From Bacteroidales bacterium (lineage in GTDB: Bacteria > Bacteroidota > Bacteroidia > Bacteroidales > UBA932): 64,000 nucleotides of DNA. Made by a program: the position numbers and the translations under genes. The notes under the pieces are model-generated. The model worked only from the letters and a program-made list of their open reading frames with translations. It made no database searches and had not been told where the DNA came from. The DNA is taken from contig JAFZIN010000007.1 of the NCBI GenBank assembly GCA_017554305.1, forward strand, positions 62,001 through 126,000. Reading direction: 5' to 3'. This document shows, piece by piece, positions 1 to 64,000 of this stretch (the first letter of the stretch is position 1; each line of letters opens with the position of its first letter).

Positions 1-745
1 GCCTGCTTTAGGGCAGAAATTAGAGTGGTCTTCATCTAATTCATCTATAGCAGTTGTAAATGAGGGGGGAGTGGTAACAGGACAAGAAACCGGTTCTGCC
101 ACTATCTCTGCTAAGTATAAAGGAAAGAGTGCCAGTTGCCGTGTTTCTGTGCGTTCATTGACAATGGTTGATTTGGGTTTGTCTGTCAAATGGGCAGACC
201 GTAACATAGGCGCCGATAGGCCTGAAAGCGTTGGCGCTTACTATGCATGGGGAGAGACATCCGTGAAATCTATTTACGACTTGGATAAATACAAGTGGTG
301 TACCGGAGGAGACTACAGAAATCTAACAAAATATAATAGATATACCGAGTTTGGTAAGGTTGACAACAAGACAATTCTAGAACCATCTGATGACATTGCA
401 AGTATTACATACGGAAATAAATGGCGCATGCCAACGGTTGATGAGTTAAATGATCTTTTGGAGAAGTGTGATTGGTCTTGGGTAACTCTAAATGGAAACA
501 GTGGCGGATATAATGTTAAAAGCAGAATAAACGGAAACAGTATTTTTTTGCCTGTTACCGGTCAGCGTTACGAGGATGTTCTCTGGGCTACAGATGAAGG
601 GTATTATTGGACATCTTCTCTTTTAGCAAAGAAAGCTGATGACGCTCCTTGTTATGCTAACATTGTATGGTTCAGTTCAAAAGAGAAGCGTTGGGGCTAC
701 ACCTTACGTCATTTAGGTCTGGCAATACGGCCTGTTTCTGACTAG
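1..745 (+). CDS. Big_2 / Fib_succ_major-type protein, 5' truncated by window edge
   Basis: The frame is open from base 2 to the stop at 743-745, so the gene starts outside the window; the GTG at 71 is internal. The first ~50 visible residues look like the end of a bacterial Ig-like (Big_2) domain (VVTGQETGSATISAKYKG). The rest (from MVDLGLSVKWADRNIGA) looks like the Fibrobacter succinogenes major paralogous / DUF1566 domain, with WRMPTVDEL, a G-rich middle, YYWTSSL and a final LAIRPV. Such proteins are usually exported and surface-bound in Bacteroidales; the exact role is unknown. It converges on a tRNA gene. The family call is pattern-based; the truncation is certain. Confidence 0.75.
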   Translation, partial: PALGQKLEWSSSNSSIAVVNEGGVVTGQETGSATISAKYKGKSASCRVSVRSLTMVDLGLSVKWADRNIGADRPESVGAYYAWGETSVKSIYDLDKYKWCTGGDYRNLTKYNRYTEFGKVDNKTILEPSDDIASITYGNKWRMPTVDELNDLLEKCDWSWVTLNGNSGGYNVKSRINGNSIFLPVTGQRYEDVLWATDEGYYWTSSLLAKKADDAPCYANIVWFSSKEKRWGYTLRHLGLAIRPVSD

Positions 746-753
746 TTTTGGAG

Positions 754-826
754 AGCGGAAAACGGGACTCGAACCCGCGGCCCTCAGCTTGGGAAGCTGA
801 TGCTCTACCAACTGAGCTATTTCCGC
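754..826 (-). tRNA. tRNA-Gly (anticodon CCC)
   Basis: The minus strand folds into a full cloverleaf. The acceptor stem is GCGGAAA/TTTCCGC, the D arm GCTC...GAGC, the anticodon arm TCAGC-TTCCCAA-GCTGA with CCC at positions 34-36, and the T arm GCGGG-TTCGAGT-CCCGT. The discriminator base is U, as expected for glycine tRNA. No CCA is encoded. It reads GGG codons. The open frame across it is not a gene. Confidence 0.95.
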
Positions 827-868
827 AGTTTGGTTTTGGGAAGACAAATTTAGTAAAATTTCTCATAG

Positions 869-2110
869 ATGAGACTTAGCTGGTTTATTGCAAAGAGGTT
901 GGGTAACGGAGAGGGCAAAGGGCTCGGCTCCGTTGGCAATATCATTGCAATAATCTCAGTAGCAATAAGCATCCTTATTATAATTATTGCGCTTGCCGTC
1001 TCCAAAGGATTCCGTTATGAACTTAAAGAGAAGATGACCGGCTTTATGGGAGATGTAACAGTGTCTCCTGCCGGAAGTTACGGCTTTTCAGACTTGAGCG
1101 TTATGAAATTGGGAGCTCTTTCAAACAAAGAGGAGATTCTCAATCTTCCATACGTTAAAAGCATTCAGGGAGTATCTCTCCGTCCCGCAATGATTAAGAC
1201 ATCTGATCAGATTCAGGGAGTGGTGCTCAAGGGAGTGGATTCCACCTTTGACTGGAACTTCCTTCAAAGCAGCATGTTGGAGGGAAAGGTTCCATCCGTT
1301 GCAGAGGATGACGCTCAGGTACTTATCTCCAAGAGAGTTGCAGATATGCTCTCCCTCTCATTAAATGATAAGATAACCGTCTACTTTGTCTCATCTGAGG
1401 TTAGGGTTAGACGTCTTACAATATCCGGTATCTACTCCGCACAGTTGGAGAACTATGACAAACTCTATCTAATCTGTTCCAAGGCATTGATTAACAAGCT
1501 TAACGGCTGGGATGAGGATGAGTGCAGCAACTACCAGATTCTCTTCAATGACCACTCTGAAAAACTCTTCAGAGAGAGACGCAATCAGATATCTCAACTG
1601 GTTTATGAAGGTATTCCGGATGAGGGATGTGCGGTAAGAGTGAGCGGAGTATATGAAGATTTAGGACATCTTATAGACTGGCTTAAACTGCTGGATATGA
1701 ACGTTCTCATCATATTGATACTGATGATTGCAGTTGCCGGGTTCAATATGGTCTCCTGCGTTCTTATTATCCTCTTTGAGAACATCTCCTCAATTGGCGT
1801 TCTCAAATCACTGGGAATGAAGGATTCCGGAATAAAGAGAGTCTTCCTTACAAAATGCTCCAAGACAGTGTTTTACGGCCTTATATTAGGTAACGTTATT
1901 GGAATAGCATTCTGCCTTTTGCAGTCACACTTTAAGTTCCTGCACCTTAATCCGGACAACTACTTTATAAGTTATGTGCCTATAGATATCTCCTGGTGGA
2001 CGGTTGTTCTGGCAAACGTAATCTGCTTTGCGGCGCTTATGATTATACTGCTTATTCCGGCTCACTATATAAGCCGCATCCAGCCGTCAAAAACGCTGAA
2101 TATTAAGTAA
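869..2110 (+). CDS. LolC/LolE-family ABC transporter permease
   Basis: 413 aa, the usual length for LolC/E-type permeases, which with LolD move lipoproteins from the inner membrane to LolA. One membrane helix lies near residues 22-46, followed by a large periplasmic MacB-PCD-like domain (~50-260) and an FtsX core with three helices (~277-300, 325-348, 378-403). The end RIQPSKTLNIK matches the usual family end. The ATG at 869 sits about 40 bases from the tRNA 5' end on the opposite strand. No ATPase gene is adjacent, so its LolD partner must be elsewhere. lolA is in this window at 54 kb. Another FtsX-type exporter is possible. Confidence 0.88.
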   Translation: MRLSWFIAKRLGNGEGKGLGSVGNIIAIISVAISILIIIIALAVSKGFRYELKEKMTGFMGDVTVSPAGSYGFSDLSVMKLGALSNKEEILNLPYVKSIQGVSLRPAMIKTSDQIQGVVLKGVDSTFDWNFLQSSMLEGKVPSVAEDDAQVLISKRVADMLSLSLNDKITVYFVSSEVRVRRLTISGIYSAQLENYDKLYLICSKALINKLNGWDEDECSNYQILFNDHSEKLFRERRNQISQLVYEGIPDEGCAVRVSGVYEDLGHLIDWLKLLDMNVLIILILMIAVAGFNMVSCVLIILFENISSIGVLKSLGMKDSGIKRVFLTKCSKTVFYGLILGNVIGIAFCLLQSHFKFLHLNPDNYFISYVPIDISWWTVVLANVICFAALMIILLIPAHYISRIQPSKTLNIK

Positions 2111-2126
2111 GTTGCTCGCGCGAGCT

Positions 2127-2151
2127 AGCCCCAGCGGTTTGTCCTACTCAA
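2127..2151 (+). repeat. 25-bp inverted repeat, left copy
   Basis: This segment matches the reverse complement of 5055-5079 at 24 of 25 positions, with a shared core CAGCGGTTTGTCCTACTCAA. It lies between two convergent genes, just after a perfect palindrome GCTCGCGCGAGC at 2114-2125. The partner copy lies inside the 3' end of the small gene ending at 5047. Confidence 0.8.
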
Positions 2152-3324
2152 TTACTTATTAGCTTTGCGCCTCTTCATCTCCTTTTGCAGAAGAGATAGT
2201 TCACGCCCTGTCTGCCCTGCAACTGAGGTGTTCTCCTCTGCTCTTCTTACAAGGTAAGGAACCACATCTTTAACCTTTGCGTATGGTACATACTTGGTAA
2301 CGTTGTAACCCTCGTGAGCAAGGTTGAAGGAGATGTTGTCACTCATTCCAAGCAGCTGGGCAAAGTGGATTCTAGGATCATTATGAGCCAGTCCCTTCTC
2401 ATCTATCAGCTTGGCCAACAGGTGGTTACTCTCCTCATTATGAGTTCCCATAAAGAGTTCAAAATGGTCCAGATGATCCATCACAAACTTAACTCCGGCA
2501 TTGTAGTTTGCATCTGTAGCAGCCTTGTCTTTGCAGATAGGATCCGGGTAACCCATTGCAGCGGCACGGGCTCTCTCCTCCTCCATATAGGCACCGCGCA
2601 CAAACTTGATTCCCGCAATGTAATTCTTTTCGCAGGCATCCTTGTAAATCCTTTCCAGATAAGGCATTCTGTCATGACGGTACATCTGCAGAGTTGCAAA
2701 AATGATAGCTCTCTTTTTATTGTAAAGACGCATCATCTCATCTGTCTGCTCATCTATGGCATCCTGGAAGCAGTAATCCTCTGCATCTATAATCAAACGA
2801 ACGTCATTTTCGTATGCCCTTTTACAAAAAGCAGCAAATCTCTCACGATAGGCTTCAAACTCTTTCTTCTCATCTTCAGTGAGTTCCGCTCTTCTCTCTG
2901 AGGCCTTGCTCAGCAGCGCATCTGTTGTAATGGTAGAAGGTTTGAAAACTGCGTATGCAAGATTAGGGTTGTCCTTTGCAAAATCTATGGAGCGCATAGT
3001 CTCCTCAAAGGTGTACTGAATGCCCTCAGGAGTCTGCTCTCCCTCTGCAGAGAAATCCAATGTAGATTTAACGTTAAACTGCTTAAGATGAGAGATGGTT
3101 TTCTCACAGTCCTGAAGGGTCTCACCTCCCACAAACTGTTTGTAGAGAGTAGGTTTCACAGCCCATCCAATAGGAAACTTTATCTTAAGTGCAAGGTTTG
3201 AGGCACCTTTGAGGAACTTAACCATTCCGGGCCTCTTTATGGTATTGAAAAGCAGATATGCATTCTTCAGTTCCGCTTTGCTCTTGGATGAGAATGCAAC
3301 TTCCAGATTGTTAAAGTCTAACAT
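2152..3324 (-). CDS. Proline dehydrogenase (monofunctional PRODH)
   Basis: 390 aa. It oxidises L-proline to pyrroline-5-carboxylate with FAD, the first step of proline use, passing electrons to quinone. The family signature near the C-terminus is present (YLVRRAEENTSVAGQ), with IKFVRGAYMEEER and LIIDAEDYCFQ typical of the barrel. It is the single-enzyme form: no P5C dehydrogenase domain is fused and none is nearby. It sits 19 bases downstream of the phosphorylase gene on the same strand, so the two are probably co-transcribed. The 2127-2151 repeat abuts its stop codon. Confidence 0.93.
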   Translation of the reverse strand: MLDFNNLEVAFSSKSKAELKNAYLLFNTIKRPGMVKFLKGASNLALKIKFPIGWAVKPTLYKQFVGGETLQDCEKTISHLKQFNVKSTLDFSAEGEQTPEGIQYTFEETMRSIDFAKDNPNLAYAVFKPSTITTDALLSKASERRAELTEDEKKEFEAYRERFAAFCKRAYENDVRLIIDAEDYCFQDAIDEQTDEMMRLYNKKRAIIFATLQMYRHDRMPYLERIYKDACEKNYIAGIKFVRGAYMEEERARAAAMGYPDPICKDKAATDANYNAGVKFVMDHLDHFELFMGTHNEESNHLLAKLIDEKGLAHNDPRIHFAQLLGMSDNISFNLAHEGYNVTKYVPYAKVKDVVPYLVRRAEENTSVAGQTGRELSLLQKEMKRRKANK

Positions 3325-3343
3325 AATTCTGATATTTTTCTAA

Positions 3344-4420
3344 CTATTTCTGTCTCAGAGCCTTCTTAACGGCAACTTTCTTTGCCGCCATCTTGGAAAC
3401 CACCTTCTTAATTACTGGTTTCTTTCCGCCAACCTTCTTGTTGACTCCCTTCTTTGCAGCCTTCTTCTCTGCCTTCTTCTCTGCCTTCTTTGCTGCCTTG
3501 CGTTCTGCCTTCTTTGCAGCTTTCTCTCTAACCTTCTTGCCTGTGAGTGTATCAAGTACAAGGAGTATGAGTTTCTCAATATAAGGATGGTAATCTGTAA
3601 TAGCCTCTTTTCTGTAACGGTTTGCTATGATGCAACATACGGTAATTGCCTCATGTCCCATCTCCTTTGCCAGACCTGCAATTGCACTGCCCTCCATCTC
3701 ATAGTTAGTAATCTTGTAATCCTTTGAGCGGAAGCTCTCAAATTTTGCATTCATATCAGGCATGGCCAGCTGCAAACGGAGCACTCTTCCCTGAGGACCA
3801 AAGAAACCCGGAGCGGAGATTGTCATACCCTTTATTGTCTTCTTTTCAAAGAGTTTGATAAGTTTCTCCGAGTTCTTAATAAGATATGGACGAGGAAGGT
3901 TTTTATTCCAGTTCATGTGCTTAACCAAAGCGTTCTCCATCTCCTTGTCAGTAACGGAATCTCTGTTTGCATACCAGTTAACCAGACCGTCACAACCAAT
4001 TGATACGTGGCTGAGTACAAAGGATCCCAGAGGAATCTCAGGCTGCAGTGCGCCGCTGGTTCCAATACGTACCAGGGTAAGACTTCTCTTCTCCTTCTTA
4101 ATCTCTCTGGTATTGAAATCAATGTTGGCAATAGCGTCCAACTCGTTCATCACAATATCAATGTTGTCTGTTCCAATACCGGTAGACAAAACGGTGATTC
4201 TCTTACCGTTATACAGACCTGTTGTGGATACGAACTCACGAGACTGCTTTGTAAATTCAATGGCTGTCATGTGTTTTGCAACCAGGGAAACTCTGCCGGG
4301 GTCTCCCACAAGAATCACAGTATCAGCAAGTTCTTCCGGACGCAAATTAAGGTGATATATGGAACCGTCTGCGTTCAGCAACAGTTCAGATGCAGCAATT
4401 TTCTTACTTTTCATACTCAT
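3344..4420 (-). CDS. Nucleoside phosphorylase with Lys/Ala-rich histone-like C-terminal tail
   Basis: 358 aa. Residues ~20-285 form a PNP/UDP-family phosphorylase domain (VILVGDPGRVSLVA; VRIGTSGALQPEI; YEMEGSAIAGLAKEMG), closest in pattern to uridine phosphorylases, which split nucleosides with phosphate. Residues ~290-358 are a basic tail built from AAKKAE and KKAAKK-like units that is not part of the catalytic fold and resembles bacterial H1-like tails. A possible -7 box TAAATTTG lies at 4447-4440 on this strand, without a clear -33. Substrate preference cannot be set from sequence alone. See the finding on the tail. Confidence 0.88.
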   Translation of the reverse strand: MSMKSKKIAASELLLNADGSIYHLNLRPEELADTVILVGDPGRVSLVAKHMTAIEFTKQSREFVSTTGLYNGKRITVLSTGIGTDNIDIVMNELDAIANIDFNTREIKKEKRSLTLVRIGTSGALQPEIPLGSFVLSHVSIGCDGLVNWYANRDSVTDKEMENALVKHMNWNKNLPRPYLIKNSEKLIKLFEKKTIKGMTISAPGFFGPQGRVLRLQLAMPDMNAKFESFRSKDYKITNYEMEGSAIAGLAKEMGHEAITVCCIIANRYRKEAITDYHPYIEKLILLVLDTLTGKKVREKAAKKAERKAAKKAEKKAEKKAAKKGVNKKVGGKKPVIKKVVSKMAAKKVAVKKALRQK

Positions 4421-4481
4421 TCAATGTTTTGATTTTGTTCAAATTTAATAAAAAATGTCCAAGAAATGTTAAATTAGCGCT

Positions 4482-4877
4482 ATGAAAAATATCAATTACC
4501 TTACACTTTTGCTCATTTCAGCGGTACTGCTGTTTATAATGTTCTTTGGAAAGATTTATACCTCATATACTCCTTTCCTGGTTCTTTTGGTGATAACCTT
4601 TGGAATAAACCTCATAAACCTCTTCCTTATAAACCATAAGAATATCCAACTCAGACTCTGCATTTACAACACCATAGTCCTAATAGCCTTTCAGGCATGG
4701 ATAATCATAGTCTTTTACCAGCTGAAGGTCTCCCTTGTAAAGTTCCCCGTATCAATGATTTTCCCAATCATTGCCGCAATACTTACAATAATTGCAATAG
4801 GTCTTTTAAGAAGAAACATTGCTGCCGAGGGGCTTATGAAAGTCCTCAAAAAGAACAAGAAGAACAAAAAAATCTAA
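4482..4877 (+). CDS. Small four-helix membrane protein (DUF4293-like)
   Basis: 131 aa with four evenly spaced hydrophobic helices (about residues 6-24, 30-49, 57-80, 90-109) and a very basic C-terminus (KVLKKNKKNKKI). Length, helix spacing and basic end resemble the Bacteroidetes DUF4293 family, whose function is unknown; this is a resemblance, not a proven match. It is transcribed alone, divergent from the phosphorylase gene. A candidate small RNA runs toward its 3' end from the other strand. Confidence 0.7.
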   Translation: MKNINYLTLLLISAVLLFIMFFGKIYTSYTPFLVLLVITFGINLINLFLINHKNIQLRLCIYNTIVLIAFQAWIIIVFYQLKVSLVKFPVSMIFPIIAAILTIIAIGLLRRNIAAEGLMKVLKKNKKNKKI

Positions 4878-4899
4878 CAGCCACCTCCCATCGGTTTAG

Positions 4900-4973
4900 A
4901 AAATAAAAAGCAGGCATCTGTACACTTTTCAATGTCTCGATACCTGCTTGCTTACTCTCTAATCAATAATTAC
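4900..4973 (-). ncRNA. Candidate small RNA with intrinsic terminator
   Basis: On the minus strand a complete promoter (5007-4978) is followed about 70 bases later by a terminator hairpin. The outer stem AAGCAGGTATC/GATGCCTGCTT (4949-4939 with 4918-4908) is 11 bp with one G-U pair. An inner stem ACATT/AGTGT closes a GAAA tetraloop. The tract TTTATTTTC follows. No open frame of note fits inside. The sequence does not tell what it regulates. The hairpin could instead be the terminator of the S9-peptidase operon upstream, but the internal promoter favours a separate transcript. Confidence 0.55.
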
Positions 4974-4977
4974 AGTG

Positions 4978-5007
4978 CAAAGATATAGAAATAAATCAAT
5001 CTAACAA
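4978..5007 (-). promoter_or_regulatory. Promoter of the candidate small RNA
   Basis: Minus-strand TTG (5007-5005), 19-base spacer, TATCTTTG (4985-4978). This is a perfect fit to the Bacteroidetes primary-sigma form TTG-N19-TAnnTTTG. The predicted start is near 4972. Confidence 0.65.
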
Positions 5008-5046
5008 TTAGTTATTTGTTTCCTTTGCAAAGATGGGAGTTTTGCC

Positions 5047-5415
5047 CTATTCTGTTGAGTAGGACAAACCGCTGTGGCTGAGCCCCTTGAAGGTGATTGT
5101 GCCTGTTCCGTGGAGGTTCTTTCCCTTCTTGTGCCAGATGCGGTATTTGAAGTTATAGGTTATTGAAGAGTCCGCGTTTTGAACGCGGCTCTTTATTTTT
5201 ACCTTGTCTACCCTTTGGGTTGCATCACTGCTGTAGTTTTGAGGAAGGCCAAAGTACTCGTTATTCAGCAGGCGGTCTATATCCTGCAGCACAATGTTAT
5301 CCTCATGGTATGACTTCTTTAAGTGAACGTAGATATTAAGCCCCACCAGCCCTAACAATATGAGAATCACCAGGGCTGCGGCATATTTATCTATCTTTTT
5401 CAGAGCAAGGGTCAT
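5047..5415 (-). CDS. Small membrane-anchored protein of unknown function
   Basis: 122 aa. Residues ~10-30 form one hydrophobic helix (AAALVILILLGLVGLNIYVHL), followed by a polar, probably periplasmic domain with beta-rich stretches (SSITYNFKYRIWHKKGKNLHGTGTITF). I do not recognise a family. Its ATG overlaps the stop of the S9 peptidase gene by one base (TAATG), so translation is likely coupled and the two may act together at the envelope. Its last codons contain the right copy of the 25-bp inverted repeat. Confidence 0.75.
   Translation of the reverse strand: MTLALKKIDKYAAALVILILLGLVGLNIYVHLKKSYHEDNIVLQDIDRLLNNEYFGLPQNYSSDATQRVDKVKIKSRVQNADSSITYNFKYRIWHKKGKNLHGTGTITFKGLSHSGLSYSTE
5055..5079 (-). 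repeat. 25-bp inverted repeat, right copy
   Basis: Reverse-complement partner of 2127-2151 with one mismatch. Here it encodes the end of the 122-aa protein (SGLSYSTE). The pair encloses proline dehydrogenase, the phosphorylase, the small membrane protein and the candidate small RNA. Confidence 0.8.
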
Positions 5416-7853
5416 TAGTCTAAATGTTTATTAGGGTAGAGTTCATCCCACCAGGACGGGTCATCCTTCAGATACTTCTGGAACCAGGCCATAATAGTGT
5501 TGCTCCACTTGATTCTCTTGCTGTACTCCAGAATCCAGTGGTTCTCCCCTTTCACCTCCACAAAGGCAACCTCACGTCCCAGAATCTTAAGGGCGGTGAA
5601 CATCTGAATGCTCTCTATATGAGGCACATTGGTATCTGCAGAACCGTGGAGAAGCAGCAGCGGAGTATGAATCTTGTCTGCATTGAACAGCGGAGAGTGC
5701 TTGGTGTAGAGTTCCGGATTGTTCCAAGGGTAACTCTCACCGCTTGCAACATGGCCGTATGAGTAGCCCCAGTAGCCTTCTCCCCAGTAACTTGTAATGT
5801 TGCTTATTCCTGCGTGGCTGACGGCGCAGGCAAAGATATCTGTAACAGTCTGAAGGTACATTGTCATAAAGCCGCCGTAACTTGCTCCTATACAGCCTAT
5901 TTTCTTGGTATTTATGTATGGATGGTCTTTGCAGAAGTTCTTAACTCCCTCAATGATATCATCTGCAACGTAATCTCCCCAGGTCTCCACGTGACGGGCA
6001 GAGAACTTCTGTCCGAACCCAACCGCACCGCTCGGCTGAACTACGTAAACCACGTAACCCAGAGAGGCGTAATACTGTTGAGGATATCTGGATTCCAGAG
6101 AAATTGTTGTAGGGCTGCAGCCTCCGTAGTAGTTGACTATGAGAGGATACTGCTTGTTAGGGTCAAAGCCTGCAGGAAGATAGAAGCGGCCCTCAATCTT
6201 ATCTCCCAGGCGGTTGGTAAAGGAGTAAGGAATGCACTCGTTCATTACCACATCTTTGTAACGCTCCTTAGTGCAATCTTCCCACATTGTAGTCTTGCGG
6301 CTCTTAAGATCCATTATGTAACTCTTCTTAGGAGACATACTCCCCAGGCCTGTAAAGCTCAGATACTGACCCTCTTTTGGAAGATACCAGTTACTAACAA
6401 CATCTACCGTGGTTGGAAGTTTTTCTACCTTATTTCCGTTTGGAGAAAAACGGTAGAGGTTGGTGTACTCGCTCTCTGTAACCGCAGCATAGATAAATCC
6501 GTCTCTTGAAGACCATACTGCATCATCTATTGAAGGGTTGAAATCTTTGGTTATACACTTAATCTTTTTAGTTGCTATATCAAAGATAAAGAGCTGTTTA
6601 TCATAGATATTGGCAACCTGCCCCGGATTAATGTCCTGCCCTATTTTGTCAAAGGCCTCCGGAGAGCCGGTTACCAGAAGCTGTTTGTCATCCGGTGAGA
6701 AGATAGCCTTATTTATAAAGCCGTCATTGGTAATAAGGGTGTCTATCTTATTGGTATTCAGATCTAAAAGATAGATATTCACAGAACTTGAAGGACGCTT
6801 TTCCACCTGACGGTTGGTAACTCTTAAAAGAAGTTTTTGAGAATCATTAGAGATATCTATAACGTTAAAACTGTGATTTCCAAATGTAAGCCTCTGGTTA
6901 ACACCTGTTTTAATATCATACTTTGAAACGTATGAACGGTTTCTCCAGCCCGGCTGGCGGTCATCCGGATCTACAATCTGATACACGTTAGGATCCTCCT
7001 TTACTCCCTCATCTGAATTTGTCAGAATAAGGTAACTCTCATCCGGACTGAGCATTATGTTCCCCTGCGGAATGTTGTCACAAATAAGAACTGGAGTGAT
7101 ATCCTCTGCCGTAGCCTTGTATAATTTACGGTTTCCTCCGCGATTGCTCTCGTAACAGAACTCATTGCCCTTTAAGAGCCAGCGGATTCCATTCTTCTCC
7201 ATTATCACTTTTCCGCTCTTTACCTCTCTCAGCTGAGTTGAAACCAGAGCGCGTCCGCTCTTATCTGTTTCTGAGTAACTGACAATCACATAATTGCCAT
7301 CTGGAGAGACACGGAATGAACTAACGTTCTTTCCGTAGAGCACCTCGTCCATAGAGAAGCCGTGCTTTGGAGAGAGAGTAGTTGCAACCTCATTGTTGCT
7401 TGTGAGAGTTACTGAAAGAGAGTCTGTTGCATCCTTCTTGGAGAGAGTCTTTATATCTATGCGGTGCTGCTTTGGCTCCAGCTTCATCTCCCCGGTGAGA
7501 GGTTTGCCGTCTAAAAAGAGTTTATGCTCTGCACGTGTAGTAACCTTAATCTTAACCTTTTGGAAGTTGAGGTTATTGATATAGAATGAAAAGAGATTTA
7601 CAAAATTGCCCTCAGAAGAGGATGGAATCTCAGGGTCCGAATACTCCTGTGAACGTTCGTAAACAAAGTTTACGGCATCCATAAGACTCTTATCTTCAAA
7701 GGCTTTGCCCTTTAGATTCAAAGAATCTGCAAATAACGGAGCGTTTACTACGTATGGACCAATGTGGTTAAAACTCTCAACTTTGGTTGTTACCTGTGCA
7801 AATGATGCGGCATAGATAAGCAGAGCCGCCAGCAATACAAAAACTCTTTTCAT
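5415..7853 (-). CDS. Secreted S9-family (DPP4/acylaminoacyl-type) serine peptidase
   Basis: 812 aa with a signal peptide (MKRVFVLLAALLIYAASFAQ), so periplasmic. The first ~560 residues form a beta-propeller with repeated WD40-like strands; the last ~230 form an alpha/beta-hydrolase domain. The catalytic triad can be placed at Ser658 (GASYGGF), Asp740 (HGSADTNVP) and His772 (GENHW). Family members cut short peptides, often after proline. It is coupled to the 122-aa membrane protein downstream. The promoter probably lies in the 55-base gap shared with the divergent phosphoesterase gene; that gap holds a perfect inverted repeat AACTATTT-N6-AAATAGTT. Confidence 0.92.
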   Translation of the reverse strand: MKRVFVLLAALLIYAASFAQVTTKVESFNHIGPYVVNAPLFADSLNLKGKAFEDKSLMDAVNFVYERSQEYSDPEIPSSSEGNFVNLFSFYINNLNFQKVKIKVTTRAEHKLFLDGKPLTGEMKLEPKQHRIDIKTLSKKDATDSLSVTLTSNNEVATTLSPKHGFSMDEVLYGKNVSSFRVSPDGNYVIVSYSETDKSGRALVSTQLREVKSGKVIMEKNGIRWLLKGNEFCYESNRGGNRKLYKATAEDITPVLICDNIPQGNIMLSPDESYLILTNSDEGVKEDPNVYQIVDPDDRQPGWRNRSYVSKYDIKTGVNQRLTFGNHSFNVIDISNDSQKLLLRVTNRQVEKRPSSSVNIYLLDLNTNKIDTLITNDGFINKAIFSPDDKQLLVTGSPEAFDKIGQDINPGQVANIYDKQLFIFDIATKKIKCITKDFNPSIDDAVWSSRDGFIYAAVTESEYTNLYRFSPNGNKVEKLPTTVDVVSNWYLPKEGQYLSFTGLGSMSPKKSYIMDLKSRKTTMWEDCTKERYKDVVMNECIPYSFTNRLGDKIEGRFYLPAGFDPNKQYPLIVNYYGGCSPTTISLESRYPQQYYASLGYVVYVVQPSGAVGFGQKFSARHVETWGDYVADDIIEGVKNFCKDHPYINTKKIGCIGASYGGFMTMYLQTVTDIFACAVSHAGISNITSYWGEGYWGYSYGHVASGESYPWNNPELYTKHSPLFNADKIHTPLLLLHGSADTNVPHIESIQMFTALKILGREVAFVEVKGENHWILEYSKRIKWSNTIMAWFQKYLKDDPSWWDELYPNKHLD

Positions 7854-7908
7854 TTTTAACTGTTATTTTGTGCAATTTAACTATTTTTGAACAAATAGTT
7901 TTTAAGGT

Positions 7909-9237
7909 ATGAACAAGATTTTCAGACTCTCTATAATTATCATCTTTTCTGTTCTTTGCACCTCTGCGGCACTGGCTCAGGATGGATTAGGGAAAGATTC
8001 AGCCCTCTTCTCTGCTGTTATATGCCCGGGAGAAAACTGCAGCCACTCTATGAATATCAGCTGGGGTGCAATTGAAAATACTCAGGAGTGTTATATAAGC
8101 CTGAGAGAAAAAGAGAGCAATAAAATTGTAAGAAATGTTACCCTAAAAGGTTCAGAGGGAGAGATTTGTACTGTATTTAACAGCGTCTGGTCCAAAATGG
8201 AGGGAGGAAAGAATTTTTATGAAAAGGCCCGTTTCTTAAAGTTCGGATACACATTTAATCATCTTAAACCGGCAACGGAGTATTACTGTATTCTAAGCAC
8301 AAGATATAAAGACGGAAACGGTGTGAGCCTTACATCTCCTCTTAAAGTACTCTCCTTTAAAACGGCGGGGAATAGAGAGTGGAGTTGCTGCATAATTTCA
8401 GATTTTCACAGTTATCCTCCTCTGCCAAAGCGTCTTACCTCTGCTATGGCAATGGTAGATACTGTAAGGAGCGTGAGCGTAAGAGAGGGAAGAGAGTTTG
8501 AATGGGTACTTCACCTTGGAGACGTATGCGCCTGGGGAGGCAGTTACTCCTTCTGGAAGAGAATGTATGAGGAGAAGAATTTCAGTTCAACTATGTGGGC
8601 CGGACTCAACGGAAACCATGATAATATGACACGTCAGTACATACTCACAAATGAGTTTTTCCGCAATGCAACCGCCAATCCCAGAAATGGTTATGGAGGA
8701 GAAGAGGGTGTATGCTACTGGTTTAGATACGGTGATGTTCTCTTTGTAATGCTCAACAGTGACAACATGAGAAAGAGTGAAGACTTTGAAAGGGCTTACA
8801 ATTGGACCCGTAAGGTACTGAGAAAGAGCCGTGCAAAGTTTAAGGTGGTATGTGAGCATTACGAATGGTTCAACGGTAAAAACGGCAAAACGGTTCAGTA
8901 TGCCCGCTGGAAAAAACTCTTTGATGAGTGCGGAGTTGATCTGGCATTGGCTGCCAACAACCATATCTATGTAAGAAGCCGTAAACTCTTTGCAGAAAAG
9001 GCTGTATCCGATAATGAAAAGGGAACGGTATATATTCAGACACCCTCTTCAGATAATGAAAGAGGAGAGAAACTCTTTGGAGAACTGAGTTATAACAGAG
9101 ATCTTATTGCAAAAAGATGGAACGAGGGGCCTAAAACGGTTGGGGCACTCCTTATGAATGTGACTCCTAACTCCGTCACTCTCACTCTGTTAAACCGCAG
9201 AGGAGAGAGAGAAGATACCGTAACAATTACCAAATAG
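7909..9237 (+). CDS. Secreted calcineurin-type metallophosphoesterase
   Basis: 442 aa with a signal peptide (ending near SAALAQ). Residues ~35-155 look like an Fn3-like N-terminal domain, as in purple acid phosphatases. The metallophosphatase core follows, with metal-ligand motifs IISDFHSY, HLGDVCAWGG, NGNHDN, VVCEHYEW and AANNHIYVRS. It hydrolyses phosphoesters; the substrate is unknown. The overlap of a -7-like TATTTTTG with the inverted repeat in the upstream gap suggests a control point shared with the S9 peptidase gene. The last motif reads NNHIY rather than the common GHxH/Y. Confidence 0.85.
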   Translation: MNKIFRLSIIIIFSVLCTSAALAQDGLGKDSALFSAVICPGENCSHSMNISWGAIENTQECYISLREKESNKIVRNVTLKGSEGEICTVFNSVWSKMEGGKNFYEKARFLKFGYTFNHLKPATEYYCILSTRYKDGNGVSLTSPLKVLSFKTAGNREWSCCIISDFHSYPPLPKRLTSAMAMVDTVRSVSVREGREFEWVLHLGDVCAWGGSYSFWKRMYEEKNFSSTMWAGLNGNHDNMTRQYILTNEFFRNATANPRNGYGGEEGVCYWFRYGDVLFVMLNSDNMRKSEDFERAYNWTRKVLRKSRAKFKVVCEHYEWFNGKNGKTVQYARWKKLFDECGVDLALAANNHIYVRSRKLFAEKAVSDNEKGTVYIQTPSSDNERGEKLFGELSYNRDLIAKRWNEGPKTVGALLMNVTPNSVTLTLLNRRGEREDTVTITK

Positions 9238-9238
9238 A

Positions 9239-11254
9239 TTAGTTTTTCTTTAGGCAGTATTTGCTTATTACGCTGTAGGCCTCCGGGACGCCAAGCTCTC
9301 CCGCCTTACTCATATCAAGGCATCCTTTCTCACTGTCTTTGAGGTAGATAAGCACCAGACCGCGGTTGTAGTAGGCCTCCTTGAGGTTTGGATAGAGTTG
9401 TATAGCCTTGGTATACTGAAGTATGGCCTCAGGAAGATCTGAAGAGAGACAGTAGAGGTTTCCAAGGTTATAGTATGTGAACGGGAACTTAGGCATAAGT
9501 TCCAGAGAGCGTTTCATATCATGAATGGCGGCTGTGTAGTCATAATGAGCGTAACTGTCATTTACACGTGCCCTTGCCGTACGGGAGTTATCAAGCGTAA
9601 GTGTCTGAACGTTACGCTCCATGGAGGAGATAAAGTCTATCATCTCTGCCTGCAGAACCCCGCGGTTTATGTACAGGAATGCGTTATCCTTATCCAGACT
9701 CAGAGCCTTGTCATAATCTTCCAACGCCTCGTTGTAACGGTTTTGGGAATCCTCTACAAGAGCTCTGGAGAAGTGTATAAGCGCCTGAATTTCCGCATCT
9801 TTGGAGGATTTAGGAATAAGACTCATAAGAGAATCTGCCGTAAAGGTGGAGATATCCGCATCATTATGCTTTATGGAACTCAGGCCGGCATAGAGCGGAA
9901 GTTTATCAAGGAAAGTTTCCAAAGTCTTGGATTCAAAGCGGTTATCCAGTGCCACCTTACGCTGTTTCTCCTCTGCAAGGTTGAACTTGAAGAGAGGTTT
10001 TAGACGTATGTCCACATCTCTGTACTGCAGAAGTTCGTTATTGGAGAAGTCTCTCTTTGCAAAGTCAGAATCCAGAGCAATCATCTGGTCAAACCTCTTA
10101 GCCGTATCTGCAAAGTTCTGAGCAGAAAGGGAATCGGCGGTTTTGGTGCGGTACTCCTTCACCTTCTCACGGGCAATCTCCTCATCTCTGCGGGCGGAGT
10201 TGTACTGCCCCATCTGGCTCTTTGCGTATGCACGGTTCATATATGCCTTGGCAAAATCGGGATAAAGATTGATTGCCTGGGAGTAATCATCCATTGCATC
10301 CTTAAAGCGGCGCATCTGCAGGTAAACTCCTGCACGGTTAAAGTAGGCCAGAACGTTCTGCGGATTAACCCTGATTACACGGTCATAATCATCCAGCGCG
10401 TTGTTGAAATCCCCTATCTGAGAGCGGATTAGGGCACGGTTGTATAGCGTTAGTGCATTCCCCGGCTCCTCCTCCAGAACCTTATTCAAATCTTCCAACG
10501 CACCGTTAATATCCTTAAGGTTATAACGCACAAAGGCGCGGTTAAAGTATGCGAAGGTGTTTACAGAATCTAAAGAAATGGCCTTGTTTAAATCCGTTAG
10601 GGCCAGAGAATCTTTCTCCTGCAATGCCCATATTCTGGAGCGCCGTATATAACCTTCTGGATCAAAGACATTTATGGAGATAGCCTTATTGTAGTCATCC
10701 AAAGCCTTTAAGGTGTCTCCCAAAAAGAGATAGCAGGCTCCGCGGTTCAGATAGGCATCCGGCTCGTTAGATTCCTGACGTATAAATTTATTAAAGTCAC
10801 TTACCGCTTTATCAAACTGCTGAGAGAGAAAATAGGTAACGCCGCGGCTGAAGTAGAGACCGGTATAACTCGGGCGCAGATCTACTGCCTCCGCCAGATC
10901 TTTGAGTGCCGCCTCGTACTTTCCGGTGCGGCTCAAAGTGATGGCGCGGTAATGGTATGCAGGCGTGTATATAGGATTGAGTTCCAACGCCTTGTCAAAG
11001 TCTCTCTCTGCACCCAGGAAATCGCCCAGATTATACTTTGCAATACCTCTGAAGAAGTAGGCATCATACAGAGTGGTGTCTAACCTCACAAGTGTGTTGA
11101 AGTTCTCTATCGCGGAGGAATAGCGGCCATCTATAAGGAGTTGGCGCCCCTTTAAAAAGAACTGACCCAAATCATACTGAGCCGCCCCCTTTGTTGGAAA
11201 AAGGGAGAGGAAAAGAAAACACAATAATGTTAAGGTCAAACTATTTTTCCTCAT
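9239..11254 (-). CDS. Exported tetratricopeptide-repeat protein
   Basis: 671 aa from the ATG at 11254. I prefer this to the ATG at 11299 because the promoter -7 box (11308-11301) places the transcript start at about 11296, so the upstream ATG would be on or before it, and because residue 1 from 11254 begins a clean signal peptide (MRKNSLTLTLLCFLFLSLF). The rest is about fourteen TPR units of ~34 residues (patterns such as AYFNRA, ALxDYNKAI). TPR arrays bind partner proteins in the periplasm or at the outer membrane. No catalytic domain is visible. The partner is unknown. Confidence 0.9.
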   Translation of the reverse strand: MRKNSLTLTLLCFLFLSLFPTKGAAQYDLGQFFLKGRQLLIDGRYSSAIENFNTLVRLDTTLYDAYFFRGIAKYNLGDFLGAERDFDKALELNPIYTPAYHYRAITLSRTGKYEAALKDLAEAVDLRPSYTGLYFSRGVTYFLSQQFDKAVSDFNKFIRQESNEPDAYLNRGACYLFLGDTLKALDDYNKAISINVFDPEGYIRRSRIWALQEKDSLALTDLNKAISLDSVNTFAYFNRAFVRYNLKDINGALEDLNKVLEEEPGNALTLYNRALIRSQIGDFNNALDDYDRVIRVNPQNVLAYFNRAGVYLQMRRFKDAMDDYSQAINLYPDFAKAYMNRAYAKSQMGQYNSARRDEEIAREKVKEYRTKTADSLSAQNFADTAKRFDQMIALDSDFAKRDFSNNELLQYRDVDIRLKPLFKFNLAEEKQRKVALDNRFESKTLETFLDKLPLYAGLSSIKHNDADISTFTADSLMSLIPKSSKDAEIQALIHFSRALVEDSQNRYNEALEDYDKALSLDKDNAFLYINRGVLQAEMIDFISSMERNVQTLTLDNSRTARARVNDSYAHYDYTAAIHDMKRSLELMPKFPFTYYNLGNLYCLSSDLPEAILQYTKAIQLYPNLKEAYYNRGLVLIYLKDSEKGCLDMSKAGELGVPEAYSVISKYCLKKN

Positions 11255-11300
11255 ATACTCTCTTAAATGGGCCAAATTGGTTAAATTTGAAAATTCCATA

Positions 11301-11330
11301 CAAAGATACCAAAACGGGCCATGCTGACAA
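11301..11330 (-). promoter_or_regulatory. Promoter of the TPR gene
   Basis: Minus-strand TTG (11330-11328), 19-base spacer, TATCTTTG (11308-11301). The -33 end lies inside the first codons of the divergent M28-like gene. A plus-strand -7-like TAAATTTG lies at 11282-11289, so the two transcripts probably overlap at their starts. Confidence 0.75.
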
Positions 11331-12325
11331 AGATAAAGGTTGCAATATTCGTGCTAATTTTGATTGCATCTCCAATTAAGAGTGCACTGGGGCAGGATTA
11401 TGCAGACTCGGCGGCCCTCTCTATAACCAAGGAGTATCTGAAAGAGGTTGTTAAGGAACTCACCGCCCCCTCTTTAAAAGGAAGGGCTACCGGCTCTGCT
11501 GAGATGGCTCAGGCTAGAAGCACTGTTATATCACGATTGTTTCAAAGCAATGCGAATACCTTTGGAAGCAGCTATGCCTCCGGCTTTTACTTCTACTCTG
11601 AGAGGGAGGAGAAGATGCTTTTGGGAGTGAACCTTATTGGAATAATAAGAGCAGACAGCTCGGTTACCTCTCCCAAAAACATCATAATTGGAGCAAACTA
11701 TGACAGCCGGGGAGAGATAAACTCTCAGATTTATCCTGGAGCGGACAACAACGCATCGGGCGTAGCGGCCATGCTCTCAATATGTAACGCCGCTTCCCAA
11801 ATGAAGCAGAAGGGAGAGGGCCTTAAGAGCAATATCTGGTTTGTAGCCTTTGACGCCCACAACTCCTCTATGGAGGGAGCCCGTTACTTCTTAAATAACA
11901 GCGGATTGAAAGCGGAGGAGATCTCTCTTATGATAAACCTCAGCCAGGTTGGCACCACCCTCTCACCGCCCAAAGAGGCTAAGACAGAGAAACTTATACC
12001 TAAGAACTACCTCTGCTTTATGGGAGAGAGCAACAGGGAGAGAGAGTTTTATAACCTGCTTAAGGAGTGCAACAACAGGAGTTCAAATCCGTTGGTTTTA
12101 GAGAACACATTTGAAACATCGCCTCTTTTTTACGGCCTCTTCTACCCAATGTGTGACCAGATTCTCTTTAAGAGTGAGAACATTCCCAGCGTACTTATTA
12201 CCAGCGGAATACATAAATACACCAATAATCCTTCAGATGATTTTAAGGTCATAAACTTTAACGCTTTAACAGAGCGTTGCCGCCTGCTCTTTAAAACCGT
12301 CTGGAGTTTTGCAAACAAAGAATAG
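11321..12325 (+). CDS. M28-family peptidase homologue lacking most metal ligands
   Basis: 334 aa, signal peptide residues 1-25 (ending SALGQ). The fold marks of M28 aminopeptidases are kept (LKGRATGS; GADNNASG with Asp142). Other expected zinc and catalytic residues are changed: the first His is Asn126 (GANYDSRG), the EE pair is His180-Asn181 (FDAHNSSMEG), the NLD aspartate is Ser208 (NLSQVG), and the last His is replaced in HKYTNNPSDD. It is therefore probably a non-catalytic binding protein. It directly abuts uvrB (stop 12323-12325, ATG 12326) and probably heads an operon with uvrB and the RelA homologue. Confidence 0.85.
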   Translation: MLTKIKVAIFVLILIASPIKSALGQDYADSAALSITKEYLKEVVKELTAPSLKGRATGSAEMAQARSTVISRLFQSNANTFGSSYASGFYFYSEREEKMLLGVNLIGIIRADSSVTSPKNIIIGANYDSRGEINSQIYPGADNNASGVAAMLSICNAASQMKQKGEGLKSNIWFVAFDAHNSSMEGARYFLNNSGLKAEEISLMINLSQVGTTLSPPKEAKTEKLIPKNYLCFMGESNREREFYNLLKECNNRSSNPLVLENTFETSPLFYGLFYPMCDQILFKSENIPSVLITSGIHKYTNNPSDDFKVINFNALTERCRLLFKTVWSFANKE

Positions 12326-14350
12326 ATGGAGTTCAGAATAGACTCAAGATATAAACCAACGGGAGACCAGCCGGAAGCCATAGAACAGCTGGTAAACTCT
12401 GTTAATGAAGGTGATAAGGCCGTCACTCTGCTGGGAGTAACCGGCAGCGGAAAGACCTTCACTATGGCCAACGTCATTGCAAGGTTGGGCCGTCCCGCTC
12501 TTATTCTGAGCCACAACAAGACTCTTGCCGCACAGCTTTACGGTGAGTTCAAATCTTTCTTCCCCGATAATGCTGTTGAGTATTTTGTTTCCTATTATGA
12601 CTACTATCAGCCTGAGGCATACATACCTACAACGGATACCTATATTGAGAAAGACCTCTCAATAAACGATGAGATAGACCGTTTGAGGATTGCGGCCAGT
12701 GCCGCTCTGCTCTCCGGCCGAAGAGACATTATTGTAATATCCTCCGTCTCCTGCCTTTACGGTATTGGCAACCCTGCAGATTTCCACGCCAACACTATAG
12801 AGATACACCAGGGAGACAATATAAGCCGTAACTCTCTGCTCTACCGTCTGGTAGACAGTATGTACTCCCGTAATGACATTGAGTTCAAAAGAGGAACTTT
12901 CCGTGTAAGCGGAGAGAGCGTAGATATCTACCTGGCTTACGGAGAGGAGGCTGCACGCATTGTATTCTTTGGAAATCAGATAGATGAGATAGAGATTTTT
13001 GACCCAACAACGGGAACCTCAATTGAAACCAGAGACTCTCTCTCCATCTACCCCGCAAACATCTTCTCCACCACCAAGGAGCGTACTGTCCTGGCTGTAA
13101 AGCAGATACAGGATGACCTTGTAAAGCAGTATGACTACTTTATGTCAATTGGCAAGAACCATGAGGCCAACCGTCTGAAGCAGAGAGTGGAATATGACCT
13201 TGAGATGATTAAGGAGTTGGGATGGTGCCCGGGAATTGAGAACTACTCCCGTTACTTTGACGGAAGGGCGGCCGGCACAAGACCGTTCTGCCTATTGGAC
13301 TATTTCCCAAAGGATTACATCACCTTTATAGATGAGAGCCATGTAACAGTTCCTCAGATTAGAGCAATGAGCGGAGGAGACCGTTCACGTAAATCTACAC
13401 TCATTGAATACGGCTTCCGTCTGCCGGCTGCGGCAGATAACCGCCCGCTTAGATTTGAGGAGTTTGAGTCTCTTACCAACCAGACGGTATATGTAAGCGC
13501 CACCCCTGCAGACTTTGAACTTGAAGAATCTAAGGGAGTTATAGTGGAGCAGGTTGTTCGCCCTACCGGACTATTGGACCCTCCGATCATTGTAAGGCCA
13601 AGCAACAATCAGGTTGACGATCTCTTGGAAGAGATTGCCAAGCGTGTGGAAAAGGATGAGAGAGTGCTTGTTACAACGCTCACTAAGAGAATGAGTGAAG
13701 ACCTTGAGAAGTATCTTACAAGAGCGGGAGTCAGATGCCGTTACATCCACTCTGATGTAGATACTATGGAGAGAATAGAGATTCTGGAGGACTTTCAGGC
13801 AGGGCGTTTTGATGTACTGGTAGGAGTGAACCTGCTTAGGGAAGGTCTTGATCTGCCGCAGGTTTCACTGGTTGCCATATTAGATGCAGACAAGGAGGGC
13901 TTCTTAAGAAGTACCACCGCGCTTACCCAGACGGCCGGCCGCGCCGCAAGAAACATTAACGGCTGCGTCATAATGTATGCAGACACAATTACAAGAAGTA
14001 TGCAGGAGACAATAGATGAGACCAACCGCAGGCGCAAGAAACAGCAGGAGTACAACAAAGAGCACAACATTACCCCTACTCAGATTCATAAGATTGAACG
14101 CAACATACTTGGAAGAGACAACACTCTGGCCAGCATAGCATCCAGAGAAACCATTGACCTTAAGAGCGTTGCAGAAGATCCTATCATATCTTCAATGAAT
14201 GAGGAGGCACTGAGAAAGAGCATAGAGAGTTCCAGAATAAAGATGGAGAACGCCGCAAAGAACCTGGACTTTATTGTTGCCGCCAAGTTCAGAGACGAGA
14301 TGAACGCATTAAAGAAATTATTGGAAACCAGAACCAAGCACAAAGACTAA
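12326..14350 (+). CDS. uvrB: Excinuclease ABC subunit UvrB
   Basis: 674 aa, full length. It is the DNA-damage-verifying helicase of nucleotide excision repair, loaded by UvrA and then nicking with UvrC. Walker A is at residues 37-44 (GVTGSGKT). The beta-hairpin region YYDYYQPEAYIP, FIDESHVTVPQ, ILDADKEGFLRS and the C-terminal UVR motif (AKNLDFIVAAKFRDEM) are all present. It starts one base after the M28-like stop and its TAA overlaps the next ATG by one base, so the three genes are translated as one unit. uvrA is at 17.5-20.3 kb on the other strand. Confidence 0.98.
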   Translation: MEFRIDSRYKPTGDQPEAIEQLVNSVNEGDKAVTLLGVTGSGKTFTMANVIARLGRPALILSHNKTLAAQLYGEFKSFFPDNAVEYFVSYYDYYQPEAYIPTTDTYIEKDLSINDEIDRLRIAASAALLSGRRDIIVISSVSCLYGIGNPADFHANTIEIHQGDNISRNSLLYRLVDSMYSRNDIEFKRGTFRVSGESVDIYLAYGEEAARIVFFGNQIDEIEIFDPTTGTSIETRDSLSIYPANIFSTTKERTVLAVKQIQDDLVKQYDYFMSIGKNHEANRLKQRVEYDLEMIKELGWCPGIENYSRYFDGRAAGTRPFCLLDYFPKDYITFIDESHVTVPQIRAMSGGDRSRKSTLIEYGFRLPAAADNRPLRFEEFESLTNQTVYVSATPADFELEESKGVIVEQVVRPTGLLDPPIIVRPSNNQVDDLLEEIAKRVEKDERVLVTTLTKRMSEDLEKYLTRAGVRCRYIHSDVDTMERIEILEDFQAGRFDVLVGVNLLREGLDLPQVSLVAILDADKEGFLRSTTALTQTAGRAARNINGCVIMYADTITRSMQETIDETNRRRKKQQEYNKEHNITPTQIHKIERNILGRDNTLASIASRETIDLKSVAEDPIISSMNEEALRKSIESSRIKMENAAKNLDFIVAAKFRDEMNALKKLLETRTKHKD

Positions 14351-16524
14351 TGGAGAACGCAGAGAAGAAAAAAGAGAGATTGTTCGCATTATATGAGGGA
14401 AAAGAGCGTGAACTTATTGAGAAAAGTTTCAACGTTGCAAATAACTCTTTAATGGGAATGGAGAGAGAGAACCATCATCCCTTCATTGAACACCCTCTTA
14501 ATGTGGCACTTATAGTTGCAGAGGAGTTGGCTCTAAGAGCAGACTCCGTATCTGCCGTTTTTCTCCATGAGTCTACAAGAGGAAAGGAGGAACTTCTCTC
14601 TCAGATTAAGAAAGAGTACCCTGCGGAGATTATAAACATTGTTGAAGGACTTAACAGCATCTCCAGGATTACTCCAAAGGAGACACGTCTGCAGGCGGAG
14701 AATTACCGCAAGTTAATAGTCTCATACTCAAAGGATCCAAGAGTTACGTTGATAAAGATTGCAGACCGTCTGGAGGTTATGCGTAACCTGGGAATGTTCC
14801 CAAAGAGCAAGATAATGAGAAAGTTGACGGAGACTCAGATGCTCTACATTCCGCTGGCTCACCAACTGGGACTTTACAACATAAAGGGTGAGATGGAGAA
14901 CCTCTTCTTCCGTTATTCAGACCCTGAAAACTACCGTAGCATAACCAACAAACTCCTTGCTACTCAGAAAGATAGAGAGCATCTGATTTCCGAGTTCATA
15001 CGCCCTTTGGAGAAGCGTCTAAAGGAGGCCGGAATAAAATATACCATGAAGGTCCGTACCAAAACCGCCTGGTCTATCTGGCAGAAGATGCAGAGGCAGG
15101 AGGTACCATTTGAAGGAGTGCATGATGTCTTTGCAATACGCTTTATTCTGGATGTGGAACCGGAGAAAGAGAAGGAGGCCTGCTGGAAGGTTTACTCACT
15201 TGTAACCCAGGAGTACAAGCCGGATACCGAGCGCTTAAGAGACTGGATTTCAAATCCTAAGAAAAACGGATACGAGTCTCTTCACACCACCGTTCAAAAC
15301 AGAGAGGGAGCCAGGGTGGAGGTTCAGATAAGGAGCGTGCGTATGGATCAGATTGCAGAGAACGGCCACGCCTCCCACTGGAGTTACAAGGGAATAAAAT
15401 CCGTTCACGGATTGGACGAGTGGCTTGAGAATGTGAAGAAGATGCTGGAGACTCCGGGCCTTATTTCTGAGAACACAGAAGGTAAAGACTTGGATGAAAT
15501 CTTTGTCTTCACCCCTAACGGAGACCTTAAGCAACTCCCTAAGGGAGCGAGCGTTCTGGACTTTGCCTTTGCAATCCACTCCAACCTGGGAATGAGTTGC
15601 AACGGTGCAAAAGTTAACGGTAAAATCAAATCCATAAGAGAGGAACTTCACACCGGAGACGTTGTGGAGATAATGAGCAGCAAGAACCAGAAACCATCAA
15701 GAGACTGGCTCAACATTGTTGTCTCCTCAAAGGCAAGAAGCCATATAAAGAACAAGCTCAAAGAGGAGGAGGGAAAGATGGGACACCTGGGAAGGGAGAC
15801 CTTGGAGAGAAGGATGAAGAACTGGAAGATAGAGCTTACAGATGAGAGACTTACGCAGCTTGTAAAGCACTTTAAGATGAAGTCTGCCGGAGAGTTCTTT
15901 ATTGCCGTAAACGATGAGAGCATCAACCTGCAGGACATTAAAGATTTCCTCACCATAGGAGAAGAAGCAGAAGTAAAGGAGAATAAAGATAATAAGGAGG
16001 CAGAGAAGCCGCTCCCTACAAAGCTCTCAGAGAAAGCCTCTTATACCGGCAAGGATTATCTTGTCATAAGTGATAAATTAGACAACATTGGCTTTAAGAT
16101 GGCCAAGTGCTGCAACCCAATCTTTGGAGATGACGTATTCGGCTTTGTAACACAGAGCGGAGGCATAAGCATTCACAGAATCTCCTGCCCAAACGCCGCC
16201 CGTCTTATCTCCAAATATCCTTACAGAATTCAGAAGGTAAGATGGAGACAGCTCTCCACCTCCTCTCAGTTCCAAACCGGCATAAAAGTGATTGGAAACG
16301 GAGATGCAACCATCTCCAACACCCTTATGGAATGCGTTGTGGCTCAGGGAGCAAGCATACGTGCCTTCAGAATATCTGAGAGGAACAAGAACAAGCTGGA
16401 GTTTGTTGCAGAAATGGAGATTTCTGTTGGCAACAACAACCACCTGGACAAAGTAACCTCCGCCCTAAAAAAGCTCAAAGAGGTCACCACCGTCCTCCGC
16501 ACATCCGATAAAAAAACTAAGTAA
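14350..16524 (+). CDS. relA: RelA/SpoT homologue, (p)ppGpp synthetase with degenerate HD domain
   Basis: 724 aa long-form RSH: HD domain (~40-190), synthetase (~230-350), TGS (~395-455), a Cys/His motif (MAKCCNPIFGDD...HRISCPN, ~575-615) and a C-terminal ACT domain. Synthetase residues look intact (VHDVFAIR, NGYESLHTTV, VEVQIRS). The hydrolase motif HDxxED is HESTRG here (residues 73-78) and the later ADRLHNMR reads ADRLEVMR, so ppGpp breakdown is probably lost. That makes it a RelA-like synthetase; the organism would need another RSH to remove the alarmone. Translationally coupled to uvrB. Confidence 0.93.
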   Translation: MENAEKKKERLFALYEGKERELIEKSFNVANNSLMGMERENHHPFIEHPLNVALIVAEELALRADSVSAVFLHESTRGKEELLSQIKKEYPAEIINIVEGLNSISRITPKETRLQAENYRKLIVSYSKDPRVTLIKIADRLEVMRNLGMFPKSKIMRKLTETQMLYIPLAHQLGLYNIKGEMENLFFRYSDPENYRSITNKLLATQKDREHLISEFIRPLEKRLKEAGIKYTMKVRTKTAWSIWQKMQRQEVPFEGVHDVFAIRFILDVEPEKEKEACWKVYSLVTQEYKPDTERLRDWISNPKKNGYESLHTTVQNREGARVEVQIRSVRMDQIAENGHASHWSYKGIKSVHGLDEWLENVKKMLETPGLISENTEGKDLDEIFVFTPNGDLKQLPKGASVLDFAFAIHSNLGMSCNGAKVNGKIKSIREELHTGDVVEIMSSKNQKPSRDWLNIVVSSKARSHIKNKLKEEEGKMGHLGRETLERRMKNWKIELTDERLTQLVKHFKMKSAGEFFIAVNDESINLQDIKDFLTIGEEAEVKENKDNKEAEKPLPTKLSEKASYTGKDYLVISDKLDNIGFKMAKCCNPIFGDDVFGFVTQSGGISIHRISCPNAARLISKYPYRIQKVRWRQLSTSSQFQTGIKVIGNGDATISNTLMECVVAQGASIRAFRISERNKNKLEFVAEMEISVGNNNHLDKVTSALKKLKEVTTVLRTSDKKTK

Positions 16525-16650
16525 GTCACTCAGTATTCTTCAGAAAACCTTCGCTCCGCTACGCGTCGCTACGTCCCGCCCGGGCAAGCCGGGCACCCAT
16601 TCATGAGGCCATGGGCGGCCACAGTTTTCTTTGAAGAATCTGAGTGACTT
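16523..16650 (+). repeat. 128-bp element with long terminal inverted repeats in a convergent gap
   Basis: The ends are inverted copies of about 25 bases: AAGTCACTCAG-ATTCTTC-AGAAAAC, allowing a one-base and a two-base difference (left 16523-16548, right ~16623-16650). The middle is GC-rich and holds a small hairpin GCCCGG-GCAAG-CCGGGC and CCCAT...ATGGG. It fills the whole space between the RelA and EEP-hydrolase stop codons. It may act as a two-way terminator, though there is no T-tract, or be a miniature mobile element. Confidence 0.65.
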
Positions 16651-16651
16651 A

Positions 16652-17491
16652 TTATTCCATTACTGTGGCACTGTAGAGGAGGTCTCCTTTGATGATTACA
16701 ACAAAGACCGGGCGGTGGTCTGATGCCATTGGCTCAGGCTGTACCCAGGAGGAGAGGGTCTTTTTGAAGTTGAGCTCTCTTACAAGTCTCTTACCCTTAG
16801 AGTTTTTGAGAACCATTACATAATCCAGGGTGCGGTCCGGTTTGTCTGAAGGGAAGGTCTTTAACTGGTAAGGAGAGAGGATATCAAAGTGATTGAGCAG
16901 TATGTTCATCTCCACGGAAGAGACTGATGTATTGAAGTCTCCGGCAATGAAGAAGAGTTTGCCGTCTGCCATCTTTTCTGCAGTCTCACATATTGTTTTG
17001 GCAGCCTCAATTCTGCTGGTGGAATCCAGTGAGAGGTGAAGAGAGCAGAAGAAGTAGTTCTCAAACTCCGCAACAAGCATAACTCTAGGCTCTTCCGTTC
17101 CTGCCAGAGGTACCGGTGTTACGGAGAGGGCAGGTGATTTTGAGAGAACAGCGTTGCCATACCGGCCGCCGTTAAAATCCATCGCGGAGGAAAAGTAATG
17201 ATTATAACCTCCTGCTTTTGCGGCAATTACAGAGTCTGAAGCAACTCCCCCTATTCTGTTGGTTTTTACATCAACCTCCTGAAGAGCAACTACATCCGGA
17301 GAGACCAGAGAGATCTCCTTTGCTATTCTGTCAAAGTCTACCTTGCCGTCCATACCCTTGCCGTGACGGATGTTGTAGCTCATTATGGAGATTATTCCAT
17401 CTCCCTCTTTTGCAGCGCGAACCACAATTTTCTGACTGAAGGTGAAGGTGCTCACAAAGAGAGCGGCAAGAAGTACGAGAGTCCTTTTCAT
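16652..17491 (-). CDS. Secreted endonuclease/exonuclease/phosphatase (EEP) family protein
   Basis: 279 aa with a signal peptide (MKRTLVLLAALFVSTFTFSQ). EEP motifs occur in order: SYNIRHG, VALQEVD, FIAGDFN, LDYVMV and SDHRPV. These hold the metal-binding and catalytic residues of DNase I-like phosphodiesterases, sphingomyelinases and inositol phosphatases. The substrate cannot be told from sequence. It lies 33 bases after uvrA on the same strand, as the last gene of a long leftward run. Confidence 0.88.
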   Translation of the reverse strand: MKRTLVLLAALFVSTFTFSQKIVVRAAKEGDGIISIMSYNIRHGKGMDGKVDFDRIAKEISLVSPDVVALQEVDVKTNRIGGVASDSVIAAKAGGYNHYFSSAMDFNGGRYGNAVLSKSPALSVTPVPLAGTEEPRVMLVAEFENYFFCSLHLSLDSTSRIEAAKTICETAEKMADGKLFFIAGDFNTSVSSVEMNILLNHFDILSPYQLKTFPSDKPDRTLDYVMVLKNSKGKRLVRELNFKKTLSSWVQPEPMASDHRPVFVVIIKGDLLYSATVME

Positions 17492-17524
17492 AACAGTATG
17501 CTTTATATGACAAATATAATAAAG

Positions 17525-20341
17525 TTATCCCAGATAAGGTTTCCAGCGCTCCTCCTGTGCCAAAAGAGCTGGCGTTCCGGTAAATACCACCTCTCCGCCC
17601 TTGTCTCCGCTTCCCGGGCCGAGGTCTATTACCCAGTCTGCAGCACGGATAACGTCTGTATTATGCTCAACAACCAGGATAGTATTGCCCGCATCTACCA
17701 GAGCGTCAAAGGCATAGAGCAGTTTTTTAACATCGTTAAAGTGAAGGCCCGTGGTAGGTTCGTCAAAGATGAAGAACTTTCCGCCTGATGATGCGTCTCT
17801 GCTTAAGAACTGTGCCAGCATAACTCTCTGACTTTCACCGCCGCTGAGCGTTGAGCAACTCTGCCCCAGTTTAACGTATCCGAGTCCTACTCTCTGAAGA
17901 ATTTCCAGGGAGGCTGCAACTCTCTTAGCAGCAGTCTCTTTCTTAGACTCAAAGAAAGCCTTGGCGGAATCTACGCTCATATCCAGAATCTGGTCTATGT
18001 TCTTTCCGTGATAACGCACCTCCAGAATATCCTTCTTAAAACGGTGGCCCTGGCACTCCTCACACACCATCTTTACATCTGCCATAAACTGCATTGGCAC
18101 AGTCACATACCCCTCTCCCAAACAGACAGGGCAACGGCCTCCGTCTATGTTGAATGAGAAGTATGAATTGGTGTAACCGTTCATCTTTGCGTATGGCTGT
18201 TCTGAGAAGAGTTTACGGATATCGTCATAAATCTTGAGGTATGTGACAGGGTTGGAACGGGAAGATTTTCCCATTGGGTTCTGATCTACATACTCCACTC
18301 CCGTTACGTATTTTAAATCTCCGCCAAGGGAGCGGAAAGCACCAGGTGTAGTCTGGCAACCTATCTGAAAATGACGGCATAAGGCGGGGTAAAGAATATC
18401 TCCCACAAGAGAAGATTTACCGCTTCCGCTCACTCCCGCAACAACGGTAAGAGTGTTCAGAGGAAAATCTACCGTAATGTTTTTGAGGTTGTGCTCCATT
18501 GCCCCCTCAATTGTAATTTTCTTACTCCACTCTCTTGGGTTTCTTGTCTCGAACGATTGCATTTTTCCGGTGAGATAATCCAGCGTAAGTGACTCTTTAT
18601 AAAGGGTTCCGCGTCCTACCTTTCCTTCAAAGACAACCTCTCCTCCCTCATCTCCGGCAAGCGGTCCAATATCTATAAGATGGTCTGCCGCCTTAATGAT
18701 TTCCTTATCATGCTCCACCACAACAATGGTGTTGCCCAAGTCTCTCAGTTTTTTGAGCACCGCTATAAGGTTCTGAGTATCTTTAGGATGGAGGCCTATG
18801 CTTGGCTCATCCAAAATGTAAAGAGAGCCCACAAGAGAACTGCCCAATGAACTTACAAGGTTAATTCTCTGACTCTCTCCGCCGCTTAAGGTGTTGCTCT
18901 GGCGGTCTAAGGTAAGGTATCCAAGTCCCACACCCTCAATGTATTCCAGACGCTGAACAATCTCCTTCAGAGTACGCTCTCCCACCTTCTTGTCATACGC
19001 AGAGAGTTTAATCTTTTTAAAGAACTTTAAAAGAGAGGTAACATCCATAGAGGTCATCTCCATAATGTTCTTTCCTCCCACCTTTACATAGAGCGCTTCA
19101 CGCTTTAGACGGCTTCCGCCACACTCACGGCAAGTGCTTCTGCCTGAGTATCTTGCAAGCATATATCTGAACTGGATTTTATACTTTTTGGTATCTACCC
19201 AATCAAAGAAATCATTAATTCCCTTAAGTTCTTTATTGCCGTTCCAAAGCAGATCTTTCTCTCTCTGAGTGAGCGATGCGTATGGGCGGTGAACAGGAAA
19301 GCCATACTTCTCTGCACCGTAGATGAACTGCTCTCTGTACCAGCCCATTATCTTGCCTCTCCAAGGTGCCACTGCATCTTCATACAAACTCAGCGATGCG
19401 TTTGGAATAACAAGTTTTTCATCTATTCCCACCGTTGTGCCAAATCCGCCGCATACCGGGCAGGCACCAATCGGGCTGTTGAAGGAGAACATCTGCTCAT
19501 TAGGTTCCTGGAAGGTAATGCCATCACACTCAAATAGTTGAGAGAAGGCTCTCTCCTGCATGGCTGCAGAAATTGCAGGGCTTGCAGACTTTGCGGTAGA
19601 GGCCGCTTCTGCCGGGGTTTCGTATGCAACGGTCATTCTTCCCTCACCAAGTTTGAAGGCATCCTCAATGTAACTCCTCAGTTCAGACTCATCCGTCTCA
19701 GTTCCAATTACCAATCGGGAGATAAGAAGAGTGAGAAAGCCACCCTTCTTTTCACTCTCCTCCGTTACAAGTTTCTCAGCCTTAACCACTTTACCGCCTT
19801 CAAAATAGCGGGTGTGGCCCTCTTTGGTAAGAGAGAGAATCTTCTCAATTCTCTCATTTTCTGCGTATGGAACTTTTGCTAGTATGTAAACTTTGGAGCC
19901 TTGGGGCAGAGTGTTTATGAACTCCATTACATCTTCTGCACTCTCTTTCTTTACTTCACGTCCGCTTACGGGAGAAAAAGTGTGACCTATTTTGGAGAAG
20001 AGAATCCTCAGATAATCATAGATTTCCGTGGTTGTTCCAACTGTAGAGCGAGGATTCTTGCTTGTAACTTTCTGCTGAATGGCAATTGCGGGAGGAATGC
20101 CCTCAATCTTATCTACATCAGGCTTGCTCATCCTGCCCAGAAACTGACGGGCAAATGAGGAGAGACTCTCTGCAAAACGTCTCTGCCCCTCTGCATAAAG
20201 AGTATCAAAGGCCAAGGAGGATTTACCGCTTCCGCTCACTCCGGTAACCACGCACAACTTTCCGCGCGGGATCTTCAATGAGATGTTTTTCAGATTGTTA
20301 ACCCGTGCGCCGGTTATGGTGATATACTCCCTCTCTGCCAT
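17525..20341 (-). CDS. uvrA: Excinuclease ABC subunit UvrA
   Basis: 938 aa from ATG 20341 ([19 protein letters not shown]). The longer frame beginning at 20392 would overlap prfA, so I reject it. UvrA is the damage sensor of excision repair. Two ABC ATPase modules are seen: Walker [12 protein letters not shown] and [11 protein letters not shown], and LSGGESQR signatures twice. There are two zinc-binding insertions (CPVCGGFG... with [17 protein letters not shown]... with CEECQGHRF). It begins 13 bases after the prfA stop. Confidence 0.98.
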
Positions 20342-20354
20342 CAGATATGGGTAA

Positions 20355-21440
20355 TTATTGTGCCTCCTTAAGGCGCTCTGCGTTCTCCGCAATCTGCAGC
20401 TGGTCTATAACCTCCTGAATTTCACCGTCCATAAAGACAGGCAGATTGTGAGTAGACCAGTTAATACGGTGGTCTGTTACACGGCTCTGCGGATAGTTGT
20501 AGGTACGGATCTTTGCACTGCGGTCTCCGGTGGAAACCATAGTCTTTCTCTTGGATGAAAGATTATCAAGATACTTCTGGTACTCCATATTGTAGAGTCT
20601 GGTACGCAGCTCGTTAAGAGCCTTCTCATAGTTCTTTAACTGGTTTCTCTCATCCTGGCACTGAACCACAATTCCGGTAGGAATGTGAGTCAGACGGATT
20701 GCAGAATATGTGGTGTTTACTCCCTGGCCGCCAGGACCGGAAGCACAGAAAATATCTTTGCGAATATCTTTCTCATTGAGTTCAACATCAAACTCTCCCG
20801 CCTCCGGAAGAACCACAACAGATGCTGCAGATGTGTGAACTCTTCCCTGAGTCTCTGTCTGCGGAACTCTCTGAACGCGGTGAACACCGGACTCATACTT
20901 GAGAAGTCCGTAAACTCCCTCGCCTGAAACGGTGCATATAATCTCCTTGTAACCGCCTGCAGTTCCAGGGGCTTGCGATGTTATCTCCAGTTTCCAACCC
21001 TTTCTCTCAATGTACTTGGAGTACATACGGAAGAGGTCTCCCGCAAAGATTGCAGCCTCATCTCCGCCTGTACCTCCGCGGATCTCCATAATGGCGTTCT
21101 TGCCATCCTCAGGGTCCGAAGGAATAAGAAGAAGTTTAATCTCCTCCTCCATCTTTGGAAGCGCCTCCTCCAGTGAAACCATCTCCTCTCTTGCCATCTC
21201 CTTCAGTTCCTCATCTTTCTCATTCACAATGAGGTCTTTGGCGGCGTTGTAATCTGTTATCATCTTCTGATACTTTGCGCCCGCCTTAACAATAGGCTCA
21301 ATCTCTTTGTAATCTTTGTTGAGTTGAACATAGCGCTTCATATCACTCATTGCCTCAGGGTCTGAGAGCTGCGCCTGTATCTCTTCCAGCTTGGTCTTAA
21401 GACCCGCTATCTTTTCCAGTAATGTATTGTTTTCTGCCAT
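20355..21440 (-). CDS. prfA: Peptide chain release factor 1
   Basis: 361 aa, standard length. It recognises UAA/UAG and triggers peptide release. The catalytic GGQ is at residues 237-239 (SGPGGQGVN). The stop-codon reading motif is PQT (193-195) in HRVQRVPQTETQGRVHTSA, a variant of the usual PAT. RF1 rather than RF2 is supported by the overall motif and by the absence of SPF. It lies in the long leftward gene run between a GNAT-like gene and uvrA. Confidence 0.96.
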   Translation of the reverse strand: MAENNTLLEKIAGLKTKLEEIQAQLSDPEAMSDMKRYVQLNKDYKEIEPIVKAGAKYQKMITDYNAAKDLIVNEKDEELKEMAREEMVSLEEALPKMEEEIKLLLIPSDPEDGKNAIMEIRGGTGGDEAAIFAGDLFRMYSKYIERKGWKLEITSQAPGTAGGYKEIICTVSGEGVYGLLKYESGVHRVQRVPQTETQGRVHTSAASVVVLPEAGEFDVELNEKDIRKDIFCASGPGGQGVNTTYSAIRLTHIPTGIVVQCQDERNQLKNYEKALNELRTRLYNMEYQKYLDNLSSKRKTMVSTGDRSAKIRTYNYPQSRVTDHRINWSTHNLPVFMDGEIQEVIDQLQIAENAERLKEAQ

Positions 21441-21451
21441 AATCTCTTGTC

Positions 21452-22582
21452 TTATTGAATTTTACGAATCCAGCAACGCCTTCTCATATAAGGTTCCTTG
21501 TTGTAAGTGTCCCATACTTTTATTGCGTTGTTATCCTCCAGTTGAGGATTGCTTATTGCACTCTTAAGTTTAAGTTTATAATAAGTTCCCTCCATAACGG
21601 TGTGCAGTATTGAGGAGAGACCCTTTGACTGCCAGGCCGGTGCAGAACCTATAAGCATCAGATCTACAACCTTGAACCTGATGAAGGCCAAAAGGATGAA
21701 GAACCAGCCTATAGGGAAAAGTTTCCCGTTTGCCCGCTTCAAAGCTCTTGAGAGTGAAGGGATTGAGACGCCAAAGGAGACAAGTTTGTTATCCTTGTCT
21801 ACCACCATGCAGGTGAGTCCGTCTCTCATATAAGGGAAGTAGTGATCTGCAATCTCCTTCTGCTCTTCTTCCGTGTAAGGAATAAAGTTATGAACCGTTT
21901 TAAAGGCATCATTATAGAGAGCAAAGAACTGTTTGAGCAAATCCTCCTTAAGCTCTTTATTCTTTCTTATCTCCCTGAGTTTCAGAACCCTCAGTTCATA
22001 TTTCTCCATCAGAAGTTTGGAGATTCGGCCCAGTTTTTCCGGCAGTCCCTGCTGAGGATCCATCTCAAACTGAACCCAGTCACACTCCTTCTCAAACCCC
22101 ATCTTCTCCATATAATCCACGTAGTAAGGGTAGTTGTAAAGGCAGTTGGCCTGAGGCATCTTGTCAAAACCCTCAACCAGCATACCCTGCCTGCCCATTG
22201 TATTGTAAGCCAGAGGTCCGTGGATTTCCGTCATACCCTCTGATGCTCCCCATTTCTCTACAGCCTCAACTAAAGATTGTGCAACCTTTTCATCTTCAAT
22301 AAAATCTAACCATCCGAATCTTACTCTCTTAAGGGAGTAATAATCGTTATATCTTGGATTTATAATGCCCTGCACTCTGCCAACCACCTTGCCGCTCTCA
22401 TCGTATGCCAGGAAAAGCTTTCTCTTGCAATACTTTAAAGCGGGGTCTTTGGTCAAAGAGTTCCTCTGATCCATATCCAACGTAGGGACATAGACCTTGC
22501 ACTTTCTGTACAAGCGGTTTTGGAACTTGTAGAAAGCGCGCAACTCCTTTGAGGTGGAAACCTCTTTAACTGTAATTGGCAT
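21452..22582 (-). CDS. GNAT-fold acetyltransferase-like protein
   Basis: 376 aa. The N-terminal part has acetyltransferase-like marks (FLAYDESGKVVGRVQGIIN; EAVEKWGASEGMTEIHGPL), and the C-terminal half may be a second, weaker GNAT unit ending in NPQLEDNNAIKVWDTY. Proteins of this length and pattern are common in Bacteroidales and have no assigned substrate. Both chain ends are rich in Arg and Lys. It sits 11 bases upstream of prfA, so release-factor or ribosome modification is an idea from context only. Confidence 0.7.
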   Translation of the reverse strand: MPITVKEVSTSKELRAFYKFQNRLYRKCKVYVPTLDMDQRNSLTKDPALKYCKRKLFLAYDESGKVVGRVQGIINPRYNDYYSLKRVRFGWLDFIEDEKVAQSLVEAVEKWGASEGMTEIHGPLAYNTMGRQGMLVEGFDKMPQANCLYNYPYYVDYMEKMGFEKECDWVQFEMDPQQGLPEKLGRISKLLMEKYELRVLKLREIRKNKELKEDLLKQFFALYNDAFKTVHNFIPYTEEEQKEIADHYFPYMRDGLTCMVVDKDNKLVSFGVSIPSLSRALKRANGKLFPIGWFFILLAFIRFKVVDLMLIGSAPAWQSKGLSSILHTVMEGTYYKLKLKSAISNPQLEDNNAIKVWDTYNKEPYMRRRCWIRKIQ

Positions 22583-22613
22583 AAAAAATTAGCAAAGCGT
22601 GCAAAGTTAACAT

Positions 22614-23357
22614 TTATAGGTCAAGAGTCAAAATAGATTTGACCGCCGCCTGTGCGCACACTGCACCGAATACCGCAGGAAGATAAGATATTGTACCCGT
22701 ACGTGACTTCTTGTTCTGCTCCTCAAACGGAATAATGGCCTCCTTAATTGGCAGTTCCTCAGAAAAGACCACCTGGAACCCCTTGTGAATACCCACCTTA
22801 CGCAGCCTTTTTCTAAGCATATAGGCCAGAGGACAGTTGAAAGATTTGCTTATATCCGTAAGGCGGACCTTTGTGGCGTCATACTTTGCACCCGCCCCCA
22901 TTGAACTCACAAGCGGAATTTTCTCACTCATACAGAGGGAGATAAGGGCAATTTTGGGGGAGAGGGTATCTATGGCGTCCACCACAAAATCTACACAAAC
23001 CTTCCCCTCTTTATCCCAAAACGGAAGCACGCTCCTTATATTCTCCTCCGTCAGATACTCATCTATTGCGGTGATTTTAAGCTCTTTATTTATATCCGCC
23101 AGCCTCTCTTTCATCACATCTGTCTTTTTCTTCCCGATAGTTGAATCCACTGCACCCAACTGCCTGTTCTTATTTGTGACGCTATAAACGTCTGAATCTG
23201 CAATAATTATCTCACCCACTCCCGCTCTTACAATCATCTCTGCCGCAAAGGCGCCAACGCCTCCCAGCCCTATGACGGCAACCCTGGAGCGGGCCAAAAG
23301 CTCAGCCCCCTCTTCTCCAACCTGGAGAATTGTACGTTCCCGCCAAGTTTTATCCAT
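22614..23357 (-). CDS. tcdA: tRNA threonylcarbamoyladenosine dehydratase (TcdA/CsdL)
   Basis: 247 aa ThiF/E1-like enzyme that uses ATP to cyclise t6A37 of tRNAs to ct6A. The Rossmann nucleotide loop GLGGVGAFAAEMIVRAG lies near residues 32-50, with ADSDVYSVTNKNRQ and FVVDAIDTLSPK after it, and the TcdA-type C-terminus (RTGTISYLPAVFG). Length and motifs separate it from ThiF and MoeB. It begins 3 bases after mazG in the same run. Confidence 0.9.
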   Translation of the reverse strand: MDKTWRERTILQVGEEGAELLARSRVAVIGLGGVGAFAAEMIVRAGVGEIIIADSDVYSVTNKNRQLGAVDSTIGKKKTDVMKERLADINKELKITAIDEYLTEENIRSVLPFWDKEGKVCVDFVVDAIDTLSPKIALISLCMSEKIPLVSSMGAGAKYDATKVRLTDISKSFNCPLAYMLRKRLRKVGIHKGFQVVFSEELPIKEAIIPFEEQNKKSRTGTISYLPAVFGAVCAQAAVKSILTLDL

Positions 23358-23360
23358 CTG

Positions 23361-24158
23361 TTATTGATTGTTTTCCAAAGATTTAGCCTCTTCCCAAATC
23401 TTATCCATCTCCTCTAAAGACATCTCCTTAAGGCTGCGCCCCTGCTTGATAGTCTTCTGCTCCAGATAATCAAAGCGGCGGCGGAATTTTGCGCAGGTAC
23501 TCTCCAGAGCACTGTCGGGATTAAGATCATACAGACGGGCTGCATTCACAACGGAGAAGATAAAATCTCCCAGTTCCTTCTCAGATGCAACCTTATCATC
23601 CTTAGAGAGTTGCTCTTTAAGTTCTCCCAACTCCTCATAAACCTTGTCCCACACATCCTCTCTCTTTTCCCAATCAAACCCCACGGCACGCGCCTTATCC
23701 TGAATTCTGTAAGCCTTAATCATACTCGGCAGAGAATTTGGCACTCCGCTCAAAACGCTCTTATTTCCGTCTTTCTCTTTGGTTTTGAGCTGCTCCCAGT
23801 TCTTTATTACCTCCTCTGCACCCTTTACGGCAACCTCTCCGTAAACGTGAGGGTGACGGTATATAAGCTTGTCACAGATGCGGTTGCAAACATCTGCAAT
23901 ATCAAACTCTCCCTTCTCCTTTCCAATTTTTGCGTAAAAAACAATGTGAAGCAGAAGGTCTCCCAGTTCTTTGCTTACCTCATGAAGGTCTCCGTTCTGA
24001 ATAGCCTCGGTAAGTTCGTAGGTCTCTTCAATAGTCTGAGGCCTAAGAGATTCCATTGTCTGCTTATGATCCCACGGACACTTCTCACGGAGCGTATCCA
24101 TAACGTCCAGCAACCTTGAAAAGGCCGCCAGTTCTTTTTCTCTCTTATTTTCCATCAC
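23361..24158 (-). CDS. mazG: Nucleoside triphosphate pyrophosphohydrolase MazG
   Basis: 265 aa with two MazG domains. The first has CPWDHKQTMESLRPQTIEETYEL followed by ELGDLLLHIVFYAKIG; the second has KVYEELGELKEQL and ELGDFIFSVVNAARL. The EExxE and ExxD metal-binding patterns are present. It hydrolyses NTPs and dNTPs to monophosphates, clearing damaged nucleotides and lowering ppGpp precursors. It starts 9 bases after the FKBP-type gene. Confidence 0.95.
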   Translation of the reverse strand: MMENKREKELAAFSRLLDVMDTLREKCPWDHKQTMESLRPQTIEETYELTEAIQNGDLHEVSKELGDLLLHIVFYAKIGKEKGEFDIADVCNRICDKLIYRHPHVYGEVAVKGAEEVIKNWEQLKTKEKDGNKSVLSGVPNSLPSMIKAYRIQDKARAVGFDWEKREDVWDKVYEELGELKEQLSKDDKVASEKELGDFIFSVVNAARLYDLNPDSALESTCAKFRRRFDYLEQKTIKQGRSLKEMSLEEMDKIWEEAKSLENNQ

Positions 24159-24167
24159 TTAAGGAGA

Positions 24168-25259
24168 TTAATCTTTTGAAGGAGGGAATTTTTTGTCTGC
24201 TGAACGAGCCATCCAAACATCAAACCTCAGCATTGCATACTCCGGAACACCCTTTCCGGATTCCATATTACCTTGAGAGCCGTAACCCAGACCGGACATA
24301 AAGATTGCAACTGCTTTGTCCTTGTAAGTCATACTCTTAAGAGCACGAGCAAAACCCGGAACGTATGATTGAGCACTCTCATCCTGGGTAGTGGTACTTT
24401 GACCGGAGTTTGTGGAGTATTTTGCCATCTCCTCCCAAGTCTCCGTCATCTTAACACTCAGAGGCTCGTAATCATTGGATGAATCATAAATCCTATATTT
24501 CTTTGCAGTATCTGCAATGTTGGTGTCAAACACATATCCGTCCAGCAAGCGGCCTACATACCAAACATTTACGGAAGTACCGGACTCAATGGTATCTGCT
24601 GCAGGAATGCCACTTGGATGAACAAAGTTGCGGAAGTAATAACCGTATGCGGTTGAATCTATCTTTTGAGCAAAGTTCTTCTTAATATAGCTCTCAATAG
24701 AATCTATCTGATACTTTTCCACATCATCTATCACAACACCTGCCTTAATTGAGTAAATCATACTTACCTGACTCTGCTGTCCCCTTCCATTCCCCCCTGT
24801 ATAATTTGCGGAATTTGTGTTTGATGCAACGGTTAGCCAAGGCGGAATTATTGCGGTTGCAGAAGCCCCTTTGTTCATCTTCATAAGGAGTTCCGTCATT
24901 CCCTTTGTAACGGTTCCGTCCAAAACAAAGATTGAAGGGCCATAATAGACAGCAGGATCGTAAGTTCCCAGCATACGGGCCTGAACGGAATCCGTTGTGC
25001 TCTGGCATGTTCCTGCTAGATTGTATGTACTGTAATGAACGTAAATTCCGTCATAATCTCCCGGTTTAATTCCTGCACCCTCGGCAAAATCTATAATGGT
25101 CAAACCAGATGAGAGTTTTGTGGCATTTGGACAGTGGGTCTGAATATAGGCATCCAATATTTTCTCCTGTATCTCACGGGTGCTCTCCTCCTTCTCCCTG
25201 GCACAGGAGAAAAACGCCGTAACCGCCAAAGCCATAAATAGATAGCTAATCTTACTCAT
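24168..25259 (-). CDS. Lipoprotein with two FKBP-type peptidyl-prolyl isomerase-like domains
   Basis: 363 aa. The signal has a lipobox-like FFSC with Cys19, so it is probably a lipoprotein. Two FKBP-like regions can be seen, ~65-170 (GIYVHYSTYN...VTKGMTELLMKM) and ~215-355 (VNVWYVGRLLDGYVFDTN...VPGFARALKSM...FMSGLGYGS). Catalytic aromatic residues are only partly kept, so chaperone or weak isomerase function is likely. It lies 5 bases after another FKBP-like lipoprotein gene, suggesting a tandem pair acting on exported proteins. Confidence 0.82.
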   Translation of the reverse strand: MSKISYLFMALAVTAFFSCAREKEESTREIQEKILDAYIQTHCPNATKLSSGLTIIDFAEGAGIKPGDYDGIYVHYSTYNLAGTCQSTTDSVQARMLGTYDPAVYYGPSIFVLDGTVTKGMTELLMKMNKGASATAIIPPWLTVASNTNSANYTGGNGRGQQSQVSMIYSIKAGVVIDDVEKYQIDSIESYIKKNFAQKIDSTAYGYYFRNFVHPSGIPAADTIESGTSVNVWYVGRLLDGYVFDTNIADTAKKYRIYDSSNDYEPLSVKMTETWEEMAKYSTNSGQSTTTQDESAQSYVPGFARALKSMTYKDKAVAIFMSGLGYGSQGNMESGKGVPEYAMLRFDVWMARSADKKFPPSKD

Positions 25260-25264
25260 TATAT

Positions 25265-25798
25265 CTAATTGTTCTTAATAATCTTATAAACAGTAATATC
25301 AAAGAGGAGCGGAGTCATCTTTGGTACGTTAAACAAAATCTGGTTTCCGTAACCGTATTGGCCTGAGAAGATTATGTAACTGTTCTCTCCCGTTCTCATC
25401 CCCTCAAGTCCGTTCTTGAGCCCCTCAATAAGAGGATCACTTCCATACTTAATCTTCTTTGGAAGACCGTCTGTATAAAAGCCCGCAGCCTCTGCAACCT
25501 CCTCAACGTTAGTGGCAAATAGAGAACCCTTACCGCCGCTGAAGGTGTAGCCGCTAAAGTAGAAATAGAGAGAATCTCCTTTCTTTAGGGTATCTATGGA
25601 TGTTCCCTCCTGTAGCACCACTCTTACTGCCCCTTTGCGGTAAACAACTCTGTTCTCAGTACTTAAACCTCCCACATAACTGTCTATTGCCGCCTCCTGA
25701 CTGGCGTATGTATTTTTGCGGTCCTCCTTGTCACAGGAGAGAACCGTAAAGGCCACAGCCATCAGAATAAGCAAATATCTTCTCATAAACAGTCTCAT
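25265..25798 (-). CDS. FKBP-type lipoprotein, single domain
   Basis: 177 aa. Lipobox VLSC (Cys near residue 22). The FKBP-like core contains LKKGDSLYFYFSGYTF, PLIEGLKNGLEGMRTGENSYIIFSGQYGYGN and MTPLLFDITVYKI. It matches the Bacteroidetes gliding/PPIase-like lipoprotein type. The start could be Met1 or Met5. Its ATG overlaps the DHH gene stop by four bases (ATGA type), so it is co-translated. Confidence 0.8.
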   Translation of the reverse strand: MRLFMRRYLLILMAVAFTVLSCDKEDRKNTYASQEAAIDSYVGGLSTENRVVYRKGAVRVVLQEGTSIDTLKKGDSLYFYFSGYTFSGGKGSLFATNVEEVAEAAGFYTDGLPKKIKYGSDPLIEGLKNGLEGMRTGENSYIIFSGQYGYGNQILFNVPKMTPLLFDITVYKIIKNN

Positions 25799-26826
25799 TT
25801 TGTATCAAAAGGTGTGCCGTTAATCTCCTTCAGAAAGCTCTCCAGGGAGTTTTTAAAATACTCCTCCACCTGCTGCACCGGTATGTAAATTCTGCCTCCG
25901 GCAGCCCTCTCATGCCCGCCTCCGTTGAAAAACCTTCTGGAGAGGGCATTTACAGATACGGCCCCTTTGGAGCGCAAAGATACTTTAATATAGTTTTCAG
26001 TCTCAGTAAAAAAGCCGGAAACTTCCACATCTGCAATCTTCAGAGCCAGATTTACAAACCCCTCGGAGTCTCCCTCCTTGTAGTTGAACTCCTCCTGAGT
26101 CTTTTTGTCCATTACCATCACCGCCGCCTTAAGATGCGGGAAAATCCTCATCTTCTCCAGCAACATCTTGCCCATAAGCCTCATACGGCTCTCAGAGAAA
26201 CTGTTCAGCACGTTCATCTGAATCTTCTCACGGTCCACCTTACGCTCCTCAATCTGAGAGGCCATAAGGAAGGTGGAGGCAAATACTGAGTTGGAGAAAT
26301 TGTTGGTATCTGTCATCATACCTGTATAAAGAGAAATGCAGCTCTCCATTGGGATCTCCTCCCCGGTCTCCTTAAGCAGCCACCAGGTAAGCTCTGAGGC
26401 TGAGGAGATTTCAGTGGTGGATATTGTAAGGTCTGCAAAAGCCTCAGGAGAAGGGTGATGGTCTATGAGCACCTTACGAGCGGTGCTGGAGGCTATGTAT
26501 TCCTTCATCCATTCAGTGCGGGAGAGGGTGTTAAAATCCATCGCGATGATTAAGTCTGCAGCAGATATAAGCTCAGCTCCTTTCTCCTTACTGTCAAAGA
26601 AATAGACAATCTCCCCCTGGGGATCCAAAAAGTTCAGATAATCCGGCCCTGCGTTTGGCAGCACAACGGAGCACTCCGCACTGCAGAGCGAGCGAATCCA
26701 GCTCTTCATGCCCGTAACGGAGCCTACGCAGTCTCCATCGGGATTAAGATGACCCACTATCACAACCCTTTTTGACGCCAGGACCATGGCTTTGAAGGCC
26801 CGGGCACTCTCCTTTGTTACTATCAT
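25795..26826 (-). CDS. DHH-family phosphoesterase (NrnA-like oligoribonuclease/pAp phosphatase)
   Basis: 343 aa. Motifs in order: GHLNPDGD (residues 25-32), IAMDFN, LIDHHPSP (the DHH motif), GMMTDTNNF and a C-terminal DHHA1 segment GGGHERAAGG. Such enzymes degrade nano-RNAs or c-di-AMP/pApA products and 3'-phosphoadenosine phosphate. It is the first gene of the nine-gene leftward run. A -7 box TAATTTTG is at 26848-26841 on this strand, giving a very short leader of about 10 bases. Confidence 0.92.
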   Translation of the reverse strand: MIVTKESARAFKAMVLASKRVVIVGHLNPDGDCVGSVTGMKSWIRSLCSAECSVVLPNAGPDYLNFLDPQGEIVYFFDSKEKGAELISAADLIIAMDFNTLSRTEWMKEYIASSTARKVLIDHHPSPEAFADLTISTTEISSASELTWWLLKETGEEIPMESCISLYTGMMTDTNNFSNSVFASTFLMASQIEERKVDREKIQMNVLNSFSESRMRLMGKMLLEKMRIFPHLKAAVMVMDKKTQEEFNYKEGDSEGFVNLALKIADVEVSGFFTETENYIKVSLRSKGAVSVNALSRRFFNGGGHERAAGGRIYIPVQQVEEYFKNSLESFLKEINGTPFDTK

Positions 26827-26856
26827 ATCAATATCCTCTGCAAAATTAAAAATATA

Positions 26857-26887
26857 TTGCTTGATGAGAAGATTTTTTTTACTTTTG
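26857..26887 (+). promoter_or_regulatory. Promoter of the 226-aa pilin-like gene
   Basis: TTG (26857-26859), 20-base spacer, TACTTTTG (26880-26887). It fires rightward from the gap shared with the DHH phosphoesterase gene. The predicted start is ~26893. Confidence 0.6.
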
Positions 26888-26928
26888 TCTCTGATATTTA
26901 AACTACGGATAAAATAATAGTCACGTAT

Positions 26929-27609
26929 ATGAAAAAATTATTAACAGTTGTTATTCTCCCTATTATCATCCTGCTCCTTGCATGGTTGATTTACAGCGGA
27001 ATCAGAAAACCTATCGCCTTTAACAAGGAGAAAGATTTCAGAAGTGAGTTTGCAATTCAGAAGCTGAAGGATATTCGTACGCTTCAGGTTGCCTACAAGA
27101 ACAAGTTTGGTAAGTTCGCCACTGCAGTTGACTCTCTTATAGACTTTTATAAGAACGGTAAGATGACTATCGTGAAGCAGATGGGTAGTGCCAATGACTC
27201 AGTTATGATGGCTCACACAGAGGCTGTAAAGAAGGCTAACAAGGGCATTACAGATAAGGGACTCTATGAGCTCTATCTTAAGGGAGACCACAACCTGGTA
27301 TTCTCACTTCCTAGCGATATTCTTGTTAAGGACACTCTCCTCAAGAGAGAGGACTTTAACATTGATTCTCTTGGAGTTATCCCATTCTCTGGCGGTAAGA
27401 AGATTGAGATGAAGTCTGTTGTAAAGCAGGTTTCAGGAGTTGACGTTCCTCTGTTTGAGGCCTCTATTCCTTACAATGACCTTCTCCGCGGAATGGATCA
27501 TCAGCTTATTGTAAACCTTAACGCAGAGAGAGAGAACATCTCTAAATTCCCTGGCCTTAAGGTTGGTAGCGTTGATTCTCCTAACAACAACGCAGGTAAC
27601 TGGGAGTAA
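26929..27609 (+). CDS. Membrane-anchored protein of unknown function, pilin-like N-terminus
   Basis: 226 aa. One N-terminal helix (residues 5-23, TVVILPIIILLLAWLIYSG), then a long soluble domain. The stretch LKDIRTLQVAYKNKFGKFATAVDSLIDF resembles the helix after the hydrophobic segment of type II secretion pseudopilins, but no prepilin peptidase site is clear. Proteins of this form are common in Bacteroidales next to DUF3822 genes. Codon use is notably clean (many aag and gac), hinting at strong expression. Function unknown. Confidence 0.78.
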   Translation: MKKLLTVVILPIIILLLAWLIYSGIRKPIAFNKEKDFRSEFAIQKLKDIRTLQVAYKNKFGKFATAVDSLIDFYKNGKMTIVKQMGSANDSVMMAHTEAVKKANKGITDKGLYELYLKGDHNLVFSLPSDILVKDTLLKREDFNIDSLGVIPFSGGKKIEMKSVVKQVSGVDVPLFEASIPYNDLLRGMDHQLIVNLNAERENISKFPGLKVGSVDSPNNNAGNWE

Positions 27610-27645
27610 CAGAAATTAGGATGCCTTACGGGTATCTGGAATTAT

Positions 27646-27677
27646 GGGGGATGGCCGTTTAGCCGTCCCCTATTTTT
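27646..27677 (+). terminator. Intrinsic terminator after the 226-aa gene
   Basis: Stem GGGGATGGC/GCCGTCCCC (27647-27655 with 27662-27670), six-base loop, then TATTTTTAT. Confidence 0.75.
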
Positions 27678-27750
27678 ATACTCTCACTCCTTGTCAGACA
27701 TTTTTTATTAACTTGCGCCTTGGAACTGAAGGCTTTTTTCCAACAGCAAA

Positions 27751-28260
27751 ATGGCAGATTACTCACCAACATCACTTTTCACACTTGTTCCTGCAGAAGG
27801 CAGCCATAAAATGTCTCTGCAGCAGATTCTTGCGGAACTCTTTAACCTTCCGCAGGAGACAGAGGTATTTACAGAAGAGGTTCCGGAGTACAACGCCACC
27901 CTTGTATATTGCTGGGAAAGAGAGCATAACCAGGCTCTCTCTCCAATGGCTTCGCTAAAGCCAACGGTTTTAAAACACCTTAAATCTCTCTCCAAAATTA
28001 AGGAGCACAACAAACTCATTCTTGATTTTGATATCAGCAGAAAGAAGACTACGCTGCTGCTGGCTGAGGGAGAGAAACTTATACTTGCCAACAGCTACCA
28101 CACGGTAGATTTTGGAAGCGCCATTTACTATATGCTGGAACTTCTGAGAAAGAGCCAGTTGAACCCTCAGCAGACCACGGTAAACCTCTACGGCAAAACC
28201 ACGGATGAGGAGCTCAAGCGCCTTGGAGAGTACGTTAAAGAGATAAAAATCTGCTTATGA
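27751..28260 (+). CDS. DUF3822 family protein
   Basis: 169 aa, cytoplasmic, no signal. The pattern (KLILDFDISRKKTTLLLAEGEKLILANSY near residues 88-115; LYGKTTDEELKRLGEYV) fits DUF3822, a Bacteroidetes family with an actin-like ATPase-type fold and no known function. Its stop overlaps the rsmD start (ATGA at 28257-28260), the usual arrangement in Bacteroidales, which points to a shared role in ribosome or RNA maturation. Confidence 0.8.
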   Translation: MADYSPTSLFTLVPAEGSHKMSLQQILAELFNLPQETEVFTEEVPEYNATLVYCWEREHNQALSPMASLKPTVLKHLKSLSKIKEHNKLILDFDISRKKTTLLLAEGEKLILANSYHTVDFGSAIYYMLELLRKSQLNPQQTTVNLYGKTTDEELKRLGEYVKEIKICL

Positions 28261-28808
28261 GAATTATAGGCGGATATCTGAAAGGCAAAACCATTATGCC
28301 GCCTGCAGGCTATCCTGCAAGACCAACCACAGACTTTGCAAAAGAGGGATTGTTCAACATCCTGGAGAATGAGTTTGACTTTGCAAACCGCTCACTCTTA
28401 GACCTTTTTGGCGGAACGGGAAGTATATGCGCAGAGTTTATATCCAGAGGAGGAGCGGAAGCCGTATGCGTTGAGATGAACCGCAAGAACGCCTCCTTTA
28501 TAAGCAAGATGCACAGGAGCCTGGGTATAAAGACCATTAGGACAGTCCATTGCAATGTGTTTGACTTTTTGGATCTCTGCAACCGGGAGTTCGACTTCAT
28601 CTTTGCAGACCCGCCCTATCAGTTGGAAGGCATTGACACCCTGCCGGACAAGATCTTTGCCCACAAGCCGGCTATACTTGTGCAGGAAGAGAAGCGTGCA
28701 GAGTGCTATTTCATATTGGAGCACGGGGCAGATTATGACTTTAGCAACCATCCAAGATTTGTGAAGGAGAGGCACTACGGAAACGTTCATTTCTCCTTCT
28801 TTAAATAG
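28257..28808 (+). CDS. rsmD: 16S rRNA (guanine966-N2)-methyltransferase RsmD
   Basis: 183 aa. The start MRIIGGYLKGK is diagnostic. SAM-binding motif LLDLFGGTGSICAEFISRGA-like (residues ~45-62) and the catalytic DPPY motif (FIFADPPYQL, ~120) are present. It methylates G966 of 16S rRNA in the small subunit. Four-base overlap with the DUF3822 gene. Confidence 0.95.
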   Translation: MRIIGGYLKGKTIMPPAGYPARPTTDFAKEGLFNILENEFDFANRSLLDLFGGTGSICAEFISRGGAEAVCVEMNRKNASFISKMHRSLGIKTIRTVHCNVFDFLDLCNREFDFIFADPPYQLEGIDTLPDKIFAHKPAILVQEEKRAECYFILEHGADYDFSNHPRFVKERHYGNVHFSFFK

Positions 28809-28857
28809 AGCCTTCATTAATCCTAAGGCCTTGTATCCATAAAAGTTTATTAACTAC

Positions 28858-28887
28858 TTGCAGAATAAAAAAAGTTATCTATATTTG
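28858..28887 (+). promoter_or_regulatory. Promoter of tRNA-Asp
   Basis: TTG (28858-28860), 19-base spacer, TATATTTG (28880-28887), about 17 bases before the mature tRNA 5' end. Confidence 0.8.
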
Positions 28888-28904
28888 CACTCCCAAACAA
28901 AAAC

Positions 28905-28979
28905 GGTGCGTTAGTTCAGTTTGGTTAGAATGCCTGCCTGTCACGCAGGAGGTCACGAGTTCGAGCCTCGTACGCACCG
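28905..28979 (+). tRNA. tRNA-Asp (anticodon GTC)
   Basis: Full cloverleaf: acceptor GGTGCGT/ACGCACC, anticodon arm CCTGC-CTGTCAC-GCAGG with GTC, T arm ACGAG-TTCGAGC-CTCGT. Discriminator G, no encoded CCA. It has its own promoter upstream and a terminator directly after it, so it is a single-gene unit. Confidence 0.97.
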
Positions 28980-28980
28980 C

Positions 28981-29017
28981 AAAAAAAAGAGAGTTGCGAA
29001 GGCAACTCTCTTTTTTT
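28981..29017 (+). terminator. Intrinsic terminator of tRNA-Asp
   Basis: A-tract, stem GAGAGTTGC/GCAACTCTC with loop GAAG, then seven T. The A and T tracts also pair, so it could work in both directions. Confidence 0.92.
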
Positions 29018-29031
29018 GCGGTGCTTTGCAC

Positions 29032-29105
29032 TTTTGTCCCCCCCGGCTTTGCCGGCCCCTCTAGGGGCATGCGATGCTCCGCATCGGGCGCAAGCGCCTT
29101 ATTAA
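29032..29105 (+). repeat. Four-hairpin intergenic element, copy A
   Basis: Hairpins in order: CCGGC-TTT-GCCGG, CCCC-TCTA-GGGG, CGATGC-TCC-GCATCG, GGCGC-AA-GCGCC, then CTTATTAA. It lies between the tRNA-Asp terminator and the 3' end of the AMP-ligase gene. An extra hairpin GGTGC-GAAA-GCACC follows at 29109-29122. See copies B (32551) and C (43921). Confidence 0.85.
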
Positions 29106-29121
29106 TGTGGTGCGAAAGCAC

Positions 29122-30903
29122 CTATTCTATCTTGATGCCTTGGGCGGCGAGCATCTTGAGGCCTATGTCTTTCAGTTTGAATTTCTGGATTTTACCGCTG
29201 CCGGTAAGAGGATACTCATCTACAAAGAGAACGTACTTTGGAATCTTGAAGCGGGAGATTTTTCCAAAGCAGAAGTCCTTTACTATCTCCTCTGAGAGGT
29301 TGGCTCCCTCTGCAGGAATGATGTATGCGGCAACCTGCTCTCCGTACTTCTTTGACGGAATACCGGCAACCTGAACATCCTTTACGCCAGGGAGTTTGTA
29401 AAGGAACTCCTCAATCTCTCTAGGGTAGATATTCTCTCCGCCCCTGATTATCATATCTTTAATGCGGCCTGTAACCTTGAAGTTGCCGTCCTCGTCCAAC
29501 ACTCCCAGGTCTCCGGAATGGAGCCAACCGTCCTTGTCTATTGCCTCAGCCGTAGCCTCAGGATTGTTGTAGTAACCCTTCATTGTGTTGTATCCGCGGT
29601 TGCAGAACTCGCCAACCTCACCGGGCTTGCAGAAGTGTCCTGTTTCCGGATCTATTATCTTGACTTCTGTATGCTCGAACTCGTAACCTACTGTTGTACA
29701 GCGCTCTTCAAAGGTCTGCTCAAATCTTGTGTGAGTCATTCCAGGAGAGGCTTCCGTAAGACCGTAAACGCTTGTCACCCTCATATACATCTTCTCCTCA
29801 ACCTCTCTCATCAGCTCAATAGGACAGAGAGCCCCGGCCATAATGCCCACTCTCAGACTCCTGAGGTTGAACATATCAAACATTGGGTGGTTGAGCATTG
29901 CAATGTACATTGTAGGAACTCCGTAAACGGAGGTACATCTCTCTTTGTGAATGGAAGCCAGAACTACCAGCGGATCAAAGCGTTCCACCATTACCTGAGT
30001 ACAGCCGTGAGTAAGCACGTTCATTGTAGCCAGCACTATTCCAAAGCAGTGGAAGAGCGGCACGCAGCAGCAGAGTTTGTCCTCTGAGGTAAAACGCATG
30101 TGTTCTCCGGTAAGGAATCCGTTGTTTGTAATGTTGTAATGCGTTAACATTACGCCCTTTGGAAAGCCTGTAGTTCCGGAGGTATACTGCATATTTACAA
30201 CATCCAGGCAATTGGTCTTCTCTTTGAGAGCGTTGAGCATAGCGTCTCCGGAATTTTCTCCCAGTATCATGAGTTCCTGAGTGTTGTACATTCCGCGGAA
30301 CTTCTCCTGTCCAATATAAACAACGTTCTTCAGGCACGGAAACCTCTCACTCTTAAGCTCTCCGCGGGGACAAGTCCGCAGCTCCGGCAGCATCTGGTAG
30401 ACCATGCTGAGATAGTCCGTATCTCTGTCGCGATCAATAACACAGAGAGTATGCAAATCTGCATTCTTGCAAAGGTACTCCAGCTCGTTCTGCTGGTAGT
30501 TGGTATTGACGGTAACGCTCACCGCTCCAATCTTTGAGCAGGCGTACATTATTGTAAGCCAGTCCGGTACGTTGGTGGCCCAGATTCCCACGTGAGTTCC
30601 TCTGGTAACGCCAATGCCAATCAGACCCTTGGCCATTGTATCAATTCTCTGATTGAACTGCTTGTATGTAAAACGTAAATCTCTGTCTGAATAGACTATG
30701 GCCTCCTTATCCGGAGTCTCCTCAGCCCATTTCTCCATCCACTGACCTATAGTGAGCTCGCTTAGAGGCAGTTGCTTATTTTTCCTGCGAAGCCTCTTCT
30801 GAATTTCTGCAAGAATCTTGTTGGAACTTTTCTTTATCTGCTCTACCGTCTGCCCTCTTCCGGTGTTTTTAACCGGACGGACTCTCTTAGCGGATTCTCT
30901 CAT
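29122..30903 (-). CDS. AMP-dependent acyl-CoA synthetase/ligase
   Basis: 593 aa. ANL-superfamily motifs: [13 protein letters not shown] (ATP/AMP loop, ~residue 242), [18 protein letters not shown], and the C-terminal lysine motif [13 protein letters not shown]. It activates a fatty or aromatic acid as acyl-AMP and transfers it to CoA. The first ~45 residues are an unusually basic extension before the normal family start ([13 protein letters not shown]). No other start codon fits, and the gene begins 12 bases after the XRE-cupin gene, so the extension looks real. The acid used is unknown. Confidence 0.9.
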
Positions 30904-30915
30904 TTTAAAGATTTG

Positions 30916-31491
30916 TTATGCTGGGAAATAAATAACTGTAAGCACCTTAGCCGGCTTTGTCTTATATGCGGAACCCACATAATGCGGAACTATGGAATCA
31001 TAATAGATTGTCTCACCGGGCTTTAGGATATAAGTCTTCTTTCCGTACTGAACCTCAACCTTTCCCTCCATCACAAAGATGAACTCCTCACCCTCATGAG
31101 ATGAATGACTCTTAGGGCCGTTATATGGCTCCATTTCAATCATATAGGCATCCATCTGACGGTTTTTCTTATCATAACAAAGAGAGTAGAAATGCATAAA
31201 CGGACTCTCCTCTCTCAGCTTTCGCAGAGTAGGAATTCTTCTGCCTGTATTTACGGATGAAATAACCGGTTTCAGATCCTCTTCACCATCCAGGAAAGTT
31301 CCCGGCCTTATACCCAAAACCTTTGAAATTTTATCAATATCACCGATAGTTGGCGTAAAGTTGTCATTCTCAAGTCTTTTGAGGAAAGCATCGTCTATTC
31401 CTGTCTTATCCTTAACATCTCCAACACTTATTTGCTTTGCCTTACGTACAGATTTGATACGGTCTCCAATCTTGGTTTCAATCTTGTCCAT
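30916..31491 (-). CDS. XRE-family regulator with cupin domain
   Basis: 191 aa. Helix-turn-helix at residues ~10-62 (IKSVRKAKQISVGDVKDKTGIDDAFLKRLENDNFTP); cupin_2 at ~115-190 (HEGEEFIFVMEGKVEVQYG...LKPGETIYYDSIVPHYV). This two-domain type senses a small molecule and controls the neighbouring operon. It is co-oriented with the CoA ligase 12 bases downstream and probably regulates it. A weak promoter-like pair (TTG-N18-TACATTTC) lies in the gap upstream. Confidence 0.93.
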   Translation of the reverse strand: MDKIETKIGDRIKSVRKAKQISVGDVKDKTGIDDAFLKRLENDNFTPTIGDIDKISKVLGIRPGTFLDGEEDLKPVISSVNTGRRIPTLRKLREESPFMHFYSLCYDKKNRQMDAYMIEMEPYNGPKSHSSHEGEEFIFVMEGKVEVQYGKKTYILKPGETIYYDSIVPHYVGSAYKTKPAKVLTVIYFPA

Positions 31492-31540
31492 GGTACTTTC
31501 CTTAAAAATTTCAGCAATGATAGTAATAATTTATGAAATG

Positions 31541-31577
31541 TAAGCAAAAAATATGCTAACCAAAATTATTATCTTTG
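31541..31577 (+). promoter_or_regulatory. lysR promoter with candidate autoregulatory operator
   Basis: TATCTTTG at 31570-31577 puts the transcript start at about the lysR ATG (31582). No TTG lies at the right distance. The -33 area is instead occupied by a near-palindrome TAAGCA-N7-TGCTAA (31541-31559), with the spacing of a LysR-type operator, placed to control both divergent transcripts. Confidence 0.45.
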
Positions 31578-31581
31578 TAAT

Positions 31582-32505
31582 ATGGATTTCAGACTTAAGG
31601 TTTTTGTAACAGCTGCAGAGGAACTCAACTATTCCAACGCGGCAAAGAAACTGAACATAACACAGCCCGCTGTAACGCACCATATCAAGCTTTTAGAGGA
31701 ACAGTACGGCCTTCAGCTTCTTTCCCGCAAAGGCAATCGTTTTACCCTTACCTACAGCGGAGAAATCTTTTTGGAGAGGGCAAAAAAAATACTTTCAATT
31801 TATAAGGAGATTGAACAGGAGAGCATTTTACTCTCCAACGTGGCGGAGGGTGTATTCACCATTGGAGTGCCGGAGCCTATCTACTACGGAATTTTTCCCG
31901 ATTTTACCGCAGATTACTGCCGCCTCTCTCCAAAGGCCACCATATACCATAAGATTCTGAAATTAAAAGAGATAAATGAGGCGGTAAAGAGCCAGCAGGT
32001 AAACGTTGGCATTACCGTTTCACATACACCTCCAACTCCGGAAGAAGAGGCCGGCGGCTTCTTTACAGACAGGCTTTTAGCGCTTACCTCATCACCCGTA
32101 AAGAGTGACATCTACTATGATTTGCCGGAGACCAAACTCCTTCTCTATGACGGTGATCCTGAAACAAGTGCAGAGATAACCTCCATAATCTCCAAGGCGG
32201 GCCATAGCCTTAACAACCTAACCGTTGCCGCCACAATGAAAGACCCAACCTCTGCCCTCAGATTTATGGCGGAATACGGCCTGGGCAACAAAGGCACCAC
32301 CTACCCGTTAATGGGATTCTTCTGGAAAAGCCAGGTATCCAAGATGTTAGAGAGCAAGATAATCTCACCTGTAAACATTACGGAGCTGCAGGATCAGACC
32401 CCGCCAACCAGAAGGTACTGTATTGCACAGGCCGCCGGCAAAGAGATACCGGGCTTTGCCACGTATGCCAGGGGCTGGGCGGAGAAAAAGAACCTGGGGC
32501 TATAG
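31582..32505 (+). CDS. LysR-family transcriptional regulator
   Basis: 307 aa. N-terminal winged HTH (residues ~1-60: FVTAAEELNYSNAAKKLNITQPAVTHHIKLLEEQYG), then a periplasmic-binding-type effector domain (~88-300). The start fits the family exactly, even though the -7 box leaves almost no leader. It is divergent from the XRE-cupin/CoA-ligase pair, a common layout for control of neighbouring genes. The effector is not known. Confidence 0.92.
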   Translation: MDFRLKVFVTAAEELNYSNAAKKLNITQPAVTHHIKLLEEQYGLQLLSRKGNRFTLTYSGEIFLERAKKILSIYKEIEQESILLSNVAEGVFTIGVPEPIYYGIFPDFTADYCRLSPKATIYHKILKLKEINEAVKSQQVNVGITVSHTPPTPEEEAGGFFTDRLLALTSSPVKSDIYYDLPETKLLLYDGDPETSAEITSIISKAGHSLNNLTVAATMKDPTSALRFMAEYGLGNKGTTYPLMGFFWKSQVSKMLESKIISPVNITELQDQTPPTRRYCIAQAAGKEIPGFATYARGWAEKKNLGL

Positions 32506-32550
32506 GCCAACCCGCAACCTGCACACACCCACATGCCTTCGCACATTTTA

Positions 32551-32630
32551 TTTGTCACCCCGCTGACACAGTCAGCACCCCTCAAGGGGGTATGCTGTGC
32601 TCCGCACAGGGCACTGAAGTGCCTTGTTAA
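32551..32630 (+). repeat. Four-hairpin intergenic element, copy B
   Basis: Hairpins: GCTGAC-ACA-GTCAGC, CCCC-TCAA-GGGG, CTGTGC-TCC-GCACAG, GGCAC-TGAA-GTGCC, then CTTGTTAA. Stem sequences differ from copy A but remain paired; the TCC and TCAA loops and the GCCTTnTTAA end are kept. It lies between the convergent lysR and acetyltransferase genes. Confidence 0.85.
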
Positions 32631-32660
32631 TGAGCGTGCTACAGCAAAAATGCAGAAGCG

Positions 32661-33254
32661 TTATTCTTCAATCTTGTAAACGGTGTTGTTGTAGAGGCGG
32701 TAGCGTTCTCCGCTTTCAGGGCAGACGGCAATCATAGAGCCGTCCTTCTCCTTTTTGAAGTTGAGGCGGCAACCGTAACGGCTCATCCAACCAATCTGAC
32801 GTGATGGATTGCCAACAACAAGAGCGTATGGAAGAATGTCCTTTGTTACAACGCACCCCGCACCAATAAAGGCGTATTCACCTATGTTATTGCCACATAC
32901 AATGGTTGCATTTGCTCCAATGGTTGCGCCCTTCCCCACAAATGTCTCTTTATAAGCGTTTTTGCGGTTTACCGCACTGCGGGGATTTATCACATTTGTA
33001 AAGACACAGGAAGGCCCCAGGAATACATCATCTGCACAACTAACTCCGGTATAGACAGATACGTTGTTCTGAACTTTGCAGTTTTTCCCCAGAGTAACAC
33101 CAGGAGAGATAACCACATTCTGCCCAATGTTGCAGTTCTCACCCACCACGGCACCGCTCATAATGTGAGAGAAATGCCAGATCTTTGTTCCCTCACCAAT
33201 GGAACAACCCTCATCTATCACCGCTGTTGGGTGTACAAAAAACTTCTCTTCCAT
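32661..33254 (-). CDS. Left-handed beta-helix sugar N-acetyltransferase (WlbB/WbpD-like)
   Basis: 197 aa. Hexapeptide-repeat protein with many V/I-G-x-x-x units (SIGEGTKIWHFSHIM, VTLGKNCKVQNN, FVGKGATIGANATIV, AYAFIGAG-like). The start FVHPTAVIDEG and the sequence KIWHFSHI fit the UDP-2-acetamido-3-amino-2,3-dideoxyglucuronate N-acetyltransferase group used for O-antigen sugars. None of the partner enzymes (WlbA, WlbC) is nearby, so it is an orphan here. Its last ~45 residues (KEKDGSMIAVCPESGERYRLYNN) are a small C-terminal add-on. Confidence 0.82.
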   Translation of the reverse strand: MEEKFFVHPTAVIDEGCSIGEGTKIWHFSHIMSGAVVGENCNIGQNVVISPGVTLGKNCKVQNNVSVYTGVSCADDVFLGPSCVFTNVINPRSAVNRKNAYKETFVGKGATIGANATIVCGNNIGEYAFIGAGCVVTKDILPYALVVGNPSRQIGWMSRYGCRLNFKKEKDGSMIAVCPESGERYRLYNNTVYKIEE

Positions 33255-33291
33255 ACCAAATGATTTTTAACTCCTCAAAGTTAAAAAATTA

Positions 33292-34665
33292 TTATTTTAG
33301 AAGGAGATAGTCTGTGACTTTTTTCATGCCCGGGTAACCGAAGTAAAGGTCTACTATGATGCCGGTTATGGCAATGGGTTTCTTTAGGTGTTCCGGATGG
33401 TCTACAAGATTGAGAGCGTTTCTGATTGGGCCTTCCGTTAGTTCAATTGCCATTGTCTTTTCCTTGAGGGTTTGCCAGTCGTTGGCCGCAACAACAATGT
33501 TTGTCTTTGATTTAAAAGGTTTTACCCTATTGAAGGTGGTTGAGGTTGCGTCTCCCCCCACTATGTAGCCAAAGAGTTTTAAGGTATCACCCACGTGGTT
33601 TTGCGCATACCAGACAGACTGGCAGCCGTACGGAGCAATGCCCGGAACATTGTAATATTCAGATACTCTGGTTCTTGTGGTGTCTATCTTCATAGAGAGT
33701 CCTGTTGAAGGAACCTTGGTAAGATCATAATCCAGCTTGATGGTTACAAGTTCCGTTGCCTTTAACTTCCTGGTAAATAGAACGGTATCTTCATAGCCGG
33801 GTTTATCGGGCGGAGTGTAGGTTGGGTAACCGTCTTTGTTCTTGTACTTTACGGTTATGGTTCCCGGATAGAAATAGACGTAATCTCTTGAGCCGTAATT
33901 GTACTTGAAAGAAACCGAGTCTCTGCTCAGATATAGTCCCGTTCCCTTAAACCAAGAGAGAAATCCCGATGTGAATTCAAATCGCACACCTCCCGTCATC
34001 TGCCTGGATAGCAGAGAGATACACATAGTGCTGTCTTTCTTTGCCTTCACCGTCACCTCCTGCCCGAATAGCGGCCGTAGTGTTCCCGGCTCTTTGAACT
34101 CTTCAGATGTAATGCGCACTTTGTAGTTGCCGGGCTTCACATACAGCATCTCCGGACGGTTAATGTAGAGCCCCTCGTAAAACACTGTACCGGAGCTGTT
34201 TGCAATTGTCAGAATGTACTTTGTAGAATCCAGCGCTGCTGTTATTGCCCATGACTCAACTGAGCCTGAACCGCCATAACACTCTGCATATAAATGCTTT
34301 TGCTCATTACATAAAATGCATTCTTTTCCTCCCGATAGTTTCTTAGTTATGTATAACTGCCTTATACTGTCTGATATGCTCTGCGGTATAACAGATTCAT
34401 TATGCGTAGCTTGCACGGCTTGCGTAGTTTGCCTGGCCTGCAATTCCTCTACAATAACAAGGCAGCTGTCAAATGAGGCCCTGTCCAAAACAAACGAGAG
34501 AGCGGCTTTGCCCTCCGTGGTGTCTTTCTGCTTCTCCTCTTTTCCCTCTTCACTCAACGGTTTGATACAGGAAAATGGTGAAAATAAGCATGTTGCAACT
34601 AGTGCTAAAAAGATGAATGCCCTTTCAACTCTTGGAAGGCATCCGGAAAAACTTGTTCCCTTCAT
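33292..34665 (-). CDS. Lipoprotein, DUF4493-like with C-terminal OB-like domain
   Basis: 457 aa. Type II signal with lipobox FSPFSC (Cys near residue 33). Middle region (AALSFVLDRAS...; YILTIANSSGTVFYEGLY; LYVKPGNYKVRITS; VTVKAKKDSTMCISL) resembles the Bacteroides DUF4493 fold of cell-surface lipoproteins. The last ~110 residues (SVWYAQNHVGDTLKLFGYIVGGDATS...ITGIIVDLYFGYPG) look like an OB-type DUF6359 module. It has an unusually strong Shine-Dalgarno (AGGAGG at 34677-34672), rare in this phylum. Role unknown, likely outer-membrane or surface. Confidence 0.72.
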   Translation of the reverse strand: MKGTSFSGCLPRVERAFIFLALVATCLFSPFSCIKPLSEEGKEEKQKDTTEGKAALSFVLDRASFDSCLVIVEELQARQTTQAVQATHNESVIPQSISDSIRQLYITKKLSGGKECILCNEQKHLYAECYGGSGSVESWAITAALDSTKYILTIANSSGTVFYEGLYINRPEMLYVKPGNYKVRITSEEFKEPGTLRPLFGQEVTVKAKKDSTMCISLLSRQMTGGVRFEFTSGFLSWFKGTGLYLSRDSVSFKYNYGSRDYVYFYPGTITVKYKNKDGYPTYTPPDKPGYEDTVLFTRKLKATELVTIKLDYDLTKVPSTGLSMKIDTTRTRVSEYYNVPGIAPYGCQSVWYAQNHVGDTLKLFGYIVGGDATSTTFNRVKPFKSKTNIVVAANDWQTLKEKTMAIELTEGPIRNALNLVDHPEHLKKPIAITGIIVDLYFGYPGMKKVTDYLLLK

Positions 34666-34932
34666 ATTCTTCCTCCTATTTTTAATGGTTCTTATTTGAG
34701 GAGCAATGTAAAGGGTAATTGTTTAACCTCCAAGCCATTGGGTAAAATTGACCCGCCTAACAGGATACATTTTATCCACAGGTACAATTTTACTTTTTTG
34801 CAGGGAGTGGGTGCCCGGGAACGTTCCCGGTGTCCATGTTTTTGGGACACTGGGAACACTTTATCAGTGATGGTGTGTAAGGTGGTGCTAAAAGTGGGAC
34901 ACCTGCAACACTTGGGGAACAATGATAAAAGT

Positions 34933-35040
34933 CGTGCAACAGATATATCTAATAATGAACAATTTACAACTTTGCCTGGTGTAGATATTCAGGAGAGGCT
35001 ATTGATTAAATGATTGATTATTAACGTATAACGTTGCACG
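34933..35040 (+). repeat. 108-bp element with terminal inverted repeats, copy 1
   Basis: Begins CGTGCAAC and ends GTTGCACG. Shared inner blocks with copy 2 at 53828-53935: TGCCTGGT, GGAGAG, ATTG and TGATTG in the same order and spacing. Both copies are exactly 108 bp. It appears to sit within the hairpin array. Confidence 0.75.
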
Positions 35041-35048
35041 ATCTAATG

Positions 35049-35245
35049 GCTTGTGGGTGAGAGTGTGCAAGGTGGTGCTAAAGGTGGGACACCTTGCACG
35101 TTTTGATGGGTAAAGTGTGCAAGGTGGTGCTGAGAATGGGACACCTTGCACGTTTTGATGGGTAAAGTGTGTAAGGTGGTGCCAAAAGTGGGACACCTTG
35201 CACGTTTTGATGGGTGAGAGTGTGCAAGGTGGTGCCAAAAATTGG
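35049..35245 (+). repeat. 52-bp tandem repeat array, each unit a hairpin
   Basis: Three full units and one cut unit start at 35065, 35117, 35169 and 35222. Each has stem GTGCAAGGTG/CACCTTGCAC and a 15-base loop of type GTGCtaaagGTGGGA, followed by GTTTTGATGGGT. Unit 3 has a C-to-T change that keeps pairing as G-U. A worn unit occurs at 34875. The period (52, once 53) is not a multiple of three, so it is not coding. It ends 6 bp before the pcrA stop. Confidence 0.88.
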
Positions 35246-35251
35246 ATATGC

Positions 35252-37891
35252 TTAGCCTTGGAGGATTTTCATCTTGGCAAACTTGAGGAGGAGGGTTTTG
35301 CGGCCGAACTCCTCAAACTCCACAACGGCCTTGAGGTCTGATGCGTTGCCGGAGAGGGTGATGATTTTGCCTTTGCCAAAGCGCTCGTGCTCAACGGTTT
35401 GCCCTACTCGCATACGGGTTGGAGCATCTGCAACAAAATCTTCTTTCTTGGGCTTGAGCTGTGAGGCGGGCGTGAAGGACGGCCGTTCTGCGCTGCCCGT
35501 GGTACGGGAGCCGAACGGGGATGCTGCACCGCGGGTAACACCGCCGCGGGAGCCGGAACCGCTGAACGAGGCAGAGCCGCCGGACGAAGCGCCGCCGTGA
35601 GTTCCGTAGCCACTGGACGCACCGCCGCGGGAGCTGCCGTATGCGCCTGCACCTGAGCGCGTTGTGCCGGAGCCGTAGGATGCGGAACCAGCGCCGCCGT
35701 AGGAGCCGCTGCGGGAACCTCCTGCGCCGCCGCCCGGGTAGTAAACCGTACGTTTTTCTGTGTGCGGGAATGAGGAGAAGCCGCTGGCTCCAAAGGATGA
35801 GAACACGGAGCCGGCCTGCTCTGAGGCAACAATCTCCGGATTCTTTATGTATTTGGCATCTATCTCCTTAATGAAGCGGCTTATTGGATTGTTCACGTAA
35901 CTGCCCCAGCGGAATCTTGAGCGGGAGAAGGAGAGGTTTACAAAGTTCTCCGCCCTTGTAACTGCAACGTAGAAGAGGCGGCGCTCCTCCTCAATCTCTT
36001 TCTCCGTAGCCCCTGATGTTGAGCCGCTTGGAAAGAGATTCTCCTCCATACCCACAACATATACGAACGGAAACTCCAATCCCTTTGAAGAGTGAACGGT
36101 CATAAGAGAAACCCTGTCATCATTCTTCTCCTCTTCCTCTTTGGAAACCGGACGGCTCACCTCTGAACTCTCCTGCGGGGAGTCTGAATCTGCAATAAGT
36201 GCAATGTTCTGAAGGAAGAGATCTAACGTAACCTGCTCCGGCCCGAACTCTCCCTCATCTGAATACTGTTTAAACTCTTCAACTCCCTCATCTACAAACT
36301 CTTTAATGCTGTCAAAAAACTCCAGAACGTTCTCCAGGCGGCTCTGCCCCTCCAAAGAAGTATCCGTCTTGAGTGAGGCGGTAATAGCAAACATTCTGTC
36401 CATCTCAGTTGCAATCTGATAGGCATCCAAAGAATCCGCCTTCTGGCGCAGCTGAGCCAGCTTGAGCGTAAAATCCTGCAGGGCAGCAAGTTTAGACGGC
36501 TGGAGTCCAAACTGCTCCGCCGTGTATGTTGTAACCGCCTCGCATATAGGCTTTTTCATCTCAGAGGCAAAGGCAATCACACGCTCCATGGTCTGAGCCC
36601 CTATTCCTCTGGACGGGTAATTTATGCAGCGCTTAAATGACTCGTCATCTTTTGGATTGACAATCAGGCGCAAATAGGCAACCATGTGCTTAATCTCCTG
36701 ACGCTCATAGAACGAATGGCCCGCGTAAATCTTGTACGGAATGTTCTTCTTACGCAGCGCCTCCTCAATGGCACGGCTCTGTGCGTTGGTACGGTAAAGC
36801 ACCGCAAAGTCCTTGTAATTAGCCCTTTGAGAGAGCTTAATATGCTGTATTGATGAGGCAACCATAAGCCCCTCTTCCTGCTCCGTGTAAGACTGCAGAA
36901 GTTCTATCTTGCTGCCCTCATCCCTCTTGGAATAGCACTCCTTGGTAATACGCCCTTTATTCTTGCTAATAAGAGAGTTAGCGGCATTTACAATGTTCTG
37001 TGTAGAACGATAATTACGCTCCAGACGGAAAACGTTTGCCTTTGGATAATCCTTTTTGAAGTTGAGAATGTTCTCTATGCGGGCCCCGCGGAATGCGTAA
37101 ATACTCTGAGCGTCATCACCCACCACGGTAATGTTCTGATGATCCTCCGCAAGTGCCCTAAGTATCACATACTGAAGGTAATTGGTATCCTGATACTCAT
37201 CTATCAGTATGAACTGGAACTTTGCCTTAATCTGAGCAAAAGCCTCCGGGAAACCGGCCAGAAGGCGGTACGTATTCAGAAGGATATCATCAAAATCCAT
37301 CACCCCCTGCTCTTTGCAACGGGTTTGATATGTTGCATATAACTCCGCGATAGCCGGCCGTCTGGTTCTTTTGTCACTCTCTACCAGCTCCGGATGGCTG
37401 CTGTAGTCTGCCGGAGTAATGAAGTTGTTCTTACACTGAGAGATACGGCTGCTGATCTCCGATGGCTTATAAACCTTATCATCCAGCTGTTTCTCCTTTA
37501 TGATTCTCTTAATGAGAGACTTGGAATCATCCTTATCATAGATGGTAAAGCCCGGAGGAAAACCCAGCAGCTCCGCATACTGACGCAAAAACCTCAAAAA
37601 GATGGAGTGGAATGTGCCCATATAGATCATACGGGCAGACTTATCACCCACCATATCTGCAATCCTCTTCTTCATCTCTCTGGCCGCCTTGTTTGTAAAG
37701 GTCAGCGCCAAAACGCTGTACGGCTTATATCCGTGAGAGAGGATGTTAGCTATCTTGCAAGTGAGAACTTTTGTCTTTCCGCTACCCGCCCCCGCAACTA
37801 TGAGAGATGGCCCTGTAAGACACATAACGGCCTCTTTTTGAGCCTCGTTCAACCCTTCTAAAATTTTATTCCCTTCATTTTCCATATTCAT
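35252..37891 (-). CDS. pcrA: UvrD/PcrA-family DNA helicase with Gly/Ser/Arg-rich linker
   Basis: 879 aa. Superfamily 1 helicase: Walker A at 33-41 (AGAGSGKTK), DEYQDTNYLQY, VVGDDAQSIYAFRGA, and VSLMTVHSSKGLEF. The C-terminal ~60 residues (RVGQTVEHERFGKGKIITLSG) match the PcrA Tudor-like RNA-polymerase-binding domain. Between them, residues ~719-806 are almost only G, S, A, R and Y, with RGG-like units and GC-rich DNA. It works in repair and in removing stalled polymerase. A -7 box TACATTTG (37901-37894) sits against Met1, so Met3 or a leaderless start is possible. Confidence 0.93.
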   Translation of the reverse strand: MNMENEGNKILEGLNEAQKEAVMCLTGPSLIVAGAGSGKTKVLTCKIANILSHGYKPYSVLALTFTNKAAREMKKRIADMVGDKSARMIYMGTFHSIFLRFLRQYAELLGFPPGFTIYDKDDSKSLIKRIIKEKQLDDKVYKPSEISSRISQCKNNFITPADYSSHPELVESDKRTRRPAIAELYATYQTRCKEQGVMDFDDILLNTYRLLAGFPEAFAQIKAKFQFILIDEYQDTNYLQYVILRALAEDHQNITVVGDDAQSIYAFRGARIENILNFKKDYPKANVFRLERNYRSTQNIVNAANSLISKNKGRITKECYSKRDEGSKIELLQSYTEQEEGLMVASSIQHIKLSQRANYKDFAVLYRTNAQSRAIEEALRKKNIPYKIYAGHSFYERQEIKHMVAYLRLIVNPKDDESFKRCINYPSRGIGAQTMERVIAFASEMKKPICEAVTTYTAEQFGLQPSKLAALQDFTLKLAQLRQKADSLDAYQIATEMDRMFAITASLKTDTSLEGQSRLENVLEFFDSIKEFVDEGVEEFKQYSDEGEFGPEQVTLDLFLQNIALIADSDSPQESSEVSRPVSKEEEEKNDDRVSLMTVHSSKGLEFPFVYVVGMEENLFPSGSTSGATEKEIEEERRLFYVAVTRAENFVNLSFSRSRFRWGSYVNNPISRFIKEIDAKYIKNPEIVASEQAGSVFSSFGASGFSSFPHTEKRTVYYPGGGAGGSRSGSYGGAGSASYGSGTTRSGAGAYGSSRGGASSGYGTHGGASSGGSASFSGSGSRGGVTRGAASPFGSRTTGSAERPSFTPASQLKPKKEDFVADAPTRMRVGQTVEHERFGKGKIITLSGNASDLKAVVEFEEFGRKTLLLKFAKMKILQG

Positions 37892-37936
37892 AGCAAATGT
37901 AATGAAATATATTAAGGTTTTGTGATATTTCTTAAC

Positions 37937-37944
37937 TATATTTG
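37937..37944 (+). promoter_or_regulatory. -7 element of the nqr operon
   Basis: TATATTTG fits TAnnTTTG and would give a leader of about 46 bases before nqrA. No TTG is found at 19-21 bases upstream, so the -33 contact may be weak or activator-dependent. The gap is shared with the divergent pcrA gene. Confidence 0.5.
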
Positions 37945-37994
37945 CCTGGATATATTTTTAATATAAGTATACGTTAAAATTATTTATAACAGAT

Positions 37995-39377
37995 ATGGAG
38001 ACAATAAGACTTCGCAAGGGTTTGGACATTCACCTGGAGGGTGAAGCCCAGAAGACAATCTTGCAGACCCTAGCTCCAGAAGTCGTAGCAGTCAGACCGT
38101 CAGATTACAAGCAGGTTACTCCTAAACTTCTTGTTCAGGAGGGAGACGTTGTAAAGGCCGGTCAGTTCCTGTTCTCAGATAAAAAGAGACCGGAAATCTG
38201 CTTCTCATCTCCGGTAAGCGGAACCGTAAAAGCCATTGTCAGAGGCGAGAAGAGGAAACTTCTGGCCGTGGAGATTACGCCCGATGCTAAGATGGAATAC
38301 GTTCAGTTTGAACCGGTTAAAGAGCCGTCTAAAGCAACTGGTGATGAGATTAAGAAGAGACTGCTGGACAGCGGACTATGGGCTTGCATCATTCAGCGCC
38401 CTTATGGGATTATAGCCAATCCCGCAGAAAAACCAAAGGCAATAGTAATATCCGCCTTTAACTCCGCTCCTTTGGCTGCAGACACAAAGTTCACAGTAAA
38501 GAATGATGTGGATGCAATGCAGATTGCAGTGGATGCCCTTTCCAAACTTACAGACGGAAAGGTTTACGTAAACATCAGTGCTAAAGATGATAACGCCTGC
38601 CCGCTGAGCATGCTCAGAAACGTGGAGAAGACTCTCTTTAAGGGAAAACACCCGGCAGGATGCGTTGGAGTTCAGATTTCTCACATCTGCCCAATAGGAA
38701 AGGGAGAGGTTGTCTGGACCCTTAAACCTCAGGACCTTGCAGCAATAGGCAGACTCCTCTCAAAGGGAATCTATGATGTTACCAGACTGGTTGCTGTAAC
38801 CGGACCTAGAGCAATTAACCCTGCTTACGTAAAATGCACCCCTGGCTGCTCAATTGAGAGCATTGTTAAGGCTGTAGGAGTTAAAGAAGAGGAGACCCTC
38901 TACGGCCAGAAGTGCGGCGTGAGATACGTTAGCGGCAATCCGCTCAGCGGAGAAAACGTAGGCCGCGGCGGCTATCTGGGATTCTATGATGACCAGGTAA
39001 CCCTCTTAACTGAAGGCAATTACAGAGAGCTGTTCGGATGGGCTAAAGTTTTCAGACCAAAGAAGTTCTCTACCTCCAAGACCTACTTCTCCTGGCTCTG
39101 CCCTAAGAAAGCTTACAAGGCAGACACCAACGTAAACGGCGGAGAGAGAGCCTTCATAGTTAACGGAGTATACGAAAAGGTTCTCCCAATGGACATCTAC
39201 CCTGTTTACCTTCTCAAAGCAATTCTTGCACAGGATATTGAGAAGATGGAACAGTTTGGTATTTATGAAGTTATAGGTGAAGACCTTGCTCTTTGCGAAT
39301 ATATCTGCCCTTCCAAGATTGAGATTCAGAAGATTGTGGAAGACGGTATTAACCTGATGCTTAAAGAAATGGCTTAG
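37995..39377 (+). CDS. nqrA: Na+-translocating NADH:quinone reductase subunit A
   Basis: 460 aa soluble subunit of the sodium-pumping NADH dehydrogenase; it contributes to the quinone site. Start METIRLRKGLDIHLEGEA and the barrel-sandwich part (LVQEGDVVKAGQFLFSDKKRPEICFSSPVSGTV) are typical. The length fits Bacteroidetes NqrA. First gene of a six-gene operon; nqrB follows after 2 bases. Confidence 0.97.
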   Translation: METIRLRKGLDIHLEGEAQKTILQTLAPEVVAVRPSDYKQVTPKLLVQEGDVVKAGQFLFSDKKRPEICFSSPVSGTVKAIVRGEKRKLLAVEITPDAKMEYVQFEPVKEPSKATGDEIKKRLLDSGLWACIIQRPYGIIANPAEKPKAIVISAFNSAPLAADTKFTVKNDVDAMQIAVDALSKLTDGKVYVNISAKDDNACPLSMLRNVEKTLFKGKHPAGCVGVQISHICPIGKGEVVWTLKPQDLAAIGRLLSKGIYDVTRLVAVTGPRAINPAYVKCTPGCSIESIVKAVGVKEEETLYGQKCGVRYVSGNPLSGENVGRGGYLGFYDDQVTLLTEGNYRELFGWAKVFRPKKFSTSKTYFSWLCPKKAYKADTNVNGGERAFIVNGVYEKVLPMDIYPVYLLKAILAQDIEKMEQFGIYEVIGEDLALCEYICPSKIEIQKIVEDGINLMLKEMA

Positions 39378-39379
39378 TT

Positions 39380-40546
39380 ATGGGAAACTTTATTTTGAAA
39401 ATGATGGACAAGATGAGGCCTACCTTCTCAAAGGGAGGTAAGCTGGGCTGGCTCCACTCATCATTTGATGCATTTGAGAGCTTTGCAGCCGTTCCCGCCA
39501 CAGTCACTTCCGGACGCACTCAGATTAAGGACTGTGTAGATATTAAGAGAGTTATGAGCGCCGTGCTGGTGGCACTCCTCCCTCCGTTCCTCTTTGGAAT
39601 GTGGAATACGGGAGACCTCCACTCCGCAGCGTTCGGCCTGGACTGGGGCTTCTGGATGAAGGTCTGGTACGGCTTCTACAGAATTCTGCCTCTGATACTT
39701 GTATCTTACATTGTTGGATTGGGAATTGAGTTTGCCGTTGCACAGGTAAGAGGTCATGAAGTAAATGAAGGATACCTTGTTACGGGATTCCTCATTCCAA
39801 TGATTATGCCTATAGATGTACCTCTCTGGGTACTTGCTTTGGCAGTTGCATTTGCGGTAATCTTTGGAAAAGAGATCTTTGGCGGAACCGGAATGAATAT
39901 CTGGAACCCTGCCCTGCTTGCAAGAGCCTTCGTATTCTTTGCATACCCTTCTACAATAACCGGAGATTCCGTGTGGATTGGCGGAATGGGAAAGCACGCA
40001 GACAAGTTGATAGATGGTTTCTCAGGTGCTACTCCGCTGGCGCAAGTTGCTGACGGTATGGCAGGTGCACCGGACTTCATGCAGATGTTCATTGGTAACA
40101 TTGCAGGTTCGTTTGGTGAAACGTCAACCATTGCGATACTAATAGGAGCAGTTATCCTCATTTGGACAGGAGTGGCAAGCTGGAAGATAATGGTAAGCTG
40201 CGTAGCCGGTGCTCTTGCAGTTGGACTGCTGGCAAACGGTTGTGCAGAGCCTGGTACTTTTGCCGCATACCCTGCTGTTAACCACCTTGTTATGGGCGGT
40301 TTTGCATTTGGTGCGGTATATATGGCAACAGACCCTGTCTCCTCATCTCAAACAGAGGTGGGCAAGTGGATTTACGGATTCCTTATTGGTGCTATATGCG
40401 TAATACTCAGATTGTTTAACCCTGGATACAGAGAAGGAATGATGCTCGCCATCCTGCTGATGAATACAATGGCACCGCTGATTGACTGGTGCGTTGTAAG
40501 ACGTAACATCCGCAGAAGGGAGAAGAGAGCTGTAACCGCAAAATAA
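39380..40546 (+). CDS. nqrB: Na+-translocating NADH:quinone reductase subunit B
   Basis: 388 aa, about ten membrane helices. It carries covalent FMN on a threonine: motif DGFSGATPLA with Thr218. Riboflavin and ubiquinone/menaquinone pathways pass through this subunit. The N-terminal amphipathic segment (FILKMMDKMRPTFSKGGKLGWLHS, split here as the first ~28 residues) is normal for NqrB. Spacing 2 bases from nqrA and 7 from nqrC. Confidence 0.97.
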   Translation: MGNFILKMMDKMRPTFSKGGKLGWLHSSFDAFESFAAVPATVTSGRTQIKDCVDIKRVMSAVLVALLPPFLFGMWNTGDLHSAAFGLDWGFWMKVWYGFYRILPLILVSYIVGLGIEFAVAQVRGHEVNEGYLVTGFLIPMIMPIDVPLWVLALAVAFAVIFGKEIFGGTGMNIWNPALLARAFVFFAYPSTITGDSVWIGGMGKHADKLIDGFSGATPLAQVADGMAGAPDFMQMFIGNIAGSFGETSTIAILIGAVILIWTGVASWKIMVSCVAGALAVGLLANGCAEPGTFAAYPAVNHLVMGGFAFGAVYMATDPVSSSQTEVGKWIYGFLIGAICVILRLFNPGYREGMMLAILLMNTMAPLIDWCVVRRNIRRREKRAVTAK

Positions 40547-40553
40547 TGGGAGT

Positions 40554-41411
40554 ATGAATACAAATAAAAATTCTTACACTGTCATTTACACCATTGTCCT
40601 TGTGGCAATTGTGGCTACCATACTGGCTCTGGTTTCTATGGGACTGAAACAAAAACAGCAGACCAATATTGAGGTAGAGAAACAGCTCAGTATCCTCTCA
40701 AGTGCAAACCTTGCACAGGATGTTAAGAGTGCTAAAGACAAGAACTCCTACGTTCAGGGAGAGTTTGCAAAGTACATTACAGAGGCTCTTGTGGTTAACG
40801 CTAAAGGAGAGGTGGTAGAGTCTTGCACAGAGGATATTACAAAGAGCGGTGCTTTTAAGATATCTATCGCGGAGGAGTATGCAAAGATGAGAGATATAGA
40901 TGCGGCAAAAGATGAGGCGGCTAAAGAGAGCCTTATCAATGAGTTGCGTCTTCCGGTCTTTGTATGCAACATGCCGGACGGAGGTATGAGATTCATCCTA
41001 TCTGCTTACGGAGCAGGACTTTGGGGCCCTATCTGGGCGTATGTTGCCGTTAAGAAAGAGGGCACTGAACTTTCCGGTGCTATCTTTGACCACTCAAGTG
41101 AGACCCCTGGTCTTGGCGGAGAGATTGTTACTGACAAGTTCCGTAATCAGTTTGTAGACAAGGTTATATTTGATAACGGAGAAATCTGTGAGATTAAGGT
41201 TGTTAAGGGAGGAGCAAAAGATCCTGCACATGAGGTAGACGCTCTCTCCGGTGCAACCATAACCTCAACATCCGTTCAGAAGATGCTTACACAGTGGTTC
41301 AACTACTACAAGCCTTACCTTCAGCTTATTGTAGACGGTTCCGGCAATATGCCTGAGCCTGGCATAGAGGTTAAGGAGTTTGAGCAGGACCCGGAAGTTA
41401 TTGAATTATAA
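40554..41411 (+). CDS. nqrC: Na+-translocating NADH:quinone reductase subunit C
   Basis: 285 aa. One N-terminal membrane helix (~8-30), then a periplasmic FMN-binding domain with covalent FMN expected at Thr235 (DALSGATITSTS). It relays electrons between NqrF/D/E and NqrB. The region GAGLWGPIWAYVAV and SSETPGLGGEI is typical. One of the eight ATCGCGGAG words is in it (40866). Confidence 0.97.
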   Translation: MNTNKNSYTVIYTIVLVAIVATILALVSMGLKQKQQTNIEVEKQLSILSSANLAQDVKSAKDKNSYVQGEFAKYITEALVVNAKGEVVESCTEDITKSGAFKISIAEEYAKMRDIDAAKDEAAKESLINELRLPVFVCNMPDGGMRFILSAYGAGLWGPIWAYVAVKKEGTELSGAIFDHSSETPGLGGEIVTDKFRNQFVDKVIFDNGEICEIKVVKGGAKDPAHEVDALSGATITSTSVQKMLTQWFNYYKPYLQLIVDGSGNMPEPGIEVKEFEQDPEVIEL

Positions 41412-41423
41412 AAAGTTATTGCA

Positions 41424-42038
41424 ATGGATAAGAAAATATTCACAACACCTATTCTCAAGCAGAACCCTATTACGGTTCTGGTGCTTGGTATATGCTCCGC
41501 CCTTGCGGTAACTGTAAAACTGGAACCCGCAATTGTGATGGCAATCTCCGTTACACTGGTAACGGGACTCTCTAGTTTTCTGATTTCACTCATCAGAAAA
41601 ACTATTCCTAACAGAATCAGAATCATTGTACAGCTTGTAGTTGTTGCAATGTTCGTAATCCTTATAGAACAGATACTTAAGGCATACGTTTACGATGTTA
41701 GCAAGCAGCTCTCAGTTTACGTAGGACTTATTATTACCAACTGTATTATCATGGGAAGAATTGAGGCATTCGGTCTTACAGAAAAACCTCTCCCTTCTCT
41801 GGTTGACGGTCTGGCAAACGGTTTGGGTTACGGACTCATTCTGATTGTAGTTGCCTTCTTCAGAGAGCTCATTGGAAGCGGCACACTCTTTGGCGCTCAG
41901 ATAATTCCGCAGAGCTGGTATGCAGCAAACGGAGGAGCTTACCTGAACAACGGACTCTTTATTATGCCGCCTATGGCGTTGATACTTATAGGATGCCTTA
42001 TCTGGATTCAGAGAAGCATACAAAAGGAAGATAAATAA
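41424..42038 (+). CDS. nqrD: Na+-translocating NADH:quinone reductase subunit D
   Basis: 204 aa, six membrane helices. NqrD and NqrE are inverted-topology relatives that hold a 2Fe-2S centre between them and shape the sodium path. Typical motifs [13 protein letters not shown] and [17 protein letters not shown] are present. Confidence 0.97.
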
Positions 42039-42047
42039 CACATTACT

Positions 42048-42662
42048 ATGGAATCATTGAATTTATTCGTAAAGTCCATCTTTGTAGACAATATGATTTT
42101 TGCATACTTCCTTGGAATGTGTTCATTCCTGGCAGTATCCAAAAATGTAAAGACGGCAGCAGGTCTGGGAGTTGCGGTAATTTTTGTACTTGGAGTTACC
42201 CTTCCTATCAACTACCTGCTTAACAAATACTTGCTCTCTCCGGGTTCCCTTTCATGGATCTCTCCGGATCTGGCAAACGTAGACCTCAGCTTCTTGAGTT
42301 TCATCATCTTCATTGCAGTTATTGCATCATTCGTGCAGCTTGTGGAGATGGTTGTTGAGAAGTTCTCACCTTCTCTCTATTCATCACTGGGTATATTCCT
42401 TCCGCTGATTGCAGTGAACTGCGCTATCCTTGGTGCATCACTCTTTATGCAGCAGAAGGCATTTGCAACCCTTGGACTTGCAACATGTTACGGACTTGGA
42501 AGCGGCGTGGGCTGGTTCCTTGCCATTGTGAGCATTGCAGCAATCAGAGAGAAGATTACCTACTCCAACATCCCTAAACCGCTTCAGGGACTTGGCATTA
42601 CATTCATAATTGCAGGCCTTATGGCTATTGCGTTTATGGGATTTATGGGCATTAATTTCTAG
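42048..42662 (+). CDS. nqrE: Na+-translocating NADH:quinone reductase subunit E
   Basis: 204 aa, six helices, paired with Nqr[18 protein letters not shown] and [13 protein letters not shown] contain the conserved cysteines. Its stop TAG is followed at once by AGGAGG for nqrF, so translation is coupled. Confidence 0.97.
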
Positions 42663-42673
42663 GAGGACGGAGT

Positions 42674-43915
42674 ATGACAACAGTAATATTAGTTTCTATA
42701 GTAGTATTCTTAATCATCACTCTGCTGCTGGTTATTTTACTGCTCTTTGCCAAGGCAAAACTGCTTCCTAGCGGAAACGTTACCATAGACATTAATAACG
42801 GTGAAAAACAGATAGAGGTTGCAACCGGCGGTACACTCCTTACCGCACTTGCAGAGCAGAAGATTTACCTGCCATCCGCTTGCGGTGGAAAGGGTAACTG
42901 CGGTATGTGTAAGTGCCAGGTAATCAGCGGTGGCGGAAGTATCCTCCCTACTGAGACCGGCTTCTTTACACGCAAGGAGCAGCTCTCCAACTGGAGACTG
43001 GGCTGCCAGGTTAAGGTAAAGGAGAACCTGGGCATTCTGCTTCCTCCTGAGGTATTGGGAGTTAAGAAGTGGGAGTGCACAGTTGTCAGCAACCACAACG
43101 TTGCTACATTCATTAAGGAGTTTGTTGTTAAACTCCCAGAGGGTGAGAACGTTAACTTCCGCAGCGGCGGTTACATACAGATAGATGTTCCTGCCTGCGA
43201 GGTAGATTACAAGAACATAGATGTAGAGCCTGAGTACAGAGGAGACTGGGAGAAGATGGGAATCTTCAACCTTAAGATGGTTAACCCAACTCCAACATTC
43301 AGAGCATATTCTATGGCCAACCACCCAGCAGAGGGCAACATCATTATGCTCAACGTGCGTATTGCAACTCCTCCGTTTGACCGTGCAAAGAAGGATTGGG
43401 TTCCTGTAAATCCGGGAATCTGCTCCTCTTACATCTACTCACTCAAACCGGGCGATAAGATCACAATATCAGGTCCTTACGGTGAGTTCTTCATTAAGGA
43501 TACAGACAATGAGATTGTATTCATAGGCGGTGGCGCCGGTATGGCTCCAATGAGAAGCCACATCTTCCACCTCTTTAAGACTCTCCACACCAAGAGAAAG
43601 GTAAGCTTCTGGTACGGAGCTCGTTCCAAGAGAGAGATGTTCTATGATGAAGACTTTGCAGAGATTGCAAGAGAGAATCCTAACTTCTCATACAACGTTG
43701 CACTCTCAGACGCTCTTCCGGAGGACAACTGGACAGGTCCTAAGGGCTTCATTCACCAGGTACTCTTTGACAACTACCTGAAGAACCACCCTGCACCTGA
43801 AGATATTGAGTACTACCTCTGCGGTCCTCCAATGATGACCAATGCGGCAGTGAATATGCTTGATAATCTGGGCGTTCAGCCGGAGAACATCATGTACGAT
43901 AACTTTGGAGCATAG
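42674..43915 (+). CDS. nqrF: Na+-translocating NADH:quinone reductase subunit F
   Basis: 413 aa. N-terminal helix (5-25), 2Fe-2S ferredoxin domain with Cys70, Cys76, Cys79 and Cys111, FAD site [14 protein letters not shown] site [13 protein letters not shown] and a C-terminal YYLCGPPMM. It oxidises NADH and feeds electrons into the pump. It has a good Shine-Dalgarno (AGGAGG at 42661-42666). Presence of A and F proves NQR and not RNF. Confidence 0.98.
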
Positions 43916-43920
43916 GTGAG

Positions 43921-43996
43921 TTAAAAAGGCGCTCAAGCGCCCGGCTCGGAGAGCCGTGATGCCCCTTGAGGGGCCGGCAAAGCCGGGGGTGAAATA
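43921..43996 (-). repeat. Four-hairpin intergenic element, copy C
   Basis: Read on the minus strand: CCGGC-TTT-GCCGG, CCCC-TCAA-GGGG, CGGCTC-TCC-GAGCCG, GGCGC-TTGA-GCGCC, then CTTTTTAA. It lies in the nqr 3' untranslated region between the nqrF stop and the terminator, opposite in orientation to copies A and B. Confidence 0.85.
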
Positions 43997-44002
43997 GTAA
44001 AT

Positions 44003-44041
44003 GATGGATGGCCAAATCTTTTTGGTCATCCATCTCTTTTT
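44003..44041 (+). terminator. Intrinsic terminator of the nqr operon
   Basis: 14-bp stem GATGGATGGCCAAA/TTTGGTCATCCATC with one G-U pair, loop TCTT, followed by TCTTTTTT. Confidence 0.92.
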
Positions 44042-44213
44042 TGCTTCTGCGCAGGCCCTCTGTTAGTGTGCTGCCGGACTGCCTCTATTCGTAGGTAAAT
44101 TGAGGTTGTTTGGAGGTATTTTACCATCGCGATAGATAATGGCAAAAAATTTGAATAACACAAGCTAAAGACTCTAGAGTAAACTAAAACCTTTACCTTA
44201 AAAAAGAAGTGTT

Positions 44214-46076
44214 ATGAAAAGTTTTAAATTTATTTGGGCTGCAGTGATTCTGTCACTGGCAGTCTCCTGCTCGGGCGATGGAGGAAGTCTCTCAGATATG
44301 GGAGATCCCGGCAGTGACCCGGTTCCAGGCGGCGGCTCAGGCAGCGGCTCATCCGGCTTCACAAGCGGAGGTTCATCTTCTCCTACCACTCTTCTTTTTG
44401 CATCAAACGCACTCACAACTTTTGACGTAGCGCTCAACACATCAGCGCTTTCTGAGAGCGAGACCGTTCCTACGGACGATGAGGATTACGTGGAGAATTC
44501 TGAGTTCTCCAACACCATTGAGATTGCCTTCTCAGGCAACAGTGCAACCGTAACCGGCTCAGCATCTGGAGTTGAGATTACTCAAAACGGAGCTAAGGTT
44601 ACTGTAAACTCAACTGCAAAAAAAGTTGCATACGTTCTAAGTGGCACATCCACAGACGGACAGTTTAAAATTTACAGTGAGAAGAAGTTCAAACTCACGC
44701 TTAACTCACTCACGTTGAGCAACACAGACGGAGCACCTATTAACATTCAGAGCGGCAAGCGCGCCTTTGTTGTTCTCACGGGAACCAACACTCTTACAGA
44801 CGGTTCTTCATATACTACTCCAACTGGAGAAGACCAGAAGGGCTGCCTCTTCAGTGAAGGGCAGATGATATTCAGCGGCAGCGGAACGCTCAACGTAACA
44901 AGCAATTACAAGCACGGCATCTGTTCAGATGATTATCTCAGATTCCGTCCCGGCAATGTAATCAACGTTACAACTGCCAAGGGCAACGGTCTTAAGGCCA
45001 ATGACGGAGTTTACATTGAGGGCGGAGTGCTTAACGTAAGTGTTAGCGGAACAGCAAAGAAGGGTATCTCAAGTGACTCACTTGTAGTTGTTAACGGAGG
45101 ACGCACAACCATTCTTACAAGCGGCGGAGGAGAGTGGGATTCAAGTGAGAATGACGTTACTGCGGCTGCGGGAATTAAAGCAGATGATATCTTTAAGATG
45201 ACCGGTGGAGAACTCCTTATTAAGAGCACCGGAGTTGGCGGAAAAGGAATCAGTACAGATTTGGACGCAACAGTTTCCGGCGGAACAATAAAGATTATAA
45301 CCACCGGAAAGAAGTATGAGTATGGCAGTTATGACTCCTCTCCAAAGGGCATCAAGGCAGACGGAAACCTTACAATATGCGGCGGAACCGTTATGGTAAG
45401 AGCAACGGGTGGAGAAGGAAGTGAAGGTATAGAGAGCAAGGCTGTAATGAATCTATCGGGAGGAAATATATTATCATACTGCTATGACGATGCATTCAAC
45501 GCTAAGAATCAGATTGTTATCTCAGGTGGAAATATTTACGCCTATTCCACAAACAATGATGCAATAGACTCCAACGGAACGCTCACAATATCCGGAGGTA
45601 ATGTAATAGCCTCAGGTTCAACCGCTCCGGAAGACGGATTTGACTGTGACCAGAACACCTTCACAATAAGCGGCGGCGTTCTCATTGGATTGGGAGGCGG
45701 AACTTCCACACCTGCAACAACAAGCAGCCAGGCCTCACTCATCTACGGCAATGCAAACCTTACCGCAAACACCTACGTGGCACTGGTTAACGCTAGCGGA
45801 AGCAACGTTATCTCATTCAAGGTACCGCGCACATACTCAGGAGCTTGCATGCTTATCTCCGCTCCGGGCATGAGTAAAGGCAGCACCTACACGCTCAAGT
45901 CTGCAGTAACCGTATCCGGCGGAACAGACTTTATGGGACTCAACTCTGACGGAACCATAACCAACGGCAGCACAGTCTCTTCCATTAGTCTATCCAGCCA
46001 GGTTACAACTATCAACTACAGCGGAGGCGGACCTGGCGGAGGCGGAGGAGTTCCTCCGGGCGGCGGACGTCCATAA
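44214..46076 (+). CDS. Lipoprotein with DUF4353 (carbohydrate-binding-type) repeats
   Basis: 620 aa. Lipobox AVSC (Cys19), then a Gly/Ser/Pro-rich spacer (~22-55). The body is a repetitive beta-helix-like region with units such as GIKADDIFKMTGG, GIKADGNLTICGG, GIESKAVMNLSGG, AIDSNGTLTISGG, characteristic of DUF4353 proteins annotated as carbohydrate-binding. It ends in a Gly/Pro tail (GGPGGGGGVPPGGGRP). Likely surface-exposed. The promoter is unclear; the 298-bp gap upstream holds element C, the nqr terminator and an ATCGCGAT word at 44133. Confidence 0.83.
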   Translation: MKSFKFIWAAVILSLAVSCSGDGGSLSDMGDPGSDPVPGGGSGSGSSGFTSGGSSSPTTLLFASNALTTFDVALNTSALSESETVPTDDEDYVENSEFSNTIEIAFSGNSATVTGSASGVEITQNGAKVTVNSTAKKVAYVLSGTSTDGQFKIYSEKKFKLTLNSLTLSNTDGAPINIQSGKRAFVVLTGTNTLTDGSSYTTPTGEDQKGCLFSEGQMIFSGSGTLNVTSNYKHGICSDDYLRFRPGNVINVTTAKGNGLKANDGVYIEGGVLNVSVSGTAKKGISSDSLVVVNGGRTTILTSGGGEWDSSENDVTAAAGIKADDIFKMTGGELLIKSTGVGGKGISTDLDATVSGGTIKIITTGKKYEYGSYDSSPKGIKADGNLTICGGTVMVRATGGEGSEGIESKAVMNLSGGNILSYCYDDAFNAKNQIVISGGNIYAYSTNNDAIDSNGTLTISGGNVIASGSTAPEDGFDCDQNTFTISGGVLIGLGGGTSTPATTSSQASLIYGNANLTANTYVALVNASGSNVISFKVPRTYSGACMLISAPGMSKGSTYTLKSAVTVSGGTDFMGLNSDGTITNGSTVSSISLSSQVTTINYSGGGPGGGGGVPPGGGRP

Positions 46077-46083
46077 GGGGATG

Positions 46084-46129
46084 GCCCAAACCAAAATGTT
46101 TGAATTGGGCAAAAAATTCCTTATCTTTG
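46084..46129 (+). promoter_or_regulatory. glnA promoter with overlapping inverted repeat
   Basis: TTG (46100-46102), 19-base spacer, TATCTTTG (46122-46129). An inverted repeat GCCCAA-N15-TTGGGC (46084-46110) straddles the -33 site and could be an operator. The leader is ~73 bases. Confidence 0.65.
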
Positions 46130-46207
46130 AAAGGTTGTTTGCAAAATCTTGTTAAAGATTGAAACGGCAAGCAGCCTTTTACTTTAATCATTTAAGATAT
46201 TATTGTT

Positions 46208-47713
46208 ATGAATAACGTCATAAGCATGAACCCGAATAGGATTGTCTCCTTCCTTCAGAAGAGGCCGTCCGATTTCACAAAGAAAGATATCATAGAGTTC
46301 ATTAAGACTGAGAGGATTCAGATGGTGAACTTTATGTACCCTGCCGGAGACGGCAGACTTAAGACCCTCAACTTTGTAATAAGTGATGAGGAGTACCTCA
46401 ACACCATTCTCTCCTGCGGAGAAAGAGTAGACGGTTCCTCACTGTTCAAGTTTATAGAGGCTTCAAGTTCAGACCTTTACGTAATACCTAGATTCAGTAC
46501 CGCATTCATAGATCCGTTTGCAGAGATTCCAACCGTTACCATGCTCTGCTCATTCTTCAACAAAGACGGAGAACCGCTGGAATCTGCACCGGACCAGACA
46601 CTCCGCAAAGCCTGCAAGAGTTTTAAAGAGAAGACGGGCTGTGAGTTTATGGCAATGGGAGAGCTTGAATACTACGTAATTGCAGAGGATGAGAAACTCT
46701 TCCCAGCAACAGACCAGAGAGGTTACCATGAGAGCGGTCCGTTTGCAAAGTTCAACCAGTTCCGCACCCAGTGCATGCACTACATTGCGCAGGCAGGCGG
46801 TCAGATTAAGTACGGCCACTCAGAGGTTGGCAACTTCACGCTCAACGGAAAAATCTACGAGCAGAATGAGATTGAGTTCCTCCCTACAAACGCAGAAGAT
46901 GCTGCAGATCAGCTCACTCTGGCAAAGTGGATTATCCGCAACCTTGGTCACAAGTTGGGCTATGACGTAACCTTTGCACCAAAGATTACATCAGGCAAAG
47001 CCGGCAGCGGACTCCACATTCACATGAAGATTAGCAAAGACGGCAAGAGCCAGATGATAGAAAACGGAGTACTCAGCCCTACCGCCCGCAAAGCCATTGC
47101 AGGAATGATGGTTCTTGCTCCTTCAATTACCGCATTCGGAAACAAAGTTCCTACATCATACTTCCGCTTAGTTCCTCACCAGGAGGCACCTACAAACGTT
47201 TGCTGGGGAGACCGCAACCGTTCCGTACTGGTAAGAGTTCCTCTGGGATGGACAGCCGGCGGAGATATGTCCTGCATTGCCAACCCACTGGAGAAACCTT
47301 CCGGTATAGACACCACACAGAAGCAGACCGTGGAGATGCGTTCACCGGATGGCAGCGCAGACGTATATCAGTTAATAGCAGCACTTTGCGTAGCCTGCAG
47401 AATTGGTATAGAGATGGGAGACGAGGCACTTAAGATTGCAGAGGAGAAGTATGTAAACGTTAATATTCACGATGCCGAACACGCAGACAAAGTGGCTCAC
47501 CTTGAGCAACTGCCTGATAGCTGCCAGGCCAGTGCAGACTGCCTTGCAAAACAGAGAGAGTACTATGAGAGAGAAGGCGTATTCTCTCCAAATATGATAG
47601 ACGGAATCATCTCACAGTTAAAATCTTACAGAGACGGTTCACTCCGCAGAGAGATTGAAAACCGCCCTCAGGAGATGTTGCAGATGGTTAAACGTTACTT
47701 CCATTGCGGATAA
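46208..47713 (+). CDS. glnA: Glutamine synthetase (type I-like)
   Basis: 501 aa. It makes glutamine from glutamate and ammonia with ATP. Motifs: PAGDGRLKTLNFV (beta-grasp), MGELEYYV, GHSEVGNF and NEIEF (metal ligands), SGLHIHM, SYFRLVPHQEAP and EMRSPDGSADVYQLIAAL. Shorter than type III (~730 aa). The later glutamate region reads QKQTVEMRS instead of the common RRIEFRS, a divergent type I branch. Likely nitrogen-controlled from its own promoter. Confidence 0.93.
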   Translation: MNNVISMNPNRIVSFLQKRPSDFTKKDIIEFIKTERIQMVNFMYPAGDGRLKTLNFVISDEEYLNTILSCGERVDGSSLFKFIEASSSDLYVIPRFSTAFIDPFAEIPTVTMLCSFFNKDGEPLESAPDQTLRKACKSFKEKTGCEFMAMGELEYYVIAEDEKLFPATDQRGYHESGPFAKFNQFRTQCMHYIAQAGGQIKYGHSEVGNFTLNGKIYEQNEIEFLPTNAEDAADQLTLAKWIIRNLGHKLGYDVTFAPKITSGKAGSGLHIHMKISKDGKSQMIENGVLSPTARKAIAGMMVLAPSITAFGNKVPTSYFRLVPHQEAPTNVCWGDRNRSVLVRVPLGWTAGGDMSCIANPLEKPSGIDTTQKQTVEMRSPDGSADVYQLIAALCVACRIGIEMGDEALKIAEEKYVNVNIHDAEHADKVAHLEQLPDSCQASADCLAKQREYYEREGVFSPNMIDGIISQLKSYRDGSLRREIENRPQEMLQMVKRYFHCG

Positions 47714-47716
47714 CGC

Positions 47717-47746
47717 TTGCCGTTAAGGCATAATTGCTTAACTTTG
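47717..47746 (+). promoter_or_regulatory. Promoter of the C1B peptidase gene
   Basis: TTG (47717-47719), 19-base spacer, TAACTTTG (47739-47746). It sits immediately after the glnA stop, so the peptidase can be expressed independently. Confidence 0.6.
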
Positions 47747-47777
47747 GCTTACAAGCAGAAAAAACAACAAATAAAAT

Positions 47778-49190
47778 ATGAAAAGATTAATCCTTTTTTC
47801 AATGGCACTCCTCTCAGTTTCTGCACTTATGGCTCAGACTCTTGGAGAGAAACAACTTAAAGAGCTAAAAGACAGCTTTGTAAATGACAGTTATGCTAAA
47901 ACAATCCACAACATTGTAGTAGCAAACAAAGGCCTCAAAGGCCTGGCATACGATGCTTCAGTGGCTCAGAATGCAGATGACTTCTTCAAGTACAACACTG
48001 ATGTTAAAGGAATTACAGACCAGAAGAGTTCCGGCCGCTGCTGGATGTTCACCTCAATGAACTTCCTCCGTCCTGCAGTTATGAAGAAATACAACATTAA
48101 GAGTTTTGATTTCTCACACAACTACAGCTTCTTCTGGGATATGCTGGAAAAGAGCAACCTCTTCCTGGAGGCAGTAATCAACACCGCCTCTAAACCGTTC
48201 GGAGAGAGAGCAGTAGACAACCTCTTCCAGAATCCTATCGGAGACGGCGGAGTGTGGAACCTCTTCCTGAATATTGGAGATAAATACGGCGTTGTTCCGG
48301 CAGAAATTATGCCTGAAACAGAGCACTCCAACAACACAAGCCAGATGAACGCTCTCCTTAAGGAGATACTCAGAAAAGGCGGCTATGAGGTCCGTGAACT
48401 CTATGAGAAAATGAGGTATGAGAATTACAGCGGAGAGATGGGAGACTTCTATCAGAGAGCTCAGAAGATTAAGATGAGAACCCTTAAGGACGTTTACAGA
48501 GTTCTTGCAATCTGCCTTGGCGAACCACCTACAGAGTTTACCTGGAAGTTCAGAGATGCAGACGGAAAGGTACAGAGCGTAAAGACCACGCCTATAGAGT
48601 TTTACAAAGGCATAGTTCCAGCAGATTACAATGCGGATGATTATGTGATGATAATGAACGACCCTACCCGCGAGTACTACAAAATTTATGAGATTGACCT
48701 GTACCGCAACACATACGAGGGCGTTAACTGGAAATACCTCAACCTTCCTAACGAGGACATTAAAGAGGCAGCACTCGCTTCCATTAAGAACGGCGAGCCA
48801 ATGTATGCTTCCTGTGATGTTGGAAAACAGTCAAATACAGCATCCGGCGTAGGTTACCTTGATCCTGGAATGTATAATCTGGGACAACTCTTTGGAGTAG
48901 ATCTCACAATGGATAAGAAGGCCAGAATCCTCACACGCCAGAGCGGCTCATCACACGCAATGCTTATAGTTGCCTGTGATACAGATGATAACGATATTCC
49001 AACCAAGTGGAAGTTTGAAAACAGCTGGGGCCCGAATGCCGGCAAGGGCGGTTACCTCATCTTCACAGACAAGTGGTTTGACGAATACATGTTCCGTATG
49101 GTAATCAACCGCAAGTACCTGGGAAAGAAGGCCCTCAAAGCCCTCGGTCAGAAACCTGTAATGCTCCCTGCCTGGGACTACATGTTCTAA
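47778..49190 (+). CDS. pepC: C1B aminopeptidase C (bleomycin-hydrolase type), exported
   Basis: 470 aa with a signal peptide (MKRLILFSMALLSVSALMAQ), unlike the cytoplasmic PepC of Gram-positives. Papain-type catalytic residues: Cys88 in QKSSGRCWMF, His in SGSSHAMLIVAC and Asn in KFENSWGPNAG. The C-terminal end (WDYMF) is short, as needed for the self-capping exopeptidase. It trims short peptides, probably in the periplasm. A strong terminator follows. Confidence 0.94.
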   Translation: MKRLILFSMALLSVSALMAQTLGEKQLKELKDSFVNDSYAKTIHNIVVANKGLKGLAYDASVAQNADDFFKYNTDVKGITDQKSSGRCWMFTSMNFLRPAVMKKYNIKSFDFSHNYSFFWDMLEKSNLFLEAVINTASKPFGERAVDNLFQNPIGDGGVWNLFLNIGDKYGVVPAEIMPETEHSNNTSQMNALLKEILRKGGYEVRELYEKMRYENYSGEMGDFYQRAQKIKMRTLKDVYRVLAICLGEPPTEFTWKFRDADGKVQSVKTTPIEFYKGIVPADYNADDYVMIMNDPTREYYKIYEIDLYRNTYEGVNWKYLNLPNEDIKEAALASIKNGEPMYASCDVGKQSNTASGVGYLDPGMYNLGQLFGVDLTMDKKARILTRQSGSSHAMLIVACDTDDNDIPTKWKFENSWGPNAGKGGYLIFTDKWFDEYMFRMVINRKYLGKKALKALGQKPVMLPAWDYMF

Positions 49191-49248
49191 CCATCCGCTC
49201 GGAGTTGCACGCCAACTCCCGGCCACACAGCTCGTTATACGCACAAAG

Positions 49249-49276
49249 GGATGGCTATTTTTAGCCATCCTTTTTC
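49249..49276 (+). terminator. Intrinsic terminator of pepC
   Basis: Perfect stem GGATGGCTA/TAGCCATCC (49249-49257 with 49262-49270), TTTT loop and T-tract. A small hairpin GGAGTTG-CACG-CCAACTCC lies before it at 49201. Confidence 0.92.
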
Positions 49277-49295
49277 TTTAATCATTTTGAATTGC

Positions 49296-51122
49296 TTATT
49301 GAATACTTTTTCTAATTCTTCGTTCTTGCGGATAAAGATTGTTGCAACGGTTACCCAGGTTGTTGACAAACCCAAGGCCCAGACCCTTATAACAAAGCAA
49401 AACGTACCCCTGCTTCCAACTAGGATGCGGGGTTATGTTTTCTCTTGCCAGAAAACGCAGCGCCACTGCCCTATCTACCTCAGCAGCAGTAAACTGCAAA
49501 GAAGCCCTCAGCTCTTCAAACTTTATCTCAAAACCACAATTTCCCTCCGCGATAGTTTTATCTTTCATCCCCTCCTGCAGAGCATTTTGCAACTCCGTGC
49601 TCAGCGCAAAGTCTGCATCCGGTATCACTTTGCCCCCCTTCACCGTTCCCACTCTGCACCCTATCATCTTTACGTACGAGAAGGAAGAACCATTCGCGCA
49701 ATCCTGTGACTTTCCGCTCTTTATAGGATTACTGTTTGCTGTTCCTTCAATAGCCTCAGCAATAGTTATCATCCTCTCCGCCACATCTGAAGGCATCATA
49801 TAAATAGTCTCTTCTGCCTTATTAAAGAAGAAAGACTTACTTTCCTCCCCAATCTCTCTATTCACACAATTCTCTCTATTATCCTTACTATCACAACCCT
49901 CTACATTCTTAAAATCCTCATTATTTCTCTGATTATCAATTATTTTAACCTTTAGTTCTCTAAAAGATTTTTGATTTTTGGAAGTTCTTTTTGAGATGCG
50001 GTTATCTTTGGCGTTGTTGCAGTTGCCTTGAGCGCTGCCAACCGATGCGGCCGCGGAGCGCTTCCTCAGTACTGCAAAGAACTGCCCCTCTCCCATAACG
50101 CTGCCCAATGCAAACTGGTAACCGAAATCCAGCTTAAGCAATCCCGGCACTTCTGCAAGAACCTTATCTACAGGCACATACTCTGCACCAAGTTCCTCTA
50201 TGATGTAACGGACATTATCTGTATTTTCTTTGTGGTTGTATGTGCAGGTGGAGTAAACAAGAAGCCCACCCTCCTTAAGAGCCGGCCAAATATCAGAGAT
50301 AATGGAACGCTGCCTTACGGCGCACTCCTCAACAGTTCGTAAACTCCAGTCATTCAGAGCATCAGAACTGCGCATAAACATTCCCTCTCCGGAGCAGGGA
50401 ACATCTGCAAGTATAACGTCAAAAAGCCCCTCCAAACGGCCAAGGTTCTTAGGATCTCTGTTGGTTGCAATTAAGCGTGAAACACCCCATTTTGCAAGGT
50501 TATCCGTAAGAGCAGGTATGCGCTTAGGAACCGCCTCATTTGAAAGAATAATGCGCCCTTCCTTTGCAAAGAGAGATAAAAGATGAGTGCTCTTTCCTCC
50601 GGGAGCCGCACATAAATCCAGCAGCACACCGCTCTCTCCCAAAGCGGAATCTATCTCATCTGCAATAAGGTACGGAAACATACTAGATGAATCCTGCACA
50701 TAATACGCTCCCGCATGGAAGGAAGGATCCAGTGTAAAGTCCGGCCTCTCAGCCAGTTTGAACGCCCCCTTGCACCACAGCTCCACTGCACCATCCAACA
50801 CCTCCAAAGCGCATTTTTCCTCAGAAACACTCTTTACATCAGCAACTGTCTTTTCATCAGAACTAGAACTTGATGAAAGAAAATTATTTATTGGAAATAC
50901 TTTTTTAAAAGGATTAATCCTTATTGTGGGCGCAGGCTCAGTTGTCTGCAAACCATCCCCTTGCGAAGGCGCAGTGTTGCCAACTGATGCAGGCTCTCCT
51001 AACGCCCCTTGCAACTCGGAAGGCAGCCGCTCCGCCTCCGTCCCCTGCAACGCACAAAGCAGCCGCTCTGCCGCATCCTCAGGCAGAGACTCCCTTACAA
51101 GATTGCAGAAATCTGCATTCAT
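49296..51122 (-). CDS. RsmF/NOL1-NOP2-Sun family RNA (cytosine-5) methyltransferase with insertions
   Basis: 608 aa, longer than usual (~460-480). SAM loop LLDLCAAPGGKSTHLLSL (~167-184). Catalytic cysteines Cys243 (DVPCSGEGMF) and Cys293 (STCTYN). The C-terminal part has the PUA-like RsmF end (HPSWKQGYVLLCYKGLGLGFV). Two low-complexity insertions explain the extra length: ~28-105 (Ala/Ser/Pro-rich with SSSSSSDE) and ~355-435 (Asn/Lys-rich, from AT-rich DNA). It forms m5C in rRNA or tRNA. Four-base overlap with the AraC gene. Confidence 0.88.
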   Translation of the reverse strand: MNADFCNLVRESLPEDAAERLLCALQGTEAERLPSELQGALGEPASVGNTAPSQGDGLQTTEPAPTIRINPFKKVFPINNFLSSSSSSDEKTVADVKSVSEEKCALEVLDGAVELWCKGAFKLAERPDFTLDPSFHAGAYYVQDSSSMFPYLIADEIDSALGESGVLLDLCAAPGGKSTHLLSLFAKEGRIILSNEAVPKRIPALTDNLAKWGVSRLIATNRDPKNLGRLEGLFDVILADVPCSGEGMFMRSSDALNDWSLRTVEECAVRQRSIISDIWPALKEGGLLVYSTCTYNHKENTDNVRYIIEELGAEYVPVDKVLAEVPGLLKLDFGYQFALGSVMGEGQFFAVLRKRSAAASVGSAQGNCNNAKDNRISKRTSKNQKSFRELKVKIIDNQRNNEDFKNVEGCDSKDNRENCVNREIGEESKSFFFNKAEETIYMMPSDVAERMITIAEAIEGTANSNPIKSGKSQDCANGSSFSYVKMIGCRVGTVKGGKVIPDADFALSTELQNALQEGMKDKTIAEGNCGFEIKFEELRASLQFTAAEVDRAVALRFLARENITPHPSWKQGYVLLCYKGLGLGFVNNLGNRCNNLYPQERRIRKSIQ

Positions 51123-51994
51123 CTGCTGCGGAATTTTTTTGGAGAAACACCCTCCATCCTGCTAAAGTACTTACCAAAGAAAGATTGGCTTGAAAAGCCC
51201 AACTCAAAGGCTATCTGCTTAATTGTAAGGTTAGTAGAAGAGAGCAAAGAACGGGCCTCCAGCATAACGTACTGGTCTATCCAGTAAGAGGCCGTCTTGC
51301 CGCTAAGTTCCTTTGTAAGCAGAGAAAGGTATTTTGTGGAAATGCAAAGCCGCTTGGCGTATGGCGCTATAGTCTTGTCTGTCTTGTAGTTATCCTTAAC
51401 CAACGCAAGAAAATCTCTAAAGAGGCGCTCCTTGCCGCTAAGAGCAACATCCGGTATATGGTTCTCATCCAGCATTCTATACGCCTCATACACAACAGCC
51501 ATTGCAATGTGGCGTATAATCTCACGCCTGTAAGGAGTATCCTTCATCTCTGCCTTGCGGCTCAGAATATCTATGTACTCCTGCAAAACGGTTAGGTTGC
51601 TCTCCGTAAGATTGAGCACCGGATTACCCTTCAGATAGAGTATGAAGGTAAGATGGCTTATCTGCGGAAGCATCTCATTTGCAAAGCCTTTGGAGGCCAG
51701 AATGTAAAGGGCCCTGTAATCTTCACTCACGCTGTGCACGGTGAAAATCTGGTCCGGCATTATTACAAGAACCTGATTGCGTGAAATTTTGTGAAGGGTT
51801 AAATCAATGGAGATTTCCAAGACACCGCTTAGGCAGACAACCACCACTCCCGCTCCGCAATGGAACGGTTTTCCGTGTTCGGTTTTGAGAATGGTTATCT
51901 CATTGCCAATGGCAAAGTCCTTCTCTACAAAGGAGATACCCTCAGAGCCGGATACGTCTTTTAGCTCAAGTCTTGGAATCTCATTTTTATACAT
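51119..51994 (-). CDS. AraC-family transcriptional regulator
   Basis: 291 aa. N-terminal cupin-like sensing domain (~25-130, GAGVVVVCLSGVLEISIDL), linker, and C-terminal double HTH (~190-289: YAKRLCISTKYLSLLTKELSGKTASYWIDQY ... IKQIAFELGFSSQSFFGKYFSRMEGVSPKKF, split by a short helix). It overlaps its neighbours by 8 and 4 bases, an odd place for a regulator, so it is co-transcribed with pyrE. The target is unknown. Confidence 0.92.
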   Translation of the reverse strand: MYKNEIPRLELKDVSGSEGISFVEKDFAIGNEITILKTEHGKPFHCGAGVVVVCLSGVLEISIDLTLHKISRNQVLVIMPDQIFTVHSVSEDYRALYILASKGFANEMLPQISHLTFILYLKGNPVLNLTESNLTVLQEYIDILSRKAEMKDTPYRREIIRHIAMAVVYEAYRMLDENHIPDVALSGKERLFRDFLALVKDNYKTDKTIAPYAKRLCISTKYLSLLTKELSGKTASYWIDQYVMLEARSLLSSTNLTIKQIAFELGFSSQSFFGKYFSRMEGVSPKKFRSR

Positions 51995-52397
51995 AGGAAC
52001 CCAGATTATCAGAAATCTTATCTACCAATTCCTGTATCTTACGCCCCATCAGCTGTTTAGTAAAGAAGTTCATCTGAGCCTCAACAGCAATCTTCATCTT
52101 GCTTGCATTAACTCCGTTGTCTGCAAGGTTAAAAACAAGAGAGAAATCCATAGGAAACCCCTCCGGCTTCATCACCACTCTGGAGTAAGGTATGCGCTCT
52201 ACTACCTTAAGAGTGAGGTTCATACCGTTGTACTCACCAGATACGCTGTCCTTTGTAAGAACAACCTTATCTCTGTACTCCGCAGGGATTCTCTCCTTAA
52301 AGAGAGTCAGATCAGAGAAGTTGTTAAACAGCGCGTATGACGGCGCCTGAATATCAACCTCTTTGCCTTCAAAAGTCTCTAACATATTACACGCCAA
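51987..52397 (-). CDS. SRPBCC-fold (START-like) small protein
   Basis: 136 aa. Pattern (YALFNNFSDLTLFKERIP ... SVSGEYNGMNLTLKVVERIP ... INASKMKIAVEAQMNFFTKQLMGRKIQELVDKIS) fits the SRPBCC/polyketide-cyclase-like fold that binds hydrophobic ligands. It regularly sits beside pyrE in Bacteroidales. Overlaps pyrE by 11 bases. Ligand unknown. Confidence 0.78.
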   Translation of the reverse strand: MACNMLETFEGKEVDIQAPSYALFNNFSDLTLFKERIPAEYRDKVVLTKDSVSGEYNGMNLTLKVVERIPYSRVVMKPEGFPMDFSLVFNLADNGVNASKMKIAVEAQMNFFTKQLMGRKIQELVDKISDNLGSYV

Positions 52398-53028
52398 CGC
52401 CCTTCCAGGTAGAAGGATTCATCCTCCACTCCTTAAGGACCTCTAAATATTTCTTATCTATATAATTCTCATTTACAGCCTCTTCCAGCAAACTATCATA
52501 CTGGCAGAGAGTGTGGAGCTCTATGTTTGCATACTCAAACTCCCTTCTTGAGAGAGGGAAGTTGTATGAGAAAATTGCAACCATTCCCAAGATAACGGCG
52601 TCTGCCTTACGCAAAGCGCTGCAGCAGGAGAGAGAACTTGCACCCGTGGAAATCAAATCCTCCACAACCACAACGCGAGTATTACGCTCAATTGTACCCT
52701 CAACCTGAGACTGAGTGCCATGATCTTTTGGTTTAGGTCTGACGTAAACGAACGGTTTACCCAAAGCCTCTGCCACCATAACGCCCCACGCAATTGCACC
52801 GGTAGCAACGCCGGCAATCATATCAACATCCTTAAAATTATTCTTTATAACCTCCACAAAAGCCTCAGTAACACGCTTACGCTCAGCCGGATATGTGAGC
52901 AGTTTGCGGTTATCGCAATAAATTGGAGATTTCCATCCGGATGCCCAGGTAAAAGGATTTTCAGCATCCAGTTTAACAGCTTTTACACTAAGCAGCTGCT
53001 GTGCTATAATCTTTTCTACGTTTTCCAT
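52387..53028 (-). CDS. pyrE: Orotate phosphoribosyltransferase
   Basis: 213 aa from ATG 53028 (MENVEKIIAQQLLS). The frame extends upstream to 53067, but a -7 box TATCTTTG at 53085-53078 puts the transcript start near 53073, only a few bases before that codon, and family proteins begin at the later Met. PRPP-binding motif VVVVEDLISTGAS; FVYVRPKPKDHGTQ is the lid. It makes OMP from orotate and PRPP in pyrimidine synthesis. First gene of pyrE-SRPBCC-araC-rsmF. Confidence 0.95.
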   Translation of the reverse strand: MENVEKIIAQQLLSVKAVKLDAENPFTWASGWKSPIYCDNRKLLTYPAERKRVTEAFVEVIKNNFKDVDMIAGVATGAIAWGVMVAEALGKPFVYVRPKPKDHGTQSQVEGTIERNTRVVVVEDLISTGASSLSCCSALRKADAVILGMVAIFSYNFPLSRREFEYANIELHTLCQYDSLLEEAVNENYIDKKYLEVLKEWRMNPSTWKGVGV

Positions 53029-53094
53029 AATTCCCACTATTCTAACGTCTAACTTTCTTTCTATCAATCAATCCTTACAAAGATAAGAAATAGA

Positions 53095-53125
53095 TTGAAC
53101 AATCTGCTCTTTTTAACTATTTTTG
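53095..53125 (+). promoter_or_regulatory. Promoter of the Nudix gene
   Basis: TTG (53095-53097), 20-base spacer, TATTTTTG (53118-53125). The over-represented word CTCCGCGAT (53126-53134) lies exactly at the predicted transcript start. A minus-strand -7 box for pyrE (53085-53078) lies in the same gap. Confidence 0.6.
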
Positions 53126-53161
53126 CTCCGCGATAGGTTCACTCACAGAACCTTTTTTAAA

Positions 53162-53779
53162 ATGCAGAGGATATACTTTAAAAACAGAACTCTCACTATA
53201 TGCACGGAAGAGGAACTTAACACTCTTCCACAAGACGTGATGCTGCTGCATCCCTCTGAAGGATACCAACTTTCAGAGATTCCATTTATGATGGAAAAGA
53301 ACCCCTCCATCCGTAATCTTGTAATTGTGGCGGAAAACACGCCGGAGCAGGAACTCTTTAACCAGATTTTTGCAAAGGTGCACCAGATTAACGCCGGCGG
53401 AGGGCTTATAACCAACAACTTAGGAGACAGCCTTATGATTTACCGCAACGGCATCTGGGATCTTCCAAAAGGAAAGCAGGAGCCGGGAGAAGATATCATT
53501 GTAACCGCACACAGAGAGGTCTTGGAGGAGGTAGGCATAGATGCAGAGCCTCTGGAGTTCATCTGCACCACCCACCACACCTACCGTCTTGAAGGAGAGC
53601 CCTTTGTAAAGAGCACCTCATGGTATCTGATGAAGGCGGAGGGAAGGCCTGAGGCCACCCCGCAAACAGAGGAGGGAATTGAAAAGTGCGAATGGGTTAC
53701 GACCGATGACCTTGATTACCGTTTGGCCAACACCTACGGCTCCATCCTTGAGGTCTTCACCAAGGCCCAGAAATCCTAA
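53162..53779 (+). CDS. Nudix hydrolase
   Basis: 205 aa from ATG 53162 (MQRIYFKNRTL); the longer frame from 53123 would use TTG inside the promoter. Nudix box GKQEPGE-N7-REVLEEVGI at about residues 115-138 matches GX5EX7REUXEEXGU. An N-terminal ~95-residue domain precedes it. It cleaves nucleoside diphosphate derivatives; the substrate is open. It is divergent from pyrE, a common Bacteroidales neighbourhood. Confidence 0.92.
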   Translation: MQRIYFKNRTLTICTEEELNTLPQDVMLLHPSEGYQLSEIPFMMEKNPSIRNLVIVAENTPEQELFNQIFAKVHQINAGGGLITNNLGDSLMIYRNGIWDLPKGKQEPGEDIIVTAHREVLEEVGIDAEPLEFICTTHHTYRLEGEPFVKSTSWYLMKAEGRPEATPQTEEGIEKCEWVTTDDLDYRLANTYGSILEVFTKAQKS

Positions 53780-53827
53780 CGCCCGCCCGCGTGCAGAATT
53801 TCCAATCCCCACCCTCACGAAAAAGCT

Positions 53828-53935
53828 CGTGCAACGTAATCTGTTGTAAATCAATCAATTATCAACTTGCCTGGTATCGTTTTTATGGAGAGCCAATTGC
53901 CTATATGGCTGATTGTCAATGCTTAACGTTGCACG
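53828..53935 (+). repeat. 108-bp element with terminal inverted repeats, copy 2
   Basis: Begins CGTGCAACGT and ends AACGTTGCACG; inner blocks match copy 1 (34933-35040) in order. It lies between the convergent Nudix and lolA genes. No target-site duplication is clear. Confidence 0.75.
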
Positions 53936-53996
53936 GCATAACAAACGAATAAAATATCCTGAGCGCAAACAGTCTAACGAAAATCAAATTGAAGGC

Positions 53997-54740
53997 TTAG
54001 CGAAGGTCCGTAATCTGGGCGTCTGGGTAGTTGGATGGAAGGAGCTGGTAATCTGAAACCTTGGCTGCATCTGGTTCAGAGGCAGAAGTAATGGCTATTG
54101 TGTAAGAATCCCCATTCTTCAGAGTAACGTCTATGCGTTCAACCTTCACGCTTTCAGCAGATCCCGCTGCACTCCCAGCGAACTTCACAGCAGAAGAGCC
54201 AACCGCACCCCCGGCAGACTTCACAGCAGAGCCGGCAGCGGACCTCACAACGTAAACGTCTGCGGTTTTGTAATAGGCTTTGCCCTTGGGCATTACGGTA
54301 ATCACGCTGCAGGTTTTGCCCCCTACCTTCTTCTCCACCGGCGCGGTAACATTTACCCCTTTTGCTGAGCGTGAGAGAATTGAGAAAGGATTCTCAGAGA
54401 GAGAAGCGGAGGTGCTCCTGCGTGGCTGAATTACAATCTCATTGTTCTTCTGATCATAATAAGAGATGAGAGAAGGCGTGTACTGAAACTCTGAAACTCC
54501 CTCAATCTTAAGGTATCCCCGCTCCGGCAAAGCCACAATAAATCCCCTGCTTTGGTACTCCTTGCCCTTAACGGTTGTGGTCATCACAAAAGAGATTTTG
54601 CGGGCAGAAAAGATATAATCTGAGGCCTGTTGGAAAAGCTGCTGCCCCTTAGCATCCTCAGGATCAGCCGCAAAGGCGCTCTCCAAGATAACTATCGCGG
54701 AGAAAAAAGATAGTAATGCTAAAAGCAAAAGGCGTCTCAT
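53997..54740 (-). CDS. lolA: Outer-membrane lipoprotein carrier LolA
   Basis: 247 aa with a signal peptide (ending ESAFA). LolA fold strands: ISFVMTTTVKGKEYQSRGFIVALPERGYLKIEG, YDQKNNEIVIQ and the end VSDYQLLPSNYPDAQITDLR (the last typical of Bacteroidetes). It carries lipoproteins across the periplasm. Residues ~172-205 are an Ala/Gly/Ser/Val-rich insert (repeats of AAGSAVKSAG type) not usual in the family. Four-base overlap with ftsK. Confidence 0.88.
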   Translation of the reverse strand: MRRLLLLALLSFFSAIVILESAFAADPEDAKGQQLFQQASDYIFSARKISFVMTTTVKGKEYQSRGFIVALPERGYLKIEGVSEFQYTPSLISYYDQKNNEIVIQPRRSTSASLSENPFSILSRSAKGVNVTAPVEKKVGGKTCSVITVMPKGKAYYKTADVYVVRSAAGSAVKSAGGAVGSSAVKFAGSAAGSAESVKVERIDVTLKNGDSYTIAITSASEPDAAKVSDYQLLPSNYPDAQITDLR

Positions 54741-57265
54741 TTACCGAATTGTTGTTTAATCTCTTCAAGCTTATCATCCAGAGAAAGGAGGTCTGGGATA
54801 AGGGCCTGGCGCGGTTTGGCACCATCTGCCGGCCCAACAATTCCGGCCTTCTCCAACTGGTCTATGAGTTTGGAGGCCCTGTTGTAACCCAGGTTCATCT
54901 TCCTCTGTATGAAGGAAGCAGAGCCGCTGCCGGCTGCAACAATAAGGCGGGCTGCATCGTCAAAGAACTCATCTCTCCTGGCAAGATTTGTCTCTCCAAT
55001 GGCTACCTTAAACGGTACGTCCGCCGAGCCTTCATCCTCCTCAGGTGGTTCCGGCAAATATAGTGCCGTAGAGTAACCTACCTGGCTTGAAATGAACTCA
55101 ACAATTCTGTCTATCTCTTTGGTTTCTATGAGTGCACACTGAACTCTGGTCACCTCGCTTCCGGTGGCGTAGAGCATATCTCCGCGTCCAATCAGCTGAT
55201 TTGCACCGCTTTCATCAAGTATGGTGCGGGAGTCTATGCTTGAGCGTACGTAGAAGGCAATTCTTGCAGGGAAGTTGGCCTTAATGTTACCGGTGATGAC
55301 CGTGGTTGTAGGTCTCTGGGTTGCTATAACCAGGTGAATACCAATGGCTCTGGCCAGCTGAGCAAGACGCGTGATTGGAATCTCTGCATCCTTGCCCGCG
55401 GTAATCATAAGGTCTGCATATTCGTCAATAATCAGAACAATATACGGCAGGAAGCGGTGCCCCTTGCCCGGGTTCAACTTACGCTCCAGGAATTTTTCAT
55501 TGTACTCCTTAATGTTTCTAACTCTCGCACTCTCAAGGAGTTTGTAACGGTTATCCATCTCCACGCAGAGAGACTTAAGAGTACGTACAACCTTGGCGGT
55601 ATCTGTAATAACCGGCTGCTCTTTGTCTTCAGTATCAGGCAGGCAGGCCAGAAAATGTTTGCTCAGGCGGGAGTACAGACTCAGCTCAACTCTCTTAGGA
55701 TCTACCAGCACAAACTTCACCTCAGACGGGTGTTTGGTGTAAAGGATTGAGGAGACTAAAGCATTCAGACCCACAGACTTACCCTGACCGGTGGCTCCTG
55801 CAATCAGAAGGTGCGGAGTCTTTGCAAGGTCAAAGGTGAATACCTCATTTGATATGGTTTTACCTATGGCGATAGGTAATGCATAGCCACTCTCTTTGGA
55901 GCCCGGCTCTTTCATCTTTGTCTGCAGGTACTCAAGGCAAGACTGCATAGAGACAACGCTCGGACGGTCATTAGCCACCTCAATACCAACGGAATTGGTG
56001 CCCGGCAGCGTTACCACTCTCACACCCTTTGCAGCCAGTGAGAGCTGAATGTCCTCCTCCAGACGTTTGATTTGAGAAACGCGGATTCCAGGAGCCGGCA
56101 CAACCTCGTAAAGCGTTACTGTTGGGCCTTTTACGGCAGATACCTTAGTTACGCCAATCTTATAGTTGCCAAGCGTATGAACAATTTTGTTCTTGTTACG
56201 CTCCATCTCATCTCTTGAAACCTCATACCACTTGTCTTTATATGATTCCAACAGATCCAGTGTAGGAGCCTCGTAATGAGAGAGTTCCAGGCGAGGGTCA
56301 AAGGTCTTCTGAAGTTCCTCCTCTGTGTATTCACCAAGGAGTTCGTTCCCCTCTCCCTCAACATCCTTAACCTCAAGAGCAACATCTGCACCCGCTGCAG
56401 TAATCTCAGGATCAAGCGCGCCCGCTGCAGCCTCAGCATCAGCTCCTTCTGCAGATTCATCCGGAGCATTCTCATCCACAACTGAGATAGCCGGATCTAA
56501 CTTCTGGTTAGGTTCATCATCAAAGTTCAAATCTTCCTCCTCTTCCGTATCCAAGTCTCCGTTCTCATCTACGTCACCGTCAAGTTCCTCACCCTCAAGG
56601 TCTCCCTCAAGTTCGCTCCCCTTGCCAACCTCCATAACCTTGTTGCCCACAGCAGTAATGCCGCCGCTGATTTTGCGTATGAGGCTCTTGTTAATGATTA
56701 TGCACCAGCCAATTATGGCAATGATAAGAATGGCGCCCGTGCCGGCGGAACCAATCATAGTCTTTAGGAACTGGTTCACATAGTAGCCGTAAGAGCCGCC
56801 CGCTCCGCTTCCGAACCAACGGTCAAAACGAGTGAAAGAGAATATAAATGAGAAGAATACGGAAATAAGTATGCAACCGAATATGGTAATGAAGAAAAGA
56901 CGCAGCAGGCGCACCTTTTTAATCTTAAGGCAAACCAAAGCCACACCAAAGAAGAAGAACGGGATTATAAATGCGCCCAGACCAAAGAGTTTGGAAATGA
57001 GGAGGTTTGCCCACCAGAGACCAATCTTTCCACCGCCGTTTTCCACGGTTGTGATGGAATTGAAAATCTCATTGCCGGCAAAGCTGCTCTGATCATGAGC
57101 CCAGGTGAAGACGTAGGAGATTAATGCAATTAAGGTGTAGACCGCAATGGCCAGCGCCACCAGTCCGCATATAAGGTAGAGCCCCTCACGCTTCTCCGGG
57201 GCCGCCATCTCCTGCTCTGCAATTATCTGATCTTCTTCCTTTTGTTTCTTCTTACTTTTAGCCAT
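54737..57265 (-). CDS. ftsK: FtsK/SpoIIIE DNA translocase
   Basis: 842 aa. Four N-terminal membrane helices (~30-55, 88-110, 118-140, 168-190), an acidic linker (~205-320, runs of E and D), the motor with Walker A GATGQGKSV and Walker B LIIDEYADL, and a C-terminal gamma winged helix (SFIQRKMNLGYNRASKLIDQLEKAGIV). It pumps chromosome ends through the division site and activates dif recombination. The linker is acidic rather than Pro/Gln-rich. lolA is translated with it. Confidence 0.95.
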   Translation of the reverse strand: MAKSKKKQKEEDQIIAEQEMAAPEKREGLYLICGLVALAIAVYTLIALISYVFTWAHDQSSFAGNEIFNSITTVENGGGKIGLWWANLLISKLFGLGAFIIPFFFFGVALVCLKIKKVRLLRLFFITIFGCILISVFFSFIFSFTRFDRWFGSGAGGSYGYYVNQFLKTMIGSAGTGAILIIAIIGWCIIINKSLIRKISGGITAVGNKVMEVGKGSELEGDLEGEELDGDVDENGDLDTEEEEDLNFDDEPNQKLDPAISVVDENAPDESAEGADAEAAAGALDPEITAAGADVALEVKDVEGEGNELLGEYTEEELQKTFDPRLELSHYEAPTLDLLESYKDKWYEVSRDEMERNKNKIVHTLGNYKIGVTKVSAVKGPTVTLYEVVPAPGIRVSQIKRLEEDIQLSLAAKGVRVVTLPGTNSVGIEVANDRPSVVSMQSCLEYLQTKMKEPGSKESGYALPIAIGKTISNEVFTFDLAKTPHLLIAGATGQGKSVGLNALVSSILYTKHPSEVKFVLVDPKRVELSLYSRLSKHFLACLPDTEDKEQPVITDTAKVVRTLKSLCVEMDNRYKLLESARVRNIKEYNEKFLERKLNPGKGHRFLPYIVLIIDEYADLMITAGKDAEIPITRLAQLARAIGIHLVIATQRPTTTVITGNIKANFPARIAFYVRSSIDSRTILDESGANQLIGRGDMLYATGSEVTRVQCALIETKEIDRIVEFISSQVGYSTALYLPEPPEEDEGSADVPFKVAIGETNLARRDEFFDDAARLIVAAGSGSASFIQRKMNLGYNRASKLIDQLEKAGIVGPADGAKPRQALIPDLLSLDDKLEEIKQQFGK

Positions 57266-57364
57266 TACTTTTACTTCTTTGTGAACTTCAACCGCCCCAC
57301 AACATTATTTGCAATCTATCCTCTTCCAACCCTCACTTTTCATCTCTTATTCTGCAAACAGCAA

Positions 57365-58060
57365 CTACTGCGGCTTATTATTATTGTTCTTCCAGTTCTT
57401 GTGGTTCTGCTTCTTCTTGTTGTTAAACTGCTGATTGCGCTGCTGATTCACGCCGCTTGCACCGCTTGGCTGAACCTGCATCATGTGCGGCTTACGTGTT
57501 GTAGCATCTGCAACTCCCGCCCCAATATGCACATCCTCAGGCACTACCAGACGGCCGCCGCTTAAACGCTTAATATCCTCAAAGATAGTCTCTTCCGCAA
57601 CGGAATCCTTATTCCAAATAAGGTACTGCTGCTTCATGTAGGAACCAATCACCTTAATCATGTGCTTCTTAACCTCATCATCCGGACGGTCTGCAATCAA
57701 GTCAATCATATTCTGAATGTTACGTCCGTAGCAGGATGCCCTTATTGGCTCCGTCTCCAACGGAATAGGTTCCGGTTTAACCTTAGTGCTTTCACGCGTA
57801 GGCAGCGGATACGGGGAGTCTATATCTATCTTAAAATCAGAGATTATCTGAATATGATCCCACAGTTTATGTCTAAAATCCACAACATCTCTCAGCTGCG
57901 GATTCAGCGTTCCCATAACGGCCACCACCGCCTGAATCTGTTCGTTACGCTTCTCTTTATCAGGAATGCTGCACACATAGTCAATCATATCCTGAACATG
58001 CCTACCGTACTCAGGCATAATGAGTTTTTCTCTCGTAGTATTGTAATCTTTCTTCTCCAT
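57365..58060 (-). CDS. DUF4290 family protein
   Basis: 231 aa, cytoplasmic. Start MEKKDYNTTREKLIMPEYGRHVQDMIDYV and GRNIQNMIDLIA fit DUF4290, a Bacteroidetes family of unknown role. The tail is Asn/Gln/Lys-rich (QQRNQQFNNKKKQNHKNWKNN), likely disordered and perhaps nucleic-acid binding. 12 bases from the 715-aa gene on the same strand. Confidence 0.83.
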   Translation of the reverse strand: MEKKDYNTTREKLIMPEYGRHVQDMIDYVCSIPDKEKRNEQIQAVVAVMGTLNPQLRDVVDFRHKLWDHIQIISDFKIDIDSPYPLPTRESTKVKPEPIPLETEPIRASCYGRNIQNMIDLIADRPDDEVKKHMIKVIGSYMKQQYLIWNKDSVAEETIFEDIKRLSGGRLVVPEDVHIGAGVADATTRKPHMMQVQPSGASGVNQQRNQQFNNKKKQNHKNWKNNNNKPQ

Positions 58061-58072
58061 AACCTTGCGAAT

Positions 58073-60220
58073 TTACAAAAAGAAAACGTATGTATTGTTT
58101 AGATAATCTATGAAAAAGTTCTCTTTTGGCAGAGTGAGCTTCGCAGCCAACTTTGTAGCAACGGCAAAACCGCTTGTCTGAAGCTCTGCAGATAGTCCGT
58201 AGCGTGCTCTTAGTCTGCTCATTCTTACTCTCTTATAGTTCTTTGGGCGCCTGCCTTTCTTTGATTCTCCCTGCACTAGGTGGCATTGCATACATTTTAC
58301 TCCCGATGCGGCAGCGGCAGCCAGATCTTCAAAGAAACCTGCCGATACTTTGCAGCCCGCCTTCATCACCACCAAAAAGTCCGCCCCACCAAATTGAGCG
58401 GCAACACTTCCCCCTCCCTTCTTGCCCGTAGGTTCCTGCTGTGGAAACAGATGCCCAAGCACATTTTCCGTACGCTGACGGAACGGCTGCACCCTATAAC
58501 TGAAGCCGTCCAACTGTACATTCATCAACTCTTCCGTTGGGATCTCTGAAGTATCTTGCTTTGAAGAGTTTGCACTGCTTTGAGTATCTTTTGATTTTGC
58601 AGCATCATTGCCTTTTGAAGAAAAATCATTGTTTATGGAAAATGATTCTGCGGTAACAGTGGAGGACTCATAGAGAGAGCGTACCGTTCTCTCTGTAAGC
58701 AGTTTAGTGTAGCATTCCGTGAGCAGAACAAGGAATGAGTAACGTTCTGTTGCCTTTGGATAACTCTTGAGCTTCTTTCCCAAACGATAACTCTTACCCT
58801 TAGAGCGATGCTCAGGGAGGCACTCATTCATTGGAAGGCCGGTCATCACAACGTTGCAATCCGGTACGTATGAGTGGATTGCAGAGGCGGACTCATCCCA
58901 TCCGTCCCTTGCATCCGTAACCATAAGATTAAAGGCGGCGTTCTCCAGGAACGGAGCCGGAATACTGCTGGAAGAGAGCTCCGGATGAATTACAACCACA
59001 GGCCTATCTCCGCTCTCTTTAATCAAACGCTCCACATCCGGGAACTTGTAAGACGGAGACTCAGGATTCAAGGCCTCACCTCCAAGCAACCCTCCCGCAT
59101 TTGAAGAGCCCTCAGAACCCAATCCTCCCAGGACGCTGAATTTAAACTGTTTACGCAGCTCCCTCAGGAACCCGCTCTCCAGCAGTTTCTCCAACGTTCC
59201 CTCATAAAGGCTGAACACATTGATAAACTTCTTGTTATGCTCGCCCCCGCCCTGTTTTATTCCGTTCTGCAGAGCCTCTGCAATCTGCTCTGCAATGAAT
59301 TCATTCTGTGTAGCCCAACGTTCAGAATTCAGATATTTATCATTGAATGTAGACGGCTCCCCTATTGCACCAAAGAGCTTGAATCCCAAGGCCTTCTCTG
59401 CCTTCTTCCTACTGACAAATCCCTTCTGCTTGTAGATAAAACTGAAGACAATCTTTGCCAGAAGAAACGTCAAAAAGAGCAGTGCAAAGAGTGCTATCCT
59501 TACTATGATTACAAGTCTCCAAGGAACTGTGGCCCTGAACTTTGTGGCGGTAAGTTTCATCTTTACGCCAACAGCCTCATACTCACGGCTTTTCTCCTTG
59601 AGCATGCTGACAAGGTAGTTGACGGTTGATGCCGTGGAGAGAGAATCGTAGGTGAAGTAGTTAAGCCTCAAGCCGTCTTCACGCCTCATTACCAGCAACT
59701 TTATCATTGCACGGGTACTCTGGGAGTGGTGCCAGCTCCTTAGACGTTTGTGCACGGGAGATGAAGGATTTGAGATTGACTCCAGCAGCAGACTGTCAAA
59801 GTCTCCCTTCATTGCACTTATTGCCGCTCCCTTAATTATATGCCTCTGCCTCAAGAACTTGACCGCATCCACCATACAGGAATCCAACAACTCCACCTCC
59901 CTCTCTTTTGATATTTCTTTCACTGTACTAGCAGAAACAGATGCTGCAACCGCAGCAACAGAATCACTTATGCCCGTTGAATCGGCTACAGGATGAGCCT
60001 TTAAAGAGTCTGCATGGGAGATGGCTGAAGAGTCTTTGGTGAGTGTATCTATCGGGATACTAAGTGGTTGAGTGGCTTCAGGATAGAATGAGAGATAGGC
60101 GTTTGCAGTGTACTCCCTCACGGTTAGGCAGAGCACAACACCCAAAAGAATGAAGAGGACAAGGAAAACTGTTCCCGCCCGCTTGTAAAAAATTTTGGAT
60201 GCCTTCTTTCTGTAACTCAC
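58073..60220 (-). CDS. Two-helix membrane protein of unknown function, 715 aa
   Basis: Helices at ~15-37 and ~228-254 flank a coiled periplasmic region (KRLRSWHHS... SMLKEKSREYEAVG). The cytoplasmic part (~265-715) starts LFGAIGEPSTFNDKYL, contains a Ser-rich disordered stretch (~540-575), and ends with a region (DFLVVMKAGCKVSAGFFEDLAAAA...RYGLSAELQTSGFAV) that loosely recalls a GT2 glycosyltransferase tail. The topology recalls polysaccharide chain-length proteins, but no Walker motif is present. It follows manC by 84 bases, so an envelope-glycan role is possible. I do not recognise the family. Confidence 0.6.
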   Translation of the reverse strand: MSYRKKASKIFYKRAGTVFLVLFILLGVVLCLTVREYTANAYLSFYPEATQPLSIPIDTLTKDSSAISHADSLKAHPVADSTGISDSVAAVAASVSASTVKEISKEREVELLDSCMVDAVKFLRQRHIIKGAAISAMKGDFDSLLLESISNPSSPVHKRLRSWHHSQSTRAMIKLLVMRREDGLRLNYFTYDSLSTASTVNYLVSMLKEKSREYEAVGVKMKLTATKFRATVPWRLVIIVRIALFALLFLTFLLAKIVFSFIYKQKGFVSRKKAEKALGFKLFGAIGEPSTFNDKYLNSERWATQNEFIAEQIAEALQNGIKQGGGEHNKKFINVFSLYEGTLEKLLESGFLRELRKQFKFSVLGGLGSEGSSNAGGLLGGEALNPESPSYKFPDVERLIKESGDRPVVVIHPELSSSSIPAPFLENAAFNLMVTDARDGWDESASAIHSYVPDCNVVMTGLPMNECLPEHRSKGKSYRLGKKLKSYPKATERYSFLVLLTECYTKLLTERTVRSLYESSTVTAESFSINNDFSSKGNDAAKSKDTQSSANSSKQDTSEIPTEELMNVQLDGFSYRVQPFRQRTENVLGHLFPQQEPTGKKGGGSVAAQFGGADFLVVMKAGCKVSAGFFEDLAAAAASGVKCMQCHLVQGESKKGRRPKNYKRVRMSRLRARYGLSAELQTSGFAVATKLAAKLTLPKENFFIDYLNNTYVFFL

Positions 60221-60304
60221 TCTTTTGCCGTTTGTTTGCTACAGCTTATATCTGTATCTGTTATTATCTATCTGCTACTACCGGTATCTTTTGCCATTTC
60301 TCTG

Positions 60305-61663
60305 CTACCACTGGTAGTCAAAGCGTTCAATATCTTCCTCTATAAGAGGAGATCCTATCTGCACTTCAATGAATGTCAGCCCTTTAGACCCTGCCTTAAT
60401 TGCGTGGGAATGGCCAACCGGAATCACCAGCACGTCATTCGGATGCACGGCTTTACGCTCTCCGTCCAGAACAAATTCGCCCTCTCCTTCAACAACGGTC
60501 CACACCTCTTTGCGGTGATGGTGAACCTGGTAACTTATGTGTTTTCCGGGATTTAGGGTGATGGTTTTGGTAAGAGACTCTCTGCCGTCTTTGTATGTAA
60601 CGGCATCCAGAACCTTGTAGGTTCCCCAGCGGCGCTCCTCGTACATTGGCCTGGTAATCAGCTGGTCTGCGTAGTCCTTAATCTTCTCGCTCTCCTCCTT
60701 TCCGCTTACCATAATGCCGTCTGCGCTGGCCGCTACAACGGTATCTTTGAGCCCCGATACAAACATTGGAATATTCAACTCATTGATTGCATGAACGTTA
60801 ACGTTGCCTTCTCCGGCCACAACCTTTCCAAAGTAAGACTCCGGAAGTTCGTCACAGAGGGTGTTCCAGGTTCCCAGGTCTTTCCAAAGGCCGTCATAGC
60901 GAACAACAGCCACAGACTTTGCCTTTTCAACCACCTCATAATCAAAGCTTATGGCAGGGAGTTCGCTGTACCGGTTAACCACTTCTTCAAATGATGAAGC
61001 GTTTATGTACTTGCCAACAACCTCCATCATGTATCCCAAGCGGAAGGCAAATACTCCGCCGTTCCACATAGCGTGTTCCTTTATAAGTTCTGCCGCCTTC
61101 TCTGCACTCGGCTTCTCTGCAAAACGCTTAACTGCAATCCATTGGGAGCTTCCTCCCGATAGATTATCATCTGACTTCTCCGGCACAATGTAACCATACT
61201 TCTCACTCGGAGCGGTTGGAGCAATTCCCATAAGTACCAGATCTGCAGCATTTTGCTTAACCGCCTCAGCCATGCGGCCAATCACCTCAAAGTAACCCTC
61301 CTCTGTATAGGCATCGCACGGCATTACAACAACAACCTCATCCTCAGGGCACTGCTTATCTATCGCGAGGAAAATAGTAGAGAGCGCAATGGCAGGAAAA
61401 GTGTCTCTGCGTTCCGGTTCCAGCACAATCTTCACCCTCTCTCCAAGCTGGGAGATGATGCTGTCTCTCTGACCGGTGTTGGTTGCAATGGTTATATCTG
61501 CATTCAGGCCGGATGAGTAAATCTGCCTTACAAGCCTCTGAATCATAGATTCCTTTCCCCCGTTGGGAGACGCAAGAACCGGCAAAAACTGCTTGCTGCG
61601 GGCATTGTTGGAGAGGGGCCAAAGCCTCTTTCCCGATCCGCCTGATAAAAGTATTAACTGCAT
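60305..61663 (-). CDS. manC: Mannose-1-phosphate guanylyltransferase (ManC/AlgA-type)
   Basis: 452 aa. Nucleotidyltransferase signature LSGGSGKRLWPLSNN and RSKQFLPVL at the N-terminus; VVMPCDAY and KPSAEKAAELI in the middle; a C-terminal cupin/isomerase-type domain (YQVHHHRKEVWTVVEGEGEFVLDGE). It makes GDP-mannose from mannose-1-phosphate and GTP, for glycan and GDP-fucose synthesis. The domain end suggests a bifunctional isomerase form. Its start region has a palindrome at the predicted transcript start. Confidence 0.93.
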   Translation of the reverse strand: MQLILLSGGSGKRLWPLSNNARSKQFLPVLASPNGGKESMIQRLVRQIYSSGLNADITIATNTGQRDSIISQLGERVKIVLEPERRDTFPAIALSTIFLAIDKQCPEDEVVVVMPCDAYTEEGYFEVIGRMAEAVKQNAADLVLMGIAPTAPSEKYGYIVPEKSDDNLSGGSSQWIAVKRFAEKPSAEKAAELIKEHAMWNGGVFAFRLGYMMEVVGKYINASSFEEVVNRYSELPAISFDYEVVEKAKSVAVVRYDGLWKDLGTWNTLCDELPESYFGKVVAGEGNVNVHAINELNIPMFVSGLKDTVVAASADGIMVSGKEESEKIKDYADQLITRPMYEERRWGTYKVLDAVTYKDGRESLTKTITLNPGKHISYQVHHHRKEVWTVVEGEGEFVLDGERKAVHPNDVLVIPVGHSHAIKAGSKGLTFIEVQIGSPLIEEDIERFDYQW

Positions 61664-61679
61664 ATTGTCAAACTCTTTG

Positions 61680-61709
61680 TGTTGGTTATACTCTTAACCA
61701 ACAAATTTA
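61680..61709 (-). promoter_or_regulatory. manC promoter and start-site palindrome
   Basis: Minus-strand -7 box TAAATTTG (61709-61702) places the start near 61697. A perfect palindrome TGTTGGTTA-N6-TAACCAACA (61680-61703) covers the start site and first ~17 transcribed bases. It may be a repressor operator or a leader hairpin. No TTG at -33 spacing was found. Confidence 0.5.
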
Positions 61710-61880
61710 ATAAATATGCTCCAAAATGAAAAGCCCCCGCTCCGCTCTCACCACCGCCCCGCACGAGACTTCACATGATGAAAGCAATAAAGGATTGAGA
61801 TCAACAACTGAAACTGAAGGGAGCGTTTCCCTATTCAATTAAAAGAGATTGAATTCTGCGGAGGGACTTTCAAAGCAGAA

Positions 61881-63437
61881 TCATCTAATTAATAGTACCT
61901 TGATATACTCTTTAGTTAGGCCGCCGGAGCCGTTCTGGGAGTCTGCTATCAGAATCAGAACCTGGCTGCCATCTTCCAGAGTAGGACCTAGGCACATTCC
62001 CTCAAAGTTCGCCAGGTTCAAAGAGCTGGTTATGAAGGAAGTGAGCAGACTTTTACGTAAGATGCCGGACTTATCATTCACAGGATCAACCAAATAGAGT
62101 TTTGTCCAGGTTCTGGCACCCAGGGCCTTTATTAGAACGTTCCCGTTTGGCACATAGACCTCACGCTCAAGAACAATCAGACGGCCGTCATCCAAAGCCG
62201 CCAAAGCCGGAACTCCGTGAACGTATGCATACGCCCCGGATACCTCATTCTCAGACTTATTTGGAGTGTCCATCAGATATAAGGCCCTACCAGCCGGTTT
62301 AAGATTCTTTCCAAAACTCTGGAGACGGAGCAGACCTAAAAAAGTCTCTTCATCTGCCAGCAGCGGTTTCTCCGTTACAGTCCAAAAGCGCTCTGTTTTA
62401 GCGTTGTAGGTTAGAGCCTCAAAACCGGCGTTCCCCTGAATTTTGTCACTCTTAAGGTCTGACGGAACATCCAGAGCTCTGCCCGTTTCCTTGCCCTGAA
62501 GGGTGTACTCCCTTATGGACTGGTCTGCCTCCGCAGAGATAAAGAGCTTGCCGTTCACGTATGCTACTCCCTCATTATCTCTAGAGGAAATGGTTGAGCC
62601 TGAGGTTCCTGCAGGTACGCTCTTGGTTATGCGGCCAACAGAACCATCGGGATAAAGAGGTATATCAAAGAGAGTTAGACCGCCACCGTTGAGTTTATCG
62701 TGAACCACAGCATACTGATTTCCTGAGATATATGTGATGCCGGAATACTCCCCGCTTCCTACGTGAGAGGTGATATTGGTTTGATATAACGGAGTTATAT
62801 TCAGATTATTATCTAAGTATTCAAAACGTACAGGCTGAGTCTCCCAAATGTAAACTCCGCCCGATTCCAACTTCTCACCCGCAATCTTTGAGGTATAGAC
62901 CACCTGGCTCTCCATCTGCGTACCATATTGATTCACAAACTGTTCCGTTCCAACAACCAGAACAGCAACATCACTGTCCGCAAGATTCTGCTCCGGTAGA
63001 ACAAGCATCACCTCCACCGCCTTCCCGTCTGCATTCATAATCACCCCGTTAGGCGCATTGTCATTATCCGCAGAGGCAACTCCACCATCCCCCTCTACAG
63101 TCAGATTTTCCCTATCAATTATCAAATAACGAGTTCCAACATTTTTAACCTCCTCATAACCAGCATTCCCGCCAACGGCTCCATTCAACGCATTGCCGCC
63201 CGGCCTTTCAACCCACTCAAAACACCTTATCTCCCCCATCGTAGGCAGCAATCTCACATCACTCACACTCAGCCCGTTAGGTACCATCGCCCTCACCAGC
63301 ACAAACGCCCCCGTCTCCAAACTATCCGTCTGAGCAGAGCCCACATCCGCACCCATACCCCTCACAACCGGCTCACCATAAGCCCCTGCCGCAAGCAACA
63401 AGCACAACCCCAAAACCAATAACTTACTTTTCATCAC
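61881..63437 (-). CDS. Secreted esterase-like/phytase-like beta-propeller protein
   Basis: 518 aa; signal peptide (KLLVLGLCLLLAAGAYG). The C-terminal ~300 residues match the phytase-like esterase domain PF13449 in pattern (SRDNEGVAYVNGKLFISAEADQSIREY; GFEALTYNAKTERFWTVTEKP; NFEGMCLGPTLEDGSQVLILIADSQN). The N-terminal ~180 residues (VLVRAMVPNGLSVSDVRLLPTMG...) are of unknown type. Start is Met1 or Met2. It overlaps the BRO gene by 14 bases. Substrate unknown. Confidence 0.8.
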   Translation of the reverse strand: MMKSKLLVLGLCLLLAAGAYGEPVVRGMGADVGSAQTDSLETGAFVLVRAMVPNGLSVSDVRLLPTMGEIRCFEWVERPGGNALNGAVGGNAGYEEVKNVGTRYLIIDRENLTVEGDGGVASADNDNAPNGVIMNADGKAVEVMLVLPEQNLADSDVAVLVVGTEQFVNQYGTQMESQVVYTSKIAGEKLESGGVYIWETQPVRFEYLDNNLNITPLYQTNITSHVGSGEYSGITYISGNQYAVVHDKLNGGGLTLFDIPLYPDGSVGRITKSVPAGTSGSTISSRDNEGVAYVNGKLFISAEADQSIREYTLQGKETGRALDVPSDLKSDKIQGNAGFEALTYNAKTERFWTVTEKPLLADEETFLGLLRLQSFGKNLKPAGRALYLMDTPNKSENEVSGAYAYVHGVPALAALDDGRLIVLEREVYVPNGNVLIKALGARTWTKLYLVDPVNDKSGILRKSLLTSFITSSLNLANFEGMCLGPTLEDGSQVLILIADSQNGSGGLTKEYIKVLLIR

Positions 63438-64000
63438 CTATCTGCTGTACATCCTCTATTGGTGGTAAAAAATCCGATGCTTTAGACGGAGAGATAACGG
63501 AGTGTCCAATGCGCTTCTCTAACTGCTTGCGGGCATCCCCGGCAATCTGGCCACCTTCGCGGGCCACATCTGCACTCTGCTTGAAGCCCTTAGGGTTACG
63601 CGTCTTGCTGATCTCCGTGGCCGATGCCTCCGCCAACGTGTTCAGCGCCAGCTCTATGTTGGTCATATTGTCCCGCAAGTTCTCCTTATGCAGCCCCTTG
63701 AACTGCTTGAATTGCCGCGTGCTCTTGCCGCTCCAGCTGCGGGTGATAATATCCGTCAGTGACGCGTACTCCTGCCCCTGCTGCACCCCGGCCCGATCCC
63801 ACTCGTCTGTCAATTCCTTACGCACCTCAATACTGCGTAACCTCTGATTAATCCACTTATCACTGTACCCCAGCCTACGATAATCCGCATACGCCTGCTC
63901 AAAGTTGAGTTCCGGGTCCTGCATCTGGTCGATGCGCTGTGCCCCCACCTTCGCCATCCACAGCTTGAACGGCTCCGCCTTGGATGACGGAATGCTCTGA
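63424..64000 (-). CDS. BRO-family/antirepressor-type protein, 5' truncated by window edge
   Basis: At least 191 codons; the frame stays open to the window edge (SIPSSKAEPFKLWMAKVGAQRIDQ), so the Met at 63957 is internal and the gene starts outside. The pattern (AYADYRRLGYSDKWINQRLRSIEVRKEL; SLTDIITRSWSGKSTRQFKQFKGLHKENLRD; GGQIAGDARKQLEKRIGHSVIS) is the C-terminal part of BRO/prophage antirepressor proteins common in Bacteroides mobile elements. Composition is more GC-rich than neighbours, with strand usage unlike the core genes. It suggests a nearby island edge. Confidence 0.75.
   Translation of the reverse strand, partial: QSIPSSKAEPFKLWMAKVGAQRIDQMQDPELNFEQAYADYRRLGYSDKWINQRLRSIEVRKELTDEWDRAGVQQGQEYASLTDIITRSWSGKSTRQFKQFKGLHKENLRDNMTNIELALNTLAEASATEISKTRNPKGFKQSADVAREGGQIAGDARKQLEKRIGHSVISPSKASDFLPPIEDVQQIGDEK

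Follow-up and report, generated by a model that had tools for sequence, protein, structure and literature searches.

Among the closest described systems, the REP and BIME elements are palindromes scattered through intergenic DNA; they lie at the 3′ ends of genes, frequently where two genes converge (PMC1525189, in the passages on these elements); a BIME is made up of alternating copies of one unit (as set out in part of PMC2817692), and GTAG REPs often supply the stop codon of a flanking ORF (PMC3733652, in the section concerned). A subclass of RAYT (TnpA-REP) transposases from Bacteroidetes is flanked by atypical secondary structures (according to excerpts of PMC6006769). The BOX elements of Streptococcus pneumoniae (with RUP and SPRITE) are modular boxA-boxB-boxC repeats with predicted stem-loops, over-represented between convergent genes (PMC3049150, in the part describing them), and the TMECO/PIT elements of E. 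coli and 262 proteobacterial genomes consist of a C arm, a short loop, a G arm, a 3-nt loop and a second G arm, and are intergenic, multi-copy, without strand bias and very uneven among relatives; their triplex formed in vitro, but an in vivo footprint did not show it (PMC4666352, in the portions on structure and distribution). The repeat family described here, from a Bacteroidales genome, shares its dispersal and placement with REP/BIME, the supply of a stop codon at some sites with the GTAG REPs, and both the order of the arms and the pattern of occurrence with TMECO/PIT.

The original prediction had placed three copies of a four-hairpin element at 29032-29105, 32551-32630 and 43921-43996 of the 64,000-nt stretch of DNA analysed here (the window; contig JAFZIN010000007.1), each within a gene 3′ region; all three were found at these places, and the stems and loops quoted for them were correct on inspection. 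A covariance model built from 26 copies of the window's genome, the three window copies among them, returned exactly these three matches in the window at E up to 1, specifically 43921-43992 on the plus strand (4e-24), 29037-29105 on the minus strand (1e-20) and 32555-32630 on the minus strand (4e-19). The location in gene 3′ regions was likewise borne out by ORF analysis, in which copy 1 lies 17 nt past the stop codon of a gene for an AMP-binding enzyme, copy 2 lies 31 nt past that of a hexapeptide-repeat gene, and copy 3 lies 6 nt past that of a gene that we take to be NqrF-like, its product having Fer2, FAD-binding and NAD-binding domains. Read from the H4 end, which is the minus strand for copies 1 and 2 and the plus strand for copy 3, the architecture is TAATAAG–H4–H3–linker–H2(CCCC/GGGG)–optional H1–GGGG(G)TGA; in the aligned copies the start is mostly TAAnAAG and the end is a G-run followed by TGA or TTA. 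H4 is of the GGCGC type, H3 of the CGGNNC type, and H2 consists of CCCC(C), a loop and (G)GGGG, with a linker of ∼3-5 nt; the hairpins are interchangeable, three or four to an element.

Copy 1 (29037-29105, minus strand) comprises H4 (29087-29098), H3 (29072-29086), H2 (29055-29068), H1 (29044-29054) and a G tail (29037-29043); it follows the AMP-binding-enzyme gene (29122-30903, minus strand) and faces a tRNA-Asp gene, and a terminator-like hairpin with a perfect stem of 16 bp (28982-29017) lies between copy 1 and that tRNA gene on the G-tail side. Copy 2 (32555-32630, minus strand), with H4 at 32610-32623, H3 at 32595-32609, H2 at 32578-32589, H1 at 32562-32576 and a G tail at 32558-32561, is flanked by convergent genes at 31582-32505 (plus strand) and 32661-33254 (minus strand). 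Copy 3 (43921-43992, plus strand) lies past the stop of the gene at 42674-43915 (plus strand) and runs through TTAAAAA (43921-43927), H4 (43928-43941), H3 (43942-43956), the linker (43957-43960), H2 (43961-43974), H1 (43975-43985), the G tail (43986-43989) and TGA (43990-43992); on its G-tail side stands another terminator-like hairpin (44003-44034), with a perfect stem of 8 bp and further inner pairs.

A covariance-model search for further copies, proposed along with the original prediction, gave 32 matches at E < 1e-3 in the 1.82-Mb genome of the window (89.5% complete; 150 of 239 first-look candidates scored) and more in its relatives. One pair of the 32 overlaps on opposite strands, so that they represent 31 places; the H2 core pattern CCCCTNNAGGGG alone occurs at 28 sites in the genome, against none for the backward control. 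Within the genus, 22 of 39 sampled genomes were positive with a second model (21 of 37 with the first), carrying between 1 and 33 matches each, and the other 17 of the 39 gave no match at E ≤ 1e-4. The family had 53 positives among 299 sampled genomes, about one relative in six, spread across 7 of 25 genera, and the order had three among 393, namely the window's genome and two from the same family; the order search used stricter filters and scored 12 candidates per genome, so weak matches may be missed. Other families gave no match in that search of 393 genomes, and none in 24 other-family genomes with the first model. The first model listed 97 matches outside the window's genome, around which 80 stretches were fetched. 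The short-form core had no exact match in viral_contigs, and the element family was not met in searches of open-licence PMC papers and of Rfam.

In another genus of the same family, genomes G649, G624, G667 and G063 carry near-identical units of ∼150 nt at several sites. The unit of G649 has GTGGGTGGGTCAAAAG at one end and at the other a terminator-like hairpin that varies in sequence among copies, most of which remain well paired, and that typically reads GAGGGTGACCAAAAG-loop-CTTTTGGTCACCCTC. A second subtype was seen at G649 loci L361-L370, where a longer imperfect hairpin (CGAGAGCGGTTCTATGAGAATGTCC...) replaces H1 between the H2 G-run and the tail. Elements also occur in head-to-tail arrays of two or three, with periods of ∼100-170 nt including flanking sequence, at L278 (G020), L247 (G015), L385 and L318 (G667), and L390 (G535). 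Genomes G635, G665 and G671 yielded more than 1000 first-look candidates and few accepted matches, and a different but related high-copy palindrome may be present in them. Contig C8 of genome G011 (L065, L203, L212, L219) carries the three window copies at identical spacings of 3518 and 11366 bp, and the proteins at L065 are 100% identical to those of the matching locus in the window's genome; this sharing likely reflects recent transfer or a mixed assembly, and the G011 copies are thus not independent of those in the window.

Of the cells in the 26 copies from the window's genome, 99.0% pair, against a mean of 83.8 in shuffles, and 64 show two-sided changes, compared with 19.5 in shuffles, but further pair types were not above shuffles (13 and 13.7). 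Over 103 distinct rows from the genus, 97.8% of cells are paired, double-change cells number 254 against 71, and further types 37 against 26; every measure lies above all 500 shuffles, which preserve column make-up but ignore relatedness, and 15 of 16 pairs show two-sided changes. The claim that a change on one arm is matched on the opposite arm thus holds well beyond the three copies on which it was made, with relatedness left aside in the shuffles. Because the hairpin arms change together, the folded shape is likely the preserved feature. The sequences of H3 and H4 vary freely. In H2, by contrast, the four inner C-G pairs are identical in 98-102 of the 103 rows, a constancy that is partly a selection artefact, as the seed copies were chosen by their H2 core. 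Single-sequence folding gave a weaker signal, with z = -1.1, -3.2 and -3.0 for the three window copies on the strand of the original prediction. Among 1604 paired cells, 147 are A-U and 12 (0.7%) are G-U; either the arms swap as a pair, or pairing is needed on both strands.

The surroundings of the element were assessed by simple ORF calling for 28 copies, of which 18 lie between convergent genes, four have both genes running along the element, four have both running opposite, one is divergent and one is at a contig end; the divergent copy faces a tRNA 3′ end, and the contig-end copy has a gene on one side only. The same calling flagged two of the 28 inside an ORF of 100 aa or more. A coding 3′ end is touched by 26 of the 28 copies in the ORF analysis, and by 41 of 45 loci in the other genus, where co-directional orientations number 8 and 10. 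The equal co-directional counts (4 and 4), together with the coding 3′ ends at 26 of 28 copies, therefore describe an element that stays at 3′ ends without a fixed strand.

These figures bear on an alternative in which the repeat is an RNA element of the mRNA 3′ UTR (a decay block, a 3′-end processing signal or a termination helper) acting on the transcript of the upstream gene. Such an element would agree with a start that is often within tens of nucleotides of the stop codon, with the TAA stop that the repeat itself supplies in several species of two orthologous sets, with the covarying arms, with the hairpin that follows on the G-tail side, and with the G-A and A-G oppositions inside the H3 stem in the other genus. 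We consider it unlikely, however, given the near-equal co-directional orientations in both genera, the G-U share of 0.7%, the 17 genus genomes without a match, and a small sample of seven window proteins that were looked up and showed no functional theme. Rfam at gathering thresholds reported only two tRNAs in the window; at four element loci searched with E up to 5 it reported one tRNA and others far below gathering scores, none of them at the element. According to the original prediction, selection acts on the molecule once folded, be it RNA or single-stranded DNA, as in REP elements or a structured RNA; the many copies, the arm covariation and the 3′-end sites fit a REP/BIME-like repeat, and the structured-RNA half of the proposal is weakened by the 4 vs 4 strands, the 12 G-U cells in 1604 and the lack of an Rfam family at threshold.

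Opposed G-A and A-G in stems are a common RNA motif. In copies from G649 and G063 (e.g., L313), H3 reads GCGACTGGAAGGAGCG, with G-A and A-G opposed inside the stem, and at the same H3 positions L308 and L314 have full Watson-Crick pairs.

In a second alternative, the repeat would be a module that terminates or insulates converging units from both sides, above all tRNA, tmRNA and SRP RNA genes; both strands would fold and the last hairpin with its T-rich end would halt read-through from the opposite side. The 18 of 28 copies between convergent coding genes suit this explanation, as do the 10 of 28 that lie no more than 165 nt from the 3′ end of a tRNA or tmRNA, the near absence of G-U, which suits pairing on both strands, and the antisense direction, in which H4 is followed by TTATTA or TTTTTA. 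Against it, the T-tracts are interrupted in most copies, and it is not clear that convergent placement is commoner than among larger gaps: convergent gaps make up 9 of 51 in the window overall and 7 of the 14 that are at least 100 nt long, so that gap size accounts for much of the convergent placement (18/28 compared with 7/14; p = 0.09). On balance a module of this kind is improbable.

A perfect hairpin of at least 9 bp lies within 100 nt of the element on the G-tail side in 23 of 26 copies and on the other side in 4 of 26; the same test gave 0 of 25 for far stretches and 0 of 260 for shuffles. Where a hairpin separates the element from a tRNA or tmRNA gene, as at L004, L015, L019 and L026, it can overlap the 3′ end of the mature RNA by several nt; at L019, beside a tmRNA, its 21-bp perfect stem extends 8 nt within the gene.

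Comparison of orthologous sites showed that the element is gained or lost between species. At the site of copy 3, no element was found in the 19 named relative loci, out of 20, that include downstream sequence, and the model matched none of the 80 named loci that surround the nqrF-like gene. In locus L123, whose nqrF-like gene is 94.5% identical, both flanks align, and the 159-bp segment of the window (43915-44073, coordinates from two flank alignments) faces 77 bp, an empty site; a hairpin resembling the one at 44003-44034 is present at the empty site in both L122 and L123. A second set concerned the interval between two genes that, from their sequences, we take to be mltG and ffs (SRP RNA). 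This gene order was found in 17 of 29 loci read out of 30 fetched (L412, with an internal stop, was left out), and among the 17 the interval was occupied in seven, empty in nine and filled by other sequence in one. In the occupied loci the element begins at, or a few nucleotides from, the mltG stop, and its H4 is GGCGC/GCGCC, GTCGC/GCGAC or GCTGC/GCAGC, with one mismatch in the copy from G027; H4 thus differs yet pairs among these species, and a paired change has occurred at one orthologous site. The copies common to the seven species have persisted for long by vertical descent, as a purely parasitic repeat would not need to. Both site comparisons count against the termination or insulation module, in that many relatives have no element at either site, and at mltG-ffs the G-tail side adjoins the start of a gene rather than the end of one.

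A perfect hairpin of at least 12 bp over the ffs promoter is present in three of the seven occupied mltG-ffs loci, the other four reaching only 3-6 bp, and none of the nine empty loci exceeds 5 bp in the same strict test. In L394, L397 and L398 the sequence adjacent to the element repeats the ffs promoter region in inverted orientation, with perfect lengths of 16 bp in G032, 14 bp in G027 and 12 bp in G017.

The element is also a mosaic, and in the window's genome H1 varies independently of H4 and H3. Over 30 rows from this genome, H1 shows no association with H4 or with H3 (the observed value was reached in 484 and 756 of 1000 shuffles, respectively), whereas H4 is linked to H3 and the H2 closing pair to H1 (0 of 1000 shuffles each); for H3 with the H2 closing pair the count was 231 of 1000, and for H4 with that pair 32 of 1000, so a weak link is kept. 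Over 104 rows from the genus the cross-half links are all present (H4-H1, 31; H3-H1, 3; H4-H2 closing pair, 1; H3-H2 closing pair, 0 of 1000), as shared descent would give, and reassortment of the modules is incomplete. Swaps were also seen at an orthologous site, where L033 and L068 have the same H4 and H3 but a different H2 and H1, and L033 and L064 share H1 to H3 but differ in H4.

Mobilisation by a RAYT transposase, as for a REP or REPIN-type element, would fit the hairpins, the intergenic sites and the dispersal, and the window's genome does encode two RAYT-like proteins (315 and 291 aa; 46 and 38 bits to NF047646, cut-off 80), the predicted start of one gene lying 365 bp from an element copy and outside the direct repeats that belong to the RAYT gene; the Bacteroidetes RAYT subclass with atypical flanking structures is a further point in its favour (PMC6006769, as excerpted). 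The original prediction had suggested looking for such a gene, and the expected connection failed to appear. Among 37 genus genomes, 17 have both element and RAYT, 4 the element only, 10 RAYT only and 6 neither (Fisher p = 0.27); the element was absent from the 17 RAYT loci fetched out of 68 congener matches and from four of another genus, 0 of 21 in all outside the window's genome; the nearest element-RAYT pair on one congener contig is ∼44 kb apart (place lists compared by eye); and four of the eight copy-bearing genomes of the other genus, G667, G624, G677 and G673, have no RAYT match. Both RAYT-like genes of the window's genome are instead flanked by other repeats of their own: direct repeats of 72 and 141 nt and a tandem of 52-nt period at L031 (1930-3692), and palindromes of 52-nt period in inverted orientation on both sides at L032 (171-3757). 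RAYT-driven mobilisation was rejected on these flanking repeats, the 21 loci and the lack of co-occurrence, and as an account of how the element moves it is very improbable.

A gene travelling with the element was likewise set aside, since the neighbouring ORF stretches of at least 90 aa in four genomes, mostly within 1.5 kb of copies, held no recurring protein; besides the element's own reading frames, similarity was limited to two AMP-ligase-like stretches, three ABC-type ATPases and one pair in G667. No target duplication was seen by eye at eight sites in the other genus, and terminal similarity is imperfect (GTGGGTGGGTCAAAAG / CTTTTGGTCACCCTC) and confined to one genus.

The G-run that follows H2 (or H1) tends to match the length of the H2 stem. 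From 165 assembled elements, six without a parse or tail were removed, and L203, L212 and L219 (the G011 window copies), L263, L264 and L265 (duplicate or cut) and L277 had been left out of the set. In 125 of 159 elements (65 on average in shuffles) the tail mirrors the H2 purine arm exactly, as it does in 37 of 62 rows distinct per genome (20 in shuffles); these counts are not a clean test, because the subfamilies are related. Among the 34 tails that are not mirrors are G5 tails beside C4 stems, found in G015 and G020, and two further copies (G004 and G017) lack a tail altogether. A free-tail search with any pyrimidine/purine-arm pattern over 398 genomes gave 23 matches (backward control 5), which by eye were 21 short-form elements and two chance matches; 20 of the short forms are CCCCC/GGGGG/GGGGG, and one is CTCCC/GGGAG with the tail GAGGG. 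Genome G024 has two more variant elements, with a GGGAG arm and a GAGGGG tail, and these two variant lineages are the only ones that separate a mirror from a plain G run.

In the variants, the GAGGG tail is the mirror that a purine-motif third strand needs, whereas a second Watson-Crick partner of CTCCC would be GGGAG. An alternative in which the two G-runs alternate as Watson-Crick partners of one C-run would fit their equal lengths, but it does not fit GAGGG against CTCCC. Mirror-type covariation in the two lineages thus hints at a selected triple helix. Taken further, the near-invariant core, made up of a C-run, a loop, a G-run, a short loop or H1, and a second G-run (a Y-R-R layout), may be selected as a foldback DNA triple helix whose third strand keeps its mirror relation to the hairpin as it evolves, and the mosaic repeat around it would copy itself by way of folded single strands of DNA; this is a tentative proposal, and we regard it as possible though doubtful. 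If true, it would be the first evidence from sequence evolution for a preserved intrastrand DNA triplex in bacteria, and if the mirror covariation holds, it would provide a comparative test for DNA triplexes, which the footprinting described in part of PMC4666352 did not support in cells.

Overall, the element is probably a dispersed modular palindromic repeat beside gene 3′ ends. The hairpins formed by its DNA are the likely reason why it spreads and is retained, and its CCCC-GGGG-GGGG core is predicted to form a short triple helix. A strand-symmetric hairpin spacer at 3′ ends best fits the absent strand bias and the scarcity of G-U. Single-stranded DNA, for example on the lagging strand, would fold into the hairpins, and a trans-acting function, or copying by template switching, would put the element at 3′ ends, which may also be where it does least harm. 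Once settled, it would likely be held as such a spacer between stop codon and terminator; since this spacer would be strand-symmetric, both strands would have to pair and G-U would be avoided. The triple helix is a prediction, as is any influence of the element on transcription ends. An uncultured Bacteroidales lineage thereby gains a populous repeat family with natural compensatory mutants and with empty and occupied orthologous sites, in which the role of such palindromes, be it as parasites, terminators, or supercoil or replication structures, becomes directly testable.

The element differs from each of the systems that it resembles. Like MITEs it is short, non-coding, base-paired and multi-copy, but it shows no target duplication by eye, has imperfect terminal similarity in one genus only, and has no partner transposon among the sequences searched. 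In TMECO/PIT the arms are 9 nt long and the motif stands alone (PMC4666352, in its structural part), compared with arms of 4-6 nt embedded between hairpins here; in E. coli those elements lie upstream of ORFs more than downstream (same source, in part), whereas the present element is at 3′ ends. The TMECO/PIT motif sequence CCCTCNCCC... was not encountered among the parsed copies, whose arms of 4-6 nt are CCCC or CCCCC in nearly all cases, and the TMECO/PIT database search, as the relevant section of PMC4666352 describes it, excluded stems under 6 nt. In contrast to REP/BIME, the element is without RAYT linkage, its stems vary while pairing stays, and it is composed of different hairpins in a fixed order; the GTAG/CGTC stem-foot tag of REPs was not noticed on inspection of the alignment. 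BOX differs from it in sequence, phylum and module set, and the words covariation and compensatory are absent from the text of the BOX paper (PMC3049150). We place the element with the BIME/BOX kind of interspersed repeat: it is palindromic and mosaic, its lineage and its set of modules are new, and it is distinct from the RAYT-associated REPs.
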